The notes under the pieces were generated by a model. That model worked only from the letters and a program-made list of their open reading frames with translations. It did no database searches and was not told the DNA's origin. Shown here piece after piece: positions 1 to 64,000 of a stretch of DNA of 64,000 bases (its first letter is position 1; the number at the start of each line of letters is the position of its first letter). The stretch spans positions 62,001 through 126,000 of the forward strand of contig NZ_RCCH01000005.1 of assembly GCF_003663945.1 (NCBI RefSeq), in the 5' to 3' direction. The position numbers and the translations under genes were made by a program. The stretch is from Lacinutrix venerupis. GTDB lineage: Bacteria; Bacteroidota; Bacteroidia; Flavobacteriales; Flavobacteriaceae.

Positions 1-348
1 TATATGAATGCTATTGGGTTTAATAATATTGCTGCTTACGAAAAAGAACTTTTAGATTATGGAACTAAAAGACTTTTAGAAATTGAAGGTTTAAAAATAT
101 ATGGCACTTCAATAAACAAAACATCTGTTATTAGTTTTAATCTTAAAGGTATTCATCCATACGATGTTGGTACACTATTAGACAAAATGGGAATTGCCGT
201 AAGAACAGGACACCACTGCGCACAACCAATTATGGATTATTATAAAATTCCAGGAACTATACGCGCTTCTTTTGCTTTTTACAACACTAAAGCAGAAATA
301 GATACCTTAATAGAAGGTGTTAAAAAAGCAAAAATGATGTTGTCATAA
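1..348 (+). CDS. sufS: Cysteine desulfurase SufS, C-terminal part (5' truncated by window edge)
   Basis: C-terminal ~115 residues of a class V PLP-dependent cysteine desulfurase, which removes sulfur from L-cysteine and passes it as persulfide to SufE for Fe-S cluster assembly. The reading frame is open to the left edge, so the methionine at base 4 is internal. The motif RTGHHCAQP holds the persulfide-forming cysteine (residue 72 counted from that Met), and the ending IRASFAFYNTKAEID is typical of SufS rather than IscS. sufE and a sufT-like gene follow within 1.4 kb, which supports the SUF assignment. The PLP lysine and the N-terminal domain lie outside the window. Confidence 0.93.
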   Translation, partial: YMNAIGFNNIAAYEKELLDYGTKRLLEIEGLKIYGTSINKTSVISFNLKGIHPYDVGTLLDKMGIAVRTGHHCAQPIMDYYKIPGTIRASFAFYNTKAEIDTLIEGVKKAKMMLS

Positions 349-402
349 TTACTTTGGCTTCTTTTTTGTAATATTATACTATAAATAATTAACTATTATA
401 TT

Positions 403-1206
403 ATGAAAACAATTACAATGTTACTCTTTGCTATTATATTAAATGCTTGTGGAGCCAGTAATAAAGCCACTACAAATTTAGTAGATAGTGACACAAATAA
501 AACCCAACAAACATTAAATGGCACATTTAATGTTATAAATACAAACTCAAAAAATCTTACGATTACTTTTGATGAAACAACCAATCGTGTCTCTGGTTTT
601 TCAGGTTGCAATAATTTTTTTGGAAATTATACTTTAAATAAAAACAGTCTTGTTTTTAGCGGTTTAGGTTTAACTAGAAAAATGTGCGAAGAGCAAAATA
701 ATTTAGCTGAACAACAGATGATAACTGCTTTAAACGAAACTACTAGTTTTGAAATTAAAGACAATAAAATCATATTTAAAAAAGCAGAAAAAGAACTACT
801 TTCTGCTATAAAAAATACAGATGCCAAAATAATGCAAGACCATAATATTAGTATAGAATATAGTACTTCAACTAGAGCTGCGTCAAAAAAAATAACTTTA
901 GAAGATAAAACAGTAAGTGTACAAAATAGAAACGACAATACACCTAAGACAACTAATTGTTCAAACGAGAATTGGGCTAAAGTAATGGCTATGGTTTCAA
1001 ATTTAAATTTAAAAACTCTTACAACTTTAGAGCCTCCAAGCAAAGCTCACCAATACGATGGTGCTCCATTAGCATATTTTTCTATCACAAAAGATGGAGA
1101 AACATATAAAACTCCAGCTTTTGATGCCGGAAAACCTAATAAAGAAATTGAACCTTTGGTTAGTATGCTAATAAATATTGCCAAGTCTACAACAGAAAAG
1201 AACTAA
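403..1206 (+). CDS. META-domain (HslJ-like) lipoprotein
   Basis: A 267-residue predicted lipoprotein. A short basic N-terminus and hydrophobic stretch end in the lipobox LNAC with Cys16. Residues ~40-130 form a META domain: LNGTFNVI start, FSGCNNFFGNY core, then a conserved Cys near KMCEEQ. The META family includes E. coli HslJ; its biochemical role is unclear, and members are linked to envelope or stress functions. The remaining ~130 residues form a second domain I cannot name, with NCSNENWAKVMAMV and a region that looks like an extracytoplasmic fold. The gene sits between sufS and sufE, 55 bp after the former and 40 bp before the latter, an odd place for an envelope lipoprotein. Function is not established. 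Confidence 0.8.
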   Translation: MKTITMLLFAIILNACGASNKATTNLVDSDTNKTQQTLNGTFNVINTNSKNLTITFDETTNRVSGFSGCNNFFGNYTLNKNSLVFSGLGLTRKMCEEQNNLAEQQMITALNETTSFEIKDNKIIFKKAEKELLSAIKNTDAKIMQDHNISIEYSTSTRAASKKITLEDKTVSVQNRNDNTPKTTNCSNENWAKVMAMVSNLNLKTLTTLEPPSKAHQYDGAPLAYFSITKDGETYKTPAFDAGKPNKEIEPLVSMLINIAKSTTEKN

Positions 1207-1215
1207 AGAATTTAG

Positions 1216-1223
1216 TAAATTTG
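1216..1223 (+). promoter_or_regulatory. Putative -7 element upstream of sufE
   Basis: TAAATTTG matches the Bacteroidota -7 consensus TAnnTTTG and lies 24 bp before the sufE ATG. I see no convincing -33 TTG. It would let sufE-sufT be transcribed independently of sufS. Confidence 0.4.
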
Positions 1224-1246
1224 TAGTAGAAAAATTAACTTGATAA

Positions 1247-1672
1247 ATGCAAAGTATTAAAGAGATACAAGACGAAATTATAGACGAGTTTTCAATGTTT
1301 GAAGATTGGGAGGAACGCTATCAATATATGATAGATTTAGGTAAAGACCTACCTTTAATTGATGAACAATTTAAAACCGAAGACAATATTATTAAAGGAT
1401 GCCAAAGTAAAGTTTGGGTACATGCAGAATTAAAAAATAATGCATTGGAATTTACAGCAGATAGTGATGCTATAATTACAAAAGGTATTATTGCTATCTT
1501 AATTAGAGCATTCTCTAATCAACATCCAAAAGATATAATTGAAGCTAACACAGATTTTATAGACAAAATTGGTTTAAAAGAGCATTTGTCTCCAACAAGA
1601 GCAAATGGTTTGGTTAGCATGATAAAACAAATTAAAATGTATGCCATTGCGTACCAAACTCAATTAAGTTAA
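1247..1672 (+). CDS. sufE: Sulfur acceptor protein SufE
   Basis: 141 residues, the normal SufE length. SufE accepts persulfide sulfur from SufS and hands it to the scaffold. The family signature FEDWEERYQYMIDLGKDLP is at residues 18-36, and the acceptor cysteine is Cys52 in IKGCQSKVWV. ATG start; the next gene, a sufT-like ORF, begins 63 bp downstream in the same orientation. The match is clear along the whole length and no key residue is missing. Confidence 0.95.
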   Translation: MQSIKEIQDEIIDEFSMFEDWEERYQYMIDLGKDLPLIDEQFKTEDNIIKGCQSKVWVHAELKNNALEFTADSDAIITKGIIAILIRAFSNQHPKDIIEANTDFIDKIGLKEHLSPTRANGLVSMIKQIKMYAIAYQTQLS

Positions 1673-1735
1673 GTGGTTTTTTATAAAAATAATTTTATAA
1701 CAACAAAAAAACACATTAACAAAAAACAGTAAATT

Positions 1736-2062
1736 ATGAGTGATACAACAATAGACACCACAGCATTAGGAGAAAAAATAGTTGCCGTTATAAAAACCAT
1801 CTATGACCCAGAAATTCCTGTAGATATATACGAATTAGGTTTAATTTACGACGTTTTTGTAAACGAAGACTACGATGTTAAAATTTTAATGACATTAACA
1901 ACACCTAATTGTCCAGTGGCAGAAACACTTCCTTTAGAGGTAGAAGAAAAAGTAAAATCAATTAAAGACGTTAATGATGCTGAAGTTGAAATTACTTTCG
2001 ATCCGCCATGGAGTCAAGAATTAATGAGCGAAGAAGCAAAACTAGAACTAGGCATGTTATAA
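1736..2062 (+). CDS. sufT: SUF system-associated DUF59/MIP18-family protein
   Basis: A 108-residue DUF59 protein. The core DPEIPVDIYELGLIY is at residues 24-38 and the conserved TTPNCP puts Cys59 in the metal- or cluster-binding loop. Relatives (SufT, and eukaryotic CIA2/MIP18) help mature Fe-S proteins and are often encoded with suf genes, as here after sufE. The gene is followed after 10 bp by an ABC exporter. Family assignment is secure. The specific SufT name rests on the neighbourhood, because paralogues also occur in phenylacetate (PaaD) operons. Confidence 0.85.
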   Translation: MSDTTIDTTALGEKIVAVIKTIYDPEIPVDIYELGLIYDVFVNEDYDVKILMTLTTPNCPVAETLPLEVEEKVKSIKDVNDAEVEITFDPPWSQELMSEEAKLELGML

Positions 2063-2072
2063 ATAATTTTAA

Positions 2073-3908
2073 ATGCCTAAACGTAAACTAACATCACTTA
2101 AAGACAATAAAAAAACAAGTTTAAAACAGTCTTTTAGTGCACTGGTTTTCATTCCTAGATTTTTCAAAGAAATTTGGAAAACTAATAAAAAACTGTTTTT
2201 ACTTTCTGCTTTTTGTAGGCTTATTGGTGCTCTTTTACCAGTTATTATACTTTGGATTGGTAAAATTATTATTGATGAAATTATCTTACAATCTAAAGCA
2301 GATGTTTCAGATTTAACACTACTCTGGACCTATGTTGCCGTAGAATTTGGATTAATTATACTATCAGACTTAGTAAGCAGAGCTATTTCGCTAACAGATG
2401 GTTTACTAGGCGATTCTTATTCTATAGACTCTTCAGTAAGAATTATAAAAAAAACAAATCAAATAAACATAAGTCTTTTAGAAGACTCTGAGTTTTACGA
2501 TAAATTAGAGCGCGCCAGAACACAAACAACTGGCCGCGTTGGTTTAATGTCTAACGCCTTAGGAGAAGTACAAAGCCTTATTTCTATACTCACCTTGGTT
2601 GCCGGTTTAGTTTATTTTGAACCTTACTTAATTATTCTTTTAGTATTAAGCATTATACCATCGTTTATAAACGAAATATGGTTTAGCCAGCAGCAATATT
2701 CTTTAGCACGCGGTTGGACTGCAGAGCGTAGAGAACTCGATTACTTACGTTTTATTGGCGCTAACGATAAAACAGCAAAAGAAATAAAACTCTTTGGACT
2801 AACAGATTTTGTAGTTAATAGGTTTAAAAACCTCTCTCAAGAATATTACGATTTAAACAAAAAGCTCGCAGTAAAACGATCGGCTTTAGGTTTTTTATTT
2901 AATGTTTTAGGTACTTTAAGCTATTATGGTGCTTATGTATTTATTATTTATAGAGTAATTTCTGGAGCTATTACCTTAGGCGAATTAACTTTCCTATCAG
3001 GATCATTTAACAGGCTTACCAAAAATTTACAAGACTTCTTTTCAAAATTTACAAGAATTACAGAAAGCGCTTTATATTTAAAAGACTATTTCGATTTTTT
3101 AGACATATCTATAGAACCTAACCATAAAGAAGATACTCCACTTCCAGAAACCATAAAAAAGGGATTCGAATTTAAAAACGTTAGGTTTGCCTACCCAGGA
3201 TCAGATAACGAAATATTAAAAGGTATTAGTTTTACAATGAAAGCTGGCGAAAAACTAGCCTTTGTAGGACAAAATGGAGCAGGAAAAACAACCTTAACTA
3301 AACTTATATTACGTTTTTACGAACCAACCTCGGGAGAAATATTACTAGACGGTATTAATATTAACAGGTTCAACAAAGCAGACTATCAAGAATATTTTGG
3401 TGTCATTTTTCAAGATTTCTTTAAATACGAGTTTACAGTTAAAGAAAACATTGCCATTGGTGATATAGATGAAATAGATAACCAAACTAAAATTGAAAAC
3501 GCAGCAGCACTTAGTTTAGCCAACGAAGTAGTACAAGATTTAAAGTTTGGTTACAACCAACAATTAGGAAAACGTTTTGCAAAAGGACAAGAACTTTCTG
3601 GAGGTCAATGGCAAAAAGTAGCATTAGCAAGAGCCTACATGAAAGATGCTAAAGTAATGATATTAGATGAGCCAACCTCTGCACTAGATGCCAAAGCAGA
3701 AAGCGAAGTGTTTGACCGTTTTATTGGCTTAACACAAGGCAAAACAAGTATTATTATTTCTCATAGATTTAGTACCGTTAGGCAAGCCGATAGAATTTTA
3801 GTGCTAGAAGAAGGACGCGTACTAGAAATTGGAACGCACGAAGAATTAATGCAAAACAAATTATTGTACGCAGAATTATTTACACTACAAGCAGAAGGAT
3901 ACCAATAA
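2073..3908 (+). CDS. ABC exporter, fused permease and ATPase
   Basis: A 611-residue half-transporter with an N-terminal exporter-type membrane domain (residues ~25-330, about six hydrophobic segments) and a C-terminal ATPase. In the ATPase, Walker A is GQNGAGKTT (~399-407), the signature is LSGGQWQKVALARA, and Walker B is VMILDEPTSALD followed by the switch histidine in IIISHRFSTV. Signature Q-to-W wording and overall style match the MsbA/multidrug-lipid exporter group; the substrate cannot be read from sequence. It probably acts as a homodimer in the inner membrane. It starts 10 bp after the sufT-like gene and ends 17 bp before a DUF2480 gene, so it may be co-transcribed with both. Confidence 0.85.
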   Translation: MPKRKLTSLKDNKKTSLKQSFSALVFIPRFFKEIWKTNKKLFLLSAFCRLIGALLPVIILWIGKIIIDEIILQSKADVSDLTLLWTYVAVEFGLIILSDLVSRAISLTDGLLGDSYSIDSSVRIIKKTNQINISLLEDSEFYDKLERARTQTTGRVGLMSNALGEVQSLISILTLVAGLVYFEPYLIILLVLSIIPSFINEIWFSQQQYSLARGWTAERRELDYLRFIGANDKTAKEIKLFGLTDFVVNRFKNLSQEYYDLNKKLAVKRSALGFLFNVLGTLSYYGAYVFIIYRVISGAITLGELTFLSGSFNRLTKNLQDFFSKFTRITESALYLKDYFDFLDISIEPNHKEDTPLPETIKKGFEFKNVRFAYPGSDNEILKGISFTMKAGEKLAFVGQNGAGKTTLTKLILRFYEPTSGEILLDGININRFNKADYQEYFGVIFQDFFKYEFTVKENIAIGDIDEIDNQTKIENAAALSLANEVVQDLKFGYNQQLGKRFAKGQELSGGQWQKVALARAYMKDAKVMILDEPTSALDAKAESEVFDRFIGLTQGKTSIIISHRFSTVRQADRILVLEEGRVLEIGTHEELMQNKLLYAELFTLQAEGYQ

Positions 3909-3925
3909 ATATTTAAATTTGTATT

Positions 3926-4429
3926 ATGGCAGAAGAAATTATAAATCGCGTAGCAAACAGCAAATTAGTTGTTTTTGATCTTGAGGATTTTTATCCTGAA
4001 GGTAAACGCATTGTTTTTGATATTAAAGACTGGTTGTATGAAGGTTTTGTTTTACGTGAAAAAGATTTTCGTGAAAAAGTAAAAAATTACAATTGGTCGC
4101 AACACCAAGACCAATACGTAGCACTTACCTGCTCTACCGATGCTATTGTACCAGCTTGGGCATTTATGTTAATTACACTACAACTTCAACCTTATACAAA
4201 AAAAACAGTTTTAGGCAATTTAGAAGCACTAGAAACAGAAATTTACCAAGAAATAATAGCCAATTTAGACACTAAAATTTATAAAGACAAACCTGTTATT
4301 ATTAAAGGTTGCTCTAAAAAACCAGTACCAGATAGCGCATTAATTATGGTAAGTAACAAGTTAAAACCAGTTGTAAAATCCATATTATTTGGTGAAGCTT
4401 GCTCATCTGTGCCATTATTTAAACGTTAG
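3926..4429 (+). CDS. DUF2480 family protein
   Basis: 167 residues, all soluble, no signal peptide. The start MAEEIINRVANSKLVVFDLEDF and the later CSTDAIVPAWAFMLI and IKGCSKKPVPDSALI are characteristic of DUF2480, a family found almost only in Bacteroidota and often next to suf genes. Several cysteines (in ALTCST, KGCSKK, GEACSS) could bind a metal or cluster, but that is speculation. No enzymatic motif is recognised. It closes the suf-proximal gene run; a promoter-bearing spacer follows. Confidence 0.82.
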   Translation: MAEEIINRVANSKLVVFDLEDFYPEGKRIVFDIKDWLYEGFVLREKDFREKVKNYNWSQHQDQYVALTCSTDAIVPAWAFMLITLQLQPYTKKTVLGNLEALETEIYQEIIANLDTKIYKDKPVIIKGCSKKPVPDSALIMVSNKLKPVVKSILFGEACSSVPLFKR

Positions 4430-4508
4430 TTGTCGTTTAAACCAATCACTTAATCTATATTTTACACTAAATAGTCGTTATAATTTTAGCAATTACTTCT
4501 AATTGCTA

Positions 4509-4516
4509 TACTTTTG
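4509..4516 (+). promoter_or_regulatory. Putative -7 element for the DUF3078 gene
   Basis: TACTTTTG fits TAnnTTTG and lies 24 bp before the chosen ATG at 4541. It also overlaps the TTG at 4514, which argues that this TTG is promoter sequence and not the start codon. Confidence 0.45.
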
Positions 4517-4540
4517 CAACATAAAATTTTAATATTCAAA

Positions 4541-5485
4541 ATGAAAAAACTTTTATTATTATTAGCGTTATCTATTGGAACATTTTCAATTAACGCACAG
4601 ACAAAAGAAGAGTTAAAAACTCAAAAAGCAGAAAAACAAGCTGAGGCAGACAAGTTTCAAGCCGAAGCGAATGCAATACAAGCACAAATAGATGCACTTC
4701 CAGGATGGAGAAAAGGTCTTTTTGGTACTGTAGGTGGTACTATTTCTAACTTTAGCAATTGGTACTCTCAAGGTACTCCAGATAATGCTTCTGGAAACAT
4801 TGGTGTTTCTATTAATGGTTTTGCTAATTTAATTGAAGATAAATTTTTCTGGAGAAACTCTTTAACAACTAACTTAAATTGGGTTAAGTTAGACGATAAA
4901 AATGACCCTACAGATGATGACAATTTTAACCCAACTACAGATGTTTTTAACATTTCTTCTTTATACGGAAGAAACCTTACTAAAAACTTTGCTGTTTCTG
5001 GTTTAGCAGAATATAGAACAACATTATTAGACAACTTTAACGACCCAGGATACTTAGACGTTGGTGTTGGTGGAACTTGGACACCTTTAGAAAATTTAAT
5101 TGTTGTTGTACACCCATTAAACTACAACTTTGTATTTGCAGATAATGACGCTATTTTTGATTCTTCTTTAGGCGCAAAAATTGTTGCAGATTATACAAGA
5201 CAAATTGGTGCAATTAGCTTTAAGTCTAACTTATCTACTTTCCAGAGCTATAAAAGCGGAGACTTATCTAATGTAACTTGGACAAACTCATTTAGCTATA
5301 CTTTATGGAAAATGATTGGTGTTGGTTTTGATTTTGGTTTAAGAAGCAACAAACAAGAAGCACTTAACTATGCATTAGGACAGTTCGATCCTTTAGCAAT
5401 TCCTGCTCAAGCAGTTCCAACATTTGACAATGTAGATAACAAATTACAGTCTTACTGGCTATTAGGTTTAAGCTATAACCTATAG
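4541..5485 (+). CDS. DUF3078 outer-membrane-type protein
   Basis: 314 residues from the ATG at 4541; an in-frame TTG 27 bp upstream is less likely because the signal peptide (MKKLLLLLALSIGTFSINAQ, cut after Ala-Gln) begins at the ATG. After the signal, residues ~20-55 form a charged, Ala/Glu/Lys/Gln-rich coiled coil. From GWRKGLFGTVGG onward the protein alternates short beta strands rich in Asn, Ser, Trp and Phe and ends in WLLGLSYNL, like a beta barrel. DUF3078 proteins are Bacteroidota outer-membrane or periplasmic proteins of unknown role. The gene has its own promoter-like and terminator sequences, so it is probably monocistronic. Confidence 0.85.
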   Translation: MKKLLLLLALSIGTFSINAQTKEELKTQKAEKQAEADKFQAEANAIQAQIDALPGWRKGLFGTVGGTISNFSNWYSQGTPDNASGNIGVSINGFANLIEDKFFWRNSLTTNLNWVKLDDKNDPTDDDNFNPTTDVFNISSLYGRNLTKNFAVSGLAEYRTTLLDNFNDPGYLDVGVGGTWTPLENLIVVVHPLNYNFVFADNDAIFDSSLGAKIVADYTRQIGAISFKSNLSTFQSYKSGDLSNVTWTNSFSYTLWKMIGVGFDFGLRSNKQEALNYALGQFDPLAIPAQAVPTFDNVDNKLQSYWLLGLSYNL

Positions 5486-5506
5486 ATTATATACTATAAC
5501 ATTTTT

Positions 5507-5541
5507 AAAAAACGCGTTTCTTAAAAGAAACGCGTTTTTTT
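5507..5541. terminator. Rho-independent terminator after the DUF3078 gene
   Basis: Perfect 14-bp inverted repeat AAAAAACGCGTTTC / GAAACGCGTTTTTT around a TTAAAA loop, with T and A tracts on both sides. It sits between two genes on the + strand and abuts the next gene's leader. Confidence 0.85.
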
Positions 5542-5569
5542 GTATCTTTCTGTTTTTAAAACTTTTAAA

Positions 5570-6064
5570 ATGAAAAAAGCACTTATATCATGTTTAATCC
5601 TAACTTTTTTTTCTTGTAAAAAAGAAGTAAAACAAACAGAAGTATTAAAAAAAAATTATGAAAAAATTGAACAACTACAATGGCTAGTTGGAAACTGGAC
5701 TAATATTACTGAAAAAAAACAATCTTTCGAAAACTGGCAAAAAGCAAATGATAGTACTTTAAAAGCACATAGCTATACTATTGTAGAAAACGACACCGTT
5801 TTTGCAGAGCGCATTACACTACAACAAATTGATACCACAGTAGCTTTTACGGTTGTGGCTTATAATGAAAATGACAATAAGCCAGTAACTTTTATACTTA
5901 AACCTACTAATAATAATATTTCTACTTTCGAGAATTTAAAACATGATTTTCCGTCAAAAATATCATATTCAAATCCAGTAAAAGATTCAATACATGCTTG
6001 GATTGAAGGTAACATGGATAATGAACAAGTAAAAGTAGATTTTTATTACAAAAGAGCAGAATAA
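5570..6064 (+). CDS. DUF6265-type lipoprotein
   Basis: 164 residues from the ATG at 5570; an in-frame TTG at 5540 lies inside the preceding terminator and is rejected. The N-terminus is a lipoprotein signal ending in TFFSC with Cys16. The domain begins LQWLVGNWTN, has SFENWQKANDSTLKAHSY and repeated strand pairs ending in KVDFYYKR, matching the DUF6265 lipocalin-like fold. No function is known for the family. It is convergent with the penicillin-binding protein gene, with 17 bp between the stop codons. Confidence 0.72.
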   Translation: MKKALISCLILTFFSCKKEVKQTEVLKKNYEKIEQLQWLVGNWTNITEKKQSFENWQKANDSTLKAHSYTIVENDTVFAERITLQQIDTTVAFTVVAYNENDNKPVTFILKPTNNNISTFENLKHDFPSKISYSNPVKDSIHAWIEGNMDNEQVKVDFYYKRAE

Positions 6065-6081
6065 AAAGAATTTATAAAAAT

Positions 6082-8343
6082 CTAATGCTTTTTATTGAAC
6101 TTACGTTCGCTTTTCTTTTTACCAAATAGTCTTTTTAAGAAACCATCTCGCTTTTCATCTTCACAATTTAAAGCATCGATAACGCTAGCTGAAGGATTTT
6201 CGAAATTACTTTTTGTTATTGAATTATAATTTGAATCTAAATTTAATTTCTGATAAAATTTAGCAAAAATTGGTAGTGCTGAATTTGCACCTTGCCCTAA
6301 TCCTGTGGTTTTAAAACCAATATTATAATTATCGTTACCAACCCAATTTACAGTAACCAAATTTGGTGTTACACCTACAAACCAACCATCTTTATTATTT
6401 TGAGTTGTACCTGTTTTTCCTGCAATATTATTTTTAAGATTATAAGTAGAGCGAAGTCTTGCTGCAGTTCCAGAGTTTACAGTAGCTTTCATTATTTGTA
6501 GCATTACTTGTCTAGTATCGTCGCTATAAGCTTTAGTTGTATTTTCTTCTGGTTTAAAAGACACAATTTCTACTCCGTTTTTATCTTCAATTTTAGTAAT
6601 AAAATAAGGCTTAACCGGTTTACTATTGTTTACATAACTGGCATAAGCGCCAGCAAGTTCTTTTATATTAATTTCTGCTACACCCAAAGCTAAAGATGGT
6701 TCTTTAGGCAATTCTTTTGTAATACCTAATTTTTTAGCTTGCTGCAAAACATTATCTATTCCTACTTCATTTAAAACCTTAACTGCAATAGTATTCATAG
6801 ATTGGCTTAAAGCTGTTTCTAAATTGTAGTTAATATGTGGATCTTCGGCTTTACTTCCAGAGTTGGTTGGTGTCCAGTTTTTATAATCTGTATAAGTAAT
6901 GGCTTTTGGCGAAAAATAAGTACATGGTTTCATACCATTTTCTATAGCTGCGGTATACACAAAAGGTTTAAAGGTTGAACCTACTTGACGCTCGCTTTGC
7001 GAAACATGATCGTATTTAAAAAATCTATAATCTGCACCGCCAACATAAGTTCTTACTGCTCCTGTTTTAGGATCTAAAGCTATCATGCCTGTATTTAAAA
7101 ACTTTAAGTAATGTCGTAAACTATCTATTGTAGATAATTGTGCTTTTGTAACACCATCCCAATTAAATAATTCTACTTCATGTTTTACAGAAAGTGAATC
7201 TATAATTTGATCATGATTTAGACCTGAAGCTTTATGTTTTTTATATTCTTGTAATGTTTTTAAAGCACTCTCAATTAACTTTTTATTAGTTTTCCAAGGT
7301 GCATTTTTACCGTAAGAAGCTTCGTAAGCTTTTTGCAATTTTGCTAAGTGAGATTGCATAGCTTCTTCTGCATACTCTTGCATTTGCTGGTCTAATGTGG
7401 TGTGTACTATTAAACCATCGTTATACAAATCGTAAGGTTCGCCATTTGGCTTTTTATAATTGGCTAAAATGGTGCTTAATTCCTTTTTTAATTGTGCTCT
7501 AAAATAAGGTGCTAATCCTAAATCGTGATTAAAAGATTGGTAATCTAATTTTAAAGAGTCTTGTTTTGCTTTTTCTAATTCTGTTTCTTTTAAAAAATTG
7601 TATTTGAACATTTGCTGTAGTACAACATCACGACGTTTCTGGCTATTTGCTAAATTTCGTCTAGGATTATAATAACTATTTGCTTTTAAACTTCCTATTA
7701 ATGTTGCTGCTTGCGATACCGTTAAATTACTTGTAGAAACGTTAAAAAATTTACGCGATGCACTTTCTATACCATATGTATTATCTGGAAACGGTACTGT
7801 GTTAAGGTAAAGTGTTAGTATTTCTTTTTTGGTGTAAATTTTCTCTATTCGTTTTGCAACAATAGACTCTTTTATTTTATTAATTACTGTACTAAAAGCA
7901 AAGTGATTTTCTCTTCCAAATAAATTTTTTGCTAACTGTAATGTTATTGTACTGCCGCCTCCAGACGATTGGTCTTGAAATAGAATAGTTTTAAAAAACA
8001 CACGTAATAAACTTACATTATCTACGCCATCATGCTCGTAAAACCTAACATCTTCTGTTGCTATTAAAGCATTTAGAAGGTGTTTAGGAAATTCTTGGTA
8101 TGTTAATGGCTGCCTATCGTAAATATAATATTTACCAATAAGTGTGCTGTCTTTATCTAAAATTTGGGTGGCTTCGGCTTGTTTTAAGTTTGTTAATTCT
8201 GCAGTATTTGGTAGTTTTCCAAAGGCTCCAAAATAGATACTTAGGTAAAAAATTATGCTTAAAGTTAGTACTATTACTCCTGTTAAAAGGCTTTTTTTTA
8301 CCCATTTCTTTTTTAGTAATGCTTTTATTTTTTGTTTTATCAT
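6082..8343 (-). CDS. Bifunctional class A penicillin-binding protein
   Basis: 753 residues. It polymerises and cross-links peptidoglycan. One N-terminal membrane span (about residues 16-37) is followed by a GT51 glycosyltransferase domain with EDVRFYEHDGVD (catalytic Glu) and GGGSTITLQLAKNLF. The transpeptidase domain has the nucleophile motif STFK in RQVGSTFKPF, SMN in SQSMNTIA and KTGTT. The C-terminus is Lys/Arg-rich (KRLFGKKKSERKFNKKH). A second class A PBP with the same layout is encoded at 32668-35022, so this strain has at least two. I call it PBP1A-like and give no symbol because the paralogues cannot be ordered from sequence alone. Confidence 0.92.
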   Translation of the reverse strand: MIKQKIKALLKKKWVKKSLLTGVIVLTLSIIFYLSIYFGAFGKLPNTAELTNLKQAEATQILDKDSTLIGKYYIYDRQPLTYQEFPKHLLNALIATEDVRFYEHDGVDNVSLLRVFFKTILFQDQSSGGGSTITLQLAKNLFGRENHFAFSTVINKIKESIVAKRIEKIYTKKEILTLYLNTVPFPDNTYGIESASRKFFNVSTSNLTVSQAATLIGSLKANSYYNPRRNLANSQKRRDVVLQQMFKYNFLKETELEKAKQDSLKLDYQSFNHDLGLAPYFRAQLKKELSTILANYKKPNGEPYDLYNDGLIVHTTLDQQMQEYAEEAMQSHLAKLQKAYEASYGKNAPWKTNKKLIESALKTLQEYKKHKASGLNHDQIIDSLSVKHEVELFNWDGVTKAQLSTIDSLRHYLKFLNTGMIALDPKTGAVRTYVGGADYRFFKYDHVSQSERQVGSTFKPFVYTAAIENGMKPCTYFSPKAITYTDYKNWTPTNSGSKAEDPHINYNLETALSQSMNTIAVKVLNEVGIDNVLQQAKKLGITKELPKEPSLALGVAEINIKELAGAYASYVNNSKPVKPYFITKIEDKNGVEIVSFKPEENTTKAYSDDTRQVMLQIMKATVNSGTAARLRSTYNLKNNIAGKTGTTQNNKDGWFVGVTPNLVTVNWVGNDNYNIGFKTTGLGQGANSALPIFAKFYQKLNLDSNYNSITKSNFENPSASVIDALNCEDEKRDGFLKRLFGKKKSERKFNKKH

Positions 8344-8423
8344 GTATGGTTATTACGTGAAAATGTGTTGCTTTATTTAGATACGGTATTAGGGTTTGTG
8401 TTGGTTGTAATTGTGTTAAAAAT

Positions 8424-8454
8424 AAAAGCACTTCTAATAGGAAGAAGTGCTTTT
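8424..8454 (-). terminator. Hairpin terminator downstream of hflX
   Basis: Inverted repeat AAAAGCACTTC / GAAGTGCTTTT (11-bp arms, 9-base loop) with T-rich flanks on both strands. On the minus strand it lies between hflX and the PBP gene and is followed by an ATTTTTAA run, so it can end hflX transcription. Confidence 0.6.
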
Positions 8455-8461
8455 GTTTTTT

Positions 8462-8550
8462 GCGTTAAGGATAGTAGTGGCATCCTTTTTTTTGCTGCCA
8501 TATATGGCAAAAAAAAGATATAACGGATAGCCTGACCTTTAGGTAACGCC
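8462..8550 (+). ncRNA. Structured repeat element, copy 1 (GCGTTA...TAACGC)
   Basis: An 89-bp element with closing arms GCGTTA (8462-8467) and TAACGC (8544-8549). Inside, GGCATCC can pair with GGATAGCC across a large palindromic hairpin centred on TGCCATATATGGCA, and ACCT/AGGT forms a short second hairpin. The blocks GCGTTAAGGATAG, GATAGCCTGAC and GGTAACGCC recur in the spacer at 57864-57958 with a different interior. The element resembles dispersed structured RNA-like elements of Flavobacteria (possibly Flavo-1 in Rfam, from memory and not checked). Strand is assigned from the reading that gives the conserved blocks; it could be the other. Confidence 0.55.
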
Positions 8551-8559
8551 CTTATTAAT

Positions 8560-9789
8560 TTATTCTTCTTCTCCCATATTGTCATAATCATAATCTGGAT
8601 ATAGAAAATGATTGTATGGAAAACGTGTAACGTGTATATCTCTAACCTCGTCGTAAACACGTTTTTTAAAGTCTTCTAAATTTTTCTTGTTTAATGCTGA
8701 GATAAATAAGGCGTTATCTTCGCCTACTCTACTCATCCATGTTTTTTTCCATTCGGCAAGGCTGTAATGCTCTTCGGTTCTTTCTGCTATTAAATCTGTA
8801 TCATCAAAAGGTTTTGCTTTATAGGCATCAATTTTATTAAATACCATAATAGTAGGTTTATTACTACTGTCTATTTCTCCTAAAACCTTATTTACAGAAG
8901 CAATATGCTCTTCAAAATTTGGATGAGAAATATCTACAACATGAAGGAGCAAATCTGCTTCACGAACCTCATCTAAAGTACTTTTAAAACTTTCTACTAA
9001 TTGCGTTGGTAGTTTTCTTATAAAACCTACTGTATCACTTAATAAAAATGGTAGGTTTTGAATAACTACTTTTCTAACTGTAGTATCTAAAGTTGCAAAA
9101 AGCTTATTTTCTGCAAATACTTTACTTTTACTAATAGTATTCATCAAGGTTGATTTCCCAACATTGGTATAACCAACTAAAGCTACACGCACCATTTTAC
9201 CTCTATTACCACGTTGCACAGACATTTGCTTATCTATAACCTTAATTTTATCTTTAAGTAAAGAGATACGGTCACGAACTATACGTCTATCTGTTTCAAT
9301 TTCTGTTTCACCAGGTCCACGCATTCCAATTCCACCTTTTTGTCTTTCGAGGTGAGTCCACATTCCTTTTAATCGTGGTAATAAATATTCGCATTGTGCT
9401 AATTCTACTTGAGTTCTTGCATAACTTGTTTGCGCGCGTTGTGCAAAAATATCTAGAATAAGGTTGGTTCTATCTAAAACTTTACATTCTAAAATTTTAC
9501 TAATATTTCGCTCTTGTGATGCAGATAATTCGTCATCAAAAATAGCGGTACCAATATTATTATCGTGAATATATTTTCTAACCTCCTCCATTTTACCAGT
9601 ACCAATATAGGTTTTAGGATTTGGCATTTCCATTTTCTGGGTAAATCGTTTTTTAACATCTCCGCCTGCTGTGAATGTTAAAAATTCTAATTCATCTAAA
9701 TATTCTTTAGATTTGTCTTCGTCTTGAATTTTAGTAACAACACCTATAATTACAGCGCTTTCTAGTTCTATATCTTTTTTTTCTAGCAT
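8560..9789 (-). CDS. hflX: GTPase HflX
   Basis: 409 residues. HflX is a ribosome-associated GTPase that splits or rescues stalled 70S ribosomes after stress. The N-terminal glycine-rich HflX domain covers residues ~20-180, with the typical GTGKMEEV and ERQKGGIGMRGPGETEIETDRR. The G domain follows with G1 GYTNVGKST, G3 DTVGF, G4 NKID and G5 SALN. A C-terminal acidic tail (DYDYDNMGEEE) is common in Bacteroidota members. ATG start, with a TAnnTTTG promoter just upstream. It is transcribed away from the exonuclease-fold gene at 9868. Confidence 0.95.
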   Translation of the reverse strand: MLEKKDIELESAVIIGVVTKIQDEDKSKEYLDELEFLTFTAGGDVKKRFTQKMEMPNPKTYIGTGKMEEVRKYIHDNNIGTAIFDDELSASQERNISKILECKVLDRTNLILDIFAQRAQTSYARTQVELAQCEYLLPRLKGMWTHLERQKGGIGMRGPGETEIETDRRIVRDRISLLKDKIKVIDKQMSVQRGNRGKMVRVALVGYTNVGKSTLMNTISKSKVFAENKLFATLDTTVRKVVIQNLPFLLSDTVGFIRKLPTQLVESFKSTLDEVREADLLLHVVDISHPNFEEHIASVNKVLGEIDSSNKPTIMVFNKIDAYKAKPFDDTDLIAERTEEHYSLAEWKKTWMSRVGEDNALFISALNKKNLEDFKKRVYDEVRDIHVTRFPYNHFLYPDYDYDNMGEEE

Positions 9790-9805
9790 AAATAATTTTA
9801 AAACA

Positions 9806-9813
9806 CAAAGTTA
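9806..9813 (-). promoter_or_regulatory. Putative -7 element for hflX
   Basis: CAAAGTTA on the + strand reads TAACTTTG on the minus strand and matches TAnnTTTG, 17 bp upstream of the hflX ATG. Confidence 0.45.
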
Positions 9814-9867
9814 CATAAATGAAAGCAGAATAATTTTTCTATTTTTAACTCTATAAATTTTTTTAAT

Positions 9868-10833
9868 TTGATACTAAACTTCTTTAAATCTAAAGAAAAA
9901 CGCCACACTATAGCTTTTTATAACATTGAAAATCTTTTTGATGTTTATGATGATGAGCTAACTCGAGATAGTGATATGACTCCAAGTTCTGAAAAAAAAT
10001 GGAGTATAAAACGCTATAAAAATAAACTTAGAAAAATAGGTTATGTAATTTCTAATATTGGAAAAGACGATGTAAAAAGGCATCCTGCAATTGTTGGATT
10101 AGCCGAAGTTGAAAATGAAGCTGTTTTACAAGACTTAGTAAACTCTAAGCATTTAGAAGATTATAATTACAAATTTGTACATTACGACTCGCCAGATGAG
10201 CGTGGTATTGATGTAGCACTATTATATGACGATACTGTATTTAACGTAGCCTATTCTAAAAGCTATAAATTAGAACTTATTGATGAATTTGGTGTAGAGG
10301 ATTTAACTAGAGATATTTTACTAGTAAGTGGCTTGTTTGAAGGTTTAGAATTACATTTAATTGTAAATCACTGGCCTTCGAGAAGAACTGGAGATGTAGA
10401 AACAAAACACAAACGCTTAAAAGCCGCTAAAAAAGTAACAGAAATTATTGATGAGTTAAAACTAAAAAGTCCAAATGCTAAGGTTGTTATAATGGGAGAC
10501 TTTAATGATGATCCTGAAAGTGAAAGCGTAAAAACTTTAGAAAAAAGTCATGGTCTTTTTAATCCAATGCGCACGTTACTATCTTTAGATCGCGGTACAA
10601 CTAGCCATAACCATAGATGGAATTTATTCGACCAGTTTTTAATTACCCATAATTTTTTCGAACGCAAGAAAAATGCTCTTCGCTATGTTAAAGCAAATAT
10701 TTTTGATGAAGATTATTTAAAAGAATATGATGGAAAATATAAAGGTTCTCCATACAGAACCTATGTTGGTAAACGCTATAAAGGTGGTTATAGCGACCAC
10801 TTTCCTGTTTATTTAATTGTATCTAAAAAGTAA
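9868..10833 (+). CDS. Endonuclease/exonuclease/phosphatase-family protein
   Basis: 321 residues, cytoplasmic by sequence (no signal). The EEP fold is shown by NIENLFD, GLAEVENE (metal-binding Glu), NHWPSRRTGD (catalytic His region), MGDFNDDP and the terminal GGYSDHFPVYL. The start must be non-ATG: the first in-frame ATG is downstream of the essential NIENLFD motif. I choose the TTG at 9868, in the same TTAATTTGA context as two other TTG starts here. Members of this Bacteroidota group are annotated as endonucleases, but phosphodiesterase activity on other substrates is equally possible. Confidence 0.85.
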   Translation: MILNFFKSKEKRHTIAFYNIENLFDVYDDELTRDSDMTPSSEKKWSIKRYKNKLRKIGYVISNIGKDDVKRHPAIVGLAEVENEAVLQDLVNSKHLEDYNYKFVHYDSPDERGIDVALLYDDTVFNVAYSKSYKLELIDEFGVEDLTRDILLVSGLFEGLELHLIVNHWPSRRTGDVETKHKRLKAAKKVTEIIDELKLKSPNAKVVIMGDFNDDPESESVKTLEKSHGLFNPMRTLLSLDRGTTSHNHRWNLFDQFLITHNFFERKKNALRYVKANIFDEDYLKEYDGKYKGSPYRTYVGKRYKGGYSDHFPVYLIVSKK

Positions 10834-10853
10834 ATAATTAAATTTAAGAATAT

Positions 10854-10887
10854 AAAAAAAGAGCTAGTTTAAACTAGCTCTTTTTTT
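10854..10887. terminator. Bidirectional terminator between the EEP protein and sodA
   Basis: AAAAAAAGAGCTAGTTT / AAACTAGCTCTTTTTTT is a long perfect inverted repeat between two convergent genes, with a T tract on each strand. Confidence 0.9.
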
Positions 10888-10906
10888 ATTATATAATATG
10901 TTTTGC

Positions 10907-11515
10907 TTATTTAGCTAAAGCATAACGTCTCTCTACTTCGTTCCAGTTAATTACTTTAAAAAAAGCATCAATATAATCTGGTCTTCTGTTTTGGTAGTTT
11001 AAATAATAAGCGTGCTCCCAAACATCTAATCCTAAAATTGGTGTACCTCCACAAGTTACACCTGGCATTAGTGGGTTATCTTGGTTTGGAGTAGAGCAAA
11101 CTTCTACTTTACCACCTTTATGTACACAAAGCCAAGCCCATCCAGAACCAAACTGTGTAGCCGCAGCTTTACTAAATGCATCTTTAAAAGCATCTACAGA
11201 ATCAAAAGCAGCCTCAATAGCATCCTTTAATTCACCAGATAAACGTCCTTTATCTTCTGGATTCATTATTTCCCAAAATAATGAGTGGTTATAAAAACCT
11301 CCACCATTATTTCTAACTGCTTTATTATCCATATCAAGATTACTTAATATGTTCTCTATAGATTTTCCTTCTAAATCTGTACCTTCAATTGCAGCATTTA
11401 ACTTAGTTGTATATCCGTTGTGGTGTTTAGTGTGATGTATTTCCATTGTACGAGCGTCGATATTTGGTTCTAAAGCGTCGTATGCGTATCCTAATTTCGG
11501 TAATTCGAAAGCCAT
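10907..11515 (-). CDS. sodA: Superoxide dismutase, Fe/Mn family
   Basis: 202 residues, cytoplasmic. It converts superoxide to hydrogen peroxide and oxygen. Metal ligands are visible: His in [10 protein letters not shown] (N-terminal), His in NHSLFW, Asp in [11 protein letters not shown] and the His three residues later. [11 protein letters not shown] plus QFGSGWAWL resembles Mn or cambialistic enzymes rather than strict Fe enzymes, but the metal cannot be decided from this alone. The sodA symbol is a best guess. Convergent with the upstream gene across a shared terminator. Confidence 0.92.
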
Positions 11516-11719
11516 AATTTTATTTGTTTTTTGTTAATAATCTTTTGTATGTAAATTTAACACTTTAACAAATCAATTAAAAATTTAAGGCAAATTAACT
11601 CGGCTCTTTTAATAATACTTTAACAACATAGTTTAAATTGATTTATTTTCTTCTCGAAAAAAAAGATATTTAAACAGTCTTGACAAGAAATGTTTTTATC
11701 TTGTAAACAAATTTAACTA

Positions 11720-14700
11720 ATGTCTTCAAACTCCTCTTTTCAAGTATATAATGCTTCTGCTGGAAGCGGAAAAACCTTTACTCTAGTTAAAGAATATCTT
11801 AAAATTTTATTTTCAGCTTCTGGAAATTATCAGTTTAGAAATATTCTTTCCATAACGTTTACCAATAAAGCGGTTGGTGAAATGAAAGCACGTATTTTAG
11901 AAATGTTAAAACATTTTTCTGAAATTGAAAATTTAAAACAACCGCATCCAATGTTTACAGACATTGTTAACGATTTAAAATTGAAGCCTGAGGAACTTCA
12001 AGAAAAATCTGAAACAATATTAAACACAATTATGCATAATTATGCTGCGTTCGATATTGCAACTATAGATGGTTTTAACCACAGATTAATAAGAACTTTT
12101 GCTCACGATTTAAAATTACCTCTTAATTTTGAAGTAGAATTAGACACAGAATCCTTATTAAATGAAGCTGTAGACCGTTTAATTGCTAAAGCTGGAACAA
12201 ATAAAGAATTAACTAAAATATTAATTGATTTTGCTATTGAAAAAGCAGACGACGATAAAAGTTGGGACGTTGCCTTAGACTTTAATAAAATTGCTAAATT
12301 ATTAACTAAAGAAAGTGATTTAGAATTTGTAAAAACTTTAAATGACAAAAAATTAGAAGATTTTTCAATTTTGAAGAAAACATTGTTTTCTGAAATAAAA
12401 ATAACTGAAAAAAAAATTATTGAGTCTGCTGATTTGGCACTTCAGCTTATAGCAGATAATGGATTGGAGCATTCAGATTTTACAAGAAATACACTACCTA
12501 ATCATTTTATTAAAGTTAAAACTTTAAATTTCAATAGAATATATGATAATAAACTAGAAACCAACTTAGCCATAAATAAAGGTATTTATAATAAAAAATT
12601 AGACTTATCTAAATCATCTGTAATCGATAGAATATTACCAGAAATTGAAATACTTTTTCATATTATAAAAAAATCAGTATATCAACATAAATTTTTAAAA
12701 GCATTTTACAAAAACCTAACGCCTCTTTCTGTTTTAACCTTTATTAACAAAGAGTTATTAGACATTAAAACTGAAGAAAATAAAATGCTAATTAGCGAAT
12801 TTAACGCCATTATTAGTAAAGAAATAAAAGGACAGCCCACACCTTTTATTTATGAGCGTATGGGTGAGAAATTTAAACATTATTTTATAGACGAATTTCA
12901 GGACACCTCGCAAATGCAATGGGAAAATTTAACACCGTTGATAGATAATACTTTATCTGGCGAAAATATTAAAGCAGAAAAAGGCACTGCTATGATTGTT
13001 GGTGATGCTAAACAAGCAATCTATAGATGGCGAGGCGGAAAAGCTGAACAATTTATGGACCTATTTAACAAAAACGCTAAACCTTTTCATATTGAGCAAG
13101 ACGTTAAAAACTTAGATTATAATTACAGAAGTCTAGAAACAATTGTAAATTTTAATAATAGTTTATTTAAACATATTTCTTCGCAAGCAACACTTAGTAA
13201 AGAAGATTATGCTAATTTGTATGCACAATCATACCAAAAACCATCTAAAAAAGAACAAGGTTATGTAAATTTAAGTTTTATAGACTTTAAAGATGAAGAT
13301 GATGATAAGGACACTGTTTACACACAACATGTTCTCGACACTGTAAACTCTTGTCTAGAAAAAGGATATACCTTAAAGGACATTTGTATTCTTGTTAGAA
13401 AGAAAAAACATGGTATTGCTATTGCAGAATTTTTAAGTAGCGAAAATTTAAAAATTACATCTAGCGACACTATGTTAATTAATATTTCGCCAGAAGTACA
13501 GCTTATTAACAATGTCCTCACGGTTTTAATAAACCCAAACGATACAGAATGCAAAGTAAATATTTTAGATTTTTTAGCTGAAAAATTTAATGTAGAAGAC
13601 AAACATGAGTTTTTTAAAAATCATTTATTTTTAGAATTAGACCTCTTTTTTAAAAGTTTTGAAGCGTTTAATATCTTTATAAACCCGAAAGAGTTAATAC
13701 AACAAGGCTTATTCGATTTAGCAGAAACAGTGGTTAGGCACTTCAATTTAGTAGAAACTTCTAACGCTCATGTTCAATTTTATTTAGATACCGTTTTAGA
13801 ATACTCACAAAAAAACATATCAGATTTAAGTTCCTTTTTAGAATATTTCAATTTAAAAAAAGACAAACTAAGTATCGTATCTCCTCAAGAACAAGATGCC
13901 ATACAAATAATGACCATTCACAAATCTAAAGGTTTGGAATTTCCAGTTGTTATATTTCCTTATGCAGATATTAATATTTATGAAGATATTGAACCTAAAG
14001 AATGGTTTGCATTAAATCCTGAAAATTACAACGGTTTTAAATACGCTTTATTAAATTATAGCAAAGCCTTTGAAGATTACGGTGAGGAAGGCAATGCCAT
14101 TTACACTAGACATCAAGCTGAATTAGAATTAGACAGTTTAAATTTATTATATGTTGCATTAACAAGACCAGTAGAACAACTATATATAATTGGCAAAAAA
14201 GATGTTAATGCAAAAGGAGATTTAAACTTAAAATCGTATTCAGGATTATTAATAGACTATTTAATGCATATTAATAAATGGAATGAGAATGAAACCATTT
14301 ATAGTTTTGGCTCACCTTTAAAACCCAAAACCATAAAAAAAGAACAAGATATAAAAACTATAGAGCAGCAAGAATTTATTTCTACAGCTAAAGAGGACCA
14401 TAATATTAAAGTAATTGCCAATTCAGGTTACTTATGGGACACCAAACAAGAAGATGCATTAGAAAAAGGAAATTTAGTCCATGATATAATGGAACATATT
14501 AAAACTGAAAGCGATGTAGATTCTGCAATTAAAAATTTTGAAAACGATGGTATAATAGATAACACTCAGGCAAAACATTTAAAAATTTCCATACTTAATA
14601 TTATAAATCATCCAGATTTAAAAAGTTATTTTTCTGGAAACAATACTGTTTATAACGAAAGAGACATTATTTCTAAAACAGGTAAATTATATAGGCCAGA

Positions 14701-14884
14701 CAGACTAGTAATAAATAGTAAAAACGAAGTTATAATTATAGACTACAAAACAGGATTGCACAACCCTAAATATCAACATCAACTACAGGACTACCAAGAT
14801 GTTTTAGAGGAAATGAATTTTAAAGTAACTAAAAAAATACTTCTTTACATTAATAAAAACATAACCATTAAAAGTTATAATTAA
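11720..14884 (+). CDS. AddA/RecB-like UvrD helicase with C-terminal nuclease
   Basis: 1054 residues. A double-strand-break end-processing enzyme. Superfamily 1 helicase motifs: Walker A in NASAGSGKTFTL (residues ~10-21), SITFTNKAV, Walker B HYFIDEFQDTSQ, GDAKQAIYRWRGG, NYRS, TIHKSKGLEFPVV and YVALTRP. The C-terminal ~150 residues carry a PD-(D/E)XK nuclease with YRPDRLV and VIIIDYKTG. This matches AddA, whose partner AddB-like protein is encoded 2.8 kb downstream at 17725, separated by kbl and ompA. The pair should load RecA, which is also in this window. Confidence is high for family and lower for the exact AddA/RecB label. Confidence 0.9.
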   Translation: MSSNSSFQVYNASAGSGKTFTLVKEYLKILFSASGNYQFRNILSITFTNKAVGEMKARILEMLKHFSEIENLKQPHPMFTDIVNDLKLKPEELQEKSETILNTIMHNYAAFDIATIDGFNHRLIRTFAHDLKLPLNFEVELDTESLLNEAVDRLIAKAGTNKELTKILIDFAIEKADDDKSWDVALDFNKIAKLLTKESDLEFVKTLNDKKLEDFSILKKTLFSEIKITEKKIIESADLALQLIADNGLEHSDFTRNTLPNHFIKVKTLNFNRIYDNKLETNLAINKGIYNKKLDLSKSSVIDRILPEIEILFHIIKKSVYQHKFLKAFYKNLTPLSVLTFINKELLDIKTEENKMLISEFNAIISKEIKGQPTPFIYERMGEKFKHYFIDEFQDTSQMQWENLTPLIDNTLSGENIKAEKGTAMIVGDAKQAIYRWRGGKAEQFMDLFNKNAKPFHIEQDVKNLDYNYRSLETIVNFNNSLFKHISSQATLSKEDYANLYAQSYQKPSKKEQGYVNLSFIDFKDEDDDKDTVYTQHVLDTVNSCLEKGYTLKDICILVRKKKHGIAIAEFLSSENLKITSSDTMLINISPEVQLINNVLTVLINPNDTECKVNILDFLAEKFNVEDKHEFFKNHLFLELDLFFKSFEAFNIFINPKELIQQGLFDLAETVVRHFNLVETSNAHVQFYLDTVLEYSQKNISDLSSFLEYFNLKKDKLSIVSPQEQDAIQIMTIHKSKGLEFPVVIFPYADINIYEDIEPKEWFALNPENYNGFKYALLNYSKAFEDYGEEGNAIYTRHQAELELDSLNLLYVALTRPVEQLYIIGKKDVNAKGDLNLKSYSGLLIDYLMHINKWNENETIYSFGSPLKPKTIKKEQDIKTIEQQEFISTAKEDHNIKVIANSGYLWDTKQEDALEKGNLVHDIMEHIKTESDVDSAIKNFENDGIIDNTQAKHLKISILNIINHPDLKSYFSGNNTVYNERDIISKTGKLYRPDRLVINSKNEVIIIDYKTGLHNPKYQHQLQDYQDVLEEMNFKVTKKILLYINKNITIKSYN

Positions 14885-14891
14885 TTCTTTA

Positions 14892-14899
14892 TAACTTTG
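14892..14899 (+). promoter_or_regulatory. Putative -7 element for kbl
   Basis: TAACTTTG fits TAnnTTTG and lies 25 bp upstream of the kbl ATG, just after the addA-like stop codon. Confidence 0.45.
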
Positions 14900-14924
14900 A
14901 AAAATCATCTAAAAAACTAAAAAA

Positions 14925-16121
14925 ATGTACGGTAAAATACAACAACATTTACAACAAGAAATTCAAGACATTAAAGACAATGGTCTCTATAAAGAAGAAC
15001 GTATAATAACTTCTCCACAAGGTGCCGAAATTACTTTAAACACAGGTGAAACTGTTTTAAATTTTTGTGCTAATAACTACTTAGGTTTATCTTCACATCC
15101 CGAAGTAATACAAGCTGCAAAAGACGCTATGGACACTCATGGATTTGGTATGAGCTCTGTTCGTTTTATATGTGGAACTCAAGACATACATAAAGAATTA
15201 GAGCAAAAAATAGCAGATTTTTACGGTACAGAAGACACTATTTTATATGCTGCAGCCTTCGATGCTAACGGTGGTGTTTTTGAGCCATTATTAGGTAAAG
15301 AAGACGCTATTATTTCAGACTCTTTAAATCATGCTTCCATTATAGATGGAGTTCGTTTATGTAAAGCAGCTCGTTATCGTTACCAAAATAACGATATGGC
15401 AGATTTAGAAAAACAACTTATTGCAGCTAACGAAAACGGAGCAAGACACAAAATAATAGTAACAGATGGTGTTTTCTCTATGGATGGACTAGTTGCACCA
15501 TTAGATAAAATATGTGATTTAGCAGATAAGTATGATGCATTAGTTATGATTGACGAGTGTCACGCCACAGGCTTTATAGGCGAAACAGGCATTGGAACAT
15601 TAGAAGATAAAGGTGTTTTAGGCAGAATCGATATAATTACAGGAACCTTAGGCAAAGCAATGGGAGGTGCAATGGGTGGATATACTACAGCTAAAAAAGA
15701 AGTTATCGATATTTTACGCCAGCGATCTAGACCATATTTATTTTCTAACTCATTAGCTCCCGCAATTGTTGGTGCATCTATTAAAGTATTCGATATGCTT
15801 AAAAATGACACTTCGTTAAGAGACAAATTAGAAAAAAACACCAATTATTTTAAAGAAAAAATGAAAGCTGCTGGATTCGATATTATAGATGGAGACTCAG
15901 CAATAGTTCCAGTAATGCTTTACGATGCTAAATTATCTCAAACAATGGCAAATATGTTATTAAATGAAGGAATTTACGTAATTGGCTTCTTTTTTCCAGT
16001 CGTTCCTAAAGAAAAAGCAAGAATTAGAGTTCAACTATCTGCAGCTCACGAAATAAGCCATTTAGATAAGGCTATAGAAGCTTTTATAAAGGTTGGAAAA
16101 ACTCTTGAGGTTATTAAATAA
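14925..16121 (+). CDS. kbl: Glycine C-acetyltransferase (2-amino-3-ketobutyrate CoA ligase)
   Basis: 398 residues, full length. A PLP enzyme of the alpha-oxoamine synthase family that makes glycine and acetyl-CoA from 2-amino-3-ketobutyrate in threonine breakdown. The PLP lysine is in GTLGKAMGG (~residue 244), the aspartate in [17 protein letters not shown], and the N-terminal [16 protein letters not shown] is diagnostic. The close match to Kbl rather than BioF or HemA is in [19 protein letters not shown]. No threonine dehydrogenase gene is next to it; the neighbours are DNA repair genes. Confidence 0.95.
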
Positions 16122-16165
16122 CCATTATTAATTTTAACATTTTAGTACAATAATCAATATTTTTA

Positions 16166-16173
16166 TATATTTG
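16166..16173 (+). promoter_or_regulatory. Putative -7 element for the ompA-family gene
   Basis: TATATTTG is a full match to TAnnTTTG. It leaves an A/T-rich leader of about 60 nt before the ATG, common for highly expressed flavobacterial outer-membrane protein genes. Confidence 0.5.
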
Positions 16174-16241
16174 TCTTTGTTAATAATGTTTAACAACTTA
16201 TTTTTGCTTTTAATTAACACTTAAAAATTAAATTTTTGAAT

Positions 16242-17654
16242 ATGAAAAATCTTAGCAGATTATTATTCACTCTAGTACTTGTAGTAAGTTTTAGTAATGT
16301 GAATGCACAAGACCAAGACAATCCTTGGGCTATTAATTTTGGAATTAACGCAGTAGATTTCTACCCAACTAACGAAGGTTTCCCTTCTGCAGATGCTACA
16401 TTCGACGAATTTTTTAACGTAGGAGATCATTGGAACGTTCTTCCATCTTTATCTACAATATCTGTATCTAAGTATATGGGTAACAACTTTTCTTTACAAG
16501 TTGGTGGTTCTATCAACAAAATAGAGAATTATGGAGACGCACCTGTAGGAGACTTAAATTACTATGCTTTAGATGGTAACGTAAGATATCACTTATCAAA
16601 CTTAATTAATAGTGGAAGATTAGATCCAACTGTTGGAGTTGGTGGTGGTTATACTTGGGTTGAAGAAGGTCCTTATAACAACAATGGAATTAGTGGAAAC
16701 AATAATAATGGTGCTGGAACTTTAAACGGTTCTTTAGGATTAACATACTGGTTTACAGATAACGTTGGTTTCTCTGTAGAGTCTAAGTACAAGCATTCTT
16801 TTGAAGATTATTTAGATACTCACTTCCAACATACTGCAGGATTTACTGTTAAGTTTGGAGGAACTGATACTGATGGTGACGGTATATTTGATAAAAACGA
16901 TGCATGTCCAGAAGTTGCTGGTTTAGAAGCTTTCAACGGATGTCCTGATACTGATGGTGATGGAATCGAAGATTCTAAAGATTCTTGTCCTAACGAAGCT
17001 GGTTTAGCTGAGTTTAACGGATGTCCTGATACTGATGGTGACGGTGTTGTAGATGGTAGTGATGATTGTCCTACTGTTAAAGGTCTTAAGAGCTTAAATG
17101 GTTGTCCAGATGCTGATGCTGATGGTGTAACAGATGCTAAAGATAAATGTCCTAACGAAGCTGGACCAGCTGCAAACAACGGATGCCCTTGGCCAGATAC
17201 AGACGGAGATGGTATAACTGATAATGTTGACAAATGTCCTAAAGAAGTAGGTACTGCTGCTAACGATGGTTGTCCTGAAGTAGTTGTTCAACCAACTCAA
17301 GAAGTTATGGACAAATTAAATAGCTATGCTAGAACTATCTTATTCGATACAGGAAAATCAAGCTTCCAAAAATCAGCTTACTCTGCATTACAAGATATTA
17401 CAGCTATTTTAAAAGAATACCCAGATTCTAACTTTACATTAGAAGGTCATACTGATAGTGTAGGAGCTAAATCTTCTAACCAATTATTATCTGAAAGAAG
17501 AGCTAACGCAGTAAGAGATTACTTAATTGCTAACGGTATCTCTAAAGATAGATTAACTGCTTACGGTTTTGGTGAAGATTACCCAGTAGATTCTAACGCT
17601 ACAAGAAACGGTAGAGCTAACAACAGACGTACTGAGATTAAACTTAAAAAATAA
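16242..17654 (+). CDS. OmpA-family protein with thrombospondin type 3 repeats
   Basis: 470 residues from the ATG at 16242 (the in-frame TTG six bases earlier is ignored). Signal peptide to VNAQ, then an N-terminal beta-barrel-type region (~25-205), then about five Asp-rich thrombospondin type 3 repeats of the form DTDGDGIxDxxDxCP (~207-350), then an OmpA C-terminal peptidoglycan-binding domain (LEGHTDSVGAKSSNQLLSERRANAV). The repeats likely bind calcium and link barrel to cell wall. The DNA across 16860-17270 is visibly repetitive (GATACTGATGGTGA-type units). Codon use looks highly expressed. Its position between the two Add genes appears incidental. Confidence 0.92.
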   Translation: MKNLSRLLFTLVLVVSFSNVNAQDQDNPWAINFGINAVDFYPTNEGFPSADATFDEFFNVGDHWNVLPSLSTISVSKYMGNNFSLQVGGSINKIENYGDAPVGDLNYYALDGNVRYHLSNLINSGRLDPTVGVGGGYTWVEEGPYNNNGISGNNNNGAGTLNGSLGLTYWFTDNVGFSVESKYKHSFEDYLDTHFQHTAGFTVKFGGTDTDGDGIFDKNDACPEVAGLEAFNGCPDTDGDGIEDSKDSCPNEAGLAEFNGCPDTDGDGVVDGSDDCPTVKGLKSLNGCPDADADGVTDAKDKCPNEAGPAANNGCPWPDTDGDGITDNVDKCPKEVGTAANDGCPEVVVQPTQEVMDKLNSYARTILFDTGKSSFQKSAYSALQDITAILKEYPDSNFTLEGHTDSVGAKSSNQLLSERRANAVRDYLIANGISKDRLTAYGFGEDYPVDSNATRNGRANNRRTEIKLKK

Positions 17655-17682
17655 GTTTCTCAATACTTTTAAATAAGTTATT

Positions 17683-17713
17683 AAAAACGCTTCGGTTATC
17701 CGAAGCGTTTTTT
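17683..17713 (+). terminator. Terminator after the ompA-family gene
   Basis: AAAACGCTTCGG / CCGAAGCGTTTT with a TTAT loop and T tract, 28 bp past the stop codon. It also precedes the addB-like ATG by 12 bp, so that gene probably relies on read-through or a promoter I cannot see. Confidence 0.9.
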
Positions 17714-17724
17714 ATTTTTATACA

Positions 17725-20466
17725 ATGAAGAGTTTTATTTTCGATGTATTAGAAAGTCTTAAAGATAAAGGAGAAGATTTATCTACCCTTTACTTTATTT
17801 TACCCAGTAAACGTGCAGGAGTTTTTTTAAGGCAAGAACTATCTGCTGTTGTAAAAAAAACAATATTCTCTCCTACTATTATTAGTATTGAAGAGTTTGT
17901 TGAAGAATTAGCAGAACTTACAACTATTAACAATACAGAGTTATTATTTGAGTTTTACAATACTTATTTAGCTTTAACTCCAAAACAAGAGCAAGAAAGC
18001 TTTGAAGTATTTTCTAAATGGGCACAAATACTACTTCAAGACTTTAATGAAATTGACCGTTATCTTATACCACAAAACCAAATATTCGATTACTTAGCTG
18101 CAGTAAAAGAATTGGATCATTGGTCTGTAGGAAACGACAAAACAGAAGTTATAAAAAACTATTTAAAATTTTGGAACAAATTAAAACTCTACTATAAACA
18201 TTACACCCAAAATTTAATTGCTAAAAAAACTGGCTACCAAGGTTTAATATACAGAGAAGCCGTTGAAAATATTCAAAATTACTGTACCTCAACAAAGCGT
18301 AAGCATATATTTTTAGGTTTTAATGCTTTAAATACTGCAGAAGAAACTATAATTCAAGAACTTTTAAAAAATAATTTAGCAGAGATATTTTGGGATATAG
18401 ATGAAACCTTTATAGAAAACAAAATTCACGATGCAGGATTATTTACTAGAGCTCACAAGACCAAATGGAAACATTTTGAAAAACATCCTTTTAATTGGGT
18501 TACCAAACACTACAAAAACAATAAAAATATAGAGGTATTAGGTGTCCCAAAAAACATAGGACAAGCAAAAGCCATTGGCTCTATTTTAAAAAAATTAGAA
18601 ACTAAAAATCCAAATTTAAAAAGTACTGCTGTAGTACTTGGTGATGAAAATTTATTAATTCCAATACTAAATTCTGTCCCAAAATCTATTTCTAAATTAA
18701 ATATTACCATGGGCTTTCCATTAAGTTCCATACCATTAGCATCGCTATTCGAACAATTATTTAGTGTACACAAAAAAGCATCAGAAAAATATTATTATAA
18801 AGACATTATTGGTCTGCTATCTCATCAATTTATTAATCCCTTATTTTTAAACGGAACAATAAATACAGCCTCAATAGTAATAGATACTATAAAAAAAAAT
18901 AACCTCGTATACTTAAATGTTTCAGAAATTAAACAATATGCTAAAAACAACGCTAGCCTTATAGAGCTTATTTTTAATCCTTGGAAAGATGATGCAAACA
19001 AAGCAATTGAAAATTGTTTTAAAATAATTAACAAAGTAAAAGAATACCTATCTACTAATAAGGAAGACAACTTAATATCTTTAGAATATTTATTTCGTTT
19101 TAACAAACTCTTTAACGAGCTTTTTAGGCTAAATAATACCTATAAACATATACAAGATATTTCTGCTCTATTTAGTATCTATACCGAACTTTTAAGTAGC
19201 GAAACATTAGACTTTAAAGGTGAGCCTTTACAAGGCTTACAAGTAATGGGAATGTTAGAATCTCGTGTTCTTGATTTTGAAACCGTAATTATTTCGAGTG
19301 TAAATGAGGGTGTGTTACCATCAGGTAAAACAAATAACTCTTTTATTCCTTTTGATATTAAAATTGAAAATAAACTACCAACATATAAAGAAAAAGATGC
19401 TGTATACACCTATCATTTTTACAGGTTATTGCAACGTGCAAAAAATATATTTATTCTCTACAACACTGAAGTTGATGTATTAACCGGTGGAGAAAAAAGT
19501 AGATTTATTAACCAATTAGAACTTGAAAACATTCATGAAATTAATCATAAAATTATTACTCCTAAAGTTCCAGGATTTAATAATAAACTAAAGGAAATAG
19601 TAAAAACAAAAACTGTAATAAATCAACTTAAAGAAGTTGCACAAAGAGGGTTTTCACCTTCATCTTTAACAAATTATATACGAAACCCATTAGACTTTTA
19701 TTACCAGAGTTTATTAGGTATAAAAAATATAGAAGAAGTAGAAGAAACCGTAGCCGCAAATACCATGGGTACAGTTGTTCATGATACATTAGAAGCACTT
19801 TACAAGCCATATATTAATATGGAACTAAAGATTGAAGATATTAAAGATATGATGCCTAAAATAGAGTCTAATATTGAAATGTTCTTTAAAAAAACTTATG
19901 CTGAAGGCGATATGAGCAAAGGTAAAAACCTAATTATATTCGAAATTGCAAAACGCTATGTTCAAAATTTTTTAAATTTAGAAATAGAAGATTTAAAAGC
20001 AGGAAATACCATTAAAATTCTAGCTTTAGAACAAAAAACAGAAGTCCCATTAAATATTCCGGAATTAAATTTTAATGTTAAATTAAAAGGAACAGTAGAC
20101 CGTGTAGATTTATATAATGGTATTACAAGAATTATAGATTATAAAACTGGTAAAGTAAACAACAATCAAGTATCTATAACAAACTGGGAAGACATAAATT
20201 TAGACTATAAAAAATACAGTAAAAGTTTTCAAATTTTAGCTTATGCTTATATGATGAACGCTTTAAAGCCTCTAAATTTTCCTGTTGAAGCAGGAATAAT
20301 TTCTTTTAAAAACCTTAATTCTGGTTTTATAAAATTTACACAAAAAGGTGGCAAAAAAAACTCATTAATTACTCAAGAAACCTTAAATAGCTACTTTAAT
20401 GAGTTAAAAAAATTAATAATAGAGATATGTAATCCAGAAATTAATTTTGTTGAAAAAGAAGTATAA
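17725..20466 (+). CDS. AddB-like PD-(D/E)XK nuclease / inactivated helicase
   Basis: 913 residues. Probable partner of the AddA-like protein at 11720. The N-terminus FILPSKRAGVFLRQEL takes the place of Walker A without its GKT lysine, as in AddB-type inactive helicase domains. The C-terminal nuclease has VHDTLEALY, RVDLYNGITRIIDYKTG (catalytic Asp and Lys) and a following FQILAYAY. Typical AddB proteins hold a 4Fe-4S cluster through one Cys before and three after the nuclease motif. Here the N-terminal position reads NYIRNPLDFYY (Asn, not Cys), and only one Cys (EICNPE) is near the end, so the cluster is probably absent. Its stop overlaps the next start by one base. Confidence 0.85.
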   Translation: MKSFIFDVLESLKDKGEDLSTLYFILPSKRAGVFLRQELSAVVKKTIFSPTIISIEEFVEELAELTTINNTELLFEFYNTYLALTPKQEQESFEVFSKWAQILLQDFNEIDRYLIPQNQIFDYLAAVKELDHWSVGNDKTEVIKNYLKFWNKLKLYYKHYTQNLIAKKTGYQGLIYREAVENIQNYCTSTKRKHIFLGFNALNTAEETIIQELLKNNLAEIFWDIDETFIENKIHDAGLFTRAHKTKWKHFEKHPFNWVTKHYKNNKNIEVLGVPKNIGQAKAIGSILKKLETKNPNLKSTAVVLGDENLLIPILNSVPKSISKLNITMGFPLSSIPLASLFEQLFSVHKKASEKYYYKDIIGLLSHQFINPLFLNGTINTASIVIDTIKKNNLVYLNVSEIKQYAKNNASLIELIFNPWKDDANKAIENCFKIINKVKEYLSTNKEDNLISLEYLFRFNKLFNELFRLNNTYKHIQDISALFSIYTELLSSETLDFKGEPLQGLQVMGMLESRVLDFETVIISSVNEGVLPSGKTNNSFIPFDIKIENKLPTYKEKDAVYTYHFYRLLQRAKNIFILYNTEVDVLTGGEKSRFINQLELENIHEINHKIITPKVPGFNNKLKEIVKTKTVINQLKEVAQRGFSPSSLTNYIRNPLDFYYQSLLGIKNIEEVEETVAANTMGTVVHDTLEALYKPYINMELKIEDIKDMMPKIESNIEMFFKKTYAEGDMSKGKNLIIFEIAKRYVQNFLNLEIEDLKAGNTIKILALEQKTEVPLNIPELNFNVKLKGTVDRVDLYNGITRIIDYKTGKVNNNQVSITNWEDINLDYKKYSKSFQILAYAYMMNALKPLNFPVEAGIISFKNLNSGFIKFTQKGGKKNSLITQETLNSYFNELKKLIIEICNPEINFVEKEV

Positions 20467-21308
20467 TGATTAAAAAAAATCAAATTTTAAACAGAAACAA
20501 TCAAAAACCAATTGTTTTTGACACTTTTTTTAATAAAACAGAAAAACAAAAACCTCTTGTAGTTTTTTGTCATGGTTATAAAGGTTTTAAAGATTGGGGA
20601 TGCTGGAATTTAATGGCAGAGGCCTTTATGAATGCTAACCTATTTTTTGTAAAGTTCAACTTTTCGCATAATGGAGGAACTATAGAAAACCCAATAGATT
20701 TTCCAGATTTAAATGCATTTGCTGAAAATAATTACACTAAAGAATTAGACGATTTAGACGCTATATTAAATTATTTTTTAGCCAATGATTACGAATATAA
20801 AAATGAAATTAACATTAATAATATTGTAGTTATAGGTCATTCGCGAGGTGGTGGCATTGCCATAATTAAATCTGCTGAAGATGCCAGAATAAAAAAACTT
20901 ATAACATTTGCAAGTGTAAGTGATTTTGGCAAAAGAACTTCTACCATTGGAGACTTAGAAGAATGGAAGAAACTAGGTGTAAAATATGTTTTAAACGGAA
21001 GGACAAAACAGCAAATGCCTCATAATTATCAGTTTTACAAAAACTTTAAAGCAAACGAGGAACGATTAAATATTGAAAAATCTGAAAAATCGCTACAAAT
21101 AAAACACCTTATAATTCATGCTAAAAATGATAAGTCTATAAAGTACAATGAGGCAGAAATGTTACATAATTGGAGTAAACATAGCGAATTGTTTCCTGTA
21201 GAAAACAGCGATCATGTTTTTAGTACTAAACATCCTTGGTTAAATAGTACAATGCCAAAAGAGTTAAAACAAGTAGTAGATAAGAGTATTAATTTTATAA
21301 ACAATTAA
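20466..21308 (+). CDS. Alpha/beta hydrolase
   Basis: 280 residues, no signal peptide. The HG oxyanion motif is in FCHGYKGFKDWG (~35-46), the nucleophile is Ser126 in GHSRGGG, and the catalytic His is in NSDHVFSTKH near residue 262. The substrate is unknown; the family includes peptidases and acyl esterases. The ATG overlaps the stop of the addB-like gene (TAATG), so it is translationally coupled to a repair gene. Its 3' end overlaps the convergent sensor kinase gene by four bases (TTAA). Confidence 0.82.
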   Translation: MIKKNQILNRNNQKPIVFDTFFNKTEKQKPLVVFCHGYKGFKDWGCWNLMAEAFMNANLFFVKFNFSHNGGTIENPIDFPDLNAFAENNYTKELDDLDAILNYFLANDYEYKNEININNIVVIGHSRGGGIAIIKSAEDARIKKLITFASVSDFGKRTSTIGDLEEWKKLGVKYVLNGRTKQQMPHNYQFYKNFKANEERLNIEKSEKSLQIKHLIIHAKNDKSIKYNEAEMLHNWSKHSELFPVENSDHVFSTKHPWLNSTMPKELKQVVDKSINFINN

Positions 21309-23668
21309 GCAATTTTTAATACACTGCTTTTATGCATATTTATTTTTCTAAATAACAATTCTCTATTAACAGGTTTTGTTATATAATCGTTCATCCCAAC
21401 AGCAATAACTTTTTGTCTGGCAGTTTCTGTTGCGTCAGCAGTAACAGCAATAATTGGGATATCTTTAATAATGCTAAATGGAGGATTATTTCTAATAATG
21501 GTTGTAGTTTCATAACCATCCATAACTGGCATTTGTAAATCCATTAAAATAATATCGAATACATTATTTTTTAATAACTCTAAAGCTTCTTTTCCGTTTG
21601 CCGCTAGTTTAAAATCGGTTATAGATAATTTTGTAAGAATCTTTTTCATTATCATTTGGTTTAACTCATTATCTTCAACTATTAAAACTTTTAGTTCATT
21701 TCCTTTTGTTTTAGCTTGAACAGGTTCTTTTATTGGTTGGCTTTCCTCTAATGTTTTAAAGTCGATTGAAATAGAAACCTTTGTTCCTCTTCCAAGTTCG
21801 CTATCAATATTAATTTCTCCTTCAAATAAACCTATTAAATGTTTAACAATACTTAACCCTAAACCTACACCACCAAATCGTCGCTTATTATTTAGTCGCA
21901 TTTGTCCAAAACTATTAAACAAATGATTTTTTTTATCGACATCAATTCCAACACCAGTGTCTGAAATATCAATTTTAAAATTGGTATTTCCGTTTGGTGT
22001 ATTAGTTGTTATAACAGAACAGTTAATAGTACCATAACTAGTAAACTTAACCGCATTACTTAAAACATTATTAATAACCTGTACAAAACGTTCTGAATCG
22101 CCTAAAACACTATAAGGAATAGATTCGCTAACATTAATATTATATTTTAATCCTTTTTGCTCTGCCATACGTTGCCAATTATTACTGATCTGCTCTATAG
22201 CTTCTTTAGGATTAAAAGGATTGGGTCTTAATTGTAATTCTTTTTTTTCAATTTTTTCAAAATCTAAAATATCGTTTATATTACTTAGTAAACTTAAAGA
22301 GGCATGCTTAATAATTTCAAAATTTTTCTGACTTTCATTATCTAAATTTTTATCCATTTCATCTGCAGCAATACCCATAATTGCATTAATTGGAGTACGT
22401 AACTCATGGCTAATATTAGACATAAAATAACTTTTAAGTTCGCTAATTTCTTCAGATTTATTAAGAGCATCAATTTGAGAAGATTCCTTTTCTAACCTCA
22501 AGTCTCTAATTAAATTAGTCATAGAAAGTGATAGAAATATTACCTCAAATGAGATACCAAATTTTGCACTGTTCATTGTAATAAAGTTATTAGGTAATAA
22601 ACTCAAATTATTCATTACAAATCCCATTAAACCGATAACTAAGAAAAAAATACCTATTGAAAAAAATGAATCTATTTTATATTTTTTATAACGTAAATAA
22701 AATAATGTTACAAGTATTAATATTAAACTTAATAAACCATTTACATTACTAATTGGGTAAACCAATTCCTTTGTCTTGTCGTTAATAAATAACAATAAAC
22801 CTAATGCAATAACTACTACATAAAGTACTTTAAAAGCGTATTTTATTAGTTTAGTTCTAGACTTAACCTTTAAAAAATGCTCACAATATTTTAATAGAAA
22901 AAAGTTAGAAAAAAGGGCTGCTATTAAAACTGCTCTATCGTTTAAATAACCTCCAAACGGCAATAGATATTGAAAAATAATACCATCTAACGCTGTTTGC
23001 ATTAAAGCAATAGAAAAAACATATATACTATAATAAACAAATGTTTTGTTAGATAAGCTTGTAAAGAAAAACAAATAAATTAATGAGGCTAAAAATAATA
23101 ATCCATAAAAGAAACCTAAAAATAATTGTTCTGCATAGTTTACTTTCCAAAATTCATTTGGTGAATAAAGAGTAAGAGGTAAATTTAAAGTTTCTCCATC
23201 GCTCTTTAAATGTATGTAAAACTTTTGTTCGCTATTCTTAGGTAAAATTATTTTAAAAATAGTTTTACGGTGTTTAACTTGCCTATCTTTAAATGGTATT
23301 GCATCTCCACTACTAAAATGTTTTATGTCGTTATTATTTATTTGATATAGATTAGCGATATCTGTAGCAGGTCTAGCTGTTTCTAAATAGTAAGTGTTTT
23401 CTTGATTAGTTGTATTTTCTAAACTAAAAGTTAACCAGTAATCGTCTGAAGAGAAGCCAACACTTTGGTTTTCGCTAGTTAGAGGATTATATACAATATC
23501 ACTTTGGTTACTAATTATATCCTCAATAGTTAAATTTGGATTTTCAGCTTTAGCAAACAAAGCGTATTCGTAAAGTTTACCTTTACTTTCTATAGGATTA
23601 AATGGCGTGTTTTGAGCGAATAGCGCACTCGAAAACAAGCAAAAAATAAGTAATATTACTCGACACAT
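21305..23668 (-). CDS. Hybrid sensor histidine kinase with 7TM-DISM receptor
   Basis: 787 residues. Signal peptide (1-19), a periplasmic 7TMR-DISMED2 sensor domain (~28-170, beta-rich), seven transmembrane segments (~180-388), then HisKA with the phospho-accepting His421 in SNISHELRTP, a HATPase_c domain (N box NVLSNAVKF, GVGIDVDKK, GLGLSIVKHLIG) and a C-terminal receiver domain with the phospho-Asp in IILMDLQMPVMDGYE. The 7TM-DISM module is thought to sense carbohydrate-like or other small extracellular ligands. No cognate regulator is encoded next to it, so it may phosphorylate a separate response regulator. Confidence 0.93.
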   Translation of the reverse strand: MCRVILLIFCLFSSALFAQNTPFNPIESKGKLYEYALFAKAENPNLTIEDIISNQSDIVYNPLTSENQSVGFSSDDYWLTFSLENTTNQENTYYLETARPATDIANLYQINNNDIKHFSSGDAIPFKDRQVKHRKTIFKIILPKNSEQKFYIHLKSDGETLNLPLTLYSPNEFWKVNYAEQLFLGFFYGLLFLASLIYLFFFTSLSNKTFVYYSIYVFSIALMQTALDGIIFQYLLPFGGYLNDRAVLIAALFSNFFLLKYCEHFLKVKSRTKLIKYAFKVLYVVVIALGLLLFINDKTKELVYPISNVNGLLSLILILVTLFYLRYKKYKIDSFFSIGIFFLVIGLMGFVMNNLSLLPNNFITMNSAKFGISFEVIFLSLSMTNLIRDLRLEKESSQIDALNKSEEISELKSYFMSNISHELRTPINAIMGIAADEMDKNLDNESQKNFEIIKHASLSLLSNINDILDFEKIEKKELQLRPNPFNPKEAIEQISNNWQRMAEQKGLKYNINVSESIPYSVLGDSERFVQVINNVLSNAVKFTSYGTINCSVITTNTPNGNTNFKIDISDTGVGIDVDKKNHLFNSFGQMRLNNKRRFGGVGLGLSIVKHLIGLFEGEINIDSELGRGTKVSISIDFKTLEESQPIKEPVQAKTKGNELKVLIVEDNELNQMIMKKILTKLSITDFKLAANGKEALELLKNNVFDIILMDLQMPVMDGYETTTIIRNNPPFSIIKDIPIIAVTADATETARQKVIAVGMNDYITKPVNRELLFRKINMHKSSVLKIA

Positions 23669-23982
23669 TTTCCAGTTGATTTGGGTTAGTAATCAAAAAA
23701 ATAAAGTGCAACTTATGTGTAGAGGGATTGTTAAAGCTGAACATGCTACGTACATACGTAGTCTAATATAAATTGGTTTTAAAAAATATGATTTATTTTA
23801 ATATAAAACATATAATTAAATGTTTTTCTTGCAGCAAAAGTAACAAATAATATTATTTTAAGTCTATTAAGTATTAATACAGGACATTTTATAACCTTTT
23901 AAATAAATTTTTTTAGTCTACCAAAGCACTATTTTTGTTGTAAATCTTCCGACATTAGCATGGTCATTAAATTAAGATTAAT
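23669..23982. other. 314-bp divergent spacer between the sensor kinase and MATE genes
   Basis: A/T-rich spacer with no ORF of note. It holds the divergent promoters for the kinase and the MATE gene, a perfect 7-bp inverted repeat CTACGTA-CA-TACGTAG at 23746-23761, and a 9-codon ORF (23960-23986) whose TGA overlaps the TTG start of the MATE gene. Nothing else stands out. Confidence 0.6.
23746..23761. promoter_or_regulatory. Inverted repeat, possible operator
   Basis: CTACGTA / TACGTAG, perfect 7-bp arms around CA, about 78 bp upstream of the sensor kinase ATG. GC content and symmetry stand out against the A/T-rich spacer. No regulator is identified. Confidence 0.3.
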
Positions 23983-25317
23983 TTGAGTTCTAATATTAGT
24001 ATTAAACACATTAATAAGCTTGCAATTCCTGCTCTTATAGCAGGTATATCAGAGCCTATATTGTCTTTAACAGATGCGGCAATTGTTGGAAATATAGAAT
24101 TTAATGCTACAGAGTCTCTTGCTGCTGTTGGTATTGTATCTACTTTTTTATCTATGTTAATTTGGGTTTTTGGCCAAACACGTAGTGCAATTTCCTCTAT
24201 TGTTTCTCAATATTTGGGAGCTAATAAATTAAATGAAATTAAAAATCTTCCTGCTCAGGCAATTTTTATAATTACATTGTTAAGTATAATAATTATTATT
24301 ACAACCTATCCATTTGCAGAAGCTATATTTAAGCTTTACAATGCAGAAAATCTAATTTTAGAATATTCCATAGACTATTATAGAATTCGTGTTTTCGGAT
24401 TTCCTTTTACTCTATTTACCATTGCTGTTTTTGGCACTTTTAGAGGCCTTCAAAACACTTTTTATCCAATGGTAATAGCAATAATTGGAGCAAGCTCTAA
24501 TATTATATTAGACTATGTTTTAGTTTACGGTGTGGCTAATATCGTTCCTGCTATGCATATTCATGGAGCTGCTTATGCTAGCGTAATATCTCAATTGATA
24601 ATGGCTGTACTTTCGGCTTTATATTTAATTAAAAAAACAAACATTCCTTTAATTGCTCGTTTACCTTTAAATAAAGAAATGAATCGTTTTTTATTAATGA
24701 TTGGAAATTTAATTGTTAGAACTATAGCTTTAAACGTTACTTTATATTTTGCAACAAAATATGCCACGAGCTATGGTAAAGAATATATTGCAGCATACAC
24801 AATAGCAATAAACATATGGTTTTTGGGTGCATTTTTAATAGATGGTTACGCAAGTGCAGGAAATATTCTTTCTGGTAAATTATTAGGCGCAAAAGCATAT
24901 GGAAAACTTATTTCTTTAAGTAATCGATTAATAAAATATGGTATTCTAATTGGGTTATTTATGGCAGTATTGGGAGCACTTTTTTATTATTCAATAGGTA
25001 ATATATTTATAAAGGAACCAGAAGTTTTAAAACAGTTTTATAGTATTTTTTGGATTGTATTAGCCATGCAACCTTTATGTGCGTTAGCTTTTATTTTTGA
25101 TGGTATGTTTAAGGGTTTAGGCAAAATGGCAGATTTAAGAAATCTATTATTAATATCAACTTTTGCTATTTTCCTACCTGCGTTATTTATTTTAGATTAT
25201 TACAACTTTAAATTAAATGGTATTTTTATTGCCTTAACACTGTGGATTATAGCTCGCGGATTTCCTTTAATCATAAAATTTAGAAAAGAATTTTTACCGC
25301 AATCACAAAAGAATTAA
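23983..25317 (+). CDS. MATE-family efflux transporter
   Basis: 444 residues with 12 hydrophobic segments, the normal MATE layout (two six-helix halves). It exports drugs or metabolites using a Na+ or H+ gradient. The start is the TTG at 23983: the only upstream ATG (23960) is in another frame and ends after nine codons, and the family's usual N-terminus IKHINKLAIPALIAGISEPIL needs the TTG region. The motif PALIAGISEPILSLTDAAIVG and the later FRGLQNTFYPM fit DinF-like members. Substrate unknown. It is followed after 37 bp by a small ORF and queD. Confidence 0.88.
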   Translation: MSSNISIKHINKLAIPALIAGISEPILSLTDAAIVGNIEFNATESLAAVGIVSTFLSMLIWVFGQTRSAISSIVSQYLGANKLNEIKNLPAQAIFIITLLSIIIIITTYPFAEAIFKLYNAENLILEYSIDYYRIRVFGFPFTLFTIAVFGTFRGLQNTFYPMVIAIIGASSNIILDYVLVYGVANIVPAMHIHGAAYASVISQLIMAVLSALYLIKKTNIPLIARLPLNKEMNRFLLMIGNLIVRTIALNVTLYFATKYATSYGKEYIAAYTIAINIWFLGAFLIDGYASAGNILSGKLLGAKAYGKLISLSNRLIKYGILIGLFMAVLGALFYYSIGNIFIKEPEVLKQFYSIFWIVLAMQPLCALAFIFDGMFKGLGKMADLRNLLLISTFAIFLPALFILDYYNFKLNGIFIALTLWIIARGFPLIIKFRKEFLPQSQKN

Positions 25318-25354
25318 CTTTGACGCGAGCCTTAGGCTTATTAAAAAAAATAAC

Positions 25355-25456
25355 ATGGAAATATTAAACTTTTTAGGAGGTAGTGGTTTTTTTGCTGTAC
25401 TAGCCTTTATTATCATTATAATTTACGTTTATAATAGATATAAAAACCGCAGATAA
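25355..25456 (+). CDS. Small single-span membrane protein
   Basis: 33 codons: MEILNFLGGSGFFAVLAFII followed by a short run of Ile/Tyr/Val and the basic tail YNRYKNRR. It reads as one transmembrane helix (residues ~10-26) with an N-out, C-in charge pattern. It lies between the MATE gene and queD, and its TAA overlaps the queD ATG (TAATG), which suggests real translation and coupling. No family is recognised. A real small protein is likely but unproven. Confidence 0.6.
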   Translation: MEILNFLGGSGFFAVLAFIIIIIYVYNRYKNRR

Positions 25457-25905
25457 TGGGAAACATTCGAATAACTAAACTTTTTACTTTTGAAACAGGC
25501 CACGCGCTTTACGGGTACGATGGAAAATGTAAAAATGTTCACGGTCACAGCTACAAACTGTCTGTTACTGTTTTTGGGCAGCCAATTTCCGATAATACTA
25601 ATGTTAAGTTTGGGATGGTTATTGATTTTTCAGATTTAAAAAAAATAGTTAAAGAAGAGATTGTTGATGTATTCGATCATGCAACTGTTTTTAACAAAAA
25701 TACACCACACGTTGATTTAGCAAGAGAACTACAAAACAGAGGTCATAACGTACTTTTAGTAGATTACCAACCAACAAGTGAAATGATGGTTATTGATTTT
25801 GCTAAAAAAATTAAAAAACGTTTACCAGAAAATATTCAATTACACTCGCTAAAATTACAAGAAACAGAGAGTTCTTATGCAGAGTGGTATGCGAGTGAAA
25901 ATTAA
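25456..25905 (+). CDS. queD: 6-carboxytetrahydropterin synthase QueD-like
   Basis: 149 residues. It converts dihydroneopterin triphosphate into a tetrahydropterin in queuosine (or pterin) synthesis. Zn ligands are His16 in ETGHALYG and His29/His31 in VHGHSYKL; the catalytic Cys26 is in GKCKNVHGH; the C-terminus has LQETESSYAEW. Both QueD and 6-pyruvoyl-tetrahydropterin synthase share these motifs, so the exact product is inferred. It is translationally coupled to the small upstream ORF and precedes lpxH by 5 bp. Confidence 0.9.
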   Translation: MGNIRITKLFTFETGHALYGYDGKCKNVHGHSYKLSVTVFGQPISDNTNVKFGMVIDFSDLKKIVKEEIVDVFDHATVFNKNTPHVDLARELQNRGHNVLLVDYQPTSEMMVIDFAKKIKKRLPENIQLHSLKLQETESSYAEWYASEN

Positions 25906-25910
25906 TTAAT

Positions 25911-26663
25911 ATGCAAATTCCAAAAGGAAAAAAAATATATTTTGCGTCAGATAATCATCTTGGTGCTCCAACAAAAGAGCAGTCTTTGCCTCGCGAACAA
26001 AAATTTGTAGCCTGGTTAGATGAAATAAAAAAAGATGCAGCAGTAATTTTCCTTTTAGGTGATTTGTTTGATATGTGGATGGAATACAAAACTGTTATTC
26101 CAAAAGGATTTACAAGAACACTTGGTAAGCTTGCCGAAATTAGTGATTCTGGAATCCCTATATATTATTTTGTTGGTAATCACGACTTATGGATGAATGG
26201 TTATTTTGAAGAAGAACTAAACATTCCTGTTTACCACAACCCACAAGAGTATACTTTCAATAATACCACGTTTTTTATTGGCCATGGAGATGGATTAGGT
26301 CCTGGAGACAAAGGTTATAAACGCATGAAAAAAGTGTTTACAAACCCAATATCTAAATGGTTATACAGATGGCTCCATCCAGATTTTGGTATGCGTATAG
26401 CACAGTATCTTTCGGTTAAAAACAAAATGATTTCTGGAGATGATGATGCTATATTTTTAGGTGAAGACAAAGAGTGGTTAGTACAATATTGTAAAAGAAA
26501 ACTAGAAACCAAACACAGAGATTATTTTGTGTTTGGACATAGACATTTGCCTTTAGATATCGCTCTTAACTCTAAATCTCGATATATAAATTTAGGAGAC
26601 TGGATAAGTTATTACACTTATGGAGTGTTTGATGGTGAAACTATGGAATTAAAAGAATACTAG
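25911..26663 (+). CDS. lpxH: UDP-2,3-diacylglucosamine diphosphatase
   Basis: 250 residues, a calcineurin-like metallophosphoesterase. LpxH removes UMP from UDP-2,3-diacylglucosamine in lipid A synthesis at the inner face of the cytoplasmic membrane. Metal-binding motifs in order: FASDNHLGAP, LLGDLFDMW, FVGNHDLWM, IGHGDGLGPGDKGYK and FGHRHLPLD. The first motif reads DNH where DxH is the norm, so it is intact. The stop codon overlaps that of the convergent gene by four bases (CTAG). Confidence 0.9.
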   Translation: MQIPKGKKIYFASDNHLGAPTKEQSLPREQKFVAWLDEIKKDAAVIFLLGDLFDMWMEYKTVIPKGFTRTLGKLAEISDSGIPIYYFVGNHDLWMNGYFEEELNIPVYHNPQEYTFNNTTFFIGHGDGLGPGDKGYKRMKKVFTNPISKWLYRWLHPDFGMRIAQYLSVKNKMISGDDDAIFLGEDKEWLVQYCKRKLETKHRDYFVFGHRHLPLDIALNSKSRYINLGDWISYYTYGVFDGETMELKEY

Positions 26664-27319
26664 TTAAGCAAAGCTTTTAACGTTATTACATCAATTTTTC
26701 CATCAGGAAACAAATTTTGCTTTTCTTCAAAACTTTTTAAAGCTTCAGACGTTATATTTTTATATACACCATCTACAGAAATATCGAAACCTTTTTTTAC
26801 TAAAAGCTTTTGCATTTCATATACAAAAACACTTTTTTCTCCAGAATACAACGGTTTTTGAGGTAACATACTAAGTATTTCTTTTTTAAAATCCTCTTCA
26901 GCTTTAGTTTTATTGTATTCTGCAATAGAAACACCTTCAGATTCAAAAAATTTAATATCGTTGTTGCTTAATCCTTCACTTTTTAAAGTTTTAGATTGCT
27001 CCAAAACAGCTTTAAAATAATTTAATTTAGCAATTTTTTTTCCATATTCGGCTACAGCTAAAGCAGTTTCTTCATCATCATCTTCTGGACTTCTAACATC
27101 AATACCGTTTGCACTCCATTGCATTTGCATATAATTATTTGCTGCTTCTAAAGCATCATAATAATTATAAACTACTTCTTGATTGTAGTAATTTACATCT
27201 ATTGTTTCAGATACCTTTAAATTTGCATTTTCTGGATGAAAACGTTGGTATTCTTTATATTCTGAATAAGCAAACATTAAAATAATAATAGCAATTATGA
27301 AGAAGAGTATTTTTTTCAT
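26660..27319 (-). CDS. Membrane-anchored peptidoglycan-binding-domain protein
   Basis: 219 residues with an N-terminal membrane anchor (~3-17). The middle is a charged, mostly helical region with no recognised domain. The C-terminal ~55 residues look like a PG_binding_1 repeat: MQKLLVKKGFDISVDGVYKN and PDGKIDVITLKALLN. It probably faces the periplasm and binds cell-wall peptidoglycan. No catalytic domain is visible. Convergent with lpxH; its start is 47 bp from the MFS gene stop, on the same strand. Confidence 0.65.
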   Translation of the reverse strand: MKKILFFIIAIIILMFAYSEYKEYQRFHPENANLKVSETIDVNYYNQEVVYNYYDALEAANNYMQMQWSANGIDVRSPEDDDEETALAVAEYGKKIAKLNYFKAVLEQSKTLKSEGLSNNDIKFFESEGVSIAEYNKTKAEEDFKKEILSMLPQKPLYSGEKSVFVYEMQKLLVKKGFDISVDGVYKNITSEALKSFEEKQNLFPDGKIDVITLKALLN

Positions 27320-27366
27320 TGGTGTCTAATATTAAAAGGTTTAAACAAATATAAGGGAATTTGGTT

Positions 27367-28626
27367 TTAATTGTTTGCTTCAAAATCTTTAGTTAAATCA
27401 AGTTTCCTAAAACTTGGAGATACAATAGCAGTTGTAACAACCGTAATTAGCGTCATGCTTCCACCAAAAACAACGGCAGTAGCTGTACCCATAAGTTTTG
27501 CTGTTAATCCGCTTTCAAAAGCACCTAACTCGTTAGAGCTACCAACAAACATTGAATTTACAGACGATACACGACCACGCATATTATCTGGTGTTTTAAG
27601 CTGAAGAATGGTTTGCCTAATTACCATAGAAACACCATCTGTTACACCACTAAAAAACAGTGCCACAACAGAAATCCAAAAGGTTGATGATAAACCAAAA
27701 ACTACAATACAAACTCCAAAGCCAAAAATAGCTACTAGCAGTTTCATTCCGGCATTTTTACTTATTGGAATATATGCAGTAACTAACATGGTTAAAAAAG
27801 CACCAACCGATGGAGCGGCAACTAAAATACCAAAACCTTGTGGTCCAACTTTTAAAATATCTTCGGCAAAAACAGCTAAAAGTGCCACTGCTCCACCAAA
27901 TAAAACCGAAACCATATCTAGTGTTATAGCTCCTAAAATGGCTTTTGTTTTAAACACAAAGCTTACACCTTCTTTTAAACTTTGCATTACAGGTTCTCCA
28001 ATTTTAGGATTTAATATTGGTTTTCTAGAAATTTGAAAAACCATAAATAATGCCGCCATAACCAAGGCAAAAACAATACATAGTGAATAATGCACACCAA
28101 TCCAACCAATAGAAAAACCAGCAAAGGCAACACCTAAAACACGAGACATTTGCCAAGTAGAGCTATTCCATGTTGCGGCATTTGGGTATATTTTTTTAGG
28201 CACAATTAAAGCAACTAAAGAAAAAATAGTTGGTCCAAAAAAGGAACGTAAAAAACCACCAAAAAACACTAAAGCATATATAGAATATAACAAACTGTCT
28301 TTAGACCAACTTTGAGAAACAGTGTCTGACGTTAACCAAAACAAAGCAAAACTTATAATTGAAAATGCAGCTAAGCAAATAGCAAGTAAATTTCGTTTCT
28401 CGCGTTGGTCTACAATATGTCCTGCAAATAATGCCATTGTAAAAGCTGGAATAATTTCCATTAAACCTATAATACCAAGCGATAAAGGATCTTTAGTTAA
28501 AGCATAAACTTGCCATTCTATAACAATAAATTGCATAGACCAAGCAAAAACCAATAAAAAACGCATAATTAAAAAAAGGTTAAACTCTTTAAACCTAAGT
28601 GCTGCGTAAGGATCGTTTTTAGACAT
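27367..28626 (-). CDS. MFS transporter, EntS-like
   Basis: 419 residues with 12 hydrophobic segments, no signal peptide. The loop AGHIVDQREKRN between helices 2 and 3 is the MFS motif A, and the overall pattern resembles the EntS/YbdA siderophore-exporter group. Substrate is not readable. A consensus -7 element lies 26 bp upstream. A possible link to iron is suggested only by family resemblance; no siderophore genes are in the window. Confidence 0.85.
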   Translation of the reverse strand: MSKNDPYAALRFKEFNLFLIMRFLLVFAWSMQFIVIEWQVYALTKDPLSLGIIGLMEIIPAFTMALFAGHIVDQREKRNLLAICLAAFSIISFALFWLTSDTVSQSWSKDSLLYSIYALVFFGGFLRSFFGPTIFSLVALIVPKKIYPNAATWNSSTWQMSRVLGVAFAGFSIGWIGVHYSLCIVFALVMAALFMVFQISRKPILNPKIGEPVMQSLKEGVSFVFKTKAILGAITLDMVSVLFGGAVALLAVFAEDILKVGPQGFGILVAAPSVGAFLTMLVTAYIPISKNAGMKLLVAIFGFGVCIVVFGLSSTFWISVVALFFSGVTDGVSMVIRQTILQLKTPDNMRGRVSSVNSMFVGSSNELGAFESGLTAKLMGTATAVVFGGSMTLITVVTTAIVSPSFRKLDLTKDFEANN

Positions 28627-28651
28627 TAAAAATTTATAATTTTAAAAGTTA

Positions 28652-28659
28652 CAAAAGTA
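28652..28659 (-). promoter_or_regulatory. Putative -7 element for the MFS gene
   Basis: CAAAAGTA on the + strand reads TACTTTTG on the minus strand, matching TAnnTTTG, 26 bp from the start codon. Confidence 0.45.
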
Positions 28660-28672
28660 AAGTAACACGTGC

Positions 28673-29752
28673 TTATATTTTATTTTTTTCAATTAGTTTA
28701 AACTCAACGCGTCTGTTTTTTGCTCTATTATCTTCTGAAGAATTTTCTACTAATGGTTTAGAGCTACCAAAACCAAACCATTGTATTCTTTCTTTTTTTA
28801 AACCTTTATTAATTAAATAATTTGAAACAGATTGAGCACGTTGCAGTGATAACTCTTCATTACGGTTTAAAGTTCCAACATTATCTGTGTGGCCATAAAT
28901 TTCTATATTAAGATGTTTATTTTCTTTTAAATGAATGTATAATTTATCTAATTCTTTTAATGAAGAACTTAATAATATAACTTTATCAAAATCGAATAAA
29001 ACATTACTAAAAGCGTAAAGATTGTTTGCTAAAAAATCTTGTGTATCTAAAGGAGAAACTTTTATATTATCTATAAAATAATAAGATTCTATAGGAAGAA
29101 AATATTTTCCTATTTTAATTTTTTCTGTTGCTTCATTTGAATTAAAATTCCCAAAGCAAATATATTTTTCATTTCCTTTTGCTATAAAGTTTTTTTCTAA
29201 TGTCACCCAGTTTTTCTTAGTAGTAAAATATGTGTCTTTTTTAAAAGATACCTCACTATAAATAACAGAGTCCTTTTTCAAGTTTTTTAAATCAATAAAA
29301 GATTTAGTTTTTATATTAATTGGATGCTCCAAAAAAACGGCTGATAATTGATTGATAGCAAAATTAGACTCATCTGCAAGACTTATCCTGATTTTTAAGG
29401 AATAACGTTTATTTTTTAATAAAGGTGTCTTTAACTCACCTTGAACATACTCTCTGTAATGTCTTACAGCACTGTATCTGTCTTCGTAATAAGTAACAAT
29501 TCCTGCAAAACCATCACCATTTTGAGGGTTTTGAAAACCTCGCGGATTAAAACTGCCAAAAGTAGTATTACAATTATTATAATAATCACTAGTACCTTTA
29601 TTTGCTGTAGTCCAGCTTAAAACATTATTATTAAACTCACTATAGTTTTTTGGGCATTTTTTATACTCTTCAAAACTTGGATTTATTACTAAATTTTGAG
29701 CATTAATTATTCCAAAGACCAAAACAAATAGTAACGTGATTTTTAATTTCAT
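28673..29752 (-). CDS. OmpA-domain outer membrane protein
   Basis: 359 residues. Signal peptide MKLKITLLFVLVFGIINAQ, then an extracellular- or periplasm-facing module (~20-240) that starts NLVINPSFEEYKKCPKNYSE and looks like a carbohydrate-binding beta sandwich of the type often fused to OmpA domains in Flavobacteria. The C-terminal ~110 residues are an OmpA domain with IEIYGHTDNVGTLNRNEELS and NRRVEFKLI, which binds peptidoglycan. No thrombospondin repeats, unlike the OmpA protein at 16242. Between recJ and the MFS gene; function beyond wall anchoring unknown. Confidence 0.83.
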   Translation of the reverse strand: MKLKITLLFVLVFGIINAQNLVINPSFEEYKKCPKNYSEFNNNVLSWTTANKGTSDYYNNCNTTFGSFNPRGFQNPQNGDGFAGIVTYYEDRYSAVRHYREYVQGELKTPLLKNKRYSLKIRISLADESNFAINQLSAVFLEHPINIKTKSFIDLKNLKKDSVIYSEVSFKKDTYFTTKKNWVTLEKNFIAKGNEKYICFGNFNSNEATEKIKIGKYFLPIESYYFIDNIKVSPLDTQDFLANNLYAFSNVLFDFDKVILLSSSLKELDKLYIHLKENKHLNIEIYGHTDNVGTLNRNEELSLQRAQSVSNYLINKGLKKERIQWFGFGSSKPLVENSSEDNRAKNRRVEFKLIEKNKI

Positions 29753-29777
29753 ATTAGTTATAACGAAAAAATATAAA

Positions 29778-31469
29778 TTATTCCTGTAAATCTCTCAACT
29801 TCAACTGCAAGCTCACATTGCCTTGCCACTCGTTTTCATCTATAGAATAAACAGCTTTAAAACGGTTATTGTTTTTAATTAAATTAAGTTTATCTCCAAG
29901 ACCAAAGCCAATGCATACTATTGGGTTGCTATTGGGTTGCTTTACTGTTATTCGTAAGTGTTTATTGTCTTCGCCAACACATTTGCCATAACCAGTATCT
30001 TGTAAATTATCACTCATAAAAACAGGAGACATATTTCCTGGACCAAAAGGTGCAAACTGACTTAATATTCTGTAGAATTTATCTGAAATATCGTTAAGTT
30101 CAATTTGTCTATCTATTGTAATTTCTGGAGTTAACAATCTTTTGTCTATTGTCGCTTGTACCACTTGTTCAAACTTTTGCTTAAAGGCTTCGTAGTTTTC
30201 TTCTTTAAGTGTTAAGCCAGCAGCATATTTATGACCACCAAATTGCTCGATATGTTCGGCACAAGCCTCTAAAGCATTATAAACATCGAAACCTTTTACA
30301 GAACGTGCAGAAGCAGCTAACTTATCTCCACTTTTGGTGAATACTAGTGTTGGTCTGTAATACGTTTCTATTAATCTACTAGCTACAATACCAATAACGC
30401 CTTTATGCCAATCTGGCTGGTAAACAACAGAGGTTAAACGATCTTTTTCGTTATTGTCTTCTATTTGTTGTAATGCTTCTACTGTAATTTGTTTATCTGC
30501 TGCACGCCTATCGCTATTAAAATCTTCAATTTCCTGAGCGTAAACTTGGGCTGTTTCTACATTAGTTTCGGTTAATAAATCTACAGCATATTGCCCATGT
30601 TTCATTCTGCCTGCAGCATTTATTCTTGGTGCAATTACAAACACAACATCCGTAATAGTTAGTGTTTCTTTTTTTATTTGATTTATTATCGCCTTAAAAC
30701 CAGCTCTTGGCGCACTATTTATTACTTGTAAACCAAAATAAGCTAATATTCTATTTTCTCCAGTTATTGGAACAATATCTGCACCAATTGCTGTAGCCAC
30801 CAAGTCTAGATATTCTTGCAAATCTTCAACGGTTTTTCCTTTTTTTGAAGCTAAAGCTTGTATTAATTTAAAACCTACACCACAACCACATAATTCTTTA
30901 TAAGGGTAATTACAATCACTTTGTTTAGGGTCTAAAACGGCTATTGCATTTGGGACGTTTTCTCCTGGTCTATGGTGATCGCAAATAATAAAATCGATGT
31001 TTTTTTCTTCCGCGTAAGCGATTTTATCTATAGCTTTTATACCACAATCTAATGCTATAATTAAAGAGAAGCCATTATCTTCAGCAAAATCAATACCTTG
31101 AAAAGAAATGCCATAACCCTCATCATAACGGTCTGGAATGTATGTAGCTACGTTAGAATATTCACTTTTTAAATATGAAGACATAAGTGATACGGCAGTT
31201 GTACCATCTACATCGTAATCACCATACACTAAAATGTTTTCGTTGTTTTCTATTGCTTTTTCAATACGCTCGACCGCTTTTTGCATATCCTTCATTAAAA
31301 AAGGATTGTGCAAATCTTTTAAATTAGGCCTAAAAAAATCTTTTGCTTGCTCGTAGGTTTCAATACCGCGTTGTGCTAAAAGTGAAGCAACAGGTTCTTC
31401 TACTTGTAACGCATGTTGTAAAAATTGTACAGTTTCTTGATTTGGTTTAGGTTTTAAAGTCCAACGCAT
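29778..31469 (-). CDS. recJ: Single-stranded-DNA 5'-3' exonuclease RecJ
   Basis: 563 residues, full length. RecJ degrades 5' single-stranded ends in recombination and mismatch repair. The DHH domain has YGDYDVDGTTAVSLM and the Asp/His motif ICDHHRPGE with IALDCGIK before it, then DIVPITGENR. The DHHA1 domain has GGHKYAAGLTL. The RecJ OB-fold C-terminus is present (GPGNMSPVF). A second repair gene set (add-like, recA) lies elsewhere in the window. Confidence 0.96.
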   Translation of the reverse strand: MRWTLKPKPNQETVQFLQHALQVEEPVASLLAQRGIETYEQAKDFFRPNLKDLHNPFLMKDMQKAVERIEKAIENNENILVYGDYDVDGTTAVSLMSSYLKSEYSNVATYIPDRYDEGYGISFQGIDFAEDNGFSLIIALDCGIKAIDKIAYAEEKNIDFIICDHHRPGENVPNAIAVLDPKQSDCNYPYKELCGCGVGFKLIQALASKKGKTVEDLQEYLDLVATAIGADIVPITGENRILAYFGLQVINSAPRAGFKAIINQIKKETLTITDVVFVIAPRINAAGRMKHGQYAVDLLTETNVETAQVYAQEIEDFNSDRRAADKQITVEALQQIEDNNEKDRLTSVVYQPDWHKGVIGIVASRLIETYYRPTLVFTKSGDKLAASARSVKGFDVYNALEACAEHIEQFGGHKYAAGLTLKEENYEAFKQKFEQVVQATIDKRLLTPEITIDRQIELNDISDKFYRILSQFAPFGPGNMSPVFMSDNLQDTGYGKCVGEDNKHLRITVKQPNSNPIVCIGFGLGDKLNLIKNNNRFKAVYSIDENEWQGNVSLQLKLRDLQE

Positions 31470-31520
31470 TAAAAATATGATGTTTAGGTTTTAAGCAGTA
31501 TCGCTATTATAAACAATTTA

Positions 31521-31943
31521 TTAAATTGAGTGGTAATGAATTTTAGTTTTTACTGTTGCAAATTGCCTAAACATTTCCATTACACCACAGTATTTTTCAA
31601 TAGATAAATCTACAGCCTTTTTTATTTTTTTTTCGTTTAAATCTTTACCATAAAAATGATAATCTACAGTTACTGTATGGTATATTTTTGGGTGTTCTTC
31701 TGTTAGTTCTCCAGAAACTTCAATGTTGAAATCTGAAAACTCTGTTTTCATTTTTTCGGCAACAGAAACAACATCTAAACCAGAACATGCTGCTAAAGAC
31801 GATAACATTGCTGCCTTAGGTCTTAATGGTTTGTAAGGATCGTTTTCCTCTTCTGAAACACCTAAGTTAAAACTATAACCACTAGGATTATCACTTTCAA
31901 AAATCATTTTTTCTTTCCAAACAGTTGTCACTTTATCCGCCAT
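31521..31943 (-). CDS. OsmC/Ohr-family protein
   Basis: 140 residues from the ATG at 31943. A longer frame begins at 32009 but would overlap the neighbouring divergent gene; MADKVTTVWKEKM is the natural family start. OsmC-fold proteins reduce organic or fatty-acid hydroperoxides with two cysteines: here SSLAACSGLD (peroxidatic) and EKYCGVMEMF (resolving). It is close to the YhfA-like branch. It starts 60 bp from the divergent AhpD-like gene, another peroxide- or redox-linked fold, hinting at shared control. Confidence 0.85.
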   Translation of the reverse strand: MADKVTTVWKEKMIFESDNPSGYSFNLGVSEEENDPYKPLRPKAAMLSSLAACSGLDVVSVAEKMKTEFSDFNIEVSGELTEEHPKIYHTVTVDYHFYGKDLNEKKIKKAVDLSIEKYCGVMEMFRQFATVKTKIHYHSI

Positions 31944-32002
31944 AATTGAAGTTTTTTTTATTAATTTAGATACTTTCAAAAATACTACTAAAAAAACAAA
32001 AT

Positions 32003-32593
32003 ATGCCATTAGTTACACCTTTAGATGCCGAATACGACTTAGAAACTAAAAAACTAGCAGAGTTCTTTAATGAAACTTTAGGCTTTTGTCCTAACTCTGT
32101 GCTAACCATGCAACGTAGACCTGCTATTTCTAAAGCATTTATAAATTTAAATAAAGCTGTAATGGCAAATGAAGGTCGTGTAACCTCAGCCTTAAAACGC
32201 ATGATTGCATGGGTTTCTAGTAATGCTACTGGTTGCCGTTATTGCCAAGCACATGCTATTAGAGCAGCAGAGCGTTATGGTGCAGAACAAGAACAGTTAG
32301 ACAATATTTGGGAGTATAGAACGCATCCTGCTTTTAACGAGGCTGAGCGTGCTGCCTTAGATTTTTCTTTAGCTGCTTCGCAAGTACCAAATGCAGTTAA
32401 TGCTGATATAAAAGAACGTTTAAATACACATTGGACCGAAGGTGAAATTGTAGAAATGCTTGGTGTAATTTCTTTATTTGGATACTTAAACCGTTGGAAC
32501 GATTCTATGGGAACCACTCTTGAAGAAGATGCTATAGATAGTGGAAACCAATATTTAGGTAAACATGGTTTTGAGGTTGGAAAGCATGTTTAA
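32003..32593 (+). CDS. Carboxymuconolactone decarboxylase/AhpD-like protein
   Basis: 196 residues, alpha-helical. The AhpD-type redox motif CRYCQAHAIRAAERYG shows CxxC plus the downstream His. Proteins with this layout act as peroxidase-linked thiol reductants or decarboxylases; the CxxC supports the redox role. The C-terminal half has EIVEMLGVISLFGYLNRWNDSMGT. It is divergent from the OsmC gene with a 59-bp spacer that must contain both promoters. Confidence 0.83.
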   Translation: MPLVTPLDAEYDLETKKLAEFFNETLGFCPNSVLTMQRRPAISKAFINLNKAVMANEGRVTSALKRMIAWVSSNATGCRYCQAHAIRAAERYGAEQEQLDNIWEYRTHPAFNEAERAALDFSLAASQVPNAVNADIKERLNTHWTEGEIVEMLGVISLFGYLNRWNDSMGTTLEEDAIDSGNQYLGKHGFEVGKHV

Positions 32594-32613
32594 TTAATGT
32601 TGCACTTAAAAAC

Positions 32614-32649
32614 AAAAAGCCCTTAAAATAATTATTTTAAGGGCTTTTT
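32614..32649. terminator. Bidirectional terminator between the AhpD-like gene and the PBP gene
   Basis: AAAAAGCCCTTAAAATAA / TTATTTTAAGGGCTTTTT, a long perfect inverted repeat between two convergent genes. Confidence 0.9.
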
Positions 32650-32667
32650 GTTTTATAATATTAATTT

Positions 32668-35022
32668 CTACAACTCCAAACCATCAGGTATATCATCTGT
32701 TGGCGTATCGTTATCGCCATCTGGATTATCGGCTTGATATTTATCACAATCTACTTCAATAGATAAGTCTTTTGGTTTCTCAAAATTTCCAGTTGAAATT
32801 TTTAAATCCTCATCTTCATAACAACTCTTCATATACATTCCCCAAATTGGTAGTGCCATTGCAGCACCTTGCCCATAAGTTATACTTTTAAAGTGAGCTG
32901 CTCTATCTTCTGCTCCAACCCAAACTCCTGTTACCAAATTAGGCACCATTCCCATAAACCAACCATCACTCTGGTTTTGTGTTGTTCCTGTTTTTCCTGC
33001 TATTGGATTATTTAATTCGTATGGATAACCTGTTATAATTTCCTTATAAACCGTTTGGTTTCCTCTCCACTTACCTCTTAATCTACTTCCAGATCCAGAT
33101 TGTACAACACCCTCCATTAACTTAACGGTTACATAAGCAGATTCTGCACTTAAAACATCTCTAGTTTCTGGTGTAAATTGAAATAGAACAGTTCCGTTTT
33201 TATCTTCTATACGCTCAATCATTACAGGTTTTGTATACACACCTTGATTTGCAAAAGCAGAGTATGCTCCAACCATTTCGTAAACACTAATATCTGGTGT
33301 TCCTAATGCAATAGAAGGCACCTCTGGAATCTCTGAAGTTACACCTAAACGTCTTGCTAAATCTGCAACTGGTTGTGGTCCTACTTTATCCATTAATCTT
33401 GCTGTAACAGTGTTAACCGAGTTTGCAAGTGCATCTTTAAGTGTTTTATCTCCACCATAATCTCCACCATCGTTACTTGGTGACCAAGGTTCTGGATTGC
33501 CATATTTATTGGCTTCAATAGTTATTTGAGATAGTGGTAATTTATCACAAGGCGACATGTGTAATTGGTCTATTGCAGTGGCATAAACAAACGGTTTAAA
33601 TGTTGAACCTACCTGACGTTTACCTTGTTTAACCATATCGAATTGAAAGTGTCTATAATTCATACCACCAACCCACGCTTTTACATGACCTGTTTGTGGA
33701 TCCATACTCATCATTCCTGTACGCAAAAACGACTTGTAATAACGCATTGAATCTATTGGTTTCATAATGGTATCCACTTCGCTAGCTTTACCGTTTTCCC
33801 ATTTAAAAACAGTCATTTTTGTAGGTACTTGAAAAGAAGCTTCAATTTCTTTATTGCTTTTACCTTGGTTTTTTAGAATTCTCCAACGCTCTCCACGACG
33901 CATCGCTTTTGTCATTAAATCTTTTTCTTCTTCTTTAGTAAGGTCTAAAAATGGAGCTGTTGGGTTTCTTTCTGGTGTATTTTGATTAAAAAATTCTGCT
34001 TGTAATCTTGGCATATGCCTGCCTACTGCTTCTTCTGCATATTTTTGCATACGAGAGTCTATAGTAACAAAGACTTTTAAACCATCGCTATTAATATTAT
34101 ATTTAGTTCCATCTGGCTTTCTATTTGCTTTGTCGTTTGCCCAATCTTTCATGAAAGCTCTTAAATATTCTCTAAAATAAGTGGCTGTACCATCTCTATG
34201 AGATTGTGGAGAATATTTTAAATCTAATTCTGTTTTTTGAAGTGAATCTTTCGTTGCTTCAGAAATGTAGCCATATTTCTCCATTTGGGATAACACAACA
34301 TTTCTTCTGTTTTTTACACCTACTGGATTACGATTTGGTCTTGGATTGTATAAAGAAGGATTCTTTAACATTCCAACAATCATGGCTGATTCTTTAACAT
34401 TTAAATCTTGTGGTTCTTTATCGAAATAAATATTTGATGCAGAACGAATACCATCTGCGTTATTATTAAAATCTACAATGTTTAAATACATTGCAATAAT
34501 TTCTTCTTTAGTATATTGTCTTTCAAGACGAATAGCAATAATCCATTCTTTTGCTTTTTGAAGGACACGCATAACAATATTTCTTGAGCCTTCTCCATGA
34601 AACAAGTTTTTTGCTAATTGTTGAGAAATTGTACTAGCTCCACCACTTCCAGGTTTTAAAATAGCTCTTAACGTTCCTCTTCCATCAATTCCTGAATGCT
34701 CGTAATATCTTGCATCTTCTGTTGCTACTAAAGCTTCTACTAAGTTTTTAGGAAGTTCATCGTATTTTACTGGAGTTCTATTATCGTCAAAATAAAATTT
34801 CCCTATTGTTTTACCATCGCTAGAAATAATTTCTGTAGCTAAATTTGTTTTTGGGTTTTCTAATACCGTATGGTCTGGCATTTCTCCAAAAACACTCCAA
34901 GAAGCTAATAAAAACAGTAGTGTGAAAGATAATATACCTCCTAAAAAAAGCATCCAAAACCAACGCACGTATTTTTCGAAACCTTGATGCTCTTGTTTAT
35001 CTTTTGTTGTTGTCTTTGCCAT
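32668..35022 (-). CDS. Bifunctional class A penicillin-binding protein (PBP1A-like)
   Basis: 784 residues. A short cytoplasmic tail, one membrane span (~22-46), a GT51 domain with EDARYYEHSGIDGRG and GGASTISQQLAKNLF, then a transpeptidase domain with the STFK nucleophile in QVGSTFKPF, SVN in ANSVNTVT and KTGTTQNQ. The C-terminal tail is acidic and Asp/Pro-rich (NPDGDNDTPTDDIPDG). It lies downstream of ricT and gldH on the same strand, 83 bp after gldH, an order I recall from other Flavobacteriaceae. It is a clear paralogue of the PBP at 6082-8343. Confidence 0.93.
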   Translation of the reverse strand: MAKTTTKDKQEHQGFEKYVRWFWMLFLGGILSFTLLFLLASWSVFGEMPDHTVLENPKTNLATEIISSDGKTIGKFYFDDNRTPVKYDELPKNLVEALVATEDARYYEHSGIDGRGTLRAILKPGSGGASTISQQLAKNLFHGEGSRNIVMRVLQKAKEWIIAIRLERQYTKEEIIAMYLNIVDFNNNADGIRSASNIYFDKEPQDLNVKESAMIVGMLKNPSLYNPRPNRNPVGVKNRRNVVLSQMEKYGYISEATKDSLQKTELDLKYSPQSHRDGTATYFREYLRAFMKDWANDKANRKPDGTKYNINSDGLKVFVTIDSRMQKYAEEAVGRHMPRLQAEFFNQNTPERNPTAPFLDLTKEEEKDLMTKAMRRGERWRILKNQGKSNKEIEASFQVPTKMTVFKWENGKASEVDTIMKPIDSMRYYKSFLRTGMMSMDPQTGHVKAWVGGMNYRHFQFDMVKQGKRQVGSTFKPFVYATAIDQLHMSPCDKLPLSQITIEANKYGNPEPWSPSNDGGDYGGDKTLKDALANSVNTVTARLMDKVGPQPVADLARRLGVTSEIPEVPSIALGTPDISVYEMVGAYSAFANQGVYTKPVMIERIEDKNGTVLFQFTPETRDVLSAESAYVTVKLMEGVVQSGSGSRLRGKWRGNQTVYKEIITGYPYELNNPIAGKTGTTQNQSDGWFMGMVPNLVTGVWVGAEDRAAHFKSITYGQGAAMALPIWGMYMKSCYEDEDLKISTGNFEKPKDLSIEVDCDKYQADNPDGDNDTPTDDIPDGLEL

Positions 35023-35105
35023 TTATAAATAAGTGCCTAATATTTAATATTTTAATTTATTTCTACAGTAATTAACAAAACTAAATTATGCTGCAAAAAT
35101 TATAT

Positions 35106-35591
35106 TTATTCTGTTTTTTCTATTCTAAAGCCAATATCTGTAATACCTTCTAAATTAGCGATACCATTAACTTCTCCATTTTCACGCATAGCGTGATTTA
35201 TATTTACTGTATACTCTCCGGTTTCGTTAAAAATAACACCTTCTTTATACCATAATTTATTTTCTTTTATGCTTGACAAACCTGTTCCTAAAAATTCTCC
35301 ATTGGGTTTTGCCATTTTATATTCTAAAGTATCCACAATACTTTTTCCATGAGGAAAATTCATTTCAACAATTAAAAATATATTACTGTATTTGTAGGCA
35401 TTAGTATTACGTAAATTTACAAATAGATTATATGCTTTTGTTGAGTCTGGTGGATTTACTTTAAAGCTTACAGTATTATCTTTATTCCAAACTTCTGGAA
35501 CTGTTTCATAATCATCGAATACACTTTTAGAATCGCAAGACCACAAAAATAAGCTTAAAAATAAAAAAAAGTAAAACGTTTTATTTTGCAT
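35106..35591 (-). CDS. gldH: Gliding motility lipoprotein GldH
   Basis: 161 residues. Signal with lipobox LWSC (Cys19), then VFDDYETVPEVWNKDNTVSF, the recognisable GldH start. GldH is a lipoprotein needed for gliding and type IX secretion function in Flavobacterium. The gene starts 11 bp inside the end of ricT, so the two are translationally coupled. Gliding ability cannot be deduced from this gene alone because the other gld and spr genes are outside the window. Confidence 0.9.
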   Translation of the reverse strand: MQNKTFYFFLFLSLFLWSCDSKSVFDDYETVPEVWNKDNTVSFKVNPPDSTKAYNLFVNLRNTNAYKYSNIFLIVEMNFPHGKSIVDTLEYKMAKPNGEFLGTGLSSIKENKLWYKEGVIFNETGEYTVNINHAMRENGEVNGIANLEGITDIGFRIEKTE

Positions 35592-36858
35592 TCTTGGTAT
35601 TGTTTTGAGACTTTCCTTGTGGCCTTGGCCTAGATTTTGGTTTTGGTTTTGGCTTATTGGTTTTTTTATTTTGAGGCCTTTTATTAGTATTATTGTTTGG
35701 GTTTGTATTTGAATTGTTTTTTTTATTACGGTTTCTGTTCTTGTTATTTCTACGTTTTTTATTGCCTTTTGGACTATCGAAACGTGTTAAACTATCTTGC
35801 CCTACTACATTTTCGAACTCAACTTTAGCCTCTTCTATTAACTTTGATGCGTATTCTTCTAAGCTAGCAATTTTTTGTTTTTTCTTATTTAACTCTATAA
35901 TTTCTCTAGCTTGATCTGTTGTTATTTTGTGCCAGTTCATCCACTCTCCTTCGTAGGCATACCACATGTATCCTTGAAAAATATCTGTTTTCTGGCAAAC
36001 TGCGGTGCCTTTTTCTGTATATAATTTTGTGTCTGTTTTTGGAAATGCTTTTAAGGCATCTTGATATGAATCTAATTCGTAGTTTAAACAGCATTTTAAT
36101 TTACCACATTGCCCTGCTAATTTTTGCGGATTTAAGGATAATTGTTGATATCGAGCTGCGCTTGTGCTTACAGATCTAAAATCTGTTAACCATGTAGAAC
36201 AACATAACTCACGACCACAAGAACCAATTCCGCCAAGTCTTGAGGCTTCTTGCCTGAAACCTACTTGTTTCATTTCTATTCGCGTTCTAAACTCTCTTGC
36301 AAAAACCTTAATAAGTTCTCTAAAATCTACACGTTCTTCGGCAGTATAATAAAAAGTTGCTTTACTTGCATCGCCTTGAAACTCAATATCTGAAATCTTC
36401 ATTTGAAGCTTTAAGTCAATAGCAAACTGTCTAGCTCGAACCTTCATAGGTTCTTCTTTATCGCGTGCATCGCTCCAAATATCGATATCTTTTTGTGATG
36501 CTTTTCTATATATTTTTAAAACATCTTCTGGCTTCTCTTTTATTTTTTTGCGTTTCATTTGAACGCGTACTAATTCACCTGTTAAGGTTACCATTCCAAT
36601 ATCATGACCTGCTTGTGCTTGTGTTGCAACAATATCTCCAATTGCTAAAGTTAAATTTTCTGTATTTTTATAGTAATGTTTTCTTCCGTTTTTAAAACGA
36701 ACCTCAACAAAATCGAAAGGTTTTTCTCCATTAGGAACAGACATATTTGCTAACCAATCGAAAACGGTTAGTTTATTACAGCTGTCTGTACCACAAGTAC
36801 CGTTATTTTTGCAGCCCTTAGGTGAGCCGTCTTTAGTTGTACAACTTGCGCAAGCCAT
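35581..36858 (-). CDS. ricT: PSP1-domain protein RicT (YaaT-like)
   Basis: 425 residues, larger than the Bacillus homologue because of tails. The PSP1 core (~45-300) ends in cysteine motifs LGGIGSCGRELCCSTWL and GQCGKLKCCLNYEL, which bind Fe-S clusters in Bacillus RicT. A Cys-rich N-terminus (MACASCTTKDGSPKGCKNNG) adds several more cysteines, unusual. The last ~60 residues are Asn/Lys/Arg/Pro-rich and disordered (low-complexity RNNKNRNRNKKNNS). The RicAFT complex affects mRNA maturation and sporulation in Bacillus; the role here is unknown. Confidence 0.87.
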   Translation of the reverse strand: MACASCTTKDGSPKGCKNNGTCGTDSCNKLTVFDWLANMSVPNGEKPFDFVEVRFKNGRKHYYKNTENLTLAIGDIVATQAQAGHDIGMVTLTGELVRVQMKRKKIKEKPEDVLKIYRKASQKDIDIWSDARDKEEPMKVRARQFAIDLKLQMKISDIEFQGDASKATFYYTAEERVDFRELIKVFAREFRTRIEMKQVGFRQEASRLGGIGSCGRELCCSTWLTDFRSVSTSAARYQQLSLNPQKLAGQCGKLKCCLNYELDSYQDALKAFPKTDTKLYTEKGTAVCQKTDIFQGYMWYAYEGEWMNWHKITTDQAREIIELNKKKQKIASLEEYASKLIEEAKVEFENVVGQDSLTRFDSPKGNKKRRNNKNRNRNKKNNSNTNPNNNTNKRPQNKKTNKPKPKPKSRPRPQGKSQNNTKNAK

Positions 36859-37209
36859 ATTTGTATTTATATATTGATTCTGAACATATTATACTTAATT
36901 ATAAGGTTCTAACATGAATTCAGAAGACGATTAATATTCTTTTATTTTAACTGAAGTAAACTCTTTTCAGCTTTATATAAAAGCTAACGGTAAAGATAAG
37001 ATTATTATTATGACCTAAAAAATTTAAATGTTTTGGATTTTAAATCTTATTTAATTTCACTTTAAATATTTGTTTATTAAGTTGTTATAAATAAAATCTT
37101 ATAAAATATAATGTATCCATTTTTTAAGCAAACAAAACAATTAAATTTATAAAAAAACCTCACAGATTTTAAAATTTGCGAGGTTAAATATAGTTTATGT
37201 ATTGATCAA
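36859..37209. other. 351-bp spacer between ricT and trhO
   Basis: Very A/T-rich, no ORF above trivial length on either strand. The right end holds the trhO terminator (37150-37185). The left end must contain the promoter of the ricT-gldH-pbp unit; I see no clear TAnnTTTG near the ricT start. No repeats or hairpins otherwise noticed. Confidence 0.55.
37150..37185 (-). terminator. Terminator of trhO
   Basis: AACCTC...GAGGTT with the inner arms CAnATTTT / AAAATnTG; on the minus strand it ends in a T7 run. It sits 24 bp past the trhO stop. Confidence 0.8.
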
Positions 37210-38277
37210 TTATTCTTTTTTAAAGGTTTCAAATATATTTCTCAAATCTTTTTTATAAGGTAAGTGGTCTGCTCTTCCTTTTTTAAAGATATCATTACTA
37301 TTTCCTTGTCCTTTTCTTAATGCTTTCTGCTCTTCAAATGGTAAAGCATGTATTTCTTGACATGTAGTTGAACAACAATTATTCATTTCTTCTTTACAAC
37401 TATCGCACTGTATAAAAAGTAGATGGCAGGCATCGTTTGCGCAATTGGTATGCACATCGAAAGGACTACCGCACTGGTGACATTTTGCTATAACATCGTC
37501 ACTTATTTTTTCGGCACGCCTATCATCGAAAACAAAGTTTTTTCCAATAAATTTATTCTCTATACCTTCTGCATTTACTTGCCTAGTATATTCTATAATA
37601 CCACCTTCTAATTGGTATACGTTTTTAAAACCTTTATGCTTATAATAAGCACTCGCTTTTTCACAACGTATTCCTCCAGTACAATACATTAAAAGGTTTT
37701 TGTCTTCTTTATGTTCTCGTAAATCTGCTTCAATAATATCTAAACTCTCTCTAAATGTATCTACATCTGGAGTAACAGCTCCATCAAAATGACCAATTTC
37801 GCTTTCGTAATGGTTTCGCATATCTACGCAAACTGTGTTTGGGTTAGACAGCATCTCGTTAAAATCTTTAGCTGAAAGATGTATTCCTTTATTTGTAACA
37901 TCAAAAGAATCGTCGTTTAAACCATCGGCTACAATTTTATCTCTCACTTTAACTTTTAGCTTTAAAAAAGACATATTGTCTTGCTCGATAGCAATATTTA
38001 AGCGGATACCATTTAAAAAATCTATGCTATCTAAATGTGTTTTAAAAGCTTCAAAATTATCGGCTGGTAAAGAAAGTTGCGCATTAATACCTTCATGAGC
38101 TATGTAAATACGTCCCAAAACGTCTAAACTGTCCCATTTAATAAATAAATTATCGCGTAATTGTTGTGGATTGCCAATTTGAGCATAAGCGTAAAACGAT
38201 AATGTTAAACGATCTTTTCCTGCTTTTTCTATAAGCTCTGCTCTTTCTTTGGCGCTTAATTTGTTGTACAGTTGCAT
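37210..38277 (-). CDS. trhO: Oxygen-dependent tRNA uridine(34) hydroxylase (TrhO)
   Basis: 355 residues. TrhO makes 5-hydroxyuridine at the wobble position of tRNA. An N-terminal acylphosphatase-like domain is followed by a rhodanese domain with the catalytic Cys in MYCTGGIRCEKASAY. The C-terminal zinc-finger-like region is Cys/His-rich (KCHQCGSPFDVHTNC, FIQCDSCKEEMNNCC). A -7 element lies upstream. The same family is annotated as YceA in E. coli. Confidence 0.92.
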   Translation of the reverse strand: MQLYNKLSAKERAELIEKAGKDRLTLSFYAYAQIGNPQQLRDNLFIKWDSLDVLGRIYIAHEGINAQLSLPADNFEAFKTHLDSIDFLNGIRLNIAIEQDNMSFLKLKVKVRDKIVADGLNDDSFDVTNKGIHLSAKDFNEMLSNPNTVCVDMRNHYESEIGHFDGAVTPDVDTFRESLDIIEADLREHKEDKNLLMYCTGGIRCEKASAYYKHKGFKNVYQLEGGIIEYTRQVNAEGIENKFIGKNFVFDDRRAEKISDDVIAKCHQCGSPFDVHTNCANDACHLLFIQCDSCKEEMNNCCSTTCQEIHALPFEEQKALRKGQGNSNDIFKKGRADHLPYKKDLRNIFETFKKE

Positions 38278-38313
38278 GCTATACTAGTTTTTAAGGTTAA
38301 AGAATAATTTTTG

Positions 38314-38321
38314 CAAAGGTA
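38314..38321 (-). promoter_or_regulatory. Putative -7 element for trhO
   Basis: CAAAGGTA on the + strand reads TACCTTTG on the minus strand, matching TAnnTTTG, 37 bp upstream of the trhO ATG. Confidence 0.45.
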
Positions 38322-38453
38322 CTATATTTAATGAACTGAGCAAGCTTGAGCTTATTAAAGATGTTGGTAATTAAGTTAAAAGCAGCTTCAAAATATTTAA
38401 AACTTATAAAATAAATTTTTGATTGATTTACTTTTAGTTTTAAACAAAAAAAA

Positions 38454-38476
38454 GTCCTTTGCACTTTGCAAAGGAC
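38454..38476 (-). terminator. Strong terminator of the hidden minus-strand unit
   Basis: GTCCTTTGCA-CTT-TGCAAAGGAC, a perfect 10-bp stem. On the minus strand it is followed by a run of nine T (38445-38453 on the + strand are A). It does not belong to recA, which has its own terminator, and trhO starts beyond it, so it marks the end of a separate transcript. Confidence 0.85.
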
Positions 38477-38530
38477 TTTTAATAGACTAACTCGTTATTA
38501 ATTTTTTTTATTTCTAAAAAATTTAACGAG

Positions 38531-38623
38531 CTAACCTCCATCGGCTTTACAGCTGCTGTTTACTAAAACGGCTACTGAAACACCTAATGTTTTTGATGTT
38601 AATATTTTTTTTAAATATCTCAT
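38531..38623 (-). CDS. Candidate 30-residue peptide in an ECF-promoter-driven unit
   Basis: ATG at 38623, TAG at 38531-38533. The product starts MRYLKKILTSKTLGVSVAVL and ends VNSSCKADGG: a basic N-terminus, a mildly hydrophobic centre, one Cys and a C-terminal Gly-Gly. It could be a leader-like or lipidated peptide (the lipobox fit is poor, with Asn at -3), or the transcript could be a non-coding RNA. Support comes from context: an ECF-type promoter 81 bp upstream and two hairpins starting directly after the stop codon. No homologue is recognised. Translation is unproven. Confidence 0.45.
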   Translation of the reverse strand: MRYLKKILTSKTLGVSVAVLVNSSCKADGG

Positions 38624-38703
38624 GTTATTACACTTAAAAATTGAACATGATAGTTTAAAAAGTGAGGTTAATTTTTCTTTTTCATAGCCAAAATTTTCCC
38701 ACC

Positions 38704-38740
38704 TTTATTAGTAGATGTAAAAATGTTTAAAAGGTTGCGT
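38704..38740 (-). promoter_or_regulatory. ECF-type promoter of the hidden unit
   Basis: On the minus strand it reads ACGCAACCTTTTAAAC... with CATCTAC near the end. It is identical at 35 of 37 positions to 39850-39886, the promoter region of the sigma-factor operon. GCAACC is the likely -35 and CATCTA (38712-38717) the likely -10. The expected transcript start is near 38704. Confidence 0.7.
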
Positions 38741-38804
38741 GAGAAATTAAAAAAAAGATTAAAAAAGTGGTATTTTAGCACAACAAATAGATAAAAAAAA
38801 GATT

Positions 38805-39809
38805 ATGAGCAGTGAAAAAGACGCAAAATTAAAAGCACTAAAACTAACTTTAGATAAATTAGATAAAGCCTACGGAAAAGGAACTGTAATGAAAATGAGT
38901 GATGCTGCAGTTGTAGATGTAGAAGCCATTCCTTCTGGTTCTTTAGGTTTAGATATTGCTTTAGGTGTTGGTGGATATCCAAGAGGAAGAGTAATAGAAA
39001 TTTACGGTCCAGAATCTTCTGGTAAAACAACATTAACATTACACGCCATTGCAGAGGCTCAAAAAGCAGGAGGTATTGCAGCATTTATTGATGCAGAACA
39101 TGCATTCGATCGTTTTTATGCTGAAAAATTAGGTGTTGATATAGACAATTTAATAATCTCGCAACCAGATAATGGTGAGCAAGCATTAGAAATTGCAGAT
39201 AATTTAATTCGTTCTGGAGCTATTGATATAGTTGTAGTAGATTCTGTTGCAGCCTTAACACCAAAAAGTGAAATTGAAGGTGAAATGGGAGATAGTAAAA
39301 TGGGATTACACGCTCGTTTAATGTCTCAAGCTTTAAGAAAATTAACAGCATCTATTAGCAAAACCAATTGTACTGTAATTTTTATTAACCAATTACGTGA
39401 AAAAATTGGTGTAATGTTTGGTAACCCAGAAACTACAACTGGTGGTAATGCACTTAAATTTTATGCTTCGGTACGATTAGACATTAGACGCTCTACCCAA
39501 ATAAAAGGTACAGACGGTTCAGTAATGGGTAATAAAACAAGAGTTAAAGTTGTTAAAAACAAAGTAGCACCACCTTTTAAATTAGCTGAGTTTGATATAA
39601 TGTATGGTGAAGGTGTTAGCAAAGTTGGTGAAATTTTAGATGTTGCCGTAGAAAAAGAAATTGTAAAAAAAGCAGGTTCTTGGTTTAGTTATGAAGACAC
39701 CAAATTAGGACAAGGTCGAGACGCTGTAAAAGCTATTATAAAAGACAATCCGGAACTATTTGAAGAGCTTGAACAAAAAATAAAACAAGCAATTAAAGAC
39801 GATATGTAA
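38805..39809 (+). CDS. recA: Recombinase RecA
   Basis: 334 residues, full length. RecA pairs homologous DNA and triggers the SOS response. Walker [11 protein letters not shown], the MAW-type DNA-binding loop L1 ([16 protein letters not shown]), L2 with [17 protein letters not shown], and the C-terminal acidic end. It is probably monocistronic with its own terminator. I see no clear LexA box. The spacer upstream is shared with the divergent hidden unit. Confidence 0.97.
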
Positions 39810-39814
39810 TTATT

Positions 39815-39845
39815 AAATCCCGATTTTTTCGGGATTTTTTTATTT
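39815..39845 (+). terminator. Terminator of recA
   Basis: AAATCCCGA / TCGGGATTT hairpin with a T5 loop and following T tract, directly after recA and just before the ECF promoter block. Confidence 0.88.
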
Positions 39846-39849
39846 TTAT

Positions 39850-39886
39850 ACGCAACCTTTTAAACATTTTCACATCTACTTATAAA
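39850..39886 (+). promoter_or_regulatory. ECF-type promoter of the lipoprotein-sigma-anti-sigma operon
   Basis: ACGCAACC (-35-like) and CATCTA at 39873-39878 (-10-like), separated by about 15 bp. It is repeated in 38704-38740 on the other strand with only two differences. The position, 24 bp before the first gene of an operon that encodes an ECF sigma factor, suggests autoregulation by that sigma factor. Confidence 0.7.
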
Positions 39887-39909
39887 TACATGTACAACAG
39901 TAACTAGAA

Positions 39910-40317
39910 ATGAAAAAAATTATTGTTTTAATAATTGGCCTTATATTGTTCTCTTGCAGCACAAATGACGATTCTTTTGTAATGTACCAAGACCCAATGC
40001 CAGTTGAATCGGTAATTTTACCAGATGAATTTGTTTTAAATGAAACTTATGAAATTACAGTAACTTATTTAAAACCAACTTCATGTCACACTTTTAGTGA
40101 TATATTTTATAAAAAAAACCAAAATAATAGAACAGTTGTTATTATTGGTACTGTTTTTCAAAATAACACAAACTGTGAAGAGTTAAATACACCATTTGAG
40201 GCTAGTTTCAATTTTACAGCAACAGAAACTGGTTCTTATGTATTTAAGTTTTGGGAAAGCAAAAATGATGAAGGAGAAGATGTTTATTTAACAATAGAAG
40301 TTCCTGTATTAGGATAA
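39910..40317 (+). CDS. Small lipoprotein, first gene of the ECF operon
   Basis: 135 residues. Signal with lipobox LFSC (Cys17), then TNDDSFV, the common acidic motif after lipid Cys that favours surface export in Bacteroidota. The mature part is a beta-rich single domain with two cysteines (TSCHTFSD, NTNCEELN) that could form a disulphide. No family is recognised. It lies 26 bp upstream of the sigma gene and under the same promoter, so it may act in sensing or in the response. Confidence 0.75.
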   Translation: MKKIIVLIIGLILFSCSTNDDSFVMYQDPMPVESVILPDEFVLNETYEITVTYLKPTSCHTFSDIFYKKNQNNRTVVIIGTVFQNNTNCEELNTPFEASFNFTATETGSYVFKFWESKNDEGEDVYLTIEVPVLG

Positions 40318-40343
40318 TTACTAATTAAAAACATGGATTTAAT

Positions 40344-40889
40344 TTGAGTTTAGAGAAACTCATACAAAATTGTAAGATTAATGATGCTAAAGCACAAAGC
40401 GAACTATATAAGCTCTACTCAAGCAAATTGTTTTCTTTAAGCTTAAAGTATTCACGCAACTATGCAGAAGCAGAAGATAATTTACAAGATGCGTTTATTA
40501 CTATTTTTAAAAAAATAGAACAATATAAAAACAAAGGTTCTTTTGAAGGTTGGTTAAAACGAATTACTATTAATACCGCATTACAGCGTTATAGAACACA
40601 AGGTGTTTTTGATATTGTAAATGAAGATTTAATTGAGGATGAAGCAATTACTATTGAAGATGAAGATAACATCCCTTTAGATTATTTATTAAAAATTATT
40701 CAAGAATTACCAGACCGTTACCGTTTGGTTTTTAACCTATATGTTATGGATGGCTATTCTCATAAAGACATAGCACAAATGTTAAATATTACATCTGGAA
40801 CATCAAAATCTAACTTAGCAAGAGCTAGACAGACCTTAAAAAATAAAATAATAGAATATAAAACGAGATTAAATTCTCAATCTTTATAA
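40344..40889 (+). CDS. ECF-subfamily RNA polymerase sigma factor
   Basis: 181 residues. Region 2 is at ~20-90 with YAEAEDNLQDAFITIFKKI and region 4 at ~125-178 with LPDRYRLVFNLYVMDGYSHKDI then a helix-turn-helix. The start is the TTG at 40344; the ATG at 40333 is out of frame and ends after four codons in a TGA that overlaps the TTG. It ends in TAATG overlap with the anti-sigma gene. It should direct RNA polymerase to promoters of the GCAACC/CATCTA type that sit in front of its own operon and of the hidden unit near recA. That link is inferred. Confidence 0.9.
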   Translation: MSLEKLIQNCKINDAKAQSELYKLYSSKLFSLSLKYSRNYAEAEDNLQDAFITIFKKIEQYKNKGSFEGWLKRITINTALQRYRTQGVFDIVNEDLIEDEAITIEDEDNIPLDYLLKIIQELPDRYRLVFNLYVMDGYSHKDIAQMLNITSGTSKSNLARARQTLKNKIIEYKTRLNSQSL

Positions 40890-42475
40890 TGAGTGATAAA
40901 AAACAAATAGACAGACTTTTTCAAGAAAAGTTTAAAGATTTTGAAGCCAAGCCTAGCAATAAAGTTTGGGAAAATATTCAAAGTAAAATAAACCATCAAC
41001 CAGAGAAAACTAAAACAGTTTTTCCTCTTTGGCTACGTTTAAGTGCTATTGCAGCTATATTGCTTTTACTATTTTCTGTTGGAAACTTTATATTTAGTAA
41101 TCAAAATACCAAAACCAATACAACTATTGTAAATACTAATAGCCAAAAAGACAACACACTTACTAATACTAAAAATAGTTCTGTTAAAAACAATGATAAT
41201 TCTTTACAAAAAAATATAAATAAAGAAAATAAAACAATTACTAATCCAGTAGCTGCTTCAAGTAAAGATAAAATTGAAACTAATAATTCAGAAATTAATT
41301 CTTCTTCAAATTCTTTAAACCCTAAAAACAGTTTAAATAGAAAAAATCTAGGTAATAAAAATTTATATAATGTTGCAAAAAGTGCAACAAGCAAAAATGA
41401 TTTTATTAACCAAAACAAACCACTAAAATCGACTAATAATAATTTAACGAATAAAGCAATTACAAATAATAATTCTATTGTTAATAGCACACTAAACGAA
41501 ACTAAAACAAATCAAAATGCTACTGTTTTAAATGGTAACACTAGCAATAAAACTATTAATTCTAATAAAATTGATATAAATAGTAAAGATATTATACAAG
41601 ACAATGTAGCAACTAATGCAAATGTTACTTCAACTAAAAGTGAAACGGAAAAAGAAGAAGAAAAATTGATGGAGCTAGACAGCGCAAACTCGTCTAACGC
41701 CATAGAAGAAGCTATTGCCAAGATTGAAGATCTTGATGAAAAAGAAGAAAAAATAAACAGGTGGACGGTAAACGCAAATGCCGCACCTGTTTATTATAAT
41801 ACTCTTGGCAAAGGTTCTCACATTCACGATCAATTTATTGACAATCCTAAAAATGGAGAAGTAAACACAAGCTATGGAATAAATGTTGGTTATGCCCTAA
41901 ACGATAAATTAAAAGTACGATCTGGAATTAATAAACTTAATTTAAGCTACGATACTGCAAACATTATTGTTTATGAAAACGTTACTAATACACCTAGCAA
42001 TGTACCTTTACGTAATATAAACTTTATACCTACAAGTAGTGGTCAAAATATATCTGTATTAAGTTCTAATAGTTTTTCTGTTCAACAAATTAGTGAAGTT
42101 GTTAATGATAATTTAAATGCTGCACTAAGCCAAAGACTTAGTTATTTAGAAGTTCCTTTAGAACTTGAATACTCTGTAATAAAAAAACGTTTTGGATTAA
42201 ACTTAATAGGCGGATTTAGCACATTCTTTTTAAGTGATAATGAAGTTGTCACTGAAGTTGAAAATAGAAAAACAAAAATTGGAGAGGCAAATAATATTAA
42301 TAATTTAAGTTTTAGTGCTAATGCTGGAATTGGTATAGATTATAAATTTAGTAAAACTGTTAAATTTAATTTAGAGCCAACTTTCAAGTATCAAATTAAT
42401 GCTTACAACGAAACCTCTGGCAATTTTAGACCATACATTATTGGTGTATATACTGGTATTAGTTATAAATTTTAA
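40889..42475 (+). CDS. Anti-sigma-type protein fused to a beta-barrel-like domain
   Basis: 528 residues. The N-terminus (1-40, KQIDRLFQEKFKDFEAKPSNK then VWENIQSKI) resembles the cytoplasmic part of Bacteroidota anti-sigma proteins; it has no ZAS zinc motif. One transmembrane helix is at ~46-69. Residues ~70-285 are a long Asn/Ser/Thr/Lys-rich linker. The C-terminal ~240 residues look like an outer-membrane beta-barrel domain and end in GVYTGISYKF with a terminal Phe. Its start overlaps the sigma stop (TAATG). It likely holds the sigma factor at the membrane until a signal cuts it; RseP (61358) would be a candidate protease. Confidence 0.8.
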   Translation: MSDKKQIDRLFQEKFKDFEAKPSNKVWENIQSKINHQPEKTKTVFPLWLRLSAIAAILLLLFSVGNFIFSNQNTKTNTTIVNTNSQKDNTLTNTKNSSVKNNDNSLQKNINKENKTITNPVAASSKDKIETNNSEINSSSNSLNPKNSLNRKNLGNKNLYNVAKSATSKNDFINQNKPLKSTNNNLTNKAITNNNSIVNSTLNETKTNQNATVLNGNTSNKTINSNKIDINSKDIIQDNVATNANVTSTKSETEKEEEKLMELDSANSSNAIEEAIAKIEDLDEKEEKINRWTVNANAAPVYYNTLGKGSHIHDQFIDNPKNGEVNTSYGINVGYALNDKLKVRSGINKLNLSYDTANIIVYENVTNTPSNVPLRNINFIPTSSGQNISVLSSNSFSVQQISEVVNDNLNAALSQRLSYLEVPLELEYSVIKKRFGLNLIGGFSTFFLSDNEVVTEVENRKTKIGEANNINNLSFSANAGIGIDYKFSKTVKFNLEPTFKYQINAYNETSGNFRPYIIGVYTGISYKF

Positions 42476-42570
42476 GTTTTAAGTTAATTTTAGTTGGTTA
42501 AACTTTTGCTTAGTATATTGTTAAATTAACAACCCAATAATTTTTAAAAGAGAAGTATTTTAAATTTTAA

Positions 42571-42647
42571 AAAATAAAAAAGCCGGACGAGAGTCCAGCT
42601 TTTTTGCCCCAAATCTACCATGAACTTAACCTACTTATGTTATGGTA
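42571..42647 (-). ncRNA. sRNA-like element, copy A
   Basis: Read on the minus strand: hairpin TACCATAA...TCATGGTA (42616-42647), linker GATTTGGGGC, then terminator hairpin AGCTGGAC / GTCCGGCT (42581-42600) and a T tract. A possible -7 element TATATTTG lies just upstream (about 42652-42659 on the + strand as CAAATATA). It shares the first hairpin and linker with copy B 231 bp away; the terminator stem differs by changes that keep the pairing. Confidence 0.6.
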
Positions 42648-42803
42648 AGCTCAAATATAAAGAAGAGTTTTTAATAAAATTGTTTTTTTAGATAAATGGC
42701 AAATATATCTGCTAAAATACGTTTCATCGACAGTATTGAGCGTTTTAGAATGCTTTTAGACAAAATACAAAGTTCTTAATTACTTGTAAGTAAACTATTT
42801 GCA

Positions 42804-42878
42804 TAAAAAAAGCTGAACTTTAGTTCAGCTTTTTTTGCCCCAAATCTACCATAATCTTAACCTACTTATGTTATGGTA
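42804..42878 (-). ncRNA. sRNA-like element, copy B
   Basis: Read on the minus strand: hairpin TACCATAA...TTATGGTA (42847-42878), linker GATTTGGGGC, then terminator hairpin AGCTGAAC / GTTCAGCT (42811-42830) and T tract. It lies 92 bp beyond the purF stop on the same strand, so it could also serve as the purF 3' end. Confidence 0.6.
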
Positions 42879-42970
42879 TAATAAAAATATATTAAAAATT
42901 ATCGTTTAAAAAATCTTTTAGATTAAAAGCATTAAACTTAGATAAAATGAAATAAAATACTGATAATCAA

Positions 42971-44869
42971 TTAATAAGCTCGTTCTTTATTTCCTTCATA
43001 GAAATTAATAAACGCTCTATTTACTACTCTGTTTCCTCCAACTGTTGGGTAATTTCCTGTAAAATACCAGTCGCCTAAGTTTTTAGGACATGCTTTATGT
43101 AAATTATCTACAGATTGAAAAATAATTTCTACTTCTGCATTTACAGAATCATCACTTAACAATTGAGATATTTTAGCTGATATTTCCTCAGTTGTAAACT
43201 GGTTATATATTTCGTTTACAAAATTCTTTACATCTTTATCTGCTAAACTTTCTTGCGCTTTACACTTATGGTAAACCTCTTCTACAAGATGATACTTATT
43301 GTTTTCCTTTAATAATTCTAAGGTTGCATTAAATGCTACTAATGTTTCTAAATTTGCCATATCAATACCATAGCAATCAGGAAAACGTATTTGCGGAGCA
43401 GACGAAACTATTACAATTTTTTTAGGATGTAATCTATCCATCATTTTAATAATACTCTTTTTTAGAGTAGTACCACGTACAATACTATCATCAATAATAA
43501 CAAGGTTATCTGTTGGTTTAATAACACCATAGGTTACATCGTAAACATGTGCTACTAAATCATCTCGGCTACTATCTTCAGTAATAAAAGTTCTTAGCTT
43601 AACATCTTTAATTGCAATTTTCTCTATACGAGGTCTTTCTTTTAAAATTTCAACTACAGTTTCTTTAGACAGCTTTCCTCCTCCATCTAAAATTGCTTGA
43701 GTTTTTCTTTGATTTAAGTGTTCTTCAACGGTTTCAATCATTCCAAAGAAAGAAGTTTCAGCTGTATTTGGAATATATGAAAATACTGAGTTTGCTGTGT
43801 CATTATCTATGGCTTTTAAAACCTCAGGCATTAATAGACGCCCTAACATTTTACGTTCTTGATAAATTTCTGCGTCACTTCCTCTCGAAAAATAAACACG
43901 TTCAAAAGAACAAGCCTTACGTTCCAAGGGCTCTAGAATTTGCTTAATAGCAACTTCTCCAGACTTTTTTGTAATAATAGCATGACCTGGTTCAAGTTCC
44001 TTTACATCATCAAATTCTACATTAAAAACAGTTTGTATTACAGGTCTTTCGGAAGCTACAACAACTATTTCGTCGTCTTTGTAATAATATGCTGGACGAA
44101 TTCCTGCTGGATCTCTTAAAACAAAGCTATCTCCATGACCCATTAATCCTGCCATGGCATAACCTCCATCCCAGTTTTTTGCAGCTCTTTTTAATATTTT
44201 TGCAACGTTTAAACGCTCTGCTATTAAAGGTGAGCATTCATTTTTTTTGTAACCTTCTTTTTTAAGTTTTTTATAAATTTTACTAACAGCATCATCAAGA
44301 AAATGACCTATTTTTTCCATTATGGTAATAGTGTCTGTATATTCTTTGGGATGTTGACCAAGCTCTACTAAATTACCAAAAAGTTCTTTTACATTGGTCA
44401 TATTAAAATTACCGGCAAGAATTAAATTTCTGTGTTGCCAGTTATTTTGCCTTAAAAATGGATGAACACTTTCTACACTGTTTTTACCAAAAGTACCATA
44501 ACGTACATGGCCTAAAAGCACTTCTCCAATATACGGAATATGCTTTTTTTGAAGCGCTACATTATCATTATACTCTGGATGTGCTTCTAACTCGTTATTA
44601 ATACGTTCGTTAATTTGAGCAAAAATATCTTGAATAGGTTGTTGTTGTATAGACCTAACTCGACTTATGTAACGTTCTCCAGGTTTAGTGTCTAATTTAA
44701 TACTAGCAAAGCCTGCACCATCTTGACCTCGATTATGTTGCTTTTCCATCATTAAATACATTTTATTTACTCCATAAAATGCACTTCCATACTTTTCTTT
44801 ATAGAATTCTAAAGGTTTTAATAGTCTAATATGTGCAATACCGCACTCGTGTTTTAAAGCATCACTCAT
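42971..44869 (-). CDS. purF: Amidophosphoribosyltransferase (PurF-type), long form
   Basis: 632 residues, longer than the ~470-510 of E. coli or Bacillus PurF. It makes 5-phosphoribosylamine, the first step of purine synthesis. The glutaminase nucleophile is Cys9 in KHECGIAHI, so there is a short propeptide-like N-terminus. The phosphoribosyl site is LVIIDDSIVRGTT. The extra ~130 residues include insertions in the N-terminal half and a C-terminal extension. A class II amidotransferase with this domain order could in principle be another member of the family, but the PRPP loop supports PurF. Confidence 0.9.
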   Translation of the reverse strand: MSDALKHECGIAHIRLLKPLEFYKEKYGSAFYGVNKMYLMMEKQHNRGQDGAGFASIKLDTKPGERYISRVRSIQQQPIQDIFAQINERINNELEAHPEYNDNVALQKKHIPYIGEVLLGHVRYGTFGKNSVESVHPFLRQNNWQHRNLILAGNFNMTNVKELFGNLVELGQHPKEYTDTITIMEKIGHFLDDAVSKIYKKLKKEGYKKNECSPLIAERLNVAKILKRAAKNWDGGYAMAGLMGHGDSFVLRDPAGIRPAYYYKDDEIVVVASERPVIQTVFNVEFDDVKELEPGHAIITKKSGEVAIKQILEPLERKACSFERVYFSRGSDAEIYQERKMLGRLLMPEVLKAIDNDTANSVFSYIPNTAETSFFGMIETVEEHLNQRKTQAILDGGGKLSKETVVEILKERPRIEKIAIKDVKLRTFITEDSSRDDLVAHVYDVTYGVIKPTDNLVIIDDSIVRGTTLKKSIIKMMDRLHPKKIVIVSSAPQIRFPDCYGIDMANLETLVAFNATLELLKENNKYHLVEEVYHKCKAQESLADKDVKNFVNEIYNQFTTEEISAKISQLLSDDSVNAEVEIIFQSVDNLHKACPKNLGDWYFTGNYPTVGGNRVVNRAFINFYEGNKERAY

Positions 44870-44905
44870 TGTTGTTGTGTTGTGAGTTGTTTTTAATTTT
44901 AGCTA

Positions 44906-44913
44906 CAAATTTA
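44906..44913 (-). promoter_or_regulatory. Putative -7 element for purF
   Basis: CAAATTTA on the + strand reads TAAATTTG on the minus strand, matching TAnnTTTG, 37 bp upstream of the start codon. Confidence 0.45.
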
Positions 44914-44953
44914 GTCGCTAAATTTATTTATTATATACTAAATTCTAATAAAT

Positions 44954-44980
44954 AAAAAACGCGCTCAATAATGAGCGCGT
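44954..44980 (-). terminator. Terminator of the PfkB-family kinase gene
   Basis: ACGCGCTCA / TGAGCGCGT, perfect 9-bp stem with an ATAA loop; a T tract follows on the minus strand. It lies just past the kinase stop codon. Confidence 0.9.
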
Positions 44981-44984
44981 AAAT

Positions 44985-45914
44985 TTATTTTAATTCTATT
45001 TCGAATTGTGTTAAATCCTTGAATTGTTGTAGACGCTCAAATATTTCTTTATCTGTTAAAGTAAGCATACGCTCTGTACCAAACTTCTCGACACAAAAAG
45101 ATGCTAATGCAGATCCATAAATAACAGCATTCTTCATATTTTCAAAAGAGATGTTTCCTGTTTTTGCAATATATCCAGAAAAACCTCCTGCAAATGTATC
45201 TCCTGCTCCTGTTGGATCAAAAACTTCTGCGAGTGGTAATGCTGGTGCATAAAACATATTGCCTTCATTAAAAAGTAGTGCGCCATGCTCTCCCTTTTTA
45301 ATTACAACATATTGTGGTCCCATTTCGTGAATTTTCTTAGCTGCATTTACTAAAGAGTATTCTCCAGATAACTGGCGAGCTTCTTCATCGTTAATTGTAA
45401 TAACATCTACATTTTTTAAAACAGCTTTTAAATCATCCATAGCAATATCCATCCAGAAATTCATGGTATCTAAAATTGCTAATTTTGGTTTTTTAGACAT
45501 TTGGTCTAAAACACTTTGCTGTGTAAGTGGATGTAGGTTTCCAAGCATAACAATATCTGCATCCTTATAACTCTCTGGAACTACAGGTGTAAAATGCTCT
45601 AATACATTTAACTCTGTTGCTAAAGTATCTCTAGAGTTCATATCGTTATGATATTTACCACTCCAAAAGAAAGTTTTTCCATCTTTTACAATTTCTATAC
45701 CTTCTATATCAATATTTCTATCTGTTAATAGATCTAAATATTCTTGCGGAAAATCTCCACCAACAACAGATACTGCTGCTGCATTTACATTGTCAAAATT
45801 TGAAGCAGATAAACCTATATAAGTTGCTGCTCCTCCTAGAATTTTATCGGTTTTACCAAAAGGTGTTTCTATAGCATCAAAAGCTACTGTACCTACTATT
45901 ACTAATTTGCTCAT
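44985..45914 (-). CDS. PfkB-family sugar or nucleoside kinase
   Basis: 309 residues, ribokinase fold. The first glycine motif is GGAATYIGLSAS and the second DPTGAGDTFAGGF holds the catalytic Asp. Substrate cannot be named; Bacteroidota members of this group are annotated only as carbohydrate kinases, and adenosine kinase is possible given purine genes nearby. It has its own -7 element and terminator, so it is monocistronic. Confidence 0.87.
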   Translation of the reverse strand: MSKLVIVGTVAFDAIETPFGKTDKILGGAATYIGLSASNFDNVNAAAVSVVGGDFPQEYLDLLTDRNIDIEGIEIVKDGKTFFWSGKYHNDMNSRDTLATELNVLEHFTPVVPESYKDADIVMLGNLHPLTQQSVLDQMSKKPKLAILDTMNFWMDIAMDDLKAVLKNVDVITINDEEARQLSGEYSLVNAAKKIHEMGPQYVVIKKGEHGALLFNEGNMFYAPALPLAEVFDPTGAGDTFAGGFSGYIAKTGNISFENMKNAVIYGSALASFCVEKFGTERMLTLTDKEIFERLQQFKDLTQFEIELK

Positions 45915-45936
45915 AAAAGCGTTTTAATTTAAGCGG

Positions 45937-45944
45937 CAAATATA
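45937..45944 (-). promoter_or_regulatory. Putative -7 element for the PfkB-family gene
   Basis: CAAATATA on the + strand reads TATATTTG on the minus strand, a full match to TAnnTTTG, 23 bp from the start. Confidence 0.5.
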
Positions 45945-45981
45945 CGATTTTTATATAGTTTTAAATTAATTAATGTAATTC

Positions 45982-46623
45982 TTATTTTCTACCAAAATCT
46001 GCAGGTATTTCTCCCCAAGCTTTAGTTTCCCATTTTACTATAGTTGTTTTGTAATCGTTTTCTTTTAACCATTTTACTGCACGGTCTACCAAATCGTAAA
46101 CAGGTTTATTTTTAGAGTTTCGCTCTAATTTAGAATTACATGTTTTTTTTCTAACCCAACTCATAGCTGTTTTAGAGTCTGTGTATATAATACGATCGCT
46201 ATCATGTTTTTTTAAAAAACTTAAACCATGAACTAATGCTAAAAATTCTCCCAAATTATTTGTGCCTTGCTCAAACGGACCTTGTATAAAAAGTTGTTGT
46301 TTTGTTTTAGTATCTACACCACGATATTCCATTATACCAGGATTACCACTTGAAGCTGCATCTACAGCTATTGAATTATAATTAGGGAGTCCTATTTTTT
46401 TAAGTTGCTCTGCAGAAAGCTCACTTTTAAAACTTTTGTTTTTTCCTATATAATCGAAATAATTACCTTTTAAAGCTTCTTTTGCTGCATCAAAGGTTGC
46501 AAAAGACTTGTATTGAGCTCCTTCGAAGTCTTTAATTAATGATTTACATGTATTCCAAGAATCAAAAACGCCTGTTTTATGCCCTTTCCAAACAGTGTAA
46601 TATTTTTTCTTTTTTTTACTCAT
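45982..46623 (-). CDS. Ribonuclease H with N-terminal viroplasmin-like domain
   Basis: 213 residues. The first ~50 residues (KYYTVWKGHKTGVFDSW, AQYKSFATFDAAKEA) are the RNase H1 N-terminal / caulimovirus viroplasmin domain, which binds RNA-DNA hybrids. The rest is an RNase HI core with AVDAASSGNPG (catalytic Asp), NNLGEFLALVHGL (Glu) and IIYTDSKTAM (Asp). The ending WGEIPADFGRK is a Bacteroidota hallmark. It removes RNA from RNA-DNA hybrids. It follows purN by 33 bp on the same strand. Confidence 0.93.
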   Translation of the reverse strand: MSKKKKKYYTVWKGHKTGVFDSWNTCKSLIKDFEGAQYKSFATFDAAKEALKGNYFDYIGKNKSFKSELSAEQLKKIGLPNYNSIAVDAASSGNPGIMEYRGVDTKTKQQLFIQGPFEQGTNNLGEFLALVHGLSFLKKHDSDRIIYTDSKTAMSWVRKKTCNSKLERNSKNKPVYDLVDRAVKWLKENDYKTTIVKWETKAWGEIPADFGRK

Positions 46624-46656
46624 AATAATTTTAAGTGAAAGCGAAAATCAATTTTT

Positions 46657-47226
46657 TTATTGTGAGTTTAATATATTTTCAACCACTTCAGGAAAATGTT
46701 TCATTTCTAATTCATGAATTTTTTCTGCTACATCTTGAGCAGAATCTGACGTTTTCACCTCGCATTTTGCCTGAAAAATGATAGCTCCTTCATCATAATT
46801 CTCATTTACGTAGTGAATTGTTATACCTGTTTCGGTTTCTTTTTGTCTTATAACTGCTTCATGAACATGCATACCATACATACCTTTACCTCCAAATTTT
46901 GGTAATAATGCTGGATGTATATTTATTACTTTATTATTAAAATGTTTTAGAATATTCTCAGGGAATTTCCAGAGAAAACCAGCTAAAACAATTAAGTCTG
47001 GCTTTACAGATTTTAAAATATTTAGAACATCTTCAGTCTCTGTAAAAGCAATTTTATTAAAAGACAAAGCGCTAATTTTCAATTTTTTGCAACGATCTAG
47101 CACTTTGGCATGCGGATTGTTAGTTAGTACTTGAATTACAGACGCATTGTCTCTATTTTGAAAAAACCTTATTAAATTTTCAGCATTACTTCCGCTACCG
47201 GACGCAAAAATTACTACACGTTTCAT
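46657..47226 (-). CDS. purN: Phosphoribosylglycinamide formyltransferase
   Basis: 189 residues. PurN adds the formyl group to GAR in purine synthesis. N-terminal GSGSNAENLI is the folate/phosphate loop, INIHPALLPKFGG carries the catalytic His and GTGIT-type TGITIHYVNENYDEG the conserved Asp. It is close to purF (2 kb) but separated by two other genes; it starts the purN-rnh run and is divergent from acpP. Confidence 0.95.
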   Translation of the reverse strand: MKRVVIFASGSGSNAENLIRFFQNRDNASVIQVLTNNPHAKVLDRCKKLKISALSFNKIAFTETEDVLNILKSVKPDLIVLAGFLWKFPENILKHFNNKVINIHPALLPKFGGKGMYGMHVHEAVIRQKETETGITIHYVNENYDEGAIIFQAKCEVKTSDSAQDVAEKIHELEMKHFPEVVENILNSQ

Positions 47227-47369
47227 TTTCTAGTATTCAATGTTAAATCTTCAAACAAAAAAAAGAATAATTATTAACAATTACGGGCTAAAACCAAAAT
47301 TCCTCGAAATAAATTATTAACTTTCGGAGTCTTTTTTAAAAGAAAGAATGGTTTTAAAATAAAGTTTTT

Positions 47370-47377
47370 TATTTTTG
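47370..47377 (+). promoter_or_regulatory. Putative -7 element for acpP-fabF-rnc
   Basis: TATTTTTG matches TAnnTTTG and leaves a 31-nt leader before acpP. Confidence 0.45.
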
Positions 47378-47408
47378 CCTCTTAATTAAAACTAAAAAAA
47401 TTAAAATT

Positions 47409-47642
47409 ATGTCAGACATTGCATCAAGAGTAAAAGCGATAATCGTAGACAAATTAGGTGTTGACGAAAACGAAGTTGTAACAGAAGCTAGCTTCACAAA
47501 CGACTTAGGAGCAGATTCGTTAGACACTGTTGAATTAATTATGGAATTCGAAAAAGAATTCGATATCCAAATTCCAGATGACCAAGCAGAGAACATTGCA
47601 ACAGTTGGTCAAGCTGTATCATATATTGAAGCTGCAAAATAA
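47409..47642 (+). CDS. acpP: Acyl carrier protein
   Basis: 77 residues, highly acidic. It carries fatty acyl chains on a phosphopantetheine arm attached to Ser37 in [12 protein letters not shown]. Next to fabF (11-bp gap) and rnc, the usual cluster. The abundant, codon-biased product fits a strong promoter upstream. Confidence 0.97.
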
Positions 47643-47653
47643 GCACGAATTTT

Positions 47654-48904
47654 ATGGAACTAAAGCGAGTTGTAGTTACGGGTCTTGGAGCACTTACACC
47701 AATTGGTAATACCAAAGATGAATATTGGAATGCCTTAATTAACGGTAAAAGTGGTGCCGCACCTATTACGTATTTTGATACTGAAAAGTTTAAAACAAAA
47801 TTCGCTTGTGAATTAAAAAACTTTGTCGCAACCGATTTTCTAGACAGAAAAGAGGCGCGAAAAATGGATAGGTTTACGCAGTACGCAATGGTCGCATCTG
47901 ATGAGGCTATTGCGGACGCGAACCTAAATTTAGATACCATCAACAAACTTAGAGTTGGTGTTATTTGGGGAGCCGGAATTGGAGGTTTAGAAACTTTCCA
48001 AAACGAAGTATTAAACTTTGCTGAAGGAGATGGAACACCAAGATTTAATCCTTTCTTTATCCCAAAAATGATTGCAGATATAGCACCAGGAAACATATCT
48101 ATTAAAAATGGATTTATGGGACCTAACTATACAACCGTATCTGCCTGTGCATCATCTGCTAACGCTATGATAGATGCTTTAAATTACATTCGCTTAGGAC
48201 AATGCGATGTTATAGTTACAGGAGGAAGTGAAGCCGCAGTAACTATCGCTGGAATGGGAGGATTTAATGCTATGCATGCATTATCTACAAGAAATGAAAG
48301 CCCAGAAACAGCCTCAAGACCTTTTGACGCCACAAGAGACGGCTTTGTATTAGGTGAAGGAGCTGGAGCTATTATTCTTGAAGAATATGAACATGCCAAA
48401 GCTAGAGGCGCAAAAATTTATGCCGAAGTTGTAGGTGGAGGAATGTCTAGCGACGCTCACCATATGACAGCACCACATCCAGACGGAATAGGTGTTATGG
48501 CAGTAATGAGAAATTGTTTAGAAAATGCTGGTTTAAAGCCTGAAGACGTAGACCACATAAATACACACGGAACATCTACACCACTTGGAGATGTTGCAGA
48601 ACTTAAAGCAATTACAGAAGTTTTTGGCGACCACGCTAAAACAATTAATATTAATTCTACAAAATCAATGACTGGTCACTTACTTGGTGCTGCTGGTGCT
48701 ATTGAATCTATTGCTTCTATTTTAGCAATGGAACATGGTATCGTTCCTCCAACTATTAACCACGAAAATATTGATGAAAATATAGATCCTAATCTAAACT
48801 TAACGCTAAACCAACCTCAAAAACGTGATATAAAAGTTGCAATGAGTAACACTTTTGGTTTTGGCGGACATAATGCTTGTGTATTATTTAAAAAGTTAGA
48901 TTAG
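47654..48904 (+). CDS. fabF: Beta-ketoacyl-ACP synthase II
   Basis: 416 residues. Condenses malonyl-ACP with acyl-ACP in fatty acid elongation. Catalytic Cys is in TVSACASSANAM, and the His pair is in NTHGTSTPLGD and TGHLLGAAG. Full length, no missing motif. Downstream rnc starts after 7 bp, so the three genes act as one operon. Confidence 0.97.
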   Translation: MELKRVVVTGLGALTPIGNTKDEYWNALINGKSGAAPITYFDTEKFKTKFACELKNFVATDFLDRKEARKMDRFTQYAMVASDEAIADANLNLDTINKLRVGVIWGAGIGGLETFQNEVLNFAEGDGTPRFNPFFIPKMIADIAPGNISIKNGFMGPNYTTVSACASSANAMIDALNYIRLGQCDVIVTGGSEAAVTIAGMGGFNAMHALSTRNESPETASRPFDATRDGFVLGEGAGAIILEEYEHAKARGAKIYAEVVGGGMSSDAHHMTAPHPDGIGVMAVMRNCLENAGLKPEDVDHINTHGTSTPLGDVAELKAITEVFGDHAKTININSTKSMTGHLLGAAGAIESIASILAMEHGIVPPTINHENIDENIDPNLNLTLNQPQKRDIKVAMSNTFGFGGHNACVLFKKLD

Positions 48905-48911
48905 AATTTGA

Positions 48912-49655
48912 ATGAAAAGAATTCGAAACATATTCTCAAAGTCTAAAGAAGATAAAGGAGAATTCTTTACAACAATTTCTGAAATTATAGGCTACAAGCC
49001 AAAAACGATTAAACACTTTAAAACAGCGTTTACACATCGTTCTATGAATATAAAAAACAACAAAGGCAATCTTGTTAACTATGAGCGTTTGGAGTTTTTA
49101 GGCGATGCTATGCTTAGCGCAGTAATTGCACATCACTTGTATATTGAAGTGCCTAGCGGAGACGAAGGCTATCTTACAAAAATGCGTTCTAAAATAGTAA
49201 GTAGAGAGCATTTAAATGAATTAGGGCGTAATTTAAAACTAATAAATTTAGTTGAAAGCAAAATACCTAAAGGCCAATTTGGAGATAATATACATGGAAA
49301 CTTGTTTGAATCTTTAGTTGGAGCCATATATCTAGACGATGGCTATAAAGCATGTGAAAAGTTTATTTATAAACGCGTTATTACACCATTTGTAGATATA
49401 GAACAGCTAGAAGGCAAAGTAATTAGCTATAAAAGTTTATTAATTGAGTGGTGCCAGAAAGAAAAAAAGACTTTCGACTACCATGTTTATGAAGATACAG
49501 GTAACGATAATATGCGTCATTTCTCTGTAAAACTATCTATAGATAATAAAATTGTTGCAAAAGGAAGAGCTACATCAAAAAAGAAAGCTGAAGAAAAAGC
49601 CTCAAAGCGTGCTTTTTTTGTTTTTCAAAATCAAATATCAAAAGTTTTTTCTTAA
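48912..49655 (+). CDS. rnc: Ribonuclease III
   Basis: 247 residues. Cleaves double-stranded RNA in rRNA and mRNA processing. The RNase III signature ERLEFLGDAML is present, followed by the LFESLVGAIYLDDG metal-binding motif, and a C-terminal double-stranded RNA-binding domain (~175-240) with KGRATSKKKAEEKAS. Coupled to fabF and acpP. Confidence 0.97.
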   Translation: MKRIRNIFSKSKEDKGEFFTTISEIIGYKPKTIKHFKTAFTHRSMNIKNNKGNLVNYERLEFLGDAMLSAVIAHHLYIEVPSGDEGYLTKMRSKIVSREHLNELGRNLKLINLVESKIPKGQFGDNIHGNLFESLVGAIYLDDGYKACEKFIYKRVITPFVDIEQLEGKVISYKSLLIEWCQKEKKTFDYHVYEDTGNDNMRHFSVKLSIDNKIVAKGRATSKKKAEEKASKRAFFVFQNQISKVFS

Positions 49656-49806
49656 TTATCTTTAGTTTTTTTAAGCCTAAAAAGAAAACACGCAAACACT
49701 ACAACGTTTTCGTATTATATTCTTGTTAATATTCAGTAAAATAAGGTACTACAAACCATTTTAAATACTATATTTACAATTCTGTCTATGTGCAAATAGT
49801 ATTAAT

Positions 49807-50295
49807 ATGGCAATAAAAAAACTCGTTTTAAATGATTTTTTAGAAGAAGAAAATTTCTCACTTATTGGTATTCATTGTACAATTGAAGATTATCGATTGG
49901 CCTTTTTATTAAACAAAGTTTTAGACTTAAAACTTAAGAGACAAGACAAAGACGTCGATAACAACAACCAGAAAACAGCCTTTTCTATTTTTGAATGGGA
50001 AGACAAAACACAGTTTAAAATCTGGAATCTAGTATCTAATAACTGTAAAATAATTACAAATGATTTTAACGACGGTTTAGATTCACTATTTAGTGCAAAT
50101 CAAGTTATAACAAAAACACATCATTTGGTGTCTGAATATAGTAAAGCAAACTATTTACTTAAAATAAGTAATAATTTTTCGCCAAATAAGGAGAAAATTA
50201 TTTTAGAGAAAATACTAAAAATAAATCAAGTAATTACAGCTTACAGTATAGATACTGAAAGTTTAAAATCTAAAAATCAACTAATATTTAACTAA
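49807..50295 (+). CDS. IPExxxVDY-family protein
   Basis: 162 residues, no signal. The opening NFSLIGIHCTIEDYRLAFLLNKVLDLKLKR (residues ~16-45) matches the IPExxxVDY family, small conserved Bacteroidota proteins of unknown function that often sit between rnc and pyk, as here. The namesake C-terminal motif is not clear in this copy; the end reads VITAYSIDTES. The stop overlaps the pyk ATG by one base (TAATG), so translation is coupled. Confidence 0.75.
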   Translation: MAIKKLVLNDFLEEENFSLIGIHCTIEDYRLAFLLNKVLDLKLKRQDKDVDNNNQKTAFSIFEWEDKTQFKIWNLVSNNCKIITNDFNDGLDSLFSANQVITKTHHLVSEYSKANYLLKISNNFSPNKEKIILEKILKINQVITAYSIDTESLKSKNQLIFN

Positions 50296-51722
50296 TGTTT
50301 AAAAGAAAAAAGACAAAAATAGTAGCGACATTAGGTCCTGCAACAAGTTCAAAAAAAGTTTTAAAAGGCATGTTAGACGAAGGTGCTAATGTTTTTAGAA
50401 TAAACTTTTCTCACGCTGATTATGCAGATGTAAAAGAACGTGTAAAAATAATTCGCGAACTTAATGATGAATTTGGTTACAACGCTTCTATTCTTGCCGA
50501 TTTACAAGGTCCAAAACTTAGAGTTGGTGTAATGAAAGGTGAGGTATTTGTAAAACCTGGAGATGAAATAATTTTTGCAACTGGAGAACGTTTTGAAGGT
50601 ACAAAAGAACGCGTTTACATGACTTACGATAAGTTTCCACAAGATGCTAAAAAAGGTGAGCGTATTCTTTTAGACGATGGAAAATTAATTTTCGAAGTTG
50701 TTTCAACAGATAAAAAAACAGAAGTAAAAGCTAAAGTTATTCAAGGAGGTCCTTTACGTTCTAAAAAAGGTGTAAATCTTCCAAATACAAATATATCTCA
50801 ACCTGCTTTAACAGAAAAAGATATAGCAGATGCAAAATTTGCTTGCGAACTAAAAGTAGATTGGATAGCACTATCTTTTGTACGTCATGCAGAAGATTTA
50901 ATGGTATTACAAGAACTTATAAAAGAACATAGTGACCATAAAATTCCAATTATAGCAAAAATTGAAAAACCAGAAGGTGTAGCAAACATCGATAAAATTG
51001 TTGCTTATTGTGATGGTTTAATGGTAGCTCGTGGAGATTTAGGAGTAGAAATCCCAGCCGAAGAAGTGCCTTTAGTACAGAAAAAATTAGTTTTACGTGC
51101 TAAAAAAGCTAGAATACCGGTAATTATTGCCACGCAAATGATGGAAACTATGATTGATAGTTTAACACCAACTCGTGCAGAAGTTAACGATGTAGCAAAT
51201 TCTGTTATGGACGGTGCAGATGCCGTAATGCTCTCTGGAGAAACTAGTGTAGGTAAATATCCTGTTCAAGTTATTAAGCAAATGGCAGATATTATTCGTA
51301 GTGTCGAGGATAGTGATTTAATTAATGTTCCACACATGCCACCAACTATTAGAACAAAACGTTATATAACAAAATCTATTTGTTATCATGCAGCACAAAT
51401 GGCAAACGAAATTGATGCAAAAGGCATTTCTACATTAACAAATAGTGGATATACTGCTTTTCAAATTTCAGCATGGCGACCAAAGTCTCATATATTAGTA
51501 TTTACATCTAATAGACGTATTTTAACGCAACTTAATCTACTTTGGGGAGTTAAAGCTTTCTATTACGATAAGTTTGTAAGTACAGATGAAACTATAGAAG
51601 ATGTTAATAAAATGGCTCAAGAAATGGGTTACCTTGAAAAAGGAGATATGCTTGTAAGTTTAGCAGCAATGCCTATTCAGGAAAAAGGAATGGTAAACAC
51701 ATTAAGAATTACAGAAATATAA
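50295..51722 (+). CDS. pyk: Pyruvate kinase
   Basis: 475 residues. Converts PEP and ADP to pyruvate and ATP. Full length, with the N-terminal KTKIVATLGPATSS, the active-site MVARGDLGVEIP and the ATQMMETMIDSLTPTRAEVNDVANSV helix. The C-terminal allosteric domain is complete. A terminator follows at 51751. Confidence 0.97.
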   Translation: MFKRKKTKIVATLGPATSSKKVLKGMLDEGANVFRINFSHADYADVKERVKIIRELNDEFGYNASILADLQGPKLRVGVMKGEVFVKPGDEIIFATGERFEGTKERVYMTYDKFPQDAKKGERILLDDGKLIFEVVSTDKKTEVKAKVIQGGPLRSKKGVNLPNTNISQPALTEKDIADAKFACELKVDWIALSFVRHAEDLMVLQELIKEHSDHKIPIIAKIEKPEGVANIDKIVAYCDGLMVARGDLGVEIPAEEVPLVQKKLVLRAKKARIPVIIATQMMETMIDSLTPTRAEVNDVANSVMDGADAVMLSGETSVGKYPVQVIKQMADIIRSVEDSDLINVPHMPPTIRTKRYITKSICYHAAQMANEIDAKGISTLTNSGYTAFQISAWRPKSHILVFTSNRRILTQLNLLWGVKAFYYDKFVSTDETIEDVNKMAQEMGYLEKGDMLVSLAAMPIQEKGMVNTLRITEI

Positions 51723-51750
51723 TAATTTTTAAAAATAAATATAAAAGTAG

Positions 51751-51783
51751 AAACCAGTTACAAAAATGTAACTGGTTTTTTTA
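51751..51783 (+). terminator. Terminator of pyk
   Basis: AAACCAGTTAC / GTAACTGGTTT with an AAAAAT loop and a T tract on the + strand; it lies between pyk and the convergent metal-transport operon. Confidence 0.9.
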
Positions 51784-51796
51784 TTTATGCAAATAA

Positions 51797-52957
51797 CTAA
51801 CCTCTAAACAAAAAGAAATCATCTTTCATATCCTCAATCTGCGCATCTTCGTTAGTTATAATGTAATCAATTGCTTTAGAGGTGAATTTATCTCCTTTTT
51901 CGGTAAGAGATACAATATTATTTTCAACACTAATCATATTGTTTTTTGTTGCCAGTTCTAATACTGTTTTAGCTCTAACTTTTTGCCAATTAATGTGCTC
52001 TCGTAAGTGATTAACATGGCGTTCTTCAAGCTCATTATGATTTTTTAAATGTAGTAAAAAAGTTAATAGAGACACTTCTGTGCGTTGTTGTTTTTCACGA
52101 TACATAACCGCAATAATACCTTTACTTGGTGCAAATAAATAAACAATTAAAAAAAGTAAGCCCAACATAGTTGTAATAGATCCAGCAATAGAGGCATCTA
52201 ACCAATGTGCAAACCAATAACCAGAAATTGCGCTTAACACACCAAAACCAATAGCTAAAGCAAGCATTTTCTTTAAATCTGTAGTTAATAAATAGGCGGT
52301 TGCAGCAGGAGAAATCATTAAGGCAACAACTAAAATAGCACCAACAGCATCAAAAGCACCAACAGTAGTAACAGATGCGACACTCATTAATCCATAGTGT
52401 ATTATCGCTGGCGAAAAACCTAGCGATGCAGCTAAACCAGCATCAAACGTACTTACTTTTAACTCCTTAAAAAAAGCGATTAATAATATTACTGTAATTA
52501 ATAAAATAACACCAATAATCCACAGTGCTTTGGGCCCAACATCAACACTAGAAATTAGCAACCTATCAAAAGGTGCGAAGGCTAATTCACCAAGTAAAAC
52601 AGCATCTACATCTAAATGTACATCGTTAGCATTTTTAGCAATTAATATTACACCAATACTAAATAAAGCAGGAAACACTAAACCTATGGCTGTGTCTTCT
52701 TTTACCAATCCAGTTTTTTGAATATACTCTACTAAAACTACAGTTATAATGCCTGTAAAAGCAGCAAATAAAATTAGTAATGGTGAGTTGAGGTTATGTG
52801 TAATAAAAAAACCAATAACAATTCCAGGTAATATAGAATGACTTATAGCATCGCTTATCATAGCCATTTTTCTAAGCACTAAAAAAGTACCAGGAATAGC
52901 GCAAGCAATAGCGACTAGGCTTGCGATAAGTTGTATTTCAATTTGAGCGCTATTCAT
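51797..52957 (-). CDS. Metal ABC transporter permease with DtxR-like C-terminal domain (second permease)
   Basis: 386 residues. The N-terminal ~290 residues form an ABC-3 permease (about eight membrane helices) for Mn/Zn/Fe. Residues ~300-386 are soluble, with a winged-helix-like LEERHVNHLREHINW...AKTVLELATKNNMISV...VSLTEKGDKFTSKA. This is a DtxR-type regulatory domain fused to the permease. It overlaps the other permease gene by 8 bp. Both permeases of the operon carry this fusion. Confidence 0.85.
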   Translation of the reverse strand: MNSAQIEIQLIASLVAIACAIPGTFLVLRKMAMISDAISHSILPGIVIGFFITHNLNSPLLILFAAFTGIITVVLVEYIQKTGLVKEDTAIGLVFPALFSIGVILIAKNANDVHLDVDAVLLGELAFAPFDRLLISSVDVGPKALWIIGVILLITVILLIAFFKELKVSTFDAGLAASLGFSPAIIHYGLMSVASVTTVGAFDAVGAILVVALMISPAATAYLLTTDLKKMLALAIGFGVLSAISGYWFAHWLDASIAGSITTMLGLLFLIVYLFAPSKGIIAVMYREKQQRTEVSLLTFLLHLKNHNELEERHVNHLREHINWQKVRAKTVLELATKNNMISVENNIVSLTEKGDKFTSKAIDYIITNEDAQIEDMKDDFFLFRG

Positions 52958-54077
52958 CGTCTGTAGATTGTTTTGTATATAAATTTGCAGCAGTATTAAA
53001 ACCTGTTTCGGTTAATCGCCACATTTTACCTTCTAATTTTACATAATCTTTTTCTACCAATTTTTGCAATGTAGATTTTGTATAACCTTGAAAGTTATTT
53101 AGTAATTTAATAGCATGCGGATGCGAAATATTATCATGCGTTTCTGCAATATGATACATAAAAGACAATGTTTTATGAAGCTCTAAATCACGACGATTTT
53201 TTATAACTCTAATTTGTTTGAATAGTAAGCCACGACTTGGTGAAAATACAAACGAGAAAAACACAAAAACCGAAGCTACTAAAACAATTACTGGTCCAGT
53301 AGATAAATTCGTTTGGCTGGCACTTATTGCTGTACCAAAAACACCGGAAAAGGCACCAAAAACAGCAGCTAAAAGCACCATAGTAGACAAGCTGTTAGTC
53401 CATTGTCGTGCAGCAGCAGCTGGTGCTAACAGCATAGCACTCATTAATACAACGCCAACAGTTTGTAAACCTAATACAATGGCTAAAACAATAAAACTAG
53501 TAATTAAAACATCTATAAACTTAGTATTAAATCCAAGTGTTTTAGTATAGTCTGCATCAAAAAGCAAAATTTTAAATTCTTTCCAAAATAGTAATAGAAC
53601 AAACAAACATAAGCCAGTAATAATAGCCATTAACCAAACATCACTTTCTACTAAAGTCGCTGCTTGACCAAATAAATATTTATCTAATCCTGCTTGGTTC
53701 GCATTGGGTTGCTTTTGTATAAAGGTCAATAATAACATACCAAAACCAAAAAACAAAGATAAAATTAACCCTAAAGCAGTATCACTTTTTAAATGTGTTT
53801 TCTTTACAATACCACGAATCCAAAAGGTTCCAATTAACCCACTAACTAAAGCGCCCAAAAGCAAAGTGTTAGAGTCTTTTGCACCGGTAATTAAAAAGGC
53901 AATTGCAATACCTGGTAAGGCAGCGTGCGAAATAGCATCGCCAAGTAGGCTTTGCTTTCTAAGTACAGCAAAACTACCAAGCATGCCTGTTACAGCGCCT
54001 AAAATGGCTGTTCCAAGTGTTATTGTGCGTAGTGTATAATCACTAAATACTAATGAAAAATATTCTGTTATGTCCAT
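52950..54077 (-). CDS. Metal ABC transporter permease with C-terminal winged-helix-like domain (first permease)
   Basis: 375 residues. An ABC-3 permease domain (~15-290) with the usual SLLGDAISHAALPGIAIAF motif, followed by a soluble ~80-residue tail (SFMYHIAETHDNISHPHAI, LQKLVEKDYVKLEGKMWRLTETG) that reads like a winged helix. It pairs with the permease encoded just downstream. REP-like palindromes lie between this gene and the ATPase gene. Confidence 0.85.
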   Translation of the reverse strand: MDITEYFSLVFSDYTLRTITLGTAILGAVTGMLGSFAVLRKQSLLGDAISHAALPGIAIAFLITGAKDSNTLLLGALVSGLIGTFWIRGIVKKTHLKSDTALGLILSLFFGFGMLLLTFIQKQPNANQAGLDKYLFGQAATLVESDVWLMAIITGLCLFVLLLFWKEFKILLFDADYTKTLGFNTKFIDVLITSFIVLAIVLGLQTVGVVLMSAMLLAPAAAARQWTNSLSTMVLLAAVFGAFSGVFGTAISASQTNLSTGPVIVLVASVFVFFSFVFSPSRGLLFKQIRVIKNRRDLELHKTLSFMYHIAETHDNISHPHAIKLLNNFQGYTKSTLQKLVEKDYVKLEGKMWRLTETGFNTAANLYTKQSTDDE

Positions 54078-54078
54078 A

Positions 54079-54165
54079 ATTCCTGCGAAGGCAGAATTTC
54101 ATCCTGTTTTCGCAATATTTGTTATTTATAATTTCATTTTATGAGATTCCTGTCTTCACAGGAAT
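54079..54165. repeat. Pair of REP-like palindromes in inverted orientation
   Basis: Hairpin 1 ATTCCTGCGAAGGCAGAAT (54079-54097, then TTCAT) and hairpin 2 ATTCCTGT-CTTC-ACAGGAAT (54146-54165, preceded by ATGAG). The reverse complement of one resembles the other along ~25 bp, so they face each other. Elements of the ATTCCTGCxxTTCGCAGGAAT type are common REP-like repeats in Flavobacteriaceae (from memory). Confidence 0.6.
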
Positions 54166-54168
54166 TGA

Positions 54169-54906
54169 TTACTCCTGTATACTTACTTTATAGTTTATAC
54201 CGTAAGTTTTGGTTAAATTATCATCATTAAATATATCTTTTACTGGACCTGTGGCAATTTTTTTCACATTTAAAAAAGTTACCCAATCAAAGTATTCTGG
54301 TACAGTTTGTAAATCGTGATGCACAACAATAACAGTTTTTCCTGCTTTACGTAATTCTTTTAAAATATTAATAATTGCAATTTCGGTTGTTGCATCAACA
54401 CCTTGAAACGGCTCATCCATAAAATAAATTGAAGCATTTTGCACTAAAGCACGTGCTAAAAAAATACGCTGTTGTTGTCCTCCAGAAAGCTGGCTAATTT
54501 GTCTGCCTTTAAAGGCTAGCATTCCTACTTTTTCTAAAGCTTCAAGTGCTGCTTTTTTTTCTTTTTGTCTTGGTCTTTTTATCCAACCTAAACTACCGTA
54601 GGTTCCCATCATTACAACATCTAGTGCCGTTGTTGGGAAATCCCAATCTACACTTCCTTTTTGCGGTACATAAGCAACTAATCTGCGTTGTTTTTCATAA
54701 GGTTTACCATAAATAGTAACGCTTCCTGCAATAGGTTTTAATATGCCTAAAATAGACTTTATAAGTGTTGATTTTCCTGCGCCATTTGGTCCAACAATAG
54801 CCATTAATACTCCTTCTGGAATTTCTAAATCGATATCCCAAAGTACTGGCTTGTAGTTGTAAGCTACTGTAAGGTCGTCTACTTTTACGGCTATTTTAGT
54901 TTTCAT
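54169..54906 (-). CDS. Metal ABC transporter ATP-binding protein
   Basis: 245 residues. Walker [13 protein letters not shown], signature [16 protein letters not shown], Walker [15 protein letters not shown], switch His in VVHHDLQTV. The close resemblance to MntB/ZnuC/SitB-type ATPases and the surrounding genes indicate Mn, Zn or Fe(II) uptake. It begins 1 bp after the substrate-binding protein gene on the minus strand. Confidence 0.93.
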
Positions 54907-54907
54907 A

Positions 54908-55816
54908 TTATTTTAAAGCGTTTACAATTGTATTTACATTGTATTCAAACATACCAATATATGTACCTTCAACAGTTCCTGCGTTTCCAAGCGCATCAGA
55001 ATATAAAGTACCACCAATAACCACATCGTGATTTTTAGATTTTACCGCTGCTTGTAAAGCTTCAATGGTACGTTTTGGCACAGAACTTTCAACAAAAATA
55101 GCTTTTACTTTATTTTCTATTATAAAGGTAGCTAATTTTTGAACGTCTTGCACGCCTGCTTCGGTTGCAGTGCTTAATCCCTGTAAACCAACAACATTAA
55201 AATCGTAATTTTTTCCGAAATAATTAAAGGCATCATGTGCAGTTACTAGTATTCTTTTTTCTTTTGGAAGTGTTTCTATTGTTGAGGACACTTTTGCTTG
55301 TAAAGCTTCTAATTGCTGAAGGTAATTTCTTTCGTTTTCAGAAAAACGCGCAGCATTTTCAGGATCTTTTTCAACTAAAACTTGTGTTACTTTTTTAGCA
55401 AATTGTTTGAAATATGAAATATTAAACCATACATGTGGATCGTAATTTGAAGCAAAATAATCTGAACCAATTAAGCCTGATTTATCTAAACCATCTGCCA
55501 AAGCAATTGGTGATTGTGTATTCATTTTTTCGAAAACTTCTACCAGTTTTCCTTCTAAATGCAAACCGTTATAAAAAATAACATCTGCATTTACTAATTT
55601 GGTAACATCGCCTTCGCTGGCTTTATATAAATGCGGATCTACACCAGAACCCATTAAACCGTTTACATTAACTAAATCGCCACCTATATTTTTAACCAAA
55701 TCTGTTATCATGGTTGTAGTTGTAACAATATTTAGTTTGGTATTGTCTTTTTTTGGGTCATTTTTACAATTAAAAAAAGATAGTGTAATTGCTAAAAGTA
55801 GTATTGTTTTTTTCAT
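54908..55816 (-). CDS. Metal ABC transporter substrate-binding lipoprotein
   Basis: 302 residues. Signal with lipobox FFNC (Cys17), cluster A-I fold. Metal ligands look like His in [10 protein letters not shown], His in YDPHVWFN, and the Glu of [11 protein letters not shown], the MntA/PsaA/SitA pattern. There is no His-rich loop as in ZnuA, so Mn or Fe is more likely than Zn. The metal is inferred. Confidence 0.88.
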
Positions 55817-55849
55817 TTTTATTGTATTTATATACTAATAGTTAATTTG

Positions 55850-56650
55850 TTAAGACTTTGGAATTCTAAAACTAAATCCACCACTTATTCATATGTCTTG
55901 CCCATTTGTTATGCTTGAGCCAACGTTTGCGTCTAACTGAAAATTATTTGAAACTAAGTAAGTAAATCCTGCATCCCAAAGATGGTTAGCTTTATTGTTT
56001 TCTGGAAAATCACCATATAACTCTACATAAGCACCAAGCTTATTAGTTAAGCTATAGCCGTAAGCAATTGTATAAACGTAAGCTGCTTCTGGATTGTCGT
56101 TTTCCCAAGCGGCGCCTAAATTATAAGATAAACTAGATTTCTCGCTTAATGTATGTGCAAAAGAAAATCTAAAATCTACTCCAGTATTTTCTGGCCTTAA
56201 TTCTTTTTTTACAGAAAACGGCAAGTTTAAATGACCAAGAAAACCAATTTCTGGCATCCAGCCGTTTTCTTGAGTAATGGTTGTTTTAAAACCTAAAAGC
56301 AAAGGAGAAAAGCTATTGGTTGATGCAATTTCACTACCATTAAACTTTACTTTACTATTTGTATAATTGTAGCCTAAGCGTAATTCTAAATTGTTTAATA
56401 ACCCATAACGTACTAACATAGTATTGTATGTAAAGTCTTCGGTTTTAATATTGTTTTCTTCAAAACTTTCGTAAAAAGCTCCTGTTTCTACTTGTAGAAA
56501 TCCTTTTGGTAAAGCTGTAGGAGATTCTGTAGCGTCTGGTCTATCTGTTATTAATGGCTCAAGTGTTTTGTTTTCTTGTGCAAATGAAAAAGATACAACA
56601 GAAAATAAAAATCCAGTTGTAAATGTTTTTAAATATTTAGTTAAGATCAT
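55850..56650 (-). pseudogene. Outer-membrane transporter-type protein with in-frame TGA near its 3' end
   Basis: A signal peptide (to FSFAQ) and a 250-residue beta-rich body with LITDRPDATESPTALPKGFLQVETGAF, matching the putative outer-membrane transporter family (phenol MetA-like) of Bacteroidota. Translation ends at a TGA (55889-55891) after NGQDI. The frame then continues for 12 codons, reading ISGGFSFRIPKS up to a TAA at 55850. This is the type of C-terminal final beta strand expected for this family, so the TGA looks like a recent nonsense change (for example from TGG). The gene starts 14 bp inside the regulator gene and is in the metal operon. Confidence 0.6.
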
Positions 56651-57296
56651 TGACGTAAATTATGTTTGTAAAATCTTCGTTTAAAAGAATAGTGTTATTG
56701 TTAATTGATATTTGAGTCATTTTATTTTTACTAAACTGTTTTGTTACCAATATGGAATTACCATATTTAAGACCGTTTTGTGCGCAAAAATCAAAGAATT
56801 CTTTATCATCACTCATTAATCGTGATATAATATATTGTTTGCCTTCTTGAGTGTTTGATAAGCTAATTGATGTGTCTATAGTTGTAATTTCTCCTTTTTC
56901 GTTTGGAATTGGATCGCCATGCGGATCGAATTTTGGATTACCTAAATAGTCGCTAATTTTATTTGCTAAAAAATCTGAGGTTTCGTGCTCTAAAAATTCT
57001 GCTTCTCTATGTATTTCATGCAAAGTCATATCGAAAGTTTTATGTAAAAACGCTTCCCATAACCTGTGTTTTCTAATAACATTTAATGCCATTTTCTCGC
57101 CTTTATTTGTAAGTTGTAAGGCTTGGTATTTTTCGTAATTAAGTAAATTTTTTGCGGCTAATTTTTTTGCCATATCTGTTGCTGCTGCGTTAGATATACC
57201 TAATTTTTTTGCAATGTTACCTGGTTTGGTATCGTTAACATCGTTATTGTTGTTTTTGTAAATAGCTTTTACAAAATTCTCTATTGCTACAGACAT
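56637..57296 (-). CDS. DtxR/MntR-family metal-dependent repressor
   Basis: 219 residues. N-terminal winged helix (~8-65; NVEN-type VDDTKPGNIAKKLGISNAAATDMAKKLAAKN...), a dimerisation/metal domain with EAFLHKTFDMTLHEIHREAEFLEHETSD (metal-binding His and Glu pattern), and a C-terminal FeoA/SH3-like domain. It heads the operon for metal uptake and likely represses it in the presence of Mn or Fe. A palindrome at its promoter (57318-57333) is the candidate operator. Confidence 0.9.
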   Translation of the reverse strand: MSVAIENFVKAIYKNNNNDVNDTKPGNIAKKLGISNAAATDMAKKLAAKNLLNYEKYQALQLTNKGEKMALNVIRKHRLWEAFLHKTFDMTLHEIHREAEFLEHETSDFLANKISDYLGNPKFDPHGDPIPNEKGEITTIDTSISLSNTQEGKQYIISRLMSDDKEFFDFCAQNGLKYGNSILVTKQFSKNKMTQISINNNTILLNEDFTNIIYVNDLN

Positions 57297-57317
57297 TTTT
57301 AATTACTTTAATTAATT

Positions 57318-57333
57318 TTTAAGCTTACTTAAA
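57318..57333. promoter_or_regulatory. Candidate operator of the DtxR-family repressor
   Basis: TTTAAG-CTTA-CTTAAA, a 6-bp inverted repeat reminiscent of DtxR/MntR boxes. It lies directly downstream of the -7 element of the repressor gene (TACATTTG on the minus strand, 57341-57348), where a bound repressor would block transcription. Confidence 0.5.
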
Positions 57334-57340
57334 TTTTTTA

Positions 57341-57348
57341 CAAATGTA
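57341..57348 (-). promoter_or_regulatory. Putative -7 element of the metal operon
   Basis: CAAATGTA on the + strand reads TACATTTG on the minus strand, matching TAnnTTTG. The operator-like palindrome begins 7 bp downstream. Confidence 0.5.
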
Positions 57349-57368
57349 ACTAAAAATTTTAATTATTG

Positions 57369-57376
57369 TAATTTTG
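57369..57376 (+). promoter_or_regulatory. Putative -7 element for the gene at 57420
   Basis: TAATTTTG matches TAnnTTTG, 43 bp before the ATG. The promoter is back-to-back with that of the metal operon, so the two may be co-regulated. Confidence 0.4.
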
Positions 57377-57419
57377 GTATGATTTAAGCTATATTTATTT
57401 TCTAATTTGTTTAATTATC

Positions 57420-57842
57420 ATGAAAAAACTATTACTAATTTTTGCTGTATTAATCATTAATTTAGTTTCTGCTCAAGACTCTACAAGTGTAAAAGTAGAT
57501 GCTCCAAAAATTGTATCTAAATTAATGTACGGTAGTACTATTAAGGTTGAAAATATTGAGTTTAAATTTGTGGCAGTTGAAAGCGATTCGCGCTGTCCAA
57601 AAGGTGTACAATGTGTTTGGGCAGGAGAGGCAATTGTTTTGGTTGATGTTTTTAAAAACGGAAAAAAAACAGAGCAAAAACGATTGGTTTTTTCTCCTAC
57701 TAGCCAATTGCAAAATGCTTTAGGAAATTTATTTTCTTCGGAAAGTCTAAAGGTTTCTGGTTTAAATATTGCGCCTTATCCAGAGCATGGCACTAAAATT
57801 AAAGCTGAAGATTATTATGTACAGCTTTCTGTTAAAAACTAA
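57420..57842 (+). CDS. Conserved secreted protein with DSRCPKGVQCVWAGEA motif
   Basis: 140 residues, signal peptide to NLVSAQ. The mature part is a single beta-rich domain; the motif SDSRCPKGVQCVWAGEA (residues ~59-75) with two Cys is common in small Bacteroidota secreted proteins. No function or named family is recalled. It is divergent from the metal operon and may share the same metal control, but there is no direct evidence. Confidence 0.7.
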   Translation: MKKLLLIFAVLIINLVSAQDSTSVKVDAPKIVSKLMYGSTIKVENIEFKFVAVESDSRCPKGVQCVWAGEAIVLVDVFKNGKKTEQKRLVFSPTSQLQNALGNLFSSESLKVSGLNIAPYPEHGTKIKAEDYYVQLSVKN

Positions 57843-57863
57843 TTTTTACTGCGTTATTGTTTT

Positions 57864-57958
57864 GCGTTAAGGATAGAACGGCATGTTTGAGCTCCTCGCA
57901 GAGAGCGAGTAGTGATAGCCTGACTAAAAAATGCCTTTTTGCATTTTTTGGTAACGCC
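57864..57958 (+). ncRNA. Structured repeat element, copy 2 (GCGTTA...TAACGC)
   Basis: 95 bp closed by GCGTTA (57864-57869) and TAACGC (57952-57957). It shares GCGTTAAGGATAG, GATAGCCTGAC and GGTAACGCC with 8462-8550, while the interior differs: here the hairpins are CTCGC-AGAGA-GCGAG and AAAAAATGC-CTTTTT-GCATTTTTT. Conservation of the closing blocks with variable hairpins suggests a folded RNA. It lies between convergent genes. Confidence 0.55.
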
Positions 57959-57982
57959 CAAATTAAATATTTTTATTATGGT

Positions 57983-58114
57983 TTAATGACAGCCACAATC
58001 GTCTGTGCCACAAGCTTTTTTAGCTTTCTTTTTCCAGATGTATTTTTTAAATAAAAACACTAAAGCGACTGCTAAAATGGTAAATACTATTATGTCTTGA
58101 AATAGTGTGCTCAT
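57983..58114 (-). CDS. FeoB-associated Cys-rich membrane protein
   Basis: 43 residues, ATG at 58114. One hydrophobic span (~5-22), then KKYIWKKKAKK and the tail ACGTDDCGCH with three Cys and a His. Its ATG overlaps the feoB stop (TAATG). Small Cys-rich proteins of this kind often accompany feoB and may help Fe(II) uptake; the exact role is unknown. Confidence 0.8.
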   Translation of the reverse strand: MSTLFQDIIVFTILAVALVFLFKKYIWKKKAKKACGTDDCGCH

Positions 58115-60216
58115 TATTTAAGAAATTGAAATGATAATAATGCTACAATATAAGCAATCGCTGTCATGATAACGAATTGGTATGTTGGCCATTTCCAGCT
58201 ATTGGTTTCCTTTTTAACTATGGCAAGCGTACTCATACATTGCATAGCAAAGGCATAAAATAATAGTAAGGATATACCAGATGCAAAGTTAAATAATGGA
58301 CCGCCAAGTATTGGGTTTACTTCTCCTGCCATTCGGTTTTTTATAGTTTCTTCGTCGTCACTACCTACGCTGTAAATAGTAGCTAAAGTTCCTACAAATA
58401 CTTCTCGTGCTGCAAAACTACTAACTATGGCTATACCAATTTTCCAGTCGTAACCTAACGGTCTAATAGCTGGTTCTATTGCGCGTCCTGTTAGACCAAT
58501 AAATGAGTGTTCTAATTTATGTGATGCTATTTTTTGTTGTAGCTCATCTTCTGTTAAATCTTGTGCGGCATACTGCTCTGTAATAATGTTTTCGGCATTA
58601 TTAAATTGTTCTCCTGGACCATAAGATGCTAATACCCAAAGTACAATTGATATGGCTAGTATTATTTTTCCAGCACCAAAAATAAATGCTTTTGTTTTTT
58701 CTAATACGGTAAGTGCTACGTTTTTAAACAGTGGCACTTTGTAGTTTGGCATTTCTACTACAAAAAAGGTTTTACTTTTAATTTTTAAAACTTTATTTAA
58801 AATCCAAGCAGAACCTACTGCTGCACCAAAACCAATTAAATATAATAACATTAAAGTTAATGCTTGGTAGCTTAAACCAAGTATTCTGCCTTCTGGAATT
58901 ACTAAAGAGATAATAATTAAATATACAGGTAAACGCGCAGAACAGGTTGTAAATGGTGTTACTAAAATAGTTATTAATCGTTCTTTCCAACTTTCTATAT
59001 TTCTGGTGGCCATAATTGCTGGAATAGCGCATGCTGTACCAGAGATTAATGGCACAATACTTTTACCGCTTAATCCAAAACGACGCATTATTCTATCCAT
59101 TAAAAATACTACACGACTCATGTAACCACTTTCTTCTAATATGGATATAAATAGAAATAAAAAGGCTATTTGTGGTATAAAAATTACAATACCTCCAAGT
59201 CCAGAAATAATACCTTCGGCAATTAAATCTGTTACTTTTCCTCCTCCTGGAAAAGTTTCTTTTACCCAATTACTTAACGATGCAAATGAAGAATCTATCC
59301 AGTCCATTGGCACACTTGACCAATCGTAAATGGCTTGAAAAATGGTAAGTAAAATAAAAAAGAAAATTACATAACCCCAAATTTTATGGGTTAGTATACG
59401 ATCTAACTTAGTTCTAACATCTGTAGCTTGTGTTATATCTATAGTCTGCCCTCTTTTTAGAACATTATTAATAAATTGATAACGCTTTATAGTTTCTTTT
59501 TGCTGAAGTCTTTTAAGATCTCCTTTAGATTTTGTTTTAAAACTAGCAATAGCATCAATATCTTTTCTATCAGTTTTACCAAAGTTTACATCTTGGGTAA
59601 TAACCAACCAAAGTTTATATAATAATTGATTTGGAAATGCTTTTTGTAGTCTATTAAAATATTCAGTATCTATTTCTGAAGCATTTAAACATGGTTTAAC
59701 AGATAGTTCTTTATAATTCGAAATTTGCTGTTTTAGGTTTTCTATACCTTCATTTTTACGTGTACTAATAACAGCTATTTTAGTTTCTAATTGTTGTTCT
59801 AAATAGCCAATATCTAAGGTTATTCCTTTTCTACGCATTCTATCTGCCATGTTTACTACTAGTAAACATGGAATTTCTAAATCTTTTATTTGAGTAAATA
59901 GTAAGAGATTACGTTTTAAATTTTCGACATCACTAACTACAACTGCAACATCTGGAAAATCTTTATCATTTTTATTTAAAAGCAACTCTATAACCACACT
60001 TTCGTCTAAAGACGAAGCATTTAAACTATACGTTCCTGGTAAATCTATAATATGAGCTTTTACGCCTCTTGGTAATTTACAAATACCTTCCTTTTTTTCT
60101 ACAGTTATACCTGGATAGTTACCAACTTGCTGATTTAAACCTGTTAGAGCATTAAAAACAGAGGTTTTTCCTGTATTAGGATTCCCAATTAAAGCGACAT
60201 TTATTTGCTTACTCAT
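58114..60216 (-). CDS. feoB: Ferrous iron transporter FeoB
   Basis: 700 residues. Imports Fe(II) across the inner membrane. The N-terminal GTPase domain has G1 GNPNTGKTS, G3 DLPGTYSL and G4 NMADR; a helical insert is followed by the membrane domain with two Gate motifs (GYMSRVVFLMDRIMRRFGLSGKS, then GTACAIPA). The gene overlaps feoA by 8 bp upstream and the small Cys-rich gene by 1 bp downstream. Confidence 0.96.
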   Translation of the reverse strand: MSKQINVALIGNPNTGKTSVFNALTGLNQQVGNYPGITVEKKEGICKLPRGVKAHIIDLPGTYSLNASSLDESVVIELLLNKNDKDFPDVAVVVSDVENLKRNLLLFTQIKDLEIPCLLVVNMADRMRRKGITLDIGYLEQQLETKIAVISTRKNEGIENLKQQISNYKELSVKPCLNASEIDTEYFNRLQKAFPNQLLYKLWLVITQDVNFGKTDRKDIDAIASFKTKSKGDLKRLQQKETIKRYQFINNVLKRGQTIDITQATDVRTKLDRILTHKIWGYVIFFFILLTIFQAIYDWSSVPMDWIDSSFASLSNWVKETFPGGGKVTDLIAEGIISGLGGIVIFIPQIAFLFLFISILEESGYMSRVVFLMDRIMRRFGLSGKSIVPLISGTACAIPAIMATRNIESWKERLITILVTPFTTCSARLPVYLIIISLVIPEGRILGLSYQALTLMLLYLIGFGAAVGSAWILNKVLKIKSKTFFVVEMPNYKVPLFKNVALTVLEKTKAFIFGAGKIILAISIVLWVLASYGPGEQFNNAENIITEQYAAQDLTEDELQQKIASHKLEHSFIGLTGRAIEPAIRPLGYDWKIGIAIVSSFAAREVFVGTLATIYSVGSDDEETIKNRMAGEVNPILGGPLFNFASGISLLLFYAFAMQCMSTLAIVKKETNSWKWPTYQFVIMTAIAYIVALLSFQFLK

Positions 60217-60442
60217 CTATTTTATCTATTAAAATATGAATAGCTGTTTCCTTTCTAATAGCTAAATGACTGCCATTTATATTTAAATATAATGGATCAC
60301 TAAATGGTGCAACTTGTACCAATTCTACAAAGTTTCCTGGTAGGCAACCCATTTCAAGAAGTTTTAAAGGTATTAATTCTGAAGAAACATCTGTTATAAC
60401 TCCTTTCTCTCCGCGTTTTAAATGTACTATTGTATGTTGCAA
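60209..60442 (-). CDS. feoA: Ferrous iron transport protein FeoA
   Basis: 77 residues, an SH3-like domain (VKRGEKGVITDVSSE, LLEMGCLPGNFVELVQVAPF). It helps FeoB GTPase function. Starts the feoA-feoB operon; a -7 element lies 27 bp upstream. Confidence 0.94.
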   Translation of the reverse strand: MQHTIVHLKRGEKGVITDVSSELIPLKLLEMGCLPGNFVELVQVAPFSDPLYLNINGSHLAIRKETAIHILIDKIDE

Positions 60443-60468
60443 GCTTATTTAGATTGATTTTAAAGAAG

Positions 60469-60476
60469 CAAAAGTA
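60469..60476 (-). promoter_or_regulatory. Putative -7 element for feoAB
   Basis: CAAAAGTA on the + strand reads TACTTTTG on the minus strand, matching TAnnTTTG. No DtxR or Fur box is clear nearby. Confidence 0.45.
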
Positions 60477-60514
60477 AGTGAAAAAACTTAAGCTAAAAAA
60501 TTGTAGTGAAGAAA

Positions 60515-61189
60515 CTACAGTTTCTCACTGCGTTTTAACTTTTCTATGTCTAAAATTAATTGTGAAATGGCTTCTGGATCTGTACCATCATAAAAACCAC
60601 GAATTTGCTTTTTCTTATCGATAAGCATAAAGTTTTCGGTGTGTATCATATCAAACTTATCTCCATTACCAACAGATTTTACTGCTAAGTAGCTTTTTCT
60701 AGCCAAATCATATATTTGTTTTTTATCTCCTGTAACTAAATTCCATTTAGCATCGTTAACACCTTTTTTAACAGCATATCTTTTAAGTTGTTCTACACTA
60801 TCTATAACTGGTGTTACAGAATGCGACAACAACATAACATCATCATCGTTACTATATTCTTTTTGTATTTCGTACATATGGTCTGTCATTATCGGACAAA
60901 TAGTCTGGCAGGTGGTAAAAAAGAAATCGGCTACATAAATTTTATCTTTATAATCGTTTTGGGTTATTGTTTTTCCGTTTTGATTAATTAAGCTAAAATC
61001 GGCTATTTTATGATATTTTTTCACATGTTGGATTGTACTATCAACCAGTGTCGTTTCAACATTATTTGGCTGATATACAGGTAGAGGTTTTTCAACATTT
61101 AAAATATTATATATTATTAAAATTATAATTGATGAAAGGATAAAAAAACCAATCGCGAATTTTTTATAATCTTTAAAAAAAGAAAGCAT
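60515..61189 (-). CDS. SCO1/SenC-family protein
   Basis: 224 residues. N-terminal membrane anchor (~12-28), then a thioredoxin-like domain with Cys94 and Cys98 in FFTTCQTICPIM and the copper-ligand His in MIHTENF (~183). SCO proteins deliver copper to cytochrome oxidase or act as thiol reductases. No oxidase gene is next to it; the neighbours are feoA-feoB. Copper delivery is inferred from the family. Confidence 0.88.
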   Translation of the reverse strand: MLSFFKDYKKFAIGFFILSSIIILIIYNILNVEKPLPVYQPNNVETTLVDSTIQHVKKYHKIADFSLINQNGKTITQNDYKDKIYVADFFFTTCQTICPIMTDHMYEIQKEYSNDDDVMLLSHSVTPVIDSVEQLKRYAVKKGVNDAKWNLVTGDKKQIYDLARKSYLAVKSVGNGDKFDMIHTENFMLIDKKKQIRGFYDGTDPEAISQLILDIEKLKRSEKL

Positions 61190-61215
61190 ATTAATAGAAT
61201 TGAGTCAATATTTTA

Positions 61216-61223
61216 CAAAAATA
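61216..61223 (-). promoter_or_regulatory. Putative -7 element for the SCO gene
   Basis: CAAAAATA on the + strand reads TATTTTTG on the minus strand, matching TAnnTTTG, 27 bp before the start. Confidence 0.4.
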
Positions 61224-61302
61224 CAAAGCGTACATGTGTTAAACCATTTTTTTGGCTCATAAATTGCTGTTAAAACATAAAGCAAAGTCATAATAGCTTT
61301 TT

Positions 61303-61326
61303 AAAGTAAGTCTAAATACTTACTTT
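61303..61326. promoter_or_regulatory. Inverted repeat overlapping the rseP promoter
   Basis: AAAGTAAGT-CTAAAT-ACTTACTTT, perfect 9-bp arms. It overlaps the -7 element TACTTTTG (61321-61328), so a bound protein could block rseP transcription. Confidence 0.45.
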
Positions 61327-61328
61327 TG
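61321..61328 (+). promoter_or_regulatory. Putative -7 element for rseP
   Basis: TACTTTTG matches TAnnTTTG, 29 bp upstream of the ATG. Confidence 0.45.
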
Positions 61329-61357
61329 GGCGTTATAAAAATGAATAGATAAATTAC

Positions 61358-62704
61358 ATGGGAATTATTATACAAATCTCTCAGTTTTTACTGGGACTTT
61401 CACTATTAATTATACTTCACGAGCTAGGGCATTTTATCCCAGCAAAATTATTTGGAACTAGAGTAGAGAAATTCTACTTGTTTTTTGATGTTAAATTTTC
61501 ACTTTTTAAGAAGAAAATAGGTGAAACTGTTTATGGTATTGGTTGGTTACCGCTTGGTGGATATGTAAAAATTGCTGGAATGATTGACGAAAGCATGGAT
61601 ACCGAAGCCATGAAAGAAGAGCCAAAACCTTGGGAGTTTAGAAGTAAACCAGCCTGGCAACGCTTAATTATTATGCTTGGAGGTGTTATGGTTAATTTTA
61701 TATTAGCATACGTTATTTACTTTTTCTTATCTTTTGTTTATGGAGATAAGTTTATCGATGCAACAAGTATTCAAGATGGGTATTTAGTAGAAAATCCTCT
61801 ACTAACAGATTTAGGTTTTAAAACTGGTGATAACATTATAAAAGTTGGAGAATATGATGTTGAAAACGTATCTGATATTAAAGGAAACTTTATAGGTGCA
61901 AAAACCATAACTTTTGAAAGAGATGGTGTAGAGCAAACTATTACAATGCCTGTAGATTTTTTAGGACAGTTTTCGGATAGCAAGCGTAGAGATTTATTTG
62001 AAATGCGCTACCCATTAATGATTTCTAAAGTTCCAGATTCTTCAATAAATAAAGGAGTTAATTTAAAGGATGGAGATATTTTAAGAACTTTTGGAGATAA
62101 AAACATTAAATATATAGACCAATTAAAACCAGCTTTAAACGCTTATAAAGGTCAAGAAGTTGATGTTACAGTTTTAAGAGATGAAAAATTAATTACCGAA
62201 AAATTAAAAGTTAGTGACGAAGCTAACTTGGGTATTATTTATTATTCTGGAGCCGGTCCACAAATAATGGAGAAACTAGGTTACTATAAAATGAAAACTA
62301 AAGAATATACTTTAGGTGAAAGCTTTGGTGCTGGTTACAATAAATTTACAGGCCAAATAAACAAATATTTTGGCCAACTTAAAGAAATAGGAAATGTAGA
62401 AACTGGAGCTTATAAAGGCGTTGGTGGTTTTTATGCTATATTAAATATTTTCCCAGATTATTGGAATTGGCAAAACTTTTGGAGCATAACAGCTTTTTTA
62501 TCTATAATGTTAGGTGTGCTTAACTTACTTCCAATACCAGCTTTAGATGGTGGACACGTAATGTTTTTACTATACGAAATGATCTCTGGACGCAAGCCTA
62601 GCGATAAATTTATGGAGTATGCACAAACAGTTGGATTCTTTATTTTAATAGGTTTAGTGCTCTTTGCAAACGGAAATGATATCTTCAAAGCAATTTTTAA
62701 TTAA
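61358..62704 (+). CDS. rseP: Site-2 protease RseP (RIP metalloprotease)
   Basis: 448 residues. An intramembrane zinc protease that releases sigma factors by cutting anti-sigma proteins and removes signal peptide remnants. HELGHF (His21, Glu22, His25) in the first helix, two PDZ-like domains between helices, and LLPIPALDGGH near the end. Full length. The anti-sigma protein at 40889 is a possible substrate. Confidence 0.95.
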   Translation: MGIIIQISQFLLGLSLLIILHELGHFIPAKLFGTRVEKFYLFFDVKFSLFKKKIGETVYGIGWLPLGGYVKIAGMIDESMDTEAMKEEPKPWEFRSKPAWQRLIIMLGGVMVNFILAYVIYFFLSFVYGDKFIDATSIQDGYLVENPLLTDLGFKTGDNIIKVGEYDVENVSDIKGNFIGAKTITFERDGVEQTITMPVDFLGQFSDSKRRDLFEMRYPLMISKVPDSSINKGVNLKDGDILRTFGDKNIKYIDQLKPALNAYKGQEVDVTVLRDEKLITEKLKVSDEANLGIIYYSGAGPQIMEKLGYYKMKTKEYTLGESFGAGYNKFTGQINKYFGQLKEIGNVETGAYKGVGGFYAILNIFPDYWNWQNFWSITAFLSIMLGVLNLLPIPALDGGHVMFLLYEMISGRKPSDKFMEYAQTVGFFILIGLVLFANGNDIFKAIFN

Positions 62705-62721
62705 AAAAATTAAAAAATATT

Positions 62722-62751
62722 TTGCAGTATCTAAAAAACATTTTATATTTG
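62722..62751 (+). promoter_or_regulatory. Promoter of tRNA-Asn (TTG-N19-TATATTTG)
   Basis: TTG at 62722-62724 and TATATTTG at 62744-62751, spacing 19 bp, the best full match to the Bacteroidota consensus in this window. It precedes the tRNA by 22 bp. Confidence 0.7.
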
Positions 62752-62773
62752 CGCTCGCAACAGCGAAAAACAC

Positions 62774-62847
62774 TCCTCTTTAGCTCAGTTGGTTAGAGCA
62801 TCTGACTGTTAATCAGAGGGTCCTTAGTTCGAGCCTAAGAAGAGGAG
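62774..62847 (+). tRNA. tRNA-Asn (GTT)
   Basis: 74 nt. Acceptor stem TCCTCTT/AAGAGGA with discriminator G; anticodon stem TCTGA/TCAGA with the loop CTGTTAA giving anticodon GTT; T arm CTTAG-TTCGAGC-CTAAG; D arm with AGCTCAGTTGGTTAGAGC. CCA is not encoded. Confidence 0.95.
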
Positions 62848-62859
62848 CAAGTTTACAGA

Positions 62860-62887
62860 AGCCTTACAGAAATGTAGGGCTTTTTTT
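62860..62887 (+). terminator. Terminator after tRNA-Asn
   Basis: AGCCTTACA-GAAA-TGTAGGGCT (one G-T pair) with a T tract, 12 bp after the tRNA; also lies ahead of the convergent dprA stop. Confidence 0.82.
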
Positions 62888-62907
62888 ATGGAATAAATTT
62901 ACCTGCT

Positions 62908-64000
62908 TTAAATAACCTCAAACAGTTTTCCTGGTAATGGTCTTACCACTCCTTTTAACTCCATATTCAACAAAATACCAGCAACTTTAAAAGTAGGCAT
63001 ATTACAGTTTAAAGCTATAATATCTAACATTTGTTTATCGTGGACTTTTAAGTAATTGTAAATTACTTTTTCGTTATCATCAAGCTCTACAAAAAGTTGT
63101 TTTTGTATTGGCTGCTTTTGTTCTTCTTCTAATTGCCAATTTAATAAGTACGGCACGTCTAACGGTGTTGAGAGTAAATGTGCTTTTTGCTGTTTTATTA
63201 AATTATTGCATCCAGTACTTTGCGAATCTGTTGTTCGACCAGGAACAGCAAATACATCTCGGTTGTATGAGTTTGCAATATCTGCAGTAACTAAACTACC
63301 ACCTCTTTCCGCACTTTCTATAACAATTGTTGCTTCACTAATTCCTGCAATTATTCTGTTTCTTTTTAAAAAATTATTTCTATCAAAACTAGAAGTACTC
63401 CAAAAATCTGTAAAAAAGCCACCATTGTTTTCAACATCTGCCATATATTTTTTGTGGGTCTTTGGATAAATTTGATTTAAACCATGAGCCAAACAACCTA
63501 TGGTTTGCAAATTATGTTTTATAGCAGCCTTTTGCGCAGTAATATCTGTACCATAGGCAAAACCAGAAACTATTACAGGATCATAAATAGCAAGTTCTTC
63601 TACTAACTTTTCGCAAAAAGCAATCCCTGAAGTGGTAATTTTTCTTGCTCCAACAATACTTATAATATGTTTTTTATTTAGGTTTATATTACCAGCTTCA
63701 AAAAGTAATATTGGACTATCTATACAATGTTTTAATTTTTCAGGATAGGTTTCAGAATTAAAATAGTGTGTTTTTAAACCTTCAGCTTTAATAAATTCTA
63801 ACTCAGCTTGAGCTGCTTTAAAATGATTAGGGTTAAATAAATCAGAAATTGTTACACTACCAATTCCATCAATTTTTAAAAGATTTTGTTTCTTTTCTTT
63901 AAGCACAGCTTCCGCAGAACCGCAATGAGCTATCAGTTTTTTTGCTGTTACATCACCTATTTTTATGACATTTTGTAAAGCTAAAACGTAAATTAAGTCG
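62908..64000 (-). CDS. dprA: DNA processing protein DprA (5' end beyond the window)
   Basis: DprA loads RecA onto incoming single-stranded DNA in natural transformation. The Rossmann-like core has VGARKITTSGIAFCEKLV, VSGFAYGTDITAQKAA, RNRIIAGISEATIVIES, and a C-terminal winged helix (~285-332). An in-frame GTG at 63906 could be taken as the start, but the frame stays open to base 64000 and encodes the HhH/SAM-like N-terminus (LIYVLALQNVIKIGDVTAKK), so the true start is outside. Confidence 0.93.
   Translation of the reverse strand, partial: DLIYVLALQNVIKIGDVTAKKLIAHCGSAEAVLKEKKQNLLKIDGIGSVTISDLFNPNHFKAAQAELEFIKAEGLKTHYFNSETYPEKLKHCIDSPILLFEAGNINLNKKHIISIVGARKITTSGIAFCEKLVEELAIYDPVIVSGFAYGTDITAQKAAIKHNLQTIGCLAHGLNQIYPKTHKKYMADVENNGGFFTDFWSTSSFDRNNFLKRNRIIAGISEATIVIESAERGGSLVTADIANSYNRDVFAVPGRTTDSQSTGCNNLIKQQKAHLLSTPLDVPYLLNWQLEEEQKQPIQKQLFVELDDNEKVIYNYLKVHDKQMLDIIALNCNMPTFKVAGILLNMELKGVVRPLPGKLFEVI

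What the first reader, a model, noticed from the sequence alone, without database searches (positions are those of the whole stretch)
38454..38740. Hidden ECF-promoter-driven transcript next to recA with a 30-codon ORF
Seen: a minus-strand promoter-like block (38704-38740), a 30-codon ORF (38531-38623) starting MRYLKKILTS and ending SCKADGG, a hairpin right after its stop, and a perfect 10-bp terminator with a T9 run (38454-38476). The length from promoter to terminator is about 250 nt. No gene was expected here. By analogy with sigma-E-dependent sRNAs it could be a regulatory RNA, a small Cys- and Gly-Gly-containing peptide, or both. The sigma factor that would drive it is likely the one encoded at 40344.
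Basis: partly seen in the sequence, partly recalled or inferred. Interest (0 to 1): 0.78.

Follow-up and report, generated by a model that had tools for sequence, protein, structure and literature searches.

The report
Stress-controlled tiny gene beside recA
Next to recA, many flavobacteria carry an overlooked gene for a peptide of about 30 amino acids on a small structured RNA, apparently switched on by an outer-membrane stress factor encoded on the other side of recA; how the peptide and RNA act is not yet known.

Summary
On the minus strand at 38446-38740 lie an ECF-type promoter, a 30-codon ORF, a hairpin and a strong terminator. The promoter's one close twin in the genome precedes the lipoprotein/sigma/anti-sigma operon beyond recA. 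Both copies are conserved: before the peptide in 55 of 56 distinct peptide loci, before the operon in 34 of 34 named loci holding the sigma gene. The ORF is a gene family beside recA, 28-31 codons in the 68 copies read, ending [K/R]-x-D-G-G-stop, with coding-like substitutions. The hairpin does not follow the stop codon; it contains it, with covariation. The anti-sigma factor has the predicted inner-to-outer-membrane architecture of Bacteroidota Dma/Reo factors, and other promoter copies precede exported, mostly lipoprotein, genes. So this is probably an outer-membrane-stress small RNA that also encodes a micropeptide. Some relatives keep the promoter and terminator without the peptide, which suggests the RNA itself matters. 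Not shown: transcription, sigma dependence, translation, RNA targets, peptide activity. Ten literature searches found no description. Best rival: a plain mRNA for a peptide effector.

The parts
38712..38740 (-). ECF-type promoter: ACGCAACC (38740-38733), 14-nt spacer, ACATCTA (38718-38712); start of transcription inferred near 38705
38446..38705 (-). inferred small transcript, about 260 nt (start and end predicted, not measured)
38668..38685 (-). 5-codon mini-ORF ATGAAAAAGAAAAATTAA inside a conserved leader
38531..38623 (-). 30-codon ORF, peptide MRYLKKILTSKTLGVSVAVLVNSSCKADGG; conserved family
38485..38536 (-). hairpin whose 5' arm holds the last Gly codon and the stop codon; covarying
38446..38480 (-). 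intrinsic terminator: 14-pair stem, 3-nt loop, T8
38314..38321 (-). TACCTTTG, matching the TAnnTTTG -7 box of a separate housekeeping promoter of trhO
37210..38277 (-). trhO (tRNA uridine-34 hydroxylase), next gene downstream, apparently a separate unit
38805..39809 (+). recA, divergent neighbour
39850..39878 (+). twin ECF-type promoter before the lipoprotein/sigma/anti-sigma operon
39910..40317 (+). lipoprotein, first gene of the sigma operon; predicted beta-strand fold, family unknown
40344..40889 (+). ECF sigma factor, the presumed driver
40889..42475 (+). anti-sigma factor: N-terminal helices (low confidence), helix 47-70 taken as TM, disordered tether, C-terminal beta-barrel 292-528

Best explanation
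It is a member of a small outer-membrane-stress regulon: a gene of about 260 nt that makes both a structured small RNA and a 30-residue peptide. Supported by the sequences: a conserved ECF promoter shared with the sigma operon, a conserved ORF, a covarying hairpin containing the stop codon, an own terminator. Inferred: when the anti-sigma factor, predicted to span inner and outer membrane, senses damage, it releases the sigma factor, which transcribes its own operon, a few exported lipoprotein genes and this RNA. The RNA then most likely acts in trans on envelope mRNAs, as sigma-E sRNAs do in enteric bacteria (recalled). Its ORF is translated, and the ribosome at the stop codon opens the hairpin, so translation (and the nascent K-x-D-G-G end) sets which RNA segment is exposed. 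My estimates: sigma-dependent transcription 0.85; translated peptide 0.93; RNA acting in trans 0.5; translation gating of the hairpin 0.25.
For: Promoter: 2 sites in the own genome, 0 in control. Across 13 genomes of the genus the exact pattern ACGCAACC-N{14,18}-GCATCTA occurs 30 times in 10 of them, all with a 14-nt spacer, 0 in control. 17 of the 30 lie beside recA; the other 13 each precede an exported protein within about 35 nt, 12 with a lipoprotein-like signal by eye. Promoter before the peptide in 55 of 56 distinct loci (miss: L043) and terminator in 56 of 56. Before the sigma operon in 34 of 34 named loci that hold the sigma gene: 31 with the strict pattern, 3 with a looser one; 2 further loci hold no sigma gene.

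Coding: among 62 distinct 30-codon ORFs the synonymous share of codon differences is 0.301 against 0.159 +- 0.025 in 200 column shuffles, maximum 0.223; both other frames have stops in 62 of 62, while the open frame itself is given by selection.

Synteny search: 12 of 34 promoter-bearing recA loci, drawn mostly from genomes without a strong peptide hit, carry a DGG-stop ORF (11, whose window cut one off), against 0.0 expected in the shuffles. Three of the 12 come from genomes already hit.

Hairpin: the stop codon lies in the 5' arm in 60 of 60 loci folded, all three bases in 58; covariation score 0.168 against 0.134 +- 0.006, 0 of 500 shuffles as high.

Sigma system: predicted anti-sigma architecture as described for Dma and Reo (PMC13088901, PMC9308784 and PMC13114119, passages). 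Of 59 recA loci, 34 of 50 with the sigma gene in the fetched stretch have the divergent promoter, 0 of 9 without it (Fisher p = 1.6e-4, relatedness not corrected).

RNA role: peptide-less units behind the same promoter in relatives.
Against: No expression data of any kind. No RNA target was searched for. The RNA body differs so much between the peptide, short and long types that one shared pairing site is not proven: CTATGAAA-like in 17 of 34 promoter-bearing recA loci, CTAACTC-like in 15 of 34. The hairpin model of the peptide type matched 13 of 395 genomes of the order, 8 of them in the family; the five others (E 0.016-0.096) were not followed up. In the pair counts, 6 of 500 shuffles reach the observed number of two-sided pairs, a slide of -1 gives 20 two-sided cells against 18, and the two innermost pairs fail in 24 and 37 of 54 sequences. 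In the paired state both arms are hidden, so gating is only a possibility. Eight of 13 genomes of the genus have further exact promoter copies, so the sigma factor is not dedicated to this RNA. The N-terminal anti-sigma part is modelled with low confidence.
Confidence: 0.55

Rival explanations
1. A plain short mRNA: the peptide alone is the product, for example an inner-membrane or secreted effector, a feedback regulator of the sigma/anti-sigma pair, or a signal peptide; the hairpin only protects the 3' end.
For: Strong coding signature and near-constant length. Many copies have a basic start, a hydrophobic middle (median best 15-residue Kyte-Doolittle 1.7) and a conserved C-terminal end.
Against: Hydrophobicity is not conserved: L116 scores 0.07 and L106 0.49. 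Relatives keep promoter and terminator without such a peptide. The stop-codon hairpin covaries. Codon 27 is GCC in 50 of 52 Ala cases against 13% of Ala codons in 39 window ORFs of 200 or more codons, which points to an RNA-level constraint as well.
Confidence: 0.3
2. A peptide leader that controls trhO downstream by attenuation.
For: trhO lies downstream on the same strand in 61 of the 63 loci L023-L085. A paper on Flavobacterium psychrophilum lists an ECF-type (SM6) promoter before yceA, a rhodanese-related gene (PMC9723704, section 15), which I take to be a TrhO relative.
Against: The terminator is separate from the stop-codon hairpin. trhO has a TAnnTTTG box of its own within 100 nt in 53 of 54 loci. 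The peptide gene is also present where trhO is not found in the fetched stretch or lies further off (L040, L038).
Confidence: 0.04
3. A non-coding sRNA; the ORF is accidental.
For: Strong RNA structure; nucleotide-level conservation at the ORF end; peptide absent or decayed in some relatives.
Against: Synonymous bias and a constant K/R-x-D-G-G end over divergent genera with different stop codons.
Confidence: 0.04
4. A transcription device: firing of the divergent ECF promoter tunes recA.
For: The promoter lies 65 nt from the recA start codon, at a similar distance in many relatives.
Against: It does not explain the ORF, the hairpin or the terminator. In Tamlana (L080) another promoter and gene separate the peptide unit from recA.
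Confidence: 0.05

Closest known systems
Sigma-E-dependent sRNAs of enteric bacteria (MicA, RybB, MicL; recalled, not from a call)
   Same: Small RNA from an envelope-stress ECF promoter with its own terminator; regulon of envelope proteins.
   Different: Other phylum, no sequence relation tested; here the RNA carries a conserved ORF and the presumed sensor is a two-membrane anti-sigma factor.
EcfO-Reo and Das-Dma sigma/anti-sigma systems of Bacteroides and Phocaeicola (PMC13088901, PMC9308784, PMC13114119, passages)
   Same: Anti-sigma with N-terminal domain, TM helix, disordered tether and C-terminal barrel; regulon with surface lipoproteins; sigma gene itself upregulated on induction.
   Different: No sRNA or micropeptide appears in the passages I read; NigD relationship of the lipoprotein at 39910 not shown.
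Dual-function sRNAs (SgrS/SgrT recalled; RyhB/RyhP seen only as a title, PMC5331693)
   Same: Structured small RNA with a short ORF.
   Different: Stop codon built into a covarying hairpin; ORF of near-constant length with a fixed C-terminal end; RNA activity untested.
Stop-codon arrest leader peptides (TnaC; recalled)
   Same: Short peptide with conservation at its C-terminal end, RNA structure at the stop codon.
   Different: No gene evidently controlled by readthrough; stalling untested.
Rfp11 of Flavobacterium psychrophilum (PMC9723704, passages)
   Same: Putative regulatory RNA from an ECF-type (SM6) promoter, strong predicted structure, conserved in other species.
   Different: Sequence not available to me, homology untested; four sampled genomes of the most sampled genus (possibly Flavobacterium) lack the divergent promoter.

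Membership tests
ECF-sigma regulon member | promoter matching that of the sigma operon | tested here: met
ECF-sigma regulon member | transcription lost without the sigma factor | not testable with these tools
   needs a mutant
EcfO-Reo / Das-Dma system (for 40344 and 40889) | anti-sigma with cytoplasmic part, TM helix, disordered tether and outer-membrane barrel | tested here: met
   AlphaFold2 from 16 sequences, pTM 0.45; barrel mostly pLDDT 85 or more except residues 361-410 (51-75); tether near 30; N-terminal helices and TM helix only 50-68; barrel matches outer-membrane barrels in the PDB
EcfO-Reo / Das-Dma system | sigma factor of group ECF21 | not tested
   no ECF21 model was seen among the matches; the best NCBIfam equivalog matches stayed below cut-off
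EcfO-Reo / Das-Dma system | NigD lipoprotein in the regulon | tested here: inconclusive
   NigD1/NigD2 model matched 3 of 24 members, best E 0.016; Riean_0653 model 14 of 24, best E 0.00084; no convincing Pfam match; no PDB fold match at E <= 0.001
trans-acting sRNA | independent transcript with intrinsic terminator | tested here: met
   sequence only: terminator in 56 of 56 loci
trans-acting sRNA | conserved pairing site with mRNA targets | not tested
   recurrent CTATGAAA and CTAACTC motifs seen, no target search made
small protein gene | coding signature and conserved reading frame | tested here: met
lipoprotein | lipobox before a Cys | tested here: not met
   2 of 68 peptides
leader-peptide attenuator | downstream gene depends on readthrough | tested here: inconclusive
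   a separate trhO promoter box in 53 of 54 loci argues against it; dependence itself needs an experiment
any Rfam family | gathering score reached | tested here: not met
   window 37000-41500; 16 loci

The most novel reading that the evidence does not exclude
A translation-gated stress RNA: the 30-residue nascent chain, just long enough to stay in the ribosome tunnel, slows termination through its K-x-D-G-G end, and the ribosome waiting at a stop codon built into a hairpin holds that hairpin open. The RNA's silencing segment is then available only while outer-membrane stress and active translation coincide.
Probability: 0.15. Interest if true: 0.9.

Novelty: new variant of a known kind. Interest (0 to 1): 0.7.

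Why it matters
In what I read, the Bacteroidota outer-membrane stress systems (Dma/Reo) are described through proteins only. A conserved RNA/micropeptide member would give this phylum a counterpart of the sigma-E sRNAs, and it offers a short, clearly delimited gene for genetic tests. It is also a clean example of a conserved gene family of about 30 codons with no Pfam, NCBIfam or Rfam match, and a case where a stop codon is part of a covarying RNA structure.

Tried and rejected
Lipoprotein or lipopeptide reading of NSSC: rejected, lipobox in 2 of 68. Attenuator for trhO: judged unlikely. Known RNA family: none at gathering score. First covariance model R1 had no pairs because RNAalifold returned none for the gapped alignment; R2 used a structure I named from single-sequence folds, and the pair counts are on the MAFFT alignment, not one fitted to it. 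A looser promoter pattern in the own genome at up to 2 mismatches is at chance level (7 hits, 8 in control), and its one exact hit is the third site. NigD identity of the lipoprotein: not shown. PADLOC: nothing. Literature: ten searches gave no paper on this gene. In one search only 10 of 51 papers were listed, each for a DNA word and none for the peptide letters. The original Dma1 and EcfO papers are not held.

Selections to bear in mind. The 59 recA loci (29, 30) were chosen by me, mostly from genomes without a strong peptide hit; one search also included three genomes with one (G185, G359, G274) and four of the most sampled genus; one of 30 genomes gave no recA. Of the 12 divergent peptides added to the 56, four were read from ORFs listed or seen and eight were found by the DGG-stop pattern, so their D-G-G is by selection; nine of the twelve are among the 62. 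Start codons of several are my choice (L173, L177 and L195 allow longer starts; L106, L188, L189 and L192 begin with GTG or TTG), so the length range of 28-31 depends on it. One DGG-stop ORF without a promoter (L174) was treated as chance, and L187 (ending R-L-D-D-G) and L167 (an apparently decayed copy) were left out of the 68. For the hairpin alignment I gave 54 of 60 sequences, leaving out six near-duplicates. One search cut the searched stretch at 420 nt and missed L177; one search repeats the count without the cut, but not the shuffles.

Full report
What is there. On the minus strand between recA (38805, divergent) and trhO (37210-38277, same strand) lie an ECF-type promoter (38740-38712), a leader with a 5-codon mini-ORF, a 30-codon ORF (38623-38531), a hairpin and a 14-pair terminator ending in T8. 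The inferred transcript is about 260 nt; it folds at -63.2 kcal/mol, z = -5.3, with 0 of 200 shuffles as stable (256 nt folded). No Pfam, NCBIfam or PADLOC family matches the peptide at E <= 1e-3 and no Rfam family reaches its gathering score.

Promoter and regulon. The promoter 29-mer (two positions free) occurs twice in the 3.12-Mb genome at up to 3 mismatches: here and at 39850-39878 before a lipoprotein/ECF sigma/anti-sigma operon, with none in the reversed-pattern control. A third site with a spacer one base shorter precedes a gene for an exported protein elsewhere in the genome; at up to 2 mismatches that looser pattern is at chance level, 7 hits against 8 in control. Across 13 genomes of the genus the exact pattern ACGCAACC-N{14,18}-GCATCTA gives 30 hits in 10 genomes and 0 control hits; all have the same spacer. 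The window's own genome has none of these exact hits because its -10 box begins with A. Seventeen of the 30 flank recA. I read the other 13, which lie in 8 genomes: each starts an exported protein, 12 with a lipoprotein-like signal by eye and one with a plain signal peptide.

The sigma system. The sigma gene has regions 2 and 4. The anti-sigma factor is predicted to have short N-terminal helices, a helix at 47-70 that I take as TM, a disordered tether and a C-terminal beta-barrel (292-528) whose best PDB matches are outer-membrane barrels such as OmpA. The barrel is modelled well (mostly pLDDT 85 or more), the N-terminal part poorly (50-68). That is the architecture described for Dma factors, paired with ECF21 sigmas in Bacteroides thetaiotaomicron (PMC13088901, abstract and passages), and for Reo, proposed to sense outer-membrane stress and to control NigD lipoproteins in Phocaeicola vulgatus (PMC13114119 and PMC9308784, passages). 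The lipoprotein at 39910 could not be tied to NigD, and ECF21 membership was not tested.

The peptide is real. It was found in 13 of 13 genus genomes, in 64 of 397 family genomes at E <= 1e-3, and in 36 named loci of Lacinutrix, Bizionia, Olleya, Aurantibacter, Psychroserpens, Hanstruepera, Mangrovimonas, Mesoflavibacter, Winogradskyella, Tamlana and unclassified relatives (partly the same genomes). RecA is found beside it in all 63 loci L023-L085 (in L061 only residues 122-334 align), and trhO in all but L040 and L051, the latter cut by its contig end. Because short peptides escape searches, I read the recA flanks of 59 genomes chosen mainly for lacking a strong hit. Thirty-four carry the divergent ECF-type promoter, and 12 of these 34 have a DGG-stop ORF of the right length within 260 nt (11, whose window was cut), against 0.0 expected in the shuffles; one of 25 loci without the promoter also has one. 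In all I read 68 peptides: 63 of 30 residues, three of 28, one of 29, one of 31, with my choice of start codon; all end [K/R]-x-D-G-G. Eight were found through that end, and a likely relative left out, L187, ends R-L-D-D-G. Among 62 distinct 30-codon ORFs both other frames have stops in all 62, and the synonymous share of codon differences is 0.301 against 0.159 +- 0.025 in column shuffles.

The hairpin. In 60 of 60 loci folded the stop codon lies in the 5' arm of a hairpin, with all three bases paired in 58 and one or two in L106 and L116. Of the 12 synteny-found copies (four are also among these 60), nine have all three stop bases in the arm and three (L106, L116, L192) one or two. On 54 aligned sequences, 6 of 13 pairs show changes on both sides (reached by 6 of 500 shuffles) and the covariation score exceeds all 500 shuffles; sliding the partner drops paired cells from 85.8% to 20-49%, though a slide of -1 gives slightly more two-sided cells, 20 against 18. 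The two innermost pairs, columns 19-91 and 20-90, are weak (24 and 37 of 54 sequences unpaired). Codon 27 is GCC in 50 of 52 Ala cases against 13% of Ala codons in 39 window ORFs of 200 or more codons, a further sign of nucleotide-level constraint; the rows are related, so no p-value is claimed.

RNA without the peptide. In several relatives the same promoter and a terminator flank a shorter RNA without such an ORF (L093, L094, L168-L171), or a longer one with a different long stem (L099-L101, L103, L104, L176). Motifs CTATGAAA and CTAACTC recur across types but in only 17 and 15 of 34 loci. This suggests that the RNA, not only the peptide, is kept; it is not proof. The upstream promoter is present in 34 of 50 recA loci with the sigma gene in the fetched stretch and 0 of 9 without it. 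A model of the peptide-type hairpin matched 13 of 395 genomes of the order at E <= 0.1, 8 of them in the family; the other five are weak and unchecked.

Mechanism. Best supported is sigma-driven production of a bifunctional RNA in outer-membrane stress. Trans action on envelope mRNAs and gating of the hairpin by the terminating ribosome are inferences. Attenuation of trhO is unlikely since a separate housekeeping -7 box precedes trhO in 53 of 54 loci. A lipoprotein reading fails (2 of 68 lipoboxes).

Known or new. Ten literature searches (listed in Tried and rejected) found nothing on this gene; many journals are not held. The nearest published object I saw is Rfp11 of Flavobacterium psychrophilum, a structured putative regulatory RNA with an ECF-type promoter (PMC9723704, section 15 part 1 and passages), whose sequence I could not see. 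I file the finding as a new variant of a known kind: a stress-sigma-dependent small RNA gene, with a conserved micropeptide whose stop codon is part of the RNA structure.

Noticed in passing
L003 (G000:C4:323225-323265): The conserved leader (TTGCTATGAAAAAGAAAAATTA with flank) recurs once more in the genome (E 2.6e-7), on the opposite strand beyond the 3' end of a dnaJ-like gene (named by eye) and without an obvious ECF promoter. At up to 3 mismatches the 24-base pattern has 2 hits, with 3 in the control, so it may be chance.
   Followed up: partly
L193 and L194, 100-600 nt after recA: In the most sampled genus (possibly Flavobacterium) two ECF-type promoters follow recA; the second is followed by a basic ORF of 34 codons shared by both loci (MKEK...LRFIS[DE]KIIHR).
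   Followed up: partly
L080:3559-4000 (Tamlana): An extra small lipoprotein-like gene with its own ECF-type promoter sits between recA and the peptide gene.
   Followed up: partly
L093, L094, L168-L171; L099-L101, L103, L104, L176: Same promoter and position, but RNAs without the peptide: a short type near 100 nt and a longer type with a different conserved stem.
   Followed up: partly
L187 and L167, upstream of recA: L187 has a 28-codon ORF ending R-L-D-D-G with the usual hairpin partner sequence; L167 seems to hold a decayed copy of the peptide.
   Followed up: partly
G000:C5:280917-280943 (L005): Third site of the promoter type in the own genome (spacer one base shorter), 16 nt before a large exported protein.
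   Followed up: partly
window 38668-38685: Leader mini-ORF MKKKN-stop, kept in most of the genus alignment; in loci such as L037, L042, L047, L049 and L081 the leader is shorter and TTGCT runs straight into the peptide start.
   Followed up: partly
window 38545-38543, codon 27: Ala codon GCC kept in 50 of 52 Ala cases across genera although rare in the window's genes.
   Followed up: partly
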